A DNA stretch of 26,043 bases, from IMG/VR virus record IMGVR_UViG_3300042502_000314, positions 1-26,043 of that record. One strand, written 5' to 3'. The position numbers and the translations under genes are program-made. This stretch comes from a virus. Shown one piece after another: positions 1 through 26,043 of the stretch (positions are counted from its first letter, which is position 1; the number at the start of each line of letters is the position of its first letter). Below the pieces are notes generated by a model, which searched no databases, was not told the DNA's origin, and saw only the letters and a program-made list of their open reading frames with translations.

Positions 1-928
1 AGCCAAACTGGTGTAGATCGGCATAGCTATCGATAAATTTATAACCACGAACACGCATCCCATTGGCCACAAAATCGCGGTGCGCGTTTTCGTGCTGGAA
101 CAGCCCGCAGTTGTGATGGTGGCCAGCTACATACAGATGCGCCCAGTCTTCCATCTGCGCCGCCCGAAGCGGGCCGTGCATCGGGTTCCAAATGCTGTTG
201 CCCTTGAAGTTGTGGGCAGCCCAGAGACGTATCTCTTTGCCGTTGGGGCTAACCATTGTGACCTTCGCCTGCCAATCTTCCATGGTCACGTAATTCGGGC
301 GATGGCCTTCAAAAAAGTCTCGCCCTACAGGGCCGTCCCACATGTCGTGGTTCCCATGAAGCCAAAGGAACCATGGGATACCTCTTTCGGCGAGATAGTG
401 CTTCACAAGCCTCTTGGCGTTGTGTGCACCCATCTCCTGGTTGGCGTAAAGCTTCGCCAGGCGACCAACCCAGTCGTTCGTAACGTCGCCGATATTGACC
501 GCATACAGATGCTCGGTGCCAGCCATAAGCTCGCAGTGATCCTCCCAAAGCGGAAGGTTGCAGCCGTCATCGTCAAGGTGCGGATCGCCCACGAACATCA
601 GCGCATATGGGCCATGCGTCGGCACCTTGAACCGCCGCCAGCGCTTCGCCAATACGTTCGCGTGCTTGCGCTCGAAGGCGCTTTTCTTGTAGGTGACAAG
701 CTGCTCAATCGGCAGGTCAGGGTCGGGCAATGGTGCGGCCTGCGGAACCTCGGGGGCTTCAAGCGGCACCGCCTCGATCAGCCCGGCATTACGAGCTTTG
801 TAAATGCGGTCTTGAAATGCGGATCGGGACAGACCCAGTTTGCGCGCCGCCGCGCTTAGTGATTTTTCCTGCTTTAAGGCGGCAATAGCTTCGTGCATCA
901 TGGCATCAGTTGTGGCTGGTGTCGGCAC
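1..928 (-). CDS. Metallophosphoesterase with N-terminal helix-turn-helix (3' end outside the window)
   Basis: The minus-strand frame is open from the left edge to position 928, giving at least 309 residues. It carries the calcineurin-like metallophosphoesterase motifs in order: GDPH (114-117), GD in NIGDV (147-148), GNHD (192-195), a His in AAHN (239) and GHHH (269-272). These residues bind two metal ions in phosphodiesterases and phosphatases of this superfamily. Residues 23-47 look like a helix-turn-helix (SLSAAARKLGLSRSAF), suggesting DNA binding; a proline-rich linker (about 54-73) joins the two parts. The start is uncertain. A GTG at 928 has a weak GAG eight bases upstream, while an ATG pair at 901/898 has no visible ribosome binding site. 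The gene lies 42 bases after the preceding late gene and in the same direction. The enzyme fold is clear; the substrate cannot be read from sequence. Confidence 0.88.
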   Translation of the reverse strand, partial: MPTPATTDAMMHEAIAALKQEKSLSAAARKLGLSRSAFQDRIYKARNAGLIEAVPLEAPEVPQAAPLPDPDLPIEQLVTYKKSAFERKHANVLAKRWRRFKVPTHGPYALMFVGDPHLDDDGCNLPLWEDHCELMAGTEHLYAVNIGDVTNDWVGRLAKLYANQEMGAHNAKRLVKHYLAERGIPWFLWLHGNHDMWDGPVGRDFFEGHRPNYVTMEDWQAKVTMVSPNGKEIRLWAAHNFKGNSIWNPMHGPLRAAQMEDWAHLYVAGHHHNCGLFQHENAHRDFVANGMRVRGYKFIDSYADLHQFG

Positions 929-970
929 ATGGTTTACTCGCGCTGTTGACGGGATAGGTTATTGAGCGGG

Positions 971-1252
971 CTATCTCTGCCGCACGCGGTAAAGCACGCT
1001 GCGCTCGTCAATCCGGCCTTGGTTGGTCGTGATCTGGCAGGTCACGACATAATCCGTGCCAGCAGCCCCGCCGCTGATGCGATAGGAAACCGCGCCCGTC
1101 GCCTGTGCCACCTGATCGACCGTGATGCCTGCGGGCGCGGTCATTGATTGCGCGGTGATCGTTTCGCCGTTTTGAAGCCAATCTGCCCAGTTGATCCCGT
1201 GGCGCAAAGTGGCCTGCGGGTCTTTCGGTGGTGCGGTGAATGTGTAGTTCAT
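971..1252 (-). CDS. Small structural protein with Ig-like/beta-sandwich character (93 aa)
   Basis: This short protein begins MNYTFTAPPKDPQATL, then has a GINWADWLQNGETI segment and a beta-rich C-terminal half (ISGGAAGTDYVVTCQITT) ending RSVLYRVRQR. That pattern matches a widespread small phage protein family, usually annotated as hypothetical or Ig-like and found near capsid or fibre genes; this is from family knowledge, not a search. I place the start at the ATG at 1252, because the longer frame would begin with TTG and the ATG gives a TGATG overlap with the stop of the preceding repeat protein. It is probably a virion surface or fibre-associated component. Confidence 0.75.
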   Translation of the reverse strand: MNYTFTAPPKDPQATLRHGINWADWLQNGETITAQSMTAPAGITVDQVAQATGAVSYRISGGAAGTDYVVTCQITTNQGRIDERSVLYRVRQR

Positions 1253-3321
1253 CAAGCGGCCTCTTGTATGACGATGAAAACGGTCTGCTCAGGCTCGACA
1301 GTGAAGACGGTCTGCTCGGACTCGACAGTGAAGACAGTCTGCTCGGGCTCGACAGTGAAGGTGAGGCTCGGAGCGAAAATAACGAAATCGCTATAGCTGC
1401 CAAGCGCGCTTGCCGTTGCGACCAGCGTTAGGGCAGGAGCGACCGCCGCGCCGGAACCCTCGACAGGCTGGGCCGCAGTGGAACCGTCGCCCGATGCAAC
1501 CGGCTGCGATAGAGACAGCGCGGGGGCGACAGCGGCACCAGTGCCAGTGACACCAGAAACGACAAACTCGCCAGACGCGGATGCGACCGGAGCGTCGAGT
1601 GTCAGGGCTGGGGCGACAGCAGCAGCCGTGCCGCTGACCGGCGCGATATGTGCTGCCGCGCCGTCAGCCGTGGCGGATAGCGTCAGCGCGGGGGCCGTGG
1701 CCTCGGCGGTGCCGGTAACGCCTGCTGCGACAAAATCACCACTTGCGCTGGCAACAGGCGCGTCGAGCGTGAGGTTCGGCGCAACTGCGCTGGCCGTGCC
1801 TGTAACGCCTGAGACGACAAACTCGCCAGACGCTGCCGCCGCCGGATTGTCGAGGGTAAGGTTCGGCGCAACCGCCACGCCTGTGCCGGTGACGGGATCG
1901 ACGGAATAGTCCCCCGCCGCCGAGGCCACCGGAGCGTCGAGCGTCAGAGCCGGAGCGATGGCTTCGGCAGTGCCGGTAACGGCAGCGCCAAACGTGCCCG
2001 AGGCTGATGCGGTCGGCGCGTCAAGCGTCAGGTTCGGCGCAACCGCCGCACCTGTGCCGGTGACACCGGATACGACATACTCGCCGGAAGCCGCTGCGGT
2101 AGGCGCATCAAGCGTGATCGCAGGGGCGATAGCCTCGGCGGTGCCAGTGACACCGGCAACCGTATATGCACCGTCGCCCGCTGCGGTAGGCGCATCAAGC
2201 GTCAGGGCAGGCGCAACAGCATCGCCCGTGCCAGTGACAGCATCAACCGCATAAGCACCGGAAGCCGATGCAACAGGTGCATCAAGCGTCAGGTTCGGCG
2301 CGACAGCTTCCGCGGTGCCGGTAATGCCCGCGACCGTGAAAGCGCCGTCGCCCGCAGCGGTAGGCGCGGCAAGCGTCAGGTTCGGCGCAACCGCTGCACC
2401 CGTGCCAGTTACACCCGCGCCGCCAATCGCCGTAACCGTAAACGTGCCACTGCTGTTGAACGTGTGAACCGTGTCAGAGCCAACGGTCGTGACCGTCCCG
2501 CCCGTGGCGGTCATAGCAGCCGTGGCGTAGCGGAGGATGACTACGCCAGAGCCGCCTGCGCCGCCAAACCCTTGTCTTGCGCCGCCGCCACCCCCGCCCG
2601 TGTTGGCTGTGCCAGCGCCACCAGTTGCGTTGTCCGCGCCAGCACCGCCACCGCCGCTGCCACCTAGGCCAGAACGCCCAGCGCCGCCCCCGCCTGCATA
2701 GGTAACAGCCGAACCACTGATTGATGAGCTAACACCCGCGCCGCCATCACCGCCGATAGGCGCAATGGTTCCCGCGATACCGTCGCCGCCAACCGCCCCC
2801 GCGCCGCCCCCGCCACCAGCGATGAAGTTTTCATCTCCGGTGCCAAGATCGCCGCCCGCGTTGCCTTGCCCAGATGTGCCGGAACCGCCAACGCCGGTTG
2901 TGCGCCCCCCGCCGCCGCCCGAACCGCCCGAAGCGCCGTCAGGCGTATCCAGTGCGTTACCGCCGCCACCGCCAATAGCGATCAGGCTATTGAACGACGA
3001 GTTGCCGCCGTTGCCGCCACGGTCAGTGTAGCCCGAACTTGCAGGAACGCCGCCAGCGCCGACCGTGACGGTGTAAGAACCCGTCGCCGTGATGGATGAA
3101 GTGCCGGTGAGTAAGCCACCCGCCCCGCCACCGCCGGACGCAAGCCCGAAGTCACCCCGGCCACCCGCCCCACCGCCAGCGACGATCAGGTGCTGGACAG
3201 TAACAGCGCCAGACGCGGGTGTGGGGATCAATTCATCCGCGAACCAACCTTCCGGCAGAACCTTGGCGCCAAACCAAGCCTTCGGGTCTAGGGTTGCATC
3301 GAACGCACCAAAACGGGCCAT
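1252..3321 (-). CDS. Large glycine-rich, repeat-containing virion surface/adhesin-like protein (689 aa)
   Basis: There are three regions. Residues 1-45 are a non-repetitive head with several Trp residues. Residues about 46-265 are glycine-rich, with many GGGGG runs, and close with GSGVVILRY, the usual end of glycine-rich phage and surface domains that may fold as polyglycine-II sandwiches. Residues 306-655 are twelve tandem units of about 29 residues with consensus GTGxAVAPxLTLDAP, followed by about 14 variable residues ending in V-T. The C-terminus (655-681) has three copies of FTVEPEQTV. The gene follows the 72-residue ORF after three bases. Its position suggests a fibre, tip adhesin or capsid decoration; the exact role is unknown. 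Its composition makes homology searches prone to false hits. Confidence 0.85.
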   Translation of the reverse strand: MARFGAFDATLDPKAWFGAKVLPEGWFADELIPTPASGAVTVQHLIVAGGGAGGRGDFGLASGGGGAGGLLTGTSSITATGSYTVTVGAGGVPASSGYTDRGGNGGNSSFNSLIAIGGGGGNALDTPDGASGGSGGGGGRTTGVGGSGTSGQGNAGGDLGTGDENFIAGGGGGAGAVGGDGIAGTIAPIGGDGGAGVSSSISGSAVTYAGGGGAGRSGLGGSGGGGAGADNATGGAGTANTGGGGGGARQGFGGAGGSGVVILRYATAAMTATGGTVTTVGSDTVHTFNSSGTFTVTAIGGAGVTGTGAAVAPNLTLAAPTAAGDGAFTVAGITGTAEAVAPNLTLDAPVASASGAYAVDAVTGTGDAVAPALTLDAPTAAGDGAYTVAGVTGTAEAIAPAITLDAPTAAASGEYVVSGVTGTGAAVAPNLTLDAPTASASGTFGAAVTGTAEAIAPALTLDAPVASAAGDYSVDPVTGTGVAVAPNLTLDNPAAAASGEFVVSGVTGTASAVAPNLTLDAPVASASGDFVAAGVTGTAEATAPALTLSATADGAAAHIAPVSGTAAAVAPALTLDAPVASASGEFVVSGVTGTGAAVAPALSLSQPVASGDGSTAAQPVEGSGAAVAPALTLVATASALGSYSDFVIFAPSLTFTVEPEQTVFTVESEQTVFTVEPEQTVFIVIQEAA
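1279..1359 (-). repeat. Three tandem 27-bp coding repeats
   Basis: Three consecutive 27-base copies differ by only a few substitutions and encode FTVEPEQTV, FTVESEQTV and FTVEPEQTV near the C-terminus of the 689-residue protein. The unit length is a multiple of three, so gain or loss of a copy keeps the frame. Confidence 0.92.
1372..2406 (-). repeat. Twelve tandem ~87-bp coding repeats
   Basis: Units of 27-29 codons repeat from residue 306 onward of the 689-residue protein, with conserved GTG/GTA-x-A-V-A-P-x-L-T-L cores and variable ends; the twelfth is degenerate. Nine of the first eleven units are exactly 29 residues. The DNA copies have diverged at many third positions, so the array is not freshly amplified. 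Confidence 0.9.
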
Positions 3322-3324
3322 CGC

Positions 3325-3543
3325 TTACTCCTCTAGCAGAGGATCGGGCTCAGGCTCTGGTGGCGGCGGGGCTAGCCATTCGCCACCAGCATAGAACCAT
3401 CCCGGCCCGACATATTCAGGACATTCGATCTCATCAATGCCATCAGGCAGATGGTTCCAATACGTCACGCCGTCCCAACGGCAGGTGTTCCACACCCAGC
3501 CATCCGCGACACGCACCAAGGCGAATTTCTTCCCGCTCACCAT
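3325..3543 (-). CDS. Small tail-fibre-associated protein, Trp- and Pro-rich (72 aa)
   Basis: The protein is rich in Trp and ends in a proline/glutamate tail (PPPPEPEPDPLLEE). The segment VGPGWFYAGGEWLAPPPP resembles the VGWxYxxGxFxxP motif found in many short phage proteins beside tail fibres. The start overlaps the stop of the upstream glycine-rich gene by seven bases, and three bases separate its own stop from the next gene, so it belongs to the same transcription unit. It may be a small fibre component or an assembly helper; the sequence does not decide. Confidence 0.75.
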   Translation of the reverse strand: MVSGKKFALVRVADGWVWNTCRWDGVTYWNHLPDGIDEIECPEYVGPGWFYAGGEWLAPPPPEPEPDPLLEE

Positions 3544-4838
3544 GATATGATAATCCCGAAGCCCGCGCCGCCGTTGCCACCTTTGCCACCGACGCCGGGG
3601 TTCATGCCGACACCGCCGCCCCCACCACCGCCGCCACCTTTGCCGCCATTGCCGCCCGCCGCGCCTGCCGTGGATGCCGTGACAGTTGTGCCGCCCCCGC
3701 CCCCACCTGTGCCGCCTACGATGCCGTCAGTGTCAACGCCGTTTTGGCCTGCCGTGGGCGATGCACCGCTCGTGCCTGCCGCGCCACCAAGCCCGCCCGC
3801 CGTAGCGCCAACGCTGTTGCCTGTGCCGCCGCCCGCCGTAGCGCCTATGTTTGCCGGGACGTTACTGTGACAACCGCCCGAGCCGCCACCGCCGCCGCCA
3901 AACCGGGCATTGCCGCCCGCCACCATCACAGGCACGGTTGCGCTGTTGCTCGATCCACCCCCGCCAGAACCGCCTTCCCATGTTGGGCCAAACGGCGATG
4001 AGTTGCTGCCGTTTGTGGGTTGCCCGGAAGCCGCCGAGGCGTTCACAGCCCCTTGATTGATGCCATGAAAACCTGCGCCGCCGCCGCCCGTAGTAGCAAG
4101 AGCACTGGTCTGACCGCCAGTTCCCGCAGCCCCGCCATAAGCAAACAGCAACGTATAGGTCGATGCGCGGGCAGCCGAGTATCTTCCATCAGCGCCAGTC
4201 GTGCCAGCTTGACCAGCTAACCCGCCAGGGCCACCGCCGCCGCCAGCGCCGATAATCACACGAAATTGTTCAGGCAGTTCATCGGTCAGATAAAGCTGGC
4301 TGACGCACGCGCCCCCGCCACCGCCCGAGCCGCCCTTAGCGACAGCGGCAGTTGCGAGCGAGGCACCGCCACCGCCGCCACCGCCTCCGCCCCACAGCCG
4401 GATCAGGGTCAGCCCGGTGCGCGGGCCTGCGGGTTTAGTCCAAGTCCCGCCGGGAGCGTCAAACGTCTGGATGTTAGCCGAGGGGAACGGCGAAGCTACT
4501 CGCCATCCGCATTTCTCGTCAAAGGTCACGCCGGTCTGCGCTGGCACAGACCCCGCCCACAGATCGGCAACAGTCGTGCCGTCAGTGTGGCGGATAACGA
4601 TGTTCTGCGCCGCCGTGGCGTGGTCGTTAAACACGCTCAGGAACTTGATCTTGCGCGTGGTCGATGCACCGGGACTAGCCACAACGTCCGTCGTGGTTGC
4701 CGCCCCAATGCTGGTGTCTGTGCGGTCTGGCGTTACAGTCGTGCCAGACAAGTCCGTGAAGGTCGCATGAACATGCACCGGGTTTGCGCTCGATGTCACG
4801 ACCTGCAATTTGTCGGAGGTGGATGCCAGATAGATCAT
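3537..4838 (-). CDS. Glycine-rich tail adhesin-like protein, copy 2 (433 aa)
   Basis: Residues 1 to about 125 form a beta-rich domain shared with the upstream neighbour (TTTDVVASPGASTTRKIKF, HTDGTTVADLWAGSVPAQTG). Then comes a TWTKPAG segment and about 290 residues dominated by glycine runs, ending GFGIIISW. Glycine-rich domains of this kind in phage adhesins such as T-even gp38 fold as polyglycine-II sandwiches at the fibre tip; applying that here is inference. The gene has the same length (433) as the preceding gene and lies four bases after it, so the pair is a tandem duplication that has diverged. It is probably a receptor-binding or tip protein. Confidence 0.85.
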   Translation of the reverse strand: MIYLASTSDKLQVVTSSANPVHVHATFTDLSGTTVTPDRTDTSIGAATTTDVVASPGASTTRKIKFLSVFNDHATAAQNIVIRHTDGTTVADLWAGSVPAQTGVTFDEKCGWRVASPFPSANIQTFDAPGGTWTKPAGPRTGLTLIRLWGGGGGGGGGASLATAAVAKGGSGGGGGACVSQLYLTDELPEQFRVIIGAGGGGGPGGLAGQAGTTGADGRYSAARASTYTLLFAYGGAAGTGGQTSALATTGGGGAGFHGINQGAVNASAASGQPTNGSNSSPFGPTWEGGSGGGGSSNSATVPVMVAGGNARFGGGGGGSGGCHSNVPANIGATAGGGTGNSVGATAGGLGGAAGTSGASPTAGQNGVDTDGIVGGTGGGGGGTTVTASTAGAAGGNGGKGGGGGGGGGVGMNPGVGGKGGNGGAGFGIIISW

Positions 4839-4842
4839 CGCG

Positions 4843-6144
4843 TCACCACGAAATCACGATGCAGTAGCCATCACCGCCGACGCCGCCCGCGCCGCCAAGG
4901 CCCGGATTGCTGCCACGGCCACCGCCGCCGCCACCACCACCGCCAAGCCCGCCTGCGCCGCCCGCAGCGCCGCTTGTAGAAGCCTGCACAGTCGATCCGC
5001 CACCGCCGCCGCCCGCGCCGCCAGTGTTGCCGTTAGTCGGCCCGCCCGCATCACCGGGCTGCGGTGCTGGGCCAGAAAGGCCGCTTACACCGCCACCGCC
5101 AGCCACAGAACTAAAGCCGCCGCCAGAAGACCCGGTAATCACAGCAGGAACTGCGGACGTTCCGCCGCCCGATCCGCCGCCACCGCCACCGAACAGCGAC
5201 CCGCCGCCCGCCGTCACCGCTGCCGCTGCGGACGAACCTCCCCCACCGCCGCCGCCCAAATGGGCGTAGTGGGAGCTACCAGCGCCAATCGTCCCGGTGA
5301 TTCCTTGAATGTCGAACCCCGGCCCTGTCGATGTTGGCTGTCCGCCGGTACCGGCAATCGCAGCAGACGCCGATGTGCCTGCGGAGTGACCACCCCCGCC
5401 GCCGCCACCACCAGTTGCAAGCGCGGAGTTTTGCCCGCCTCTCCCGCCGCCGCCACCATAGCCGGTCAGCAGCGCGCCGAATGTCGTGTTGCCCCCAACG
5501 CCGCCGTCACCGCCTGACCCGCCCGCCGTCGCGCCCGTGCCTGCCGAACCGCCTGCGCCAATGGTCACGCTTACCGTATCGCCAAGATCACTGGCGCGGA
5601 AAATGCGCTCAACAAAGCAGCCCCCACCGCCGCCACCGCCGCCTTTGGTAACGGTCGCAGTCGCCAGAGACGATCCCCCACCGCCGCCACCGCCTGCACC
5701 CCAGACGCGAGCCATAACCACCGCAGGAGTAAAGCTGGTCGGCTTGTTCCATGTGCCACTGGCGGCAAATATTTGGATATTCGTGGGCCGCGAATTGCCG
5801 GTTACAGTCCAGCCCTCGCCCTCAACATAGACAATCCCCGACTGCGCGGGCAGCGACACCGCATACAGGTCAACCGTGGTCGTGCCATCCGTGTGCTGGA
5901 TAGTGACCTTGTTCGCGTCCGTCGTGCTGTCGTTCCAGATGTTGACGAATTGCACGGCACGCGAGGTCGAAGCGGCAGGGCTCGCCACAATGTCAGTCGT
6001 GGTCGCGGTCGAGATGGATGTATTGAGCCGCCCCACCGTCACCGCACCGCTGGCGAGATCGGCAAAAGCCGAATGGACGCGAACATCGCCCGCCTGCGCT
6101 GTGACTAGCCGCAGCGTGTCGGATGTAGAATTGAGTAGGATCAT
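4843..6144 (-). CDS. Glycine-rich tail adhesin-like protein, copy 1 (433 aa)
   Basis: This is a paralogue of the gene just downstream. The N-terminal beta-rich domain carries TTTDIVASPAASTSRAVQF and HTDGTTTVDLYAVSLPAQSG at positions matching the other copy. After GTWNKPTSF it becomes a long glycine-rich region with many GGGGGG runs and ends GYCIVISW. A ribosome binding site (AGGAG) precedes the ATG at 6144. Together with the 689-residue protein it gives three glycine-rich surface proteins in one cluster. The likely role is host recognition at the tail tip or fibre; no specific receptor can be named. Confidence 0.85.
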   Translation of the reverse strand: MILLNSTSDTLRLVTAQAGDVRVHSAFADLASGAVTVGRLNTSISTATTTDIVASPAASTSRAVQFVNIWNDSTTDANKVTIQHTDGTTTVDLYAVSLPAQSGIVYVEGEGWTVTGNSRPTNIQIFAASGTWNKPTSFTPAVVMARVWGAGGGGGGGSSLATATVTKGGGGGGGGCFVERIFRASDLGDTVSVTIGAGGSAGTGATAGGSGGDGGVGGNTTFGALLTGYGGGGGRGGQNSALATGGGGGGGGHSAGTSASAAIAGTGGQPTSTGPGFDIQGITGTIGAGSSHYAHLGGGGGGGSSAAAAVTAGGGSLFGGGGGGSGGGTSAVPAVITGSSGGGFSSVAGGGGVSGLSGPAPQPGDAGGPTNGNTGGAGGGGGGSTVQASTSGAAGGAGGLGGGGGGGGGRGSNPGLGGAGGVGGDGYCIVISW

Positions 6145-6179
6145 ACGTCGCTCCTCTTATCGGCCACTTGGGCCTCCTA

Positions 6180-6617
6180 TTAGGCGTAAGAGGCGGTCTG
6201 GGTGACGGTGAGCGAGGTGACGGAAACCGAGCCGCCCGCCACGATCTGACCGCCAGACAGGTTCGACAGGTTCAGTTCCTGACCCGATGCGCCCGCCGTG
6301 CCCTGATAGACAACGGTCGTGCCGTTTGATGCCAGCAGCCGGAAGAAGGTCGGCGTGCCGGTCGCGTCCGCGCTGGTGTCAGCCGAGATGGCGTTGGCGG
6401 TGGCAACACCCGAAGACGCCGCGCCAAACGCGGTTGCGCCGAGGGTCAACTGCGCCAGCAGCGTGTTGCCCGAAAGCGCGCCGTCAGCATTCGCCGGTGC
6501 GGTGCCCGAGTAAATGCGCAGGCTTCCGTTGTTGACGGTGGCGGTAATGGCATTGAGCGCCGCATCGCGGGCAGCGTTGGCACCAGTGGTGCGCGAGGCA
6601 GAAGCAAAAGTTCCCAT
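6180..6617 (-). CDS. Phage structural protein of unknown role, Ala/Thr/Ser-rich (145 aa)
   Basis: The low-complexity protein begins MGTFASASRTTGANAARDAA, has LRIYSGTAPANAD and TFFRLLASNGTTVVYQGT segments, and ends in a valine/threonine-rich beta strand region (VSVTSLTVTQTASYA). Short proteins with the LRIYSG(T/S)xPA motif recur near phage fibre genes and are usually annotated as hypothetical structural proteins. AAAGGA lies 8 bases upstream of the ATG at 6617. It sits between the spanin genes and the first glycine-rich gene, so it opens the second adhesin cluster. Function is not established. Confidence 0.8.
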   Translation of the reverse strand: MGTFASASRTTGANAARDAALNAITATVNNGSLRIYSGTAPANADGALSGNTLLAQLTLGATAFGAASSGVATANAISADTSADATGTPTFFRLLASNGTTVVYQGTAGASGQELNLSNLSGGQIVAGGSVSVTSLTVTQTASYA

Positions 6618-6639
6618 GAGGTAATTCCTTTCGTGATAA

Positions 6640-7275
6640 TCAGGGCTGGGTGTGAAGCTGCCGTTCGACCCATTCGATCAGCGCGCCCAGTTGGGTCGCC
6701 TGCTGTTCTGCGATCTCGCGGCAGTGGATTTCAGTGGTCAGGTCTGGGGCAGGAAGTGCTCGACAATCGGGCGCTGCATCAGTTCGGGCGGCGGGGTCGC
6801 CGGTTTCGGGCACTGGCAAACCACCGGACGCACCTCCAACACTGGCGCGGGCTTGGGCTTGCAAGCGGGCAGCGCGAGCGCGAAGGTCAGCAATGCGGCG
6901 GCTGTAATCTTGGCGGACTTCATCGGTGATCTCCTCTTGACGGGCCACAACGCGGGCCAGTCGTTCGGCTTCCATGTGAGCGGCTTCGGCCTGCGCGTCC
7001 TCGTAAGCGCGCTTCGTGGCGATGTGGCGGGCTTCGGAAAGCTCCAGGTCAATGCGGATCGAGCGAACCTCGCCTTCAAGTTCCTTGGCGTAGGGCTTCC
7101 ATCCCTGCGGGCCGATGGTGCCGATCAGCGGAAGCTGGATCCGAAAGCCTTCAAGCCGCACGGTCTGGGTGCTGCACCCGACAACGGCGACAAGCAGTAA
7201 CAGAGCCGACAGCCCCAGCTTGATGCCGGTCAGGGCGTATCGCGGCGCGAGCCACGGCGGGAGAGGCGGCAGCAT
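6640..7275 (-). CDS. Rz-like inner-membrane spanin subunit (211 aa)
   Basis: A hydrophobic segment (residues about 18-33, GIKLGLSALLLLVAVV) is followed by a long charged, helix-forming region (about 62-145) and a C-terminal part ending CREIAEQQATQLGALIEWVERQ, a pattern seen in Rz proteins of phages. The i-spanin spans the periplasm with its partner and fuses inner and outer membranes in the last step of lysis. The ATG at 7275 forms TGATG with the stop of the preceding gene; an alternative ATG at 7293 would add six residues and overlap more. A lipobox-like VVGC at residues 31-34 is unusual for an i-spanin. The gene contains an Rz1-like gene in a different frame, which strongly supports the call. 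Confidence 0.85.
   Translation of the reverse strand: MLPPLPPWLAPRYALTGIKLGLSALLLLVAVVGCSTQTVRLEGFRIQLPLIGTIGPQGWKPYAKELEGEVRSIRIDLELSEARHIATKRAYEDAQAEAAHMEAERLARVVARQEEITDEVRQDYSRRIADLRARAARLQAQARASVGGASGGLPVPETGDPAARTDAAPDCRALPAPDLTTEIHCREIAEQQATQLGALIEWVERQLHTQP
6738..6923 (-). CDS. Rz1-like outer-membrane spanin lipoprotein, embedded in the Rz-like gene (61 aa)
   Basis: This frame lies wholly inside the Rz-like gene. From the ATG at 6923 it encodes a basic start (MKSAK), a hydrophobic signal segment (ITAAALLTFALALPA), Cys21 as the likely lipidated residue, and a proline-rich mature part (PATPPPELMQRP). Short proline-rich lipoproteins embedded in Rz are the hallmark of o-spanins. A strong ribosome binding site, AGGAG, lies seven bases upstream of the ATG. 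The longer frame from 7079 is not credible as a start because it would bury the signal peptide. The -2 Pro in the lipobox (LPAC) is not typical. Confidence 0.85.
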   Translation of the reverse strand: MKSAKITAAALLTFALALPACKPKPAPVLEVRPVVCQCPKPATPPPELMQRPIVEHFLPQT

Positions 7276-7418
7276 CAGAAACTCCAAACCCATTGCGCGG
7301 CTTTCACCAGCACGGTTGCGATGGCGAACAGCGCCGCCCCCGCGCCAAGCAGCGACAGCACGGCGAACGCGGTGAAGGCCACGATGGCCTTGCGCTCTTG
7401 CTCAGGGCTGGGGAGCAT
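7275..7418 (-). CDS. Small membrane protein in the lysis cassette (47 aa)
   Basis: The reading frame from the ATG at 7418 to the TGA at 7277-7275 encodes MLPSPEQERKAIVAF, then a hydrophobic stretch (about 13-39) rich in Ala and Leu, and a short end (AAQWVWSF). One transmembrane helix is likely. It begins three bases after the lysozyme stop and its own stop overlaps the Rz start. Single-helix proteins here may be holins, antiholins or membrane accessory proteins; the sequence alone does not choose between these. Confidence 0.75.
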   Translation of the reverse strand: MLPSPEQERKAIVAFTAFAVLSLLGAGAALFAIATVLVKAAQWVWSF

Positions 7419-7420
7419 CG

Positions 7421-7987
7421 TCACAGCCCCTTCAAGCACAGATCGCGCTCGCGCTGGCGGCGCAGGGTCAGACCGCGCACTTCGCGCCCGCCCGCCTTAT
7501 TCCAACGCAAGAACGCATCGCATCCGCCGCGCCAGTCGCCCGCGTTGAACCGGCGGGCAGCGGTCGAGCGGCAGAAGCCAGTGGTGCCGATATTGTAAGC
7601 AAGGCTCACCGAGGCGACGAGCTGGTTCTGGCGCTCCGGTCGGGCCAGCGCCGGCACGCAAGCGAGGACGGGCTTGGCGTGCGCGACCAGCTGCTGTTCG
7701 AGGCGCCGGGTGCAGCCCGCTTCGGTTTCCGCCATGCCAGGGCGGACGTTCTTCGTGTCGCCGTCGCAGATCGTCCACACGCCCACGATGTCGGCATAGG
7801 CGCGCAGATATTGCGGGCCGCTGACGTGCTTGACGACAAGCGCGCCGTCATCGGTGACGCTCGCTTCCACCTTGCGACCGCTTTCGTCATGCGGGAGCAT
7901 CACGGCCAAGGCAGCGGCAGCGGTTGCCCCCACCAGTGCGACAAGCGCGCTCTTGGGCGAAACGTCCGGGTCAGGCTGCTGTGCCAT
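7421..7987 (-). CDS. GH24-like phage lysozyme/endolysin with N-terminal membrane segment (188 aa)
   Basis: The lysozyme core is visible as YLRAYADIVGVWTICDGDT (60-78), LAYNIG (129-134), a WRGGCDAFLRWNKAGG block (152-167) and RGLTLRRQRERDLC (171-184). GH24 enzymes cut the glycan backbone of peptidoglycan. Asp66 and Thr72 fit the catalytic Asp and Thr by spacing. The catalytic Glu, expected nine residues before the Asp, is not there: position 57 is Gly and 56 is Ser. A hydrophobic stretch (about 13-31) near the N-terminus could be a signal anchor, as in SAR endolysins, whose release from the membrane activates them. There are six cysteines (74, 92, 110, 139, 156, 184). The start overlaps the upstream membrane-protein gene by 17 bases. 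Confidence 0.85.
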   Translation of the reverse strand: MAQQPDPDVSPKSALVALVGATAAAALAVMLPHDESGRKVEASVTDDGALVVKHVSGPQYLRAYADIVGVWTICDGDTKNVRPGMAETEAGCTRRLEQQLVAHAKPVLACVPALARPERQNQLVASVSLAYNIGTTGFCRSTAARRFNAGDWRGGCDAFLRWNKAGGREVRGLTLRRQRERDLCLKGL

Positions 7988-8237
7988 CGGGCTTGCTCCC
8001 CTGCTGCCACAGTCTCAGAACGGTCGGGCCGAAGAACGCCACCGCGCCCACAGCCACGGCAGCAACCGCGCGCTGCGTTGGATCAGTCGGCATGAAGTTG
8101 ATGATGCCAAGCAGCAGTTGCGGATTGGACGCGAACGCCGTGACCACAGCGCCAATCAGCGCGGCAAGCTGCACGCTCGAAAACCGCCACGCCTTGCGCC
8201 ACTCGGGGATCAAATGCTTGTCGAGCCAGTCAATCAT
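7971..8237 (-). CDS. Holin-like membrane protein with two predicted helices (88 aa)
   Basis: From the ATG at 8237 the protein reads MIDWLDKHLIPEWRKAW, a hydrophobic helix (about 20-37), a short loop (NFMPTDPTQ), a second hydrophobic helix (about 57-75) and a charged tail. Two helices with short ends and a place directly upstream of the lysozyme are typical of class II holins. The start is set by a TATGA overlap with the preceding gene's stop; the longer upstream frame reads through that gene in another frame. It could instead be a minor membrane protein, so the holin call is inference. Confidence 0.75.
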   Translation of the reverse strand: MIDWLDKHLIPEWRKAWRFSSVQLAALIGAVVTAFASNPQLLLGIINFMPTDPTQRAVAAVAVGAVAFFGPTVLRLWQQGSKPDGTAA

Positions 8238-8431
8238 AGGTCGTCCCTTTCCTTGCCAAACAGCCCTTGAACGGTGTCGGTTTCGTAGATGCGGATTGTC
8301 GTCCAAATGATGGTCAGGATCGCCGCGACTGCGGGAAGAATGCTGGCAAGCGAACCGAGCAGGGTAGCTATCGACAGCACATCCCCCGCCATTTTCAGGT
8401 TTTCGGGCAGGTCGTGGAAGGGGTCGTTCAT
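8234..8431 (-). CDS. Small holin-like or lysis-associated membrane protein (65 aa)
   Basis: The protein has an acidic start (MNDPFHDLPENLKMAG), a long hydrophobic stretch (about 17-46, ending AAILTIIWTTIRIY) and a polar tail (ETDTVQGLFGKERDDL). The IRIYETxTVQ segment recurs in small phage membrane proteins near lysis genes. The ATG at 8431 overlaps the stop of the 40-residue gene as ATGA, which fixes the start; a longer frame begins 51 bases earlier but reads through that gene. It and the next gene (88 aa) are the two holin or antiholin candidates. Confidence 0.75.
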   Translation of the reverse strand: MNDPFHDLPENLKMAGDVLSIATLLGSLASILPAVAAILTIIWTTIRIYETDTVQGLFGKERDDL

Positions 8432-8550
8432 GCCGGCAAGTCCTTGCTCATAACAATTTCGTTCTCGCGCCAGACCACCCATTCACCGGGCGCGCAGATG
8501 CGCTCCGCCGCGCCGTTCTCCACGGCGGCAATTGCCTGTTCTTTTGTCAT
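8428..8550 (-). CDS. Small hypothetical protein (40 aa)
   Basis: From the ATG at 8550 the frame encodes MTKEQAIAAVENGAAERI, then CAPGEWVVWRENEIVMSKDL and PA. It lies ten bases after the hub-protein stop and its own TGA overlaps the next ATG (ATGA), the spacing seen throughout this operon. There is no hydrophobic segment. The tight packing and shared direction support a real gene; no function is recognised. Confidence 0.65.
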   Translation of the reverse strand: MTKEQAIAAVENGAAERICAPGEWVVWRENEIVMSKDLPA

Positions 8551-8560
8551 GCTTGTCGCC

Positions 8561-11500
8561 TCAGGTTGCGATGACGGTGACATCAAGCGAGTTGGACATG
8601 GTGCTGATGGTGCCGGTGCCCGACGTTCTCTGTAAGTCCACAGTCACCGTGACCGTCCCAGACGAAACGCTATGAACTGCATCGAACAGGTCTGAGTAGT
8701 CCACCAACTGAATGACACCGCCTGAAACCGTGTTCTGCGAGGCAGACGTATCCACCGTTGTGCCATTAATCTGGACGCGGGCCTGATGGTCACAAGTTCC
8801 AGTCCCAGACGAAACATCAATCCGGTTTCCACCTGACAGGCCAATGTTGTTGAAGAACAATCGACCAGTGGGGCAGCCTGTCAGCGTCAAGGTGATAACG
8901 TTCGTCCATGCACCCGTGTTGCCGACACCAGAACTGGAAGTCGTGTTGCCAGTCTTGGCGGAAACCACCCCGCTAGCCGGCGTCGGGACGTAGGTGACAT
9001 TCACCGCCAGATCGGTCGCGAGGCTATCGGTGTGCGTGTAACGCACTGCATAGGCACCAGACTGGACGATGCCCGAAAGCGTCACCGTGCCAGTGCTGGA
9101 ACTGATGCTTGCCGAACCTGCGCCAAGGTTGGACGAGGGCAGCGACCATGTGCCGCCCGTCAGCGTAGCGGTGCCGCGCTTGGCTGTATGCGTCACGGTG
9201 CGGTTGCCGGTGTGGCCCGCCTCGCCCTGCTTTATCTCGATGCTCGGGAACTGCGGCTCAATGCTGCGCTGGGCGGTGGCGGTGATGTCAGCCGATGTCC
9301 GCCAGTTGGAGCCGTCCCATTGGTAAATCTCGCGCGTGTCGGTTGCGTGGTATTCCTGCCCGATGAACTGGCCCGAGGCAGGCCGCGCAGAAAGCAGCCC
9401 CTGAAGCGCGCTGCGGCGGTTATCGACGCTGATACTCGCAGTCCCGATGCCGTTGATGACGCCGCTTCCGTCGATGGTGATGATGTTGTTCGGGTCAGCC
9501 CCGTCGCTGGCGTTCGGGCCCGGAGTGAACGGCGGATGCGTAGTCTGGCCTGTTGCCGCCGAAGTGACCATCGGTTCAAGAAAGCCAACCTGCAACTGCC
9601 CCGCGCCTGCCGATTGCGCGCTTATTGCTATTACGGCGCTGCGTGCGCTGGCGGGCACAGTTGAAAAACCAGAGAATCGGCCCGACGCCTCACTCACCCC
9701 TAGCAAGGCCGTCGCTATGGATGTGCTACCAACTTGATTATTTGCTGCATCCCGATAATCGACAAAAAGCAGCCAATTAATAGGGTTCGGGCCGCTAATA
9801 GAAAACGCCTGAAGCAAACTTGAAATTGAAAGTCGCTCACCGGGAACCACGGGGAAAGGAGGATTATTAAACAAGAAATGAAATTGTCCGCTTGCCGTAA
9901 AGGTCGGCTGCGAAACGATGAATTGCCGCCCGTCGAATGTAATCGGGAAAGGGTTTCCGCCGATAGGAGCGCCAGAGCCGCTCCACCCGCGCCCACCTTC
10001 AAACCGCGAGAACGGCACGCGGTTAGCGTTGCCAAGTGGCAGCAGGTTGTTGTTCACCGGGATGCCGGCAGTGCCGATGCCATTGATGACGCCGCTTCCA
10101 TCGACAGTGATGTCGCTGTTCGGTTGGCCGAGGCTATCAGCGCGGCCCGACGAATAGCGCGGTGCGGTCGTCTGCCCTGCTGCAATTTTCGACAGCATTG
10201 GCTCGGTGAAGAAGATGTAGGGCTCGCTCTCGCCTGTCCCCAGCATCCGCATCATCGGGATGGCCCACCGCGCATTGGCGGGTGCGGTGTCCACGACAGT
10301 CAAAAGGCCAAAGTTAGCCGGATCACCGTTTTGCGCGCCACCGGGAGTCCCGCCCGATGCTGACGGTGCGTAGGCTATCCACGCGCCTGCCCCGTCGAAA
10401 AAGAGCATGAACAACTGGAACGTGCAGCGGTGCGGTGCAGCAAGGACAGTCGCAGCAAGCCTGTCCCCCTGCACCACAGGCATGGCAAATAAGGGGGCAT
10501 TGGCAATGCTGGCCCCGCCCCAAAGGGCATTAGGCGCGAGATCAGCGACAGCACCCGCTGCGAGCGTTCCTGGCACGTTCGCCCACATCACATTGCGCTG
10601 CCCGAACCAATTGGTAGGGGTTCCCGGCAAGTTCACGCCCCAATCGGCTTCAAATGCGCCGCCCCGCCAGCGCCACCCGAACTTGCCGCGTGTGAAGTCG
10701 CTGTTGACCACCGCATTGCTGCCGCTGGCATCCCGATCCACCCGCACCAGCGTGATCTTGTCGGTGATCCCGCCCAGCGTGGCCGTAACCGTCACCTGCC
10801 GGTTCGCGCCGAAATTGGCGACCGAAAGCGTGCGCGTGTTGCCCGAGCCGCCCAGCGTCACCGAAGGCGAGGTTGACCAAGTGGCCGTGCCGCTCAGGTT
10901 ATTCAGCAGCGCCTCAAGCGTGATCGTCTGCGAACTCGGTGCCGCCGCGCCATCGGTGAAGGTGAACGCCTGCGCGTCAACGGTCAGTTGCAGCCTCGGG
11001 CCGGTCACGCCCTGCTTCGACTTCGCCAGCGTGTAGGTGCGGTCGTAGTTCACGCCCGCCCACGCCGCGCGGATCGTCGCCGTCGCCAGATCAACGCCGG
11101 GGTCGCTCACCGTGTAAACGCCGCTACTGGAATTGATGCTGATCCAGCTTGGCGATGCGGGTGTCTGTGCCGCAATCGAGAAGGTCGGGGTCAGCACTGT
11201 TTCGCCGCGCAGCAAGCGCATTGTGCCGCCCGCGCTGCTGTAATCCCCGCCGCTGCCATCCGCAGCCGTGGCGACAACGTGCGCCTCGTTGCTCACGATC
11301 ACGCTGATGCCGGGAAGCCCGTCCGCCCCCGCAGGCCCGCTGCCCGCATTCGCCAGCAAGGCCCACCGCGCCACATCAGGCGGCGCATTGCCCGTGCTGC
11401 TCGCCACAATCAACTGATAGGACGAACCCGAGAACAGCACGCTATCGCCGCGCACATAGGTCGTGCCCGCCGCATAGGTGCCGCGCGGGACGTTGCGGGT

Positions 11501-13126
11501 CGAGCCAGCCTCACCGGGCTGCAATTCCTCGGCGGTGCGGCCGTCATCGAACTCGACATCGACCGCGCGCGGGGTAATCGCCGCAGCCGCCAGTAGGTCG
11601 CGCTCTTCGGTCGTCTGCAACAGCGTCGGGGTCGGCGGGGGAGATGCAACCCTGCCCAAAGCGAAGTCATGCTTGCCGGGGGTTTCAGACTTGAGCGACA
11701 GCGACACCGCAAGGCTCTGCGGATTGAGGCTGCGCTGGTTAATCACCGCCAGCCCGTCATAGGCGACAAGGCTGCTGTCGATCTCGATGCAATCGCCAGG
11801 ACGGTAAAAGCGCCAACTTGCCTTGGCCTGCAAGTCCATCGGGCCGATTTCGCGGCTGTCCGTCATCGCATAAGCGGCCAACTCGCCCGCCTGCGCCGCA
11901 TTCGTCACGCCGTTGAGCGGGTAAACCTGTGTTAGCTTTGCGCCGCCGTCTTCGGTGCGATAGGTGGATCCGACAATTTCCGCCGCCGTGATCTGCTGCC
12001 AGTTATGATCCGGCGAGACGTATTGCGGGCGCACGCCGTTCATCCGGTCGCGCACGGTCTGCACCGCATCAGTGCCGCCGCCAGCATCAAGAATATCGTC
12101 ATCGGTCAGCGTGGCAAGCGCAAGGCGCGGACGGTGCCAATCGAACGACAGCAAGCCGCCTGCCTGATACCAGCGCGCGCCGCCCGCTGCACAAAGGTCG
12201 TCAAGGTTGCGCACCCGCTGCTCGCGCAGGTTCGCGCCCGTGCCGCCTTCGGTCAGGATCATGTTGACCGTCCACTCGTTCGCATCGCAGTCATTCGCCC
12301 AATCGACGATTGCTGCCATGTCGAGCGTATCGACAGGCTGGCCGAGGCCGAACACGCGGACGCCGTTCTGAAACCGCCCGAGGGCATAGGTCACGGCATG
12401 GCAAGCGGGGTTGCGGTTGTAGACGTAGGTACTTTCGACACCAGCACGGCAGGCACCGGAGCCGCCCGGATAGGTGCTGTCCTGCCGGGGGTCATAGACC
12501 CTTTCGCCATCGCACAGCGCCGTGTAGATCGGCAGGCCCGAGGCAAACACCTTGCCATCGCGGTCAAAATTGAAATTCAGCCCGACATGGGCGCAGCCCG
12601 ACAGGCGGCTCGAGGTCGTCCATCCCGGCGCGGCACCGTAGGGCGGAACCAGCGCAGTCGTTTGCGGGCGCGTGCCGAGGTTCTGGACGCTGTTGAAGAA
12701 CCCACCGAAATAGCCGTTGTCGATAAGGGCAAAATCGAAATACTCGCCCACGATGCCCTGAATTGGCCCGACGCCAGACAGGACGCGCACCTGCCAGCGG
12801 AAGGGGTTAGGCACCTTCTTGAGCGTAGCACCATAGGCGACATCGTGGCGCATCACGCCGCCCGTCATTACCTGCCCGACGATGTATGGTCGCGGCGGCT
12901 CGATGTCGATCACGACTTGTGCTGGCGAACCGCGCGCGATTGGCTTGGGCGCGGTGAGTTGTGAGGCGGCTGAAGCCACACCTGCGGTTGTGCTGGCAAT
13001 CGCTGCAATGGTGCCAATCTTGACGCCCGCGACAACAACGGCAGACCCCGCGACCGCGCCCACACCCGTGGCGATTAGCGCAGCGGCGGCGGCGATGGTG
13101 GCAACGGTGCGAAGGGTCTTGCTCAT
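8561..13126 (-). CDS. Large tail hub / host-specificity (tip attachment) protein (1521 aa)
   Basis: An N-terminal hydrophobic Ala/Val-rich segment (about 5-55) leads into a baseplate-hub-like region (about 60-500). Around 549-580 a sequence with YVRGDSVLFSGSSYQ resembles carbohydrate-binding modules of the chitin-binding 5/12 type, followed by a short collagen-like GPAGADGLPG (about 596-605), then beta-rich fibre domains. Two copies of the SGVINGIGTA motif lie exactly 210 codons apart, near residues 1010 and 1220. The last 300 residues are Ser/Thr/Gly-rich beta sheet. By place after the tip hydrolase and by size this is the central fibre or receptor-binding protein. The ATG at 13126 overlaps the preceding stop as ATGA; the longer frame from 13147 is less likely. 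Confidence 0.88.
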   Translation of the reverse strand: MSKTLRTVATIAAAAALIATGVGAVAGSAVVVAGVKIGTIAAIASTTAGVASAASQLTAPKPIARGSPAQVVIDIEPPRPYIVGQVMTGGVMRHDVAYGATLKKVPNPFRWQVRVLSGVGPIQGIVGEYFDFALIDNGYFGGFFNSVQNLGTRPQTTALVPPYGAAPGWTTSSRLSGCAHVGLNFNFDRDGKVFASGLPIYTALCDGERVYDPRQDSTYPGGSGACRAGVESTYVYNRNPACHAVTYALGRFQNGVRVFGLGQPVDTLDMAAIVDWANDCDANEWTVNMILTEGGTGANLREQRVRNLDDLCAAGGARWYQAGGLLSFDWHRPRLALATLTDDDILDAGGGTDAVQTVRDRMNGVRPQYVSPDHNWQQITAAEIVGSTYRTEDGGAKLTQVYPLNGVTNAAQAGELAAYAMTDSREIGPMDLQAKASWRFYRPGDCIEIDSSLVAYDGLAVINQRSLNPQSLAVSLSLKSETPGKHDFALGRVASPPPTPTLLQTTEERDLLAAAAITPRAVDVEFDDGRTAEELQPGEAGSTRNVPRGTYAAGTTYVRGDSVLFSGSSYQLIVASSTGNAPPDVARWALLANAGSGPAGADGLPGISVIVSNEAHVVATAADGSGGDYSSAGGTMRLLRGETVLTPTFSIAAQTPASPSWISINSSSGVYTVSDPGVDLATATIRAAWAGVNYDRTYTLAKSKQGVTGPRLQLTVDAQAFTFTDGAAAPSSQTITLEALLNNLSGTATWSTSPSVTLGGSGNTRTLSVANFGANRQVTVTATLGGITDKITLVRVDRDASGSNAVVNSDFTRGKFGWRWRGGAFEADWGVNLPGTPTNWFGQRNVMWANVPGTLAAGAVADLAPNALWGGASIANAPLFAMPVVQGDRLAATVLAAPHRCTFQLFMLFFDGAGAWIAYAPSASGGTPGGAQNGDPANFGLLTVVDTAPANARWAIPMMRMLGTGESEPYIFFTEPMLSKIAAGQTTAPRYSSGRADSLGQPNSDITVDGSGVINGIGTAGIPVNNNLLPLGNANRVPFSRFEGGRGWSGSGAPIGGNPFPITFDGRQFIVSQPTFTASGQFHFLFNNPPFPVVPGERLSISSLLQAFSISGPNPINWLLFVDYRDAANNQVGSTSIATALLGVSEASGRFSGFSTVPASARSAVIAISAQSAGAGQLQVGFLEPMVTSAATGQTTHPPFTPGPNASDGADPNNIITIDGSGVINGIGTASISVDNRRSALQGLLSARPASGQFIGQEYHATDTREIYQWDGSNWRTSADITATAQRSIEPQFPSIEIKQGEAGHTGNRTVTHTAKRGTATLTGGTWSLPSSNLGAGSASISSSTGTVTLSGIVQSGAYAVRYTHTDSLATDLAVNVTYVPTPASGVVSAKTGNTTSSSGVGNTGAWTNVITLTLTGCPTGRLFFNNIGLSGGNRIDVSSGTGTCDHQARVQINGTTVDTSASQNTVSGGVIQLVDYSDLFDAVHSVSSGTVTVTVDLQRTSGTGTISTMSNSLDVTVIAT
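9444..9482 (-). repeat. Direct repeat within the hub gene, copy 2
   Basis: These 39 bases match 10074-10112 with about four substitutions, and both encode DGSGVINGIGTA. The copies are exactly 630 bp apart, so they mark ends of a duplicated fibre module. Confidence 0.8.
10074..10112 (-). repeat. Direct repeat within the hub gene, copy 1
   Basis: This is the partner of the copy at 9444-9482. Upstream of both lie related segments (FTEPMLSKIAAGQTTAP and FLEPMVTSAATGQTTHP), so the similarity extends beyond the 39 bases at protein level. Confidence 0.8.
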
Positions 13127-13551
13127 AGTCGCCAAGCCCCCGTGCAAAGCGCATAGCCCTCATCGGTCAGCCGCGCGATCTGGCACTCGGCTGCATCCTC
13201 ATGCCAGCCAATCACCGCGCGTAGCTGCCCGTAGATCATCAGCGCATCAAACCCGCCTTCATCACCCGGAAACGCCGCGACATCGCCGGTCAGCATTTGC
13301 GCCGCCGGAATGCGCGGAAAGTGCTTGTCCATCAGTTCGGGCAATGTCTCGACACCTTCTGCCCGAAGTGCTTTCATCGCGCCGACAGCCGAGCGAAAGC
13401 GCGGCACGATCGGCAACTGGTGACCCATCTGCGCAGCATGAAACCGAAGCAAGTGAATGCATGTCGCCTGCTTCGACCAGTCAAACGCGCGGCCCGCAAA
13501 CCGCTTTTGCGTGGCCTGTGTCGCGGCAACCCGGCGCTGAAGCTCATTCAT
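13123..13551 (-). CDS. Tail-tip cell-wall hydrolase-like protein, DUF6950/NlpC-P60-like (142 aa)
   Basis: The segment FDWSKQATCIHLLRFHA (23-39) matches the start of the NlpC/P60-like fold in DUF6950 proteins, where the Cys (here 31) is the nucleophile. A second conserved part, GDVAAFPGDEGGFDALMIYG, follows near 88-107. These proteins sit between minor tail proteins and the tail hub in many siphoviruses and are thought to help open peptidoglycan during DNA entry. I cannot point to the catalytic His with confidence, so activity is uncertain. Both ends overlap neighbours as ATGA. Confidence 0.8.
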   Translation of the reverse strand: MNELQRRVAATQATQKRFAGRAFDWSKQATCIHLLRFHAAQMGHQLPIVPRFRSAVGAMKALRAEGVETLPELMDKHFPRIPAAQMLTGDVAAFPGDEGGFDALMIYGQLRAVIGWHEDAAECQIARLTDEGYALCTGAWRL

Positions 13552-14159
13552 CGGGCAAACTCTTGCGTGAATGCATCGAACCCGCCGCCGCCAAAGCCGC
13601 CATTGCCGAAATTAACGCCGCCACCGCCGCGCGCGCTTTCAACGCCCCATGTCACGGTCTTGACCAGCCCGGTCGCCTGATCGTGGCCCGTCTCGCCCGA
13701 ATAAAGGCTCTTGTGAAACTCAGCCGACAGCCCATTGCCGTCATCGCTGAACAGCAAGACTTCGGTTTCCGGCACGTTGGAAAGCACAATCTGCAATTGC
13801 TGGAAGGCGAATTGCTGCCGCACCCGATCCATCCGCCCCGCAAACCGCAGATCGGGCGTGCCGACAACCGCGCCCGTCGAAGGGTCAAACTCTGCCACCC
13901 ACAGCCGCATGGCAGAACGCGCGAACGCACCGGCCTGCAAAGGCGCAAGCGCGGCGTTGCTCGGCGGGGCAAACACGATTTCCTGCTCGGGCAGTTCCGC
14001 GCCAAAGCCTTCGGAGACTTCCCCGATCTGCGCGATGCTGCCAATCGTCGGATGCTCGGCAGTGTACGTGTTTCCGCCGTACACGGTCACGCCCCCGTCG
14101 CTCAGGTAAACCGAACCGCTGGGTAGATCGAGGCGCAGCAGCCAGGTCGCCCCGTTCAT
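13548..14159 (-). CDS. Minor tail (tail-tip) protein (203 aa)
   Basis: The protein begins MNGATWLLRLDLPSGSVYLSDGGVTVYGG, is beta-rich through the middle (RLWVAEFDPSTGAVVG, LRFAGRMDRVRQQFAF) and ends in a glycine-rich tail. Its place between a tape-measure-proximal tail protein and the tip hydrolase corresponds to minor tail proteins that build the tip. The pattern of a short domain reading out a surface quantity followed by LRFxGRMD resembles DUF2163-type tip proteins, but I am not certain of the family. ATGA overlaps lie at both ends. Confidence 0.8.
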   Translation of the reverse strand: MNGATWLLRLDLPSGSVYLSDGGVTVYGGNTYTAEHPTIGSIAQIGEVSEGFGAELPEQEIVFAPPSNAALAPLQAGAFARSAMRLWVAEFDPSTGAVVGTPDLRFAGRMDRVRQQFAFQQLQIVLSNVPETEVLLFSDDGNGLSAEFHKSLYSGETGHDQATGLVKTVTWGVESARGGGGVNFGNGGFGGGGFDAFTQEFAR

Positions 14160-14734
14160 CGGACTTCCTTCAGGCTAAACTCAATCGGAAACACGCGATT
14201 GACATCAACGCCCCATGACCAATCACCGGGCAGCAAGCCTTCAACCTGCGGTTCGGCCAGATTGACCACCGTGTTATCCGCGAAGCTGTCGCGCAGCAGT
14301 TCGTTCAATTCGATGGTGGCCTGACCCGATCCGTTAGCGGTCGCGCCCACACCGACCGAATGCAGAAAGTGCTGCCCCGACTTGACCAGCGACAGCCAAA
14401 AACCCTCTTGAATGACATATCCGGGGGTCAGCCCGTCAATTGCAATCGTGCGCCCGGTCGTGACCGCACCATTGAGCAGCGGTGTCCCCGGCGTTCCCTG
14501 CGAATGCAACAGAGGCAACTTGACCCGCACGCCGCCCTGCTTTCCCGCAATCAGCCGCGCGACCATCACGCGCCCGTTTTCCGGCGTGTAGGGGCCGAAG
14601 GTGAACGCGACCGTGTAACGCCCACCTTTGCGCGGGATGTAGTCGTCAGACTGTATCCCGGTTTGCGTAAAGCCCGCATCGTTAAACGTGGCCTGAAAGC
14701 TGCCGGGAACGGCGAAGGTCGGCAGATCGATCAT
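14156..14734 (-). CDS. Distal/minor tail protein (192 aa)
   Basis: This beta-rich protein, beginning MIDLPTFAVPGSFQATF and ending WSWGVDVNRVFPIEFSLKEVR, directly follows the tape measure gene, where the distal tail protein or its partner is usually encoded. It contains a TPGYVIQEGFWLSLVKSG segment, but no domain I can name with confidence. Start and stop overlap neighbours as ATGA. Assignment to the tail tip rests on position. Confidence 0.75.
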   Translation of the reverse strand: MIDLPTFAVPGSFQATFNDAGFTQTGIQSDDYIPRKGGRYTVAFTFGPYTPENGRVMVARLIAGKQGGVRVKLPLLHSQGTPGTPLLNGAVTTGRTIAIDGLTPGYVIQEGFWLSLVKSGQHFLHSVGVGATANGSGQATIELNELLRDSFADNTVVNLAEPQVEGLLPGDWSWGVDVNRVFPIEFSLKEVR

Positions 14735-16725
14735 CGCACCCGCCTTGCCTGCCGCGCTGCCATCTGGCCTTGCGCCATTGCCGCGCCAGCGCCCGCGATA
14801 GCCGGGGCGGTCGCCGCGATCTGGTCATTGACAAAGGCCGTCAGGTTGCCGCTGCGCGGGTCAACCCCGACCGTTACGTGAACCCGCCCGCCCAGGTTAT
14901 CATTGGAATGAATGCGCCCATGCCCCGGCGGGGTGAACAATTCAGGGCCGCGCTCGCCTACAAGATAAGAGCGCCCAGCATTGACTTGCCCGCCGTTTGC
15001 CCGCGAACCCGACACTGGCGCGTTAAGTCGGCCCTGAAGCCCCGAACCGAACGCGCCCAAGCTGCCAAGCTGCATGAAAATATCAAGCACGCCGCCAAGG
15101 ATGCCGAGGAAATCGCCGTTGCGGATCGAGTTCGTTAAACCTTGGAGGCTCGACGTAATCCGCTGCGACATTTGCGCAAAACTGTCGGCGACAGAAACGG
15201 TCGTGATCTTGGACTTGCCTTGCAGTTCCTCAAGGCTCTTGCCGATGTCATCATTCGCGGCGACAACACGCTTTGCAGCTTCAAGCGGGCCTTGCGTGAT
15301 AAGGTCGCGCGAAACATCGACCTCACCGCTAATGCCCAAAATCCGGCGGCGATCTTCCGCGATCTGTTCGGCAGTGCGCTTGCTGTTCGCGCTCACCATC
15401 TCCAGTTGGCTCATTTGGCGGCGTGTGGTGTTCTCGGGGTATAGCTGCTCCAAGAGGTCAGCCATTTCGTCCCGCGTGTCCCTGATGCCAGCACTAGCGC
15501 GGCCTGCCGAAGCGCCCACCTTATCAAGATTGGCGGAAATGGCGGGAAGCCCAGAGGGGGCATTGACCGCAGCAGCCCCCTTACCCATTGCAGCCAACTC
15601 GCCCGCAATGTTGATTGACGACAGGCTAAGAGGGCCAGAACCAAGGCCAATGGCATCGCGTGAGGCCGACGCCCTGGATGCACCGCCGACGCGCTCGATC
15701 AAAGATGCCACAGTAGCAAGCGGATTAATTAGCAGGCGAGCGCGCTCATAAAGCCAGCTCATGCGCTCACCAGTGAGGCCAGTCGCATTAGACAGAACGT
15801 AGAATGCTGCACCACTGCTTTTCAGCCAACCACCAAGGATTCGCAGACCCTGAACAAAGTCTTGTGTGCTTTGCGCTGTCACATTGATGGTCTGCGCCGC
15901 ATTCGCCATCATCGTAATGAGTTCGGCGGTCACAGTGATGAGCGGGGTCAACTGCGGCAAGAGCTTCTGCCCAACCGCAACCTGCAATTCCTCGACCGCC
16001 GCATTCATGGTCTTGATCTGGTTTGCCGTGCTGCCGCTGGTGCGCTCAACATCGCCTTGAGCAAGGGCAAGCTGCTCTTGGATAATCGCAGCGCGGGCGA
16101 CGATCTTTTCCTGATCGGTCAGCACACCGTTGACACCAGCAAGACCCAACTCAGCGGCCTTCGCTTGCACTGCCGCTTCATTCAAGAACACGCCCACAGC
16201 GCGCAAAGGCTCAGCCTCACCGACCAGACCGGCAAACAGCTTTTGCTGCGCGACTTCGTTTGACAGGTTCTTGAAGCTGGCGAGGTCTTGCGTAAGAACC
16301 GCAAACTGCTTGGACATTTCCGCAGCCTGCGCGGGATCGAGCGCCTTGCCGAACAACTCCTGAAACGCCAGCGTGCCGCGCATAATCTCTTGCGTCGAGC
16401 GGCCTAGCGCGTTGCCGGTTTCTTCGGCCCACTTGCGAACATCGCCAGCCATGTTGCCGAACACAACATTGAAGGCGCTGCCCATTTCCTCGGCGTCAAT
16501 CGCGGCTTGCACCGACTTCTTGCCAAAGTCGAAAATGACGTTGCCAATGCCAGCAGCTACCAGTGCCACACCTACCTTTTTGAACGCACTCGACATGCCA
16601 ACCGCTGCGCCGTCCACATCGTCAGCAGTGCGCTTGGCCTGCTTGCCGACGCGATCAAGTTCGCGCTCACCTTGCTTCAACCCGCGCGTGTCGGCGTCAA
16701 GAACGAGGCGCGCAAAGTCGGTCAT
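14731..16725 (-). CDS. Tail tape measure protein (664 aa)
   Basis: The N-terminus (MTDFARLVLDADTRGLKQGE) has a coiled-coil start and a hydrophobic segment (about 51-67). A central region has more hydrophobic stretches (for instance LLPQLTPLITVTAELITMM). The C-terminal part carries GGQVNAGRSYLVGERGPELF, a segment typical of tape measure proteins (about 578-597). Tape measures set tail length; by the usual rule of about 0.15 nm per residue, 664 residues would fit a tail near 100 nm. The start overlaps the stop of the frameshift ORF (TTATGA), as expected downstream of tail chaperones. It is the second-longest frame in the window. Confidence 0.95.
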   Translation of the reverse strand: MTDFARLVLDADTRGLKQGERELDRVGKQAKRTADDVDGAAVGMSSAFKKVGVALVAAGIGNVIFDFGKKSVQAAIDAEEMGSAFNVVFGNMAGDVRKWAEETGNALGRSTQEIMRGTLAFQELFGKALDPAQAAEMSKQFAVLTQDLASFKNLSNEVAQQKLFAGLVGEAEPLRAVGVFLNEAAVQAKAAELGLAGVNGVLTDQEKIVARAAIIQEQLALAQGDVERTSGSTANQIKTMNAAVEELQVAVGQKLLPQLTPLITVTAELITMMANAAQTINVTAQSTQDFVQGLRILGGWLKSSGAAFYVLSNATGLTGERMSWLYERARLLINPLATVASLIERVGGASRASASRDAIGLGSGPLSLSSINIAGELAAMGKGAAAVNAPSGLPAISANLDKVGASAGRASAGIRDTRDEMADLLEQLYPENTTRRQMSQLEMVSANSKRTAEQIAEDRRRILGISGEVDVSRDLITQGPLEAAKRVVAANDDIGKSLEELQGKSKITTVSVADSFAQMSQRITSSLQGLTNSIRNGDFLGILGGVLDIFMQLGSLGAFGSGLQGRLNAPVSGSRANGGQVNAGRSYLVGERGPELFTPPGHGRIHSNDNLGGRVHVTVGVDPRSGNLTAFVNDQIAATAPAIAGAGAAMAQGQMAARQARRVR

Positions 16726-17069
16726 AAATCGCGCTCCATAGGTGACTTGCGCAAGGGGTTGCGATCAGCAACTTCCACGCAATAGGCTCGGGACATATCG
16801 GCGAGACAGGACGCCTCGCAGGGTGCCAGATCGGCTTGTGTGAGGCGGTTGAATGCCTCAATTTCGGCCCACTCAAGCGGGGCAGCGCCTGCCATGCTGT
16901 CACTGGCATATCCAAGCGCCTGCCATAGATCGGCCAGACGTTCGGTTTCTGGCAGTTCAGGCAGAGTTTCGCCAAACAGGGCAAGGCGGTTTTCTTCTTG
17001 CCCCTCGGGCTTCGCATAAAGCCACCCGACCTGCGCAGCGAAGGTTACGAGGCGCTGTCGGCTTCGGTA
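16722..17069 (-). CDS. Tail assembly chaperone, downstream frame, probably made by -1 frameshift
   Basis: In the -1 frame relative to the upstream chaperone, the reading frame is open from 17162 down to a TGA at 16724-16722. From the TAC at 17069 it encodes about 115 residues, including VGWLYAKPEGQEENRLALFG and WQALGYASDSMAG. No ATG, GTG or TTG lies in this frame upstream of 16888, so it is unlikely to start on its own. Position between the tail tube/chaperone and tape measure, and the ATGA link to the tape measure, match the lambda G/GT arrangement. The fusion would have about 252 residues if slippage happens at 17068-17075. Those bounds are inferred; the frame itself is seen. Confidence 0.75.
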   Translation of the reverse strand, partial: YRSRQRLVTFAAQVGWLYAKPEGQEENRLALFGETLPELPETERLADLWQALGYASDSMAGAAPLEWAEIEAFNRLTQADLAPCEASCLADMSRAYCVEVADRNPLRKSPMERDL

Positions 17070-17479
17070 AAAAGGCGGTGTTCTTCCGCAATTGCTGAAT
17101 TGACCTGCCCGAAGAACAGCGTGCCGGGGCCGCAGACTTTCAGGATGTTTTCGGCGGTCAGTTCAAGCGCAACACCGTCCCATTCAATGCCATCCCATTC
17201 GGCGACAGATGCCACCACCAGCGCGGCCATGGCCTGCTCTAGTTCGTCCTGAAACTTGGCAAGAACACCGTCTGCATCGCGGTCGCTGGTGCGTGCCATG
17301 CGCTCGCCCTTAAGCGCCTGCACACGCTCCACGCGCCGGAATGCGTCCATTACACCTTTAGCGCCCATGCCCTTGATGCGCAGCTTCGGGCTTTCGCCTT
17401 CAGGAATGCGCGGATGGCGCAAGGTGACCCACGAACCACGCTCAGACGCGGCTCGCAGGTCAAGCTTTGCAAAGTCCAT
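17045..17479 (-). CDS. Tail assembly chaperone (lambda G-like, upstream frame, 144 aa)
   Basis: This acidic, helical protein begins MDFAKLDLRAASERGSW, has an E/D-rich middle (RDADGVLAKFQDELEQAM, AEWDGIEWDGVALELTAE) and ends EADSAS. It lies between the tail tube gene and the tape measure, the position of gpG-type chaperones that coat the tape measure before tube assembly. It starts as TAATG on the tube gene's stop. The frame ends at a TAA at 17045 while a second frame stays open past it. Confidence 0.85.
   Translation of the reverse strand: MDFAKLDLRAASERGSWVTLRHPRIPEGESPKLRIKGMGAKGVMDAFRRVERVQALKGERMARTSDRDADGVLAKFQDELEQAMAALVVASVAEWDGIEWDGVALELTAENILKVCGPGTLFFGQVNSAIAEEHRLFTEADSAS
17068..17075 (-). 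other. Candidate -1 frameshift site
   Basis: On the minus strand the site reads CCTTTTTA with zero-frame codons CTT and TTT; slipping back by one base leaves full pairing for TTT and partial pairing for CTT. It is not a canonical X-XXY-YYZ heptamer, and GGC-CCC upstream is another weak candidate. It lies eight codons before the zero-frame stop, within the window 17045-17162 where both frames are open. Confidence 0.4.
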
Positions 17480-17958
17480 TACGGGAACGTCGCGTCAACA
17501 GTGGGCGAGTTCTGCTTGAAATTGACGCTGAACCCCTCGAACGAAGTGTCGTCCCCCTGCACTTCGACATAGCTGTGGAAGTAGCCTGTCGCATATTGCA
17601 GTTCATTGCCTGCTGCCGGCGCGCCGTCAGTGCCGGTTCCCCGCGTGATGCGGATCGAGCCGATAGCCGCAACCCCACCAGCATTTGCCAAAGTGCGGAC
17701 AGATGCCTGACCGGCATCGGAGGTCACAATGCGGAAGGTCGCCGTGCTGTCGTTCCCAGCCCCGGCACCTTTCACGCCGCGAGTGATCCCAGTCTGAAGG
17801 TCTGGCACATCAATGTTAGCGTGCGAAAAGCCGATCTGCGGAAGGGTCTGAACCCCATTGACCTTAGTCCAGGTCAGGGCCGCAAAGCCCGCTGCATTTT
17901 CAGTTGCCGGGGCTGCGGGAGCAACCCAGAAGGTTTTGCCAATGTGGGAACGGCTCAT
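17479..17958 (-). CDS. Major tail (tube) protein (159 aa)
   Basis: The protein begins MSRSHIGKTFWVAPAAPAT, has a beta-rich middle (VNGVQTLPQIGFSHANIDV, ATFRIVTSDAGQASV) and ends with FEGFSVNFKQNSPTVDATFP. Residues 100-145, with a GTGTDGAPAAGNELQYATGY loop and GDDTSFEG, fit tail tube proteins, which are small and beta-sandwich. It directly precedes the chaperone pair and the tape measure. The start overlaps the stop of the 46-residue gene as ATGA. Confidence 0.88.
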   Translation of the reverse strand: MSRSHIGKTFWVAPAAPATENAAGFAALTWTKVNGVQTLPQIGFSHANIDVPDLQTGITRGVKGAGAGNDSTATFRIVTSDAGQASVRTLANAGGVAAIGSIRITRGTGTDGAPAAGNELQYATGYFHSYVEVQGDDTSFEGFSVNFKQNSPTVDATFP

Positions 17959-18095
17959 TTCTTGGTTTCCTTGTCAGTGGTTTCTGAGAGAGCGGGATCG
18001 GCAACCCATCCGGCTGCTTCCCAAGTCGCCTGATCTTCAGGCAGCACGTGAGCCTCCCCGAGCGGGAAGGACTTGTTCGTCATCCGAACTTTCAT
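17955..18095 (-). CDS. Small hypothetical protein (46 aa)
   Basis: The frame from the ATG at 18095 to the TGA at 17957-17955 encodes MKVRMTNKSFPLGEAHVLPE, then DQATWEAAGWVADPALSETT and DKETKK. It lies two bases after the tail terminator stop and overlaps the tube start as ATGA, so it belongs to the operon. No domain is recognised; a tail accessory role is a guess from position. Confidence 0.75.
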   Translation of the reverse strand: MKVRMTNKSFPLGEAHVLPEDQATWEAAGWVADPALSETTDKETKK

Positions 18096-18097
18096 GG

Positions 18098-18487
18098 TCA
18101 CTCCGTTATGTAGAAGATGCGCACCGGCTTGCGGAAATAGGCTCCGTCCTGAAACGGAGTGCCGGGAGAGGCGGGCGCGTAGAACACCAGCTTACCGGCC
18201 CCTGCGGTCAATCTGAGAGCCTTCGGGAACCTGTCGGCAATCTGCGCCGCCAATGCGTTCGCTTCGTTCGCAAAGCCCCCTGAGCGCGTCACAACGGTCA
18301 GCAGGACAATCCCAGTTTGGATGGGGCCATTTGCGTCAATCGTATCATCGAACCGCTCGCCGGGGACATGGCGGAACTCGATGTATGTGCCGCTCGGCGT
18401 AAAGTCGTCATTCGGCCATGCAATCGGGGTTGAACCCATGCCTGCGAGGTGCTGGCCGATGGCCTGCTCGATGTCGTTTTCGTTCAT
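18098..18487 (-). CDS. Tail terminator-like protein, DUF4128-like (129 aa)
   Basis: The protein begins MNENDIEQAIGQHLAGMGS, has a PIAWPNDDFTPSGTYIEFRH segment (residues about 21-40) and a GIVLLTVVTRSGGFANEANA segment. It matches DUF4128/tail terminator proteins, which stop tail tube growth and join head and tail. The ATG at 18487 overlaps the preceding stop (ATGA). A longer frame starting at 18526 reads through the preceding gene and is unlikely to be used. Confidence 0.85.
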   Translation of the reverse strand: MNENDIEQAIGQHLAGMGSTPIAWPNDDFTPSGTYIEFRHVPGERFDDTIDANGPIQTGIVLLTVVTRSGGFANEANALAAQIADRFPKALRLTAGAGKLVFYAPASPGTPFQDGAYFRKPVRIFYITE

Positions 18488-18882
18488 CGCACCCTCGCCG
18501 CATTTTGAGCCACAAGACGCGACCACTGTTGCGCAGCCTTATCGCGCCACAACCCGCCGCCTTGGCCGACGCCGACCATGTAGTGACGCGGAATTGCGTA
18601 TTCGGCAGTCCACGCCACTTGGAACGGGTCGCCAAGTTGCAGGGCGCTCAGGCCAAGCACGTAGCTATCGCCGCCCTCGGCAACCTGTGCGCCTCGCAAT
18701 TCAGTCACCAAGCTGTTGCGCAGAAAGCCGGTATCGACCGGCATATCCCCGCCATCGGCAACCGTGCGCTGTGCAATCCGCACCGTATCCTGAATTGACT
18801 GCCGTGCGACCTTGAGCATCTGATCGGCGGTCTTGTCGGCGAACTTGGAAACGTCCGCGACAAACTTGCGGTTGTCAGCCAC
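18484..18882 (-). CDS. Head-tail connector / tail completion protein, HK97 gp10-like (132 aa)
   Basis: The N-terminus (MADNRKFVADVSKFADKTAD) is helical and followed by VARQSIQDTVRIAQRTVADG and the VDTGFLRNSLV motif (about 51-61), which is usual for HK97 gp10-like proteins. These sit in the neck and prepare the head for tail joining. The C-terminal half has RHYMVGVGQGGGLWRDKAAQ. It overlaps the Mu F-like gene by eight bases. Confidence 0.85.
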   Translation of the reverse strand: MADNRKFVADVSKFADKTADQMLKVARQSIQDTVRIAQRTVADGGDMPVDTGFLRNSLVTELRGAQVAEGGDSYVLGLSALQLGDPFQVAWTAEYAIPRHYMVGVGQGGGLWRDKAAQQWSRLVAQNAARVR

Positions 18883-19882
18883 GGAGCCAATCCACTACGT
18901 ATTCGTCATAGCACCGGCAGTTGATCGTTTGATCTGCCGAAGCCCCTAGCGATGTGTCGCCGGGGTAAAGCATCCGCGAGCCATCGGGCAGGGTGAATGG
19001 CGTTTGCATGCCATCAACCTCTTGCCCGCTAACCTGCGCATGGTCAGGCCGTGTGCGGCTGTCCATTGTCGCGTTCCAAACCCGCTTAACCGCGTCCTGC
19101 GCAATCGCGCCCGCTTCGATGCCCTGTTGCATCCCCTCACGCCGCCCTGCGCGTAGGGCTGTGATGCTTTCCGTCCGGGCGATGGTCTCAGCCCTATGCT
19201 TCAGCATCCGGTCACTGTAGCGGGCTGCAATCCGGTCTATATCGGCCTGTGCCAGCGGCCTGCCGTCCTTAATCGCCTTGCGCACCAGCGGGTCAAACCT
19301 GCGATCCCGTAGCTTGCGGCTGAAATACCCCGCGTCCAGCGTTTCTAATTCGGCCCGCGCGTTGGCCAGGTATCCCACTTGAGGCCGCGACAGGCCGATG
19401 AAGCCGCCTTGCCGCACGTTACCCGGCCCGATTGGCCCCGCGATCTGCACCGCAATCTTGCGCGGGTTAATCCCTGCGGCCAGTTGCGTGCCGATAGTCT
19501 CGCGCAGCATGTCCAACTGCTCATTGACGATACCCGTCACAAGCCCGCCTACATGGCTGCGCGCCCACGCCTCGGCGCGGGTCGCTCGACCATCAAAACC
19601 GAACGACACGGCGAAAGCCGGGGCTGCGGCTGATACCGTCTGCCCGCCCGCAACATATGCGCTAGTGATTGACTGATCGAACGGAAACAAATCAGCACGG
19701 GTCATGCCCGCGATGTTTATGGCACGGTTAAAGTCCCGCGCCTCGATTGCTGCAACCAATTCGGCCAAATTGATGCTGCCTGCCTTGCTGCGGATCGCAT
19801 CAAGAAATGCGCGCTCGATCTGTCCATCATATTCCTTGAGCAGCGCCGCCAGTCTGTTTTGCAGGCGGCGGCGGTTGCCCAT
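18875..19882 (-). CDS. Phage head morphogenesis protein, Mu F-like (335 aa)
   Basis: The C-terminal part contains TRPDHAQVSGQEVDGM and then LPDGSRMLYPGD, with INCRC near the end, the signature of the Mu F/SPP1 gp7 head morphogenesis family. The N-terminal half is helical (LKEYDGQIERAFLDAI; ARDFNRAINIAGMTRADLF). In other phages these proteins help head assembly or DNA ejection and are packaged in few copies. Here the gene is placed between connector proteins rather than next to the portal, which is less usual. It starts three bases after the upstream stop. Confidence 0.85.
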   Translation of the reverse strand: MGNRRRLQNRLAALLKEYDGQIERAFLDAIRSKAGSINLAELVAAIEARDFNRAINIAGMTRADLFPFDQSITSAYVAGGQTVSAAAPAFAVSFGFDGRATRAEAWARSHVGGLVTGIVNEQLDMLRETIGTQLAAGINPRKIAVQIAGPIGPGNVRQGGFIGLSRPQVGYLANARAELETLDAGYFSRKLRDRRFDPLVRKAIKDGRPLAQADIDRIAARYSDRMLKHRAETIARTESITALRAGRREGMQQGIEAGAIAQDAVKRVWNATMDSRTRPDHAQVSGQEVDGMQTPFTLPDGSRMLYPGDTSLGASADQTINCRCYDEYVVDWLRG

Positions 19883-19884
19883 GC

Positions 19885-20256
19885 TTAGACCCTACATTGC
19901 GCGAAATAATAAAGCGGCACCCCGCTAGGCCCGGTCTCCCGAACGCTGATGATGCGATAAACCGTGCCGAGGATATTCAACGTGCCAGAGGTGCTGGGCT
20001 TTGGCCCCGTAGCCGCCAGCATCACGCGCCGGTCGCCTTGCTGGATCAAAGTCCCGTCAATCATCGTCTGCGGAAAGTCGCTTACAATCGCGGGCAACTC
20101 GTATTCGGTAGGCTCGCCATAATACCCCGTATCCCACGGTGTCGCAGGGTTGTCGGGCTTTTCGATCAGCGTGACAATGAACTCGCCCGTTCCCACATCG
20201 CGGGCAACGTCGCTAAGTGCCTGTGCGACTTCCGCCGCGATAGATGCGCCGCTCAT
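19885..20256 (-). CDS. Head closure / head-tail stopper-like protein (123 aa)
   Basis: The protein is beta-rich with PSTSGTLNILGTVYRIISVR and GPSGVPLYYFAQCRV near the end. The order (charged start, QQGDRRVMLAATG, then a closing strand pair) resembles stopper proteins of the neck. It lies between a connector-region gene and the Mu F-like gene, and starts as ATGA on the preceding stop. The family assignment rests mainly on position and fold impression. Confidence 0.7.
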   Translation of the reverse strand: MSGASIAAEVAQALSDVARDVGTGEFIVTLIEKPDNPATPWDTGYYGEPTEYELPAIVSDFPQTMIDGTLIQQGDRRVMLAATGPKPSTSGTLNILGTVYRIISVRETGPSGVPLYYFAQCRV

Positions 20257-20537
20257 TCAAAGCGGCTCGCCATCAGATCGGTCATTTCCTTTTGAGCCAT
20301 GACAAGCGCCCCCAGCAATGAATAAGGGCCGGCCATCCCGGCAATCGTGTAACTGCCGAGATTGTCGCCGTGCAGCCTTGCACAAACAATGCCGGTAATC
20401 TCGCCCGCCTCTGCCATTTCCAGCATTTCGCGGAGCGCCTTGATGCAACCCTCGTTCGGCGTGAAGGTATTCACCTCGCCGCCGCGAAGGCTCACCACAC
20501 TAGGCACGGAGGAGGAACCGGGTGTTTCCTGTGTCAT
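20253..20537 (-). CDS. Conserved phage hypothetical protein (94 aa)
   Basis: The protein begins MTQETPGSSSVPSVVSL and then has EMAEAGEITGIVCARLHGDN and AGPYSLLGALVMAQKEMTDL. The GExxGxxxA...LLGALxxAxxxM layout appears in small phage proteins of unknown role. The ATG at 20537 overlaps the upstream connector gene by 38 bases; TTG at 20543 is an alternative. It sits among neck genes but does not resemble a structural protein. Confidence 0.7.
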   Translation of the reverse strand: MTQETPGSSSVPSVVSLRGGEVNTFTPNEGCIKALREMLEMAEAGEITGIVCARLHGDNLGSYTIAGMAGPYSLLGALVMAQKEMTDLMASRFE

Positions 20538-20955
20538 TAACAAATGGCTTTAGCAGATCAGCGGCCATCATAACAACCGCTCGCTGCGCATCCGCGCCCG
20601 TCTGTCCCATGACAGTCCATGACAGTTCGCCCACGCGGGTCAGAACCTTTTGCTGTCCTGGCACAACCGTGGGCTGCAACCCGCCGGGGGTCGCTTCCTC
20701 ATAGCGTGCTAGAATAGCCTGCGCCGACTTCACATCGGCAGGAATTGTGCCACCCAGCGTAGGGAACGGATAGTCCGACTTCCACGTAAGCGACTTGAGA
20801 TAGAGAAACGCACGCCGAAGCGCCGCCTCCCTTAGAACGTCCGTGCCATCGAGCGCAGCACCAAACAGATCGGTTTGCGTGTCGGCATATTCGACAAGCG
20901 TGACGAAGCTATCCGCCCCCGCGATGCCGGTGCCGTTCTCGATGGTGAGCGCCAT
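20500..20955 (-). CDS. DnaT-like / head-tail adaptor-region protein (151 aa)
   Basis: The sequence has GIAGADSFVTLVEYADTQTD near the start and LREAALRRAFLYLKSLTWKS (about 41-60), followed by PADVKSAQAILARYEEATPG. This is the pattern of proteins annotated as DnaT-like single-stranded-DNA-binding in phages, which in structural operons act more plausibly as the head-tail adaptor (gp6-like). The start overlaps the preceding stop as TGATG. Confidence 0.78.
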   Translation of the reverse strand: MALTIENGTGIAGADSFVTLVEYADTQTDLFGAALDGTDVLREAALRRAFLYLKSLTWKSDYPFPTLGGTIPADVKSAQAILARYEEATPGGLQPTVVPGQQKVLTRVGELSWTVMGQTGADAQRAVVMMAADLLKPFVNDTGNTRFLLRA

Positions 20956-21146
20956 CAGTCAGCCTTTCTTGGGCGACCGCGCCGCTTCACCGGGGCTTCG
21001 GCTTGGGTTTCGGTTTCTTCGGCTTGTAGGCCATCGGGTGCATTCCAATCCGCAGGCTTGAACGCCGCGTCGATGATCTTAAACCCCTGCGCGCGCAATT
21101 CCGCCTTGCGCTCGGGGCTAACGGGGTGAGGTTCGTAATGGATCAT
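20955..21146 (-). CDS. Small protein with C-terminal AT-hook (63 aa)
   Basis: The N-terminal half reads MIHYEPHPVSPERKAELRAQ, followed by GFKIIDAAFKPADWNAPDG and an acidic stretch (EETETQAEA). The C-terminus has KRRGRPRK, an AT-hook that can bind the minor groove of AT-rich DNA. It lies between the capsid and the adaptor gene. AGGGGTG precedes the ATG at 21146. Function is unknown; similar short proteins in other phage head operons also end in RGRPR(K), from general knowledge. Confidence 0.78.
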   Translation of the reverse strand: MIHYEPHPVSPERKAELRAQGFKIIDAAFKPADWNAPDGLQAEETETQAEAPVKRRGRPRKAD

Positions 21147-21168
21147 AATTCACCCCTTCAGGCGAAAG

Positions 21169-21190
21169 GGGGAGGGCCGAAACCCTCCCC
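21169..21190 (-). terminator. GC-rich hairpin after the capsid gene
   Basis: An 8-bp perfect stem (GGGGAGGG / CCCTCCCC) with a six-base loop begins seven bases after the capsid stop. On the minus strand it is followed only by CTTTCG, so it lacks a full U-tract. It could be a partial terminator or a 3' end protecting the capsid mRNA. Confidence 0.55.
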
Positions 21191-21197
21191 GCAATCA

Positions 21198-22172
21198 TTA
21201 GCTACGGTCGCCCACAGCAGCCACACCAGCGGTGTGCTTGATGTCGGTTGCAGTCTTATCCCAGTTGGTGCCGGTCGCGAGTTCGGCGTCGGTCGGCGAC
21301 TTGCCGCCGTTCGTCTCATCCCACGAATAGCCCTTCAGGCCGAGGCCGAAGCTGTAATCAACCTGCATCGTGGTTTCGATGCGCTGCTGGCCGTTGTTGG
21401 TTTCGATGTTGCTGATAACGTCACCGCCATCGAACACAGTGGCAGCGCCGGTCGCCAGCGAAAGCACAGTGTCAGTCCCCGGCGAGCCAGCAGCCACAAG
21501 CGAAGGCGCATCGGTCACGATCACCGCCTTGTTCAGGATGTCCACGATGGTGACGCCCTGCGCAAGGAACAACTGACGGGCGTTGATCAGGTTCTGCCCG
21601 ATCAGCTTGTGATACATCGAACCCGTCATCACCTGCGCCACCAGATCGCCCGAACGGTCGCCGAACAGCGCGTGGCTGTCGTTCAGCGTGTTGTAGGTGA
21701 TCACGGCGTTGGTGCCAGCGGTGATGTCCACCGTGGTGGCAGCGCCCTGGTTGACGATGGCCGCACGAAGCGCCGCAATCGCGGTGTTCAGCTGGTCGCG
21801 CAGCATGGCTTCAGCGAAGTTGCGCGAAGCGACTTCGATGCCTTCGGTGGTCGGCTTGTTCAGCCAAGTCAACTGCGAGGGCTCATAGCGGATGGGGCCG
21901 AAGCCGCCGCCAACCTTTACAGACGAATTGCGAAGCTGGGTCAGGTCAGTCGCTGCTGCCGAAGACTGTGCAGCGTAACGGTCAACGCGGCGCTGAGCAG
22001 TGTGGATGGCAGCGAAGAACGATTCCTGAAGGAAGTCGCCGTCGAAGCCGCTGGTGGTCAGCGTGATCGAACCTGCCGAGGCAGCGTTGAACTTGTCAAC
22101 CATCTGGCCAAGCGTTTCGATGGTGGCAGGCATGATGTATTCATTGAATACCTGCATCTGGGAGAGAGACAT
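21198..22172 (-). CDS. Major capsid protein (324 aa)
   Basis: The protein begins MSLSQMQVFNEYIMPATIET, has AAQSSAAATDLTQLRNSSV and a middle part with helical and beta segments (LNDSHALFGDRSGDLVAQVM; DAPSLVAAGSPGTDTVLSLA), then NGQQRIETTMQVDYSFGLGL near the end. Length, order after the coiled-coil scaffold and a strong ribosome binding site (AAAAGGATC upstream of 22172) fit the major capsid protein. An HK97-like fold is expected for tailed phages and is inferred here. A hairpin follows the stop. Confidence 0.88.
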   Translation of the reverse strand: MSLSQMQVFNEYIMPATIETLGQMVDKFNAASAGSITLTTSGFDGDFLQESFFAAIHTAQRRVDRYAAQSSAAATDLTQLRNSSVKVGGGFGPIRYEPSQLTWLNKPTTEGIEVASRNFAEAMLRDQLNTAIAALRAAIVNQGAATTVDITAGTNAVITYNTLNDSHALFGDRSGDLVAQVMTGSMYHKLIGQNLINARQLFLAQGVTIVDILNKAVIVTDAPSLVAAGSPGTDTVLSLATGAATVFDGGDVISNIETNNGQQRIETTMQVDYSFGLGLKGYSWDETNGGKSPTDAELATGTNWDKTATDIKHTAGVAAVGDRS

Positions 22173-22185
22173 AATTCAGATCCTT

Positions 22186-22854
22186 TTAGGAGGGAAGGTC
22201 GGGGAAACGCGCCTTCAGTGCGGCCTGCCGCTCGGTTTTCGAGCCGGCCAGATCGCCCTTTGACGCGGTTGGTTTGCCGCTACCAAAATCGTTGTCCTTG
22301 AGCCCCGCGCCCTGCGGCTTGGAGACAAATGCAGCACCCTCACCAGCGGCCCACGCCTTGACGTAATCGCCAAGAACCTTTGGCCCCATGGTGCTTTCCA
22401 CGTATGCGGTGCCGTCATCCGCCAGCTTCACATCGCCCGCCAGCATCGCTGTTGCGGCCTTCAGGAAAGCTGGCTCGGTGATCCCGGCAAGTTGCAGCGC
22501 ACCCTGAAGCGATTGATCGCGGGTGACGCCCGTGTATTTGCCCTTCCAGTCGCTCGCTTCGGCAGACAGCGCCGAAAGCTTGTCCTCTAGCGCACTGATC
22601 TTTGCTTGCGTTGCTGCCGTATCCGGTGCGCCCGCCTGCAATTCATCGATCTGCGCCTTGAGCTTGGCAGCTTCCGCGCGTGCAGCCGCATCCCGTTCTT
22701 TCGTTCGGGCATAGGCATTGCGAAGGCTGGCGACTTCAGGGTGGTCATCCACACCTTCGAGGGCGAGAATGAATCTCCCGTCCGCTTCGGTGTAGAGTGC
22801 TGCAATGGCTTCATCGAGGCCATCGGTCGATTCAAGAACGGTCTTGAGGGCCAT
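22186..22854 (-). CDS. Scaffolding-like protein (222 aa)
   Basis: Residues about 44-107 form a predicted coiled coil (DAAARAEAAKLKAQIDELQA; AKISALEDKLSALSAEASDW). An LKDNDFGSGKPTASKGDLAG stretch follows and the C-terminus is basic (KTERQAALKARFPDLPS), as in scaffolds that bind the capsid protein. It lies between portal and capsid genes, the usual site. It could be a minor capsid protein with a DUF6651-like domain; I favour scaffold by position and coiled coil. Confidence 0.85.
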   Translation of the reverse strand: MALKTVLESTDGLDEAIAALYTEADGRFILALEGVDDHPEVASLRNAYARTKERDAAARAEAAKLKAQIDELQAGAPDTAATQAKISALEDKLSALSAEASDWKGKYTGVTRDQSLQGALQLAGITEPAFLKAATAMLAGDVKLADDGTAYVESTMGPKVLGDYVKAWAAGEGAAFVSKPQGAGLKDNDFGSGKPTASKGDLAGSKTERQAALKARFPDLPS

Positions 22855-22894
22855 CGGCCTCTCCTTTGGTTAGCGATTGCCCATCGGGCGGGGT

Positions 22895-24244
22895 TTAGAC
22901 AGGTTCATCAGCAGCATCGGACGGCGCATCAAGGCGCGCGTTTTCTTCCTCTGCCGTGATTTCATTCGAGAAAATGCCGCCTCGCTGGCCGTTCTCGAAA
23001 TAGGTATCCCAGGACATGCCGCCTTCCGAATAGACGCCGAATAGCGCCGCAAAGTCCTGCGGCGACATGGTGCGATCCATCAAATCCTTGGGCGGCGTGA
23101 CCACGATGTCATCTTCGGGCAGGCCCATAATCATGGCCGCATTTTTCAAAGCGCGCTCAAGCAGCAAGGCCGAGTTCTGCGCGACACTGGTCAGGGTCGC
23201 GGTCTCGCTATGATAGCGCAGCTTCTTAGCCTCGCCGCTTTCTGCACCCTGTGCCGTCTGTTCAAACAACCTCGCACCAGCTTGCACCGCAGCCTCGCGC
23301 TGGCGGGTCATGGCCTCGTCATGGGCCTCGATGCCTGCGCAAGTGGGCGAGACATATTTCAAATCCGGCGTCATGGTATCGCTGCCGGGCATTTCATGCA
23401 CAACGCCCGCGCCGATATAGTCTGGCCCCTTGCCATTGATGGCGACAAGCGTTTCCTGCCCGCTCATGTAAAGCTGGTGGCGGTAGTCTGCCGAGAGTTG
23501 GTAAAACGCCTTTGCAGCCCGTGCCACGCCGATCAGGGGCGGGGCTTCGATGCGCGGCGATAAATCCATTGCGCTGCCGATGACAAACGGAATGCGAGGC
23601 AGGAAACCGCCGCCCCGCGCCCGAACCTGCATCTGCTTAATGGTGTTGCCGTTTTCATCCAGCAGCGTCGGGACGTATCCAGCACCGATGACACTCAGCA
23701 CCAGATAGCGTTCGATCTGCTTCCACACGAAACCGTCGCGGCTCATCGTGCTTTCGTCCAGCACCCACCATTCGGAGTCCCAGTTCAGCACCTTGTCGCG
23801 GCGATAACCGCGCAGCCAAGGATTGCCGCCCGTTCCCGGCCCGTCACCTGCTGGAGCATCGGTCAGAACGGCATAGGAGCCAATCACAAGCAACTCGCGC
23901 GTGATGCGCCGGGAGAACGCCTCTAAGGGCAGTCCGTTGCCGTCACTGTCCTCATAAAGATATTCCATGGCAGTCGGCATTTCGACTTGCCATTCCTGCC
24001 CGTGGATGATGCCGATCATCGCGCCTACGGAGGGCGCAAGGAACTCCGGGAACTGCGCCCGGTTGGCATAAGCGGCATACATCGCCTTGCCGCTGTCATC
24101 CTGAGAGGCGAACCCTGAAGGCATCGGCAGATATTCCGTGCCGCGCGCCTTGATCGCTTCCTCCCCATCCATGCAATCGCGCATCAACTGCCATTCGGAG
24201 CGGCGGATCGTGGTAACAGCAGGATGAAGGGTCTTGACCGACAT
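22895..24244 (-). CDS. Portal protein, DUF4055-like (449 aa)
   Basis: The protein starts MSVKTLHPAVTTIRRSEWQL and contains FLAPSVGAMIGIIHGQEWQV, RITRELLVIGSYAVLTDAPA and LSADYRHQLYMSGQETLVAI. These fit DUF4055 portal proteins, which form the dodecameric ring at the packaging vertex. The C-terminal part has VAQNSALLLERALKNAAMIM and a long acidic tail. It starts two bases after the large terminase stop and is followed by the scaffold, in the standard packaging order. Confidence 0.9.
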   Translation of the reverse strand: MSVKTLHPAVTTIRRSEWQLMRDCMDGEEAIKARGTEYLPMPSGFASQDDSGKAMYAAYANRAQFPEFLAPSVGAMIGIIHGQEWQVEMPTAMEYLYEDSDGNGLPLEAFSRRITRELLVIGSYAVLTDAPAGDGPGTGGNPWLRGYRRDKVLNWDSEWWVLDESTMSRDGFVWKQIERYLVLSVIGAGYVPTLLDENGNTIKQMQVRARGGGFLPRIPFVIGSAMDLSPRIEAPPLIGVARAAKAFYQLSADYRHQLYMSGQETLVAINGKGPDYIGAGVVHEMPGSDTMTPDLKYVSPTCAGIEAHDEAMTRQREAAVQAGARLFEQTAQGAESGEAKKLRYHSETATLTSVAQNSALLLERALKNAAMIMGLPEDDIVVTPPKDLMDRTMSPQDFAALFGVYSEGGMSWDTYFENGQRGGIFSNEITAEEENARLDAPSDAADEPV

Positions 24245-24246
24245 AC

Positions 24247-25479
24247 TCAGTAAGCCCCCTTCACGGCGCGGGTTTTGCTTTCCATCCTGCCCTTGATCAG
24301 AGGCGCGATGGCGTAGCGGATTGCGTCAATCGCATGGTTGTTTGCGTCGATGATTTCAGGCTTGATGTCGCCCGTCAGCCTGTCCGTAGCGTGCGAATAC
24401 AACCGGAACTCACGGGCTGTGCCTGGACAATCAGGGTGAACGACAATCTTTTCATGGCCCCGCATGTAGCGGACACCTTCCATCACGCTGTTCGGCCATT
24501 TCTTGACCGGCTCGATGCGAGGAAGGCCGTTGCGGGCAAGGTAGCTAATCGTTTTTGGCTCGGCGCTGTCTGCGCGGGCGGCATATTCAGCAATGCGGGG
24601 AAGGCGCTCTTTGATGAAAGCCGTCGTGCCGTCTATTTCAATCCCGGTCTTGTATGCCTCGCGGCGCACGTAAAGGCTGTTCGCGTGGATCCAGACCTCA
24701 ACCGCTGCCAGCGGGTCAGGCCGAAACCCGAAGTCGATCCCGTAATATGGCCCGTCCCAACCTGCACCCGGCTCGAACTCATCCACGATGAACTTGCCCG
24801 AGAACACCTGCGCTTCGGTGAGGGTGAGGAAAGCCCCCTCCCATACGTGTTCGTAAGTCTCGGGCCTTAGCCGTTGATCGTCGAGGCGCTCTTGCTCAAG
24901 CACCTCGGGAAACCAAGGATTATCCCGCCAGTTAATTTGCGTGACAATGCAATTACTGGGCGGGTTTTCGATGAACCGCCGATGCGTTGCGCTTTCAGGG
25001 CTTTCCGGGTTGTAGCTCACCCAATTCTCTGACCCGCCCTCACGGATCGTCGGGATCAGCTTTCGCCAAGCACCCTCCGAAACACCCTCGCCTTCATCTG
25101 TCCAATTGAGCAGAATGCGGGCTTTGGATTTGATGCTGTCGAGATTGTGCCGCAACCCGGCAAACGCATAGGACACGCGCCGGTTTTTCGTGCGGACGTA
25201 CTTTTCGCCGATCTCGTAATAGTCGTGCAACCAAGGCTCAGACCGGATCGCCGCCTTGATTTCCTCAAGCGAACTTTCGTCCAGTGAGTTGAGGTGTTCG
25301 CGCGATGCCAGGATGACACCCTCGCGACCTTCCTCGGCAAACTGATACCCCTTGACCGCTGTCATCTTTGCAAGACTGCGAGTTTTGCCAGAACCGCGCC
25401 CGCCGTGAAAAACGCGGTGCCTTGCCGGCTGCGCAAAATTAGCGATGATCTTGGGCGGCAGTTCTAACTCAATCTCCAT
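24247..25479 (-). CDS. Terminase large subunit (packaging ATPase and nuclease, 410 aa)
   Basis: Walker A is GGRGSGKT (26-33), a Walker B-like ILLNWTDEGE lies at 122-131, and a coupling VSYNPES at 154-160. The nuclease half shows YYGIDFGFRPDP with Asp249, Asp303 in ARADSAEP, and a C-terminal DANNHAIDAIRYA (378-390). This is the PBSX/Terminase_3 arrangement. The enzyme pumps DNA into the prohead and cuts it. It overlaps the small subunit by 11 bases. Confidence 0.95.
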   Translation of the reverse strand: MEIELELPPKIIANFAQPARHRVFHGGRGSGKTRSLAKMTAVKGYQFAEEGREGVILASREHLNSLDESSLEEIKAAIRSEPWLHDYYEIGEKYVRTKNRRVSYAFAGLRHNLDSIKSKARILLNWTDEGEGVSEGAWRKLIPTIREGGSENWVSYNPESPESATHRRFIENPPSNCIVTQINWRDNPWFPEVLEQERLDDQRLRPETYEHVWEGAFLTLTEAQVFSGKFIVDEFEPGAGWDGPYYGIDFGFRPDPLAAVEVWIHANSLYVRREAYKTGIEIDGTTAFIKERLPRIAEYAARADSAEPKTISYLARNGLPRIEPVKKWPNSVMEGVRYMRGHEKIVVHPDCPGTAREFRLYSHATDRLTGDIKPEIIDANNHAIDAIRYAIAPLIKGRMESKTRAVKGAY

Positions 25480-25765
25480 CTGCGAGCTTCGGCGCGATCA
25501 GCCTGATCACAGTCGGCTTTTCGCTCATGCTGCCATCGGTCGAGGTGTGGTCAACCGCAGACAGCTTGGCGTGGACGTAGGGCGCGGCCTTGTTTGCCGC
25601 GTCGAGTCTGACCGACTGCTCTAGCGTTTCATCCCGCAAAACCGAAAGCATGTAGTCCAAGGGGGTCAGGCCCGCCTTCTTGGCTGCTTCAGCCTGCTCG
25701 ATGGTTTTCTTATTGCGCGCACCTTTAGGGCGACCAGCGCCCGCGCGCCTTCCGCCTTCAGGCAT
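25469..25765 (-). CDS. Terminase small subunit-like protein (98 aa)
   Basis: The protein starts MPEGGRRAGAGRPKGARNKK, with a basic GRPKG element, then TPLDYMLSVLRDE (32-44) and RLDAANKAAPYVHAKL (52-67), a helical layout typical of small terminase subunits annotated beside PBSX-type large subunits. The GTG at 25768 is an alternative start; I prefer the ATG at 25765, with AAAGGA eight bases upstream. It is the first packaging gene and overlaps the large subunit by 11 bases. Confidence 0.82.
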   Translation of the reverse strand: MPEGGRRAGAGRPKGARNKKTIEQAEAAKKAGLTPLDYMLSVLRDETLEQSVRLDAANKAAPYVHAKLSAVDHTSTDGSMSEKPTVIRLIAPKLADGD

Positions 25766-25817
25766 CACGAATTTCCTTTGATTTTAAATTGGCCCGCGAC
25801 CACGTGCGGGTTGCGCT

Positions 25818-25931
25818 TTACCGCCACAGCTTACCAATGCCTGCGCCGATCATTAACACCGCTATGCCTGCAAGACTGCCAACCAGAAATAGGGCGATGG
25901 CGAGGCAGAGTAGCAGGGCTGCGAGGCGCAT
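25818..25931 (-). CDS. Membrane microprotein upstream of the packaging genes (37 aa)
   Basis: An open frame from the ATG at 25931 to the TAA at 25820-25818 encodes MRLAALLLCLAIALFLVGSL followed by AGIAVLMIGAGIGKLWR, a single hydrophobic helix with a basic end. AGGAGG lies seven bases before the ATG, one of the best ribosome binding sites in the window, which supports translation. It is the first gene on the leftward side of the divergent control region. No family is recognised. Confidence 0.68.
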   Translation of the reverse strand: MRLAALLLCLAIALFLVGSLAGIAVLMIGAGIGKLWR

Positions 25932-25957
25932 TGACTGGCCTCCTGAATTATTTTCAC

Positions 25958-26001
25958 CCTAACGCATTTTTCCGTTTGACACCTAACGCGATGTAGCGTT
26001 A
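25958..26001. promoter_or_regulatory. Operator-like repeats in the divergent control region
   Basis: CCTAACGC occurs at 25958-25965 and 25982-25989 (24 bp apart), and an inverted GCGTTA lies at 25996-26001, forming TAACGC-N6-GCGTTA. The palindrome overlaps the promoter spacer and -10 box, a place where a regulator would block or aid RNA polymerase. The binding protein is not in this window. Confidence 0.62.
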
Positions 26002-26004
26002 TAA
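25976..26004 (+). promoter_or_regulatory. Sigma-70 promoter, rightward
   Basis: A perfect -35 TTGACA (25976-25981) is separated by 17 bases from a -10 TTATAA (25999-26004). Transcription would begin near 26011 and reach a GAGGAG ribosome binding site (26018-26023) and the ATG at 26031. It drives the rightward gene, opposite to the late genes. Confidence 0.85.
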
Positions 26005-26030
26005 GGGGGCATCAACCGAGGAGATACGAA

Positions 26031-26043
26031 ATGACCTATAACC
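26031..26043 (+). CDS. Start of a rightward gene cut by the window edge
   Basis: ATG at 26031 follows GAGGAG with seven bases between, downstream of a near-consensus promoter. Only four codons (MTYN) are visible, so the product cannot be named. Its direction and promoter suggest the early or regulatory region of the phage. Confidence 0.7.

Follow-up and report, generated by a model that had tools for sequence, protein, structure and literature searches.

The minus strand of the 26,043-base IMG/VR virus record examined here (the window, taken over its whole length) carries a siphophage head-tail module comprising genes for terminase, portal, scaffold, major head protein, head-tail adaptor, head closure, tail terminator, major tail protein, two chaperone frames, tape measure, distal tail and fiber. 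The second chaperone frame overlaps the end of the first in the –1 register and begins without a start codon, which raises the question of how it is translated. A programmed –1 ribosomal frameshift, producing a G/GT pair of tail assembly chaperones, is very probably the answer, and comparative evidence supports both the translation of a –1 frame that lacks its own start and the location of the transition at a single slip site.

Organization of the Chaperone Locus

The G and T ORFs are placed between the major tail protein and the tape measure genes, as follows:

17479–17958, minus strand: major tail protein gene, directly upstream of G (phrog_158, E 3.7e-8)
17045–17479, minus strand: G-like tail assembly chaperone ORF, 144 aa, TAA stop at 17047–17045
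16722–17069, minus strand: T-like part predicted after the –1 slip, 115 aa, base 17069 being read twice
16893–16895, minus strand: earliest ATG in the –1 frame, at residue 59 counted from the slip; in the frameshift reading no gene starts here
14731–16725, minus strand: tape measure protein gene (phrog_1535 and others)

The start of G overlaps the stop of the major tail protein gene as TAATG. A TGA at 17165–17163 immediately precedes the –1 frame, whose open stretch (17162–16722) closes with a TGA (16724–16722) that overlaps the tape measure ATG (16725–16723) as ATGA. An earlier note on this DNA had reported the chaperone stop at 17045, the open –1 frame and the ATGA overlap, all of which were found as described; its statement that no ATG, GTG or TTG precedes residue 59 also holds, and only the position given for that codon, 16888, was off by seven. 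The lambda-like G/GT layout with a probable –1 frameshift proposed in that note is now strongly supported by comparative evidence. As in lambda gpG/gpGT, two overlapping ORFs lie between the major tail protein and the tape measure, and the second, lacking a start, would be entered when ribosomes shift by –1 shortly before the first one ends, giving short and long chaperone forms. Unlike lambda, in which the slip site is GGGAAAG, the site is here CCUUUUU, not a canonical heptamer. Such a tail-assembly frameshift is conserved among dsDNA phages (Xu, Hendrix and Duda 2004; reviewed in PMC5009743).

Conservation of the Layout in Related Phages

Near-identical copies of the locus (L002–L006) and diverged relatives were found in viral contigs. 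The relatives fell into the window's own clade A (L036, L037/L038, L007, L008/L009, L045 and L046) and a sister clade B (L041, L043, L044, L047, L085 and L086). The start-less T layout was kept in six diverged lineages, and in every member of both clades the T frame had no start covering its conserved beginning, with 60–75% identity to the T part of the window. In the aligned place, clade B carries a canonical heptamer, C_CCT_TTC or C_CCT_TTT. The same arrangement was present in distant cultured phages, namely Paracoccus Pkon1, Salicola CGphi29, Rhizobium RHph_X2_24, Pasteurella Pm86, Vibrio 230E39-1, 1.151.O, 1.119.O and phiHSIC, and Acinetobacter Effie and MD-2021a, with the following sites:

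A_AAT_TTT: Salicola and Acinetobacter phages
T_TTT_TTC: Vibrio 230E39-1 and 1.151.O, and the Rhizobium phage
G_GGA_AAG: Pkon1
G_GGA_AAC: Pm86
G_GCT_TTT or A_ACT_TTT: a large Vibrio lineage (phiHSIC group)

Clade A and the phiHSIC group have no canonical heptamer, and in both of them heptamer positions 1 and 2 are a matching pair of bases ahead of U_UUU. Imperfect slip sites are therefore found in at least two lineages, as C_CTT_TTT in clade A and as G_GCT_TTT or A_ACT_TTT in Vibrio phages. In the annotated relatives retrieved, the T part had been entered as a hypothetical protein in its own right, and its start was often placed late. Genome contigs scanned with G as a protein query or with the T alignment yielded no relatives, and two loci retrieved by a DNA pattern search for slip site plus stem (L083 and L084) were chance matches, neither of which encodes a chaperone.

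The two parts of the chaperone differ in their divergence between clades. Over window positions 16722–17479 and the homologous loci (L006–L047, L085 and L086), clade A and clade B were 26–31% identical in G and about 60–67% in T, the change occurring near the slip site. Such a contrast would follow from recombination at the site of the frameshift signal or from evolution of G at a much higher rate.

Slip Site and Switch of Coding Phase

The site at which the reading frame would change is located near the end of G:

17069–17075, minus strand: slip site C_CUU_UUU, with the A-site tetramer U_UUU at 17072–17069, followed by A at 17068

It is contained in CCTTTTTA (17075–17068), read in the phase C-CTT-TTT-A, and C_CUU_UUU is invariant in 8 clade-A sequences. 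Pairwise substitutions among six clade-A lineages were counted by codon position. Upstream of the slip site, positions 1/2/3 had 141/98/324 substitutions in frame 0 (324 of 563 at the third position); from the slip site to the G stop they had 13/9/36 in frame –1 (36/58 at the third), and beyond the G stop 427/325/878, also in frame –1 (878 of 1630). The nine bases CGCCTTTTT had no substitution at all in these lineages, and a change at 17067 is Thr/Ile in frame 0 and silent (TAC/TAT) in frame –1. Judged by these patterns, both frames are under purifying selection, with the switch at the slippery site.

Moreover, codon identity was analyzed in the 47 G columns with an invariant residue, Met and Trp being left out. 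Identical codons were used in only eight of them, one Asp and the last seven, which include CGC-CTT-TTT, and the other conserved residues of G varied freely at synonymous sites. The chance that CGC, CTT and TTT were all fixed is, by position alone, ~3e-4, and since these three codons precede the transition, their fixation cannot come from coding in the second frame.

The site does not have the X_XXY_YYZ form, as the P-site half of C_CUU_UUU lacks three identical bases. Only the canonical site class is excluded by this; the chaperone family is not, and sites of the +1 and –2 type have been reported in it as well (PMC5009743, PMC4276943). A Z_ZZN tetramer is present in frame, U_UUU at 17072–17069. 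As to an upstream Shine-Dalgarno-like stimulator, GGAAGAA is present upstream in the window and is not kept in L036 or L045.

The suggestions of the earlier note on this segment fared well. The –1 frame had been regarded as encoding a plausible protein, which agrees with its 60–76% identity in other contigs and its third-position bias; the canonical heptamer is indeed missing; and CCTTTTTA, offered as the best of weak candidates, proved to be the right place, being invariant in all clade-A relatives and coinciding with the phase switch. The idea of a new slip sequence stands in part: the heptamer is non-canonical, but it includes U_UUU, a tetramer that promotes shifting in E. coli (PMC4066793), and it falls within a motif class postulated for phage tail chaperones in PMC10885494.

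Downstream Hairpin

A potential stimulatory element was predicted downstream of the slip site:

17062–17068, minus strand: 7-nt spacer ACCGAAG between slip site and hairpin, variable in sequence and constant in length in clade A
17026–17061, minus strand: putative stimulatory hairpin, 17061–17057 pairing with 17030–17026 and 17055–17052 with 17036–17033, loop at 17051–17037

The hairpin, with stems CCGAC/GTCGG and GCGC/GCGC and a 15-nt loop, was predicted in the window and in every clade-A relative by folding of the 47 nt downstream, and in L045 and L046 a longer segment favoured a different fold. Its nine core pairs were invariant in 8 sequences, among which no covariation in the core pairs was found. 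The folding energy was unremarkable in the window (z –0.9), the values for L007 and L008 being –2.4 and –1.6. A paired-site test was applied to T codons 1–15 as far as their residue is invariant: a paired third base was present in all codons with a single form (4, 5, 6, 12 and 14) and in none of the varying ones (1, 7, 9, 10, 11, 13 and 15) (p ~0.001, or ~0.05 without the doubly coding 5′ arm). The conservation of the 5′ arm has another possible cause, since it lies in doubly coding sequence. Considering the lack of covariation and the unexceptional energy, a role of the hairpin in stimulating the shift can be called likely, and no firmer than that.

Proposed Mechanism and Alternative Readings

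According to the frameshift reading, most ribosomes would translate G (144 aa) and terminate at 17047–17045, and a minority would slip back one base at C_CUU_UUU. In the A site, tRNA-Phe would re-pair fully, from UUU to UUU; in the P site, tRNA-Leu would move from CUU to CCU and re-pair at positions 1 and 3 only, the middle mismatch following from the lack in CCUUUUU of the XXX half of a classic heptamer. Reading would then resume with UAC CGA AGC and continue to 16722, yielding a 252-aa GT protein, with the hairpin 7 nt downstream of the slip site as a probable stimulator of the shift. By analogy with lambda, the G part would bind the tape measure protein and the T part would recruit tail tube subunits.

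A frame break of this kind could also be created by a sequencing or assembly error or by gene decay, and a single-base error would likewise leave a start-less –1 frame. This explanation is already refuted and its probability is negligible: the same break occurs at the same codon in all clade-A contigs, which are separate assemblies, clade B shares the layout, start-less –1 frames recur in isolated phages and both frames are under purifying selection. Alternatively, T might be a separate protein that needs no frameshift, its translation being coupled to that of G or reinitiated close to the G stop at a non-standard start codon. The tight packing of G, T and tape measure would suit such coupling, and a few relatives do carry starts: in L047 the G stop overlaps an in-frame ATG at T codon 9 as TAATG (3020–3024), which could give a free T there only, and L036, L043 and L044 have an ATG at T codon 18. 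Proper starts in relatives were what the earlier note had named as speaking against a frameshift; those found are sporadic and lie downstream of conserved –1-frame codons; they are not conserved themselves, and their positions would leave out the conserved N-terminal part. Within T residues 1–7 every relative lacks a start, and the window offers none of the three usual start codons until codon 59. Moreover, T codons 1–7, which lie upstream of the G stop, have the third-position bias of the –1 frame (36 of 58 differences), which argues against reinitiation at or after that stop, and the fixed CGC-CTT-TTT codons would be left unexplained. Reinitiation is very improbable.

If the frameshift is accepted, the question is which bases of the site are at work. 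Slippage of a single tRNA at U_UUU, with the upstream CC idle and kept by codon preference or chance, has a probability only a little short of even. In E. coli the tetramer suffices for shifting if a strong stimulator lies downstream, and it also serves IS elements (PMC4066793); U_UUY recurs in most sites of the family, the only element to do so, and CGC and CTT are common codons in the window phage. Against an idle doublet, the two bases before the U-run are matched in every non-canonical site seen (CC, GG and AA), and in the Vibrio phages GAG accompanies GCT and GAA accompanies ACT, which is what first-base re-pairing in the P site needs. The independent states behind this argument are few, the Vibrio set giving only two on the tree. 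A more far-reaching reading is a half-paired heptamer class, X_XYU_UUU, in which tRNA-Phe re-pairs fully in the A site and the P-site tRNA at positions 1 and 3 only. That it is a real and repeatedly evolved slip site, replacing C_CCU_UUY in the clade of the window and arising separately as G_GCU_UUU/A_ACU_UUU in Vibrio phages, can be put forward only tentatively, with a probability clearly below even.

Predicted Chaperone Proteins

The predicted GT fusion would comprise 137 + 115 = 252 aa, with the junction ...EEHRLF/YRSRQRLVTF.... In sequence, the chaperone of the window is similar to the Phage_TAC_18 and phrog_313 families. Homologues of G matched phrog_313, 'Tail assembly chaperone', in 10/11 of those aligned, and all 11 T homologues matched Phage_TAC_18 (PF23812; best E 5.4e-6). 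The T part of the window itself scored 22.3 bits, below the gathering cut-off of 27 bits, and is therefore considered a distant relative and not filed as a member. In the AlphaFold models (mean pLDDT 86 for G and 75 for T), one helix ends G and another begins T. Foldseek matched the G and T models separately to a shared set of full-length viral chaperones, among them A0A7L8ZK78 (232 aa), K4K660 of Caulobacter phage CcrColossus and A0A0K1LLW3 of Sansa, with weak E-values (0.03 to 5) and on parts of the targets that may be the same or separate for the two halves. The match probabilities were 0.99 and 1.00 for A0A7L8ZK78, and 0.47 and 0.16 for the T half on the CcrColossus and Sansa targets. A fold search of G against the PDB returned nothing significant.

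Relation to Known Frameshift Sites

As a –1 frameshifted G/GT pair of tail chaperones the system itself is ordinary; its slip site is a relaxed one, non-canonical yet of known or postulated motif classes, kept in its clade and paralleled in Vibrio phages. The U_UUU (Z_ZZN) tetramer promotes a –1 shift in E. coli when followed by a strong stimulator and serves IS elements (Sharma et al. 2014, PMC4066793); unlike such sites, the U_UUU described here belongs to a phage chaperone gene, in a conserved CC context and with a putative stimulator hairpin. PRFect (PMC10885494) postulated the motifs 'twofive' and 'twoonefour' from annotated phage tail-chaperone joins, and by its naming rule CCUUUUU is 'twofive' and the Vibrio GGCUUUU/AACUUUU are 'twoonefour'. 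These precedents, U_UUU in E. coli and the PRFect motifs, make this a site of a described kind. Whereas the PRFect motifs come from annotated joins with no comparative proof, conservation and the phase switch pin the site here. Runs of C followed by U in the phase CUU UUU are also found at CCCUUUUUUU of E. coli phage 9g (PMC4276943) and at CC_CUU_UUU of Trichomonas virus TVV1 (PMC3542737); both are read as –2 frameshifts, whereas the second frame here is –1. The CCTTTTT strings in the Smp131 and SPP1 papers are an unrelated repeat and a terminator.

Annotation tools restricted to XXXYYYZ miss such chaperones. Furthermore, CCUUUUU and CCCUUUY, in the same place of related genes, constitute a natural comparison for the extent of P-site re-pairing required by a bacterial –1 shift.

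Variation Around the Chaperone Genes

Other observations concern the neighbourhood of T. In many Vibrio phages (L088, L089, L093, L094, L096–L101 and L105) an opposite-strand ORF lies directly after T and before the tape measure, and in Rhizobium phage RHph_X2_24 a putative homing endonuclease gene (L090, 1342–1968) separates the T frame from the tape measure. Tape-measure relatives L060–L078 and Tetraselmis virus S20 have no detectable T relative, several having an ordinary start instead, and they therefore have no bearing on the slip site. In L060–L066, a tape-measure N-terminus of 63–67% identity is accompanied by an unrelated chaperone, the short second protein of which (MELGLGHLRMAPATFWRYS...) begins with a normal ATG, so the chaperone cassette appears to have been swapped against the same tape measure. 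Tetraselmis viridis virus S20 (L030, NC_020840.1), whose tape measure is 43% identical to that of the window phage over 40% of its length, carries a standard tailed-phage module, and its recorded host, a green alga, is probably not the true one.
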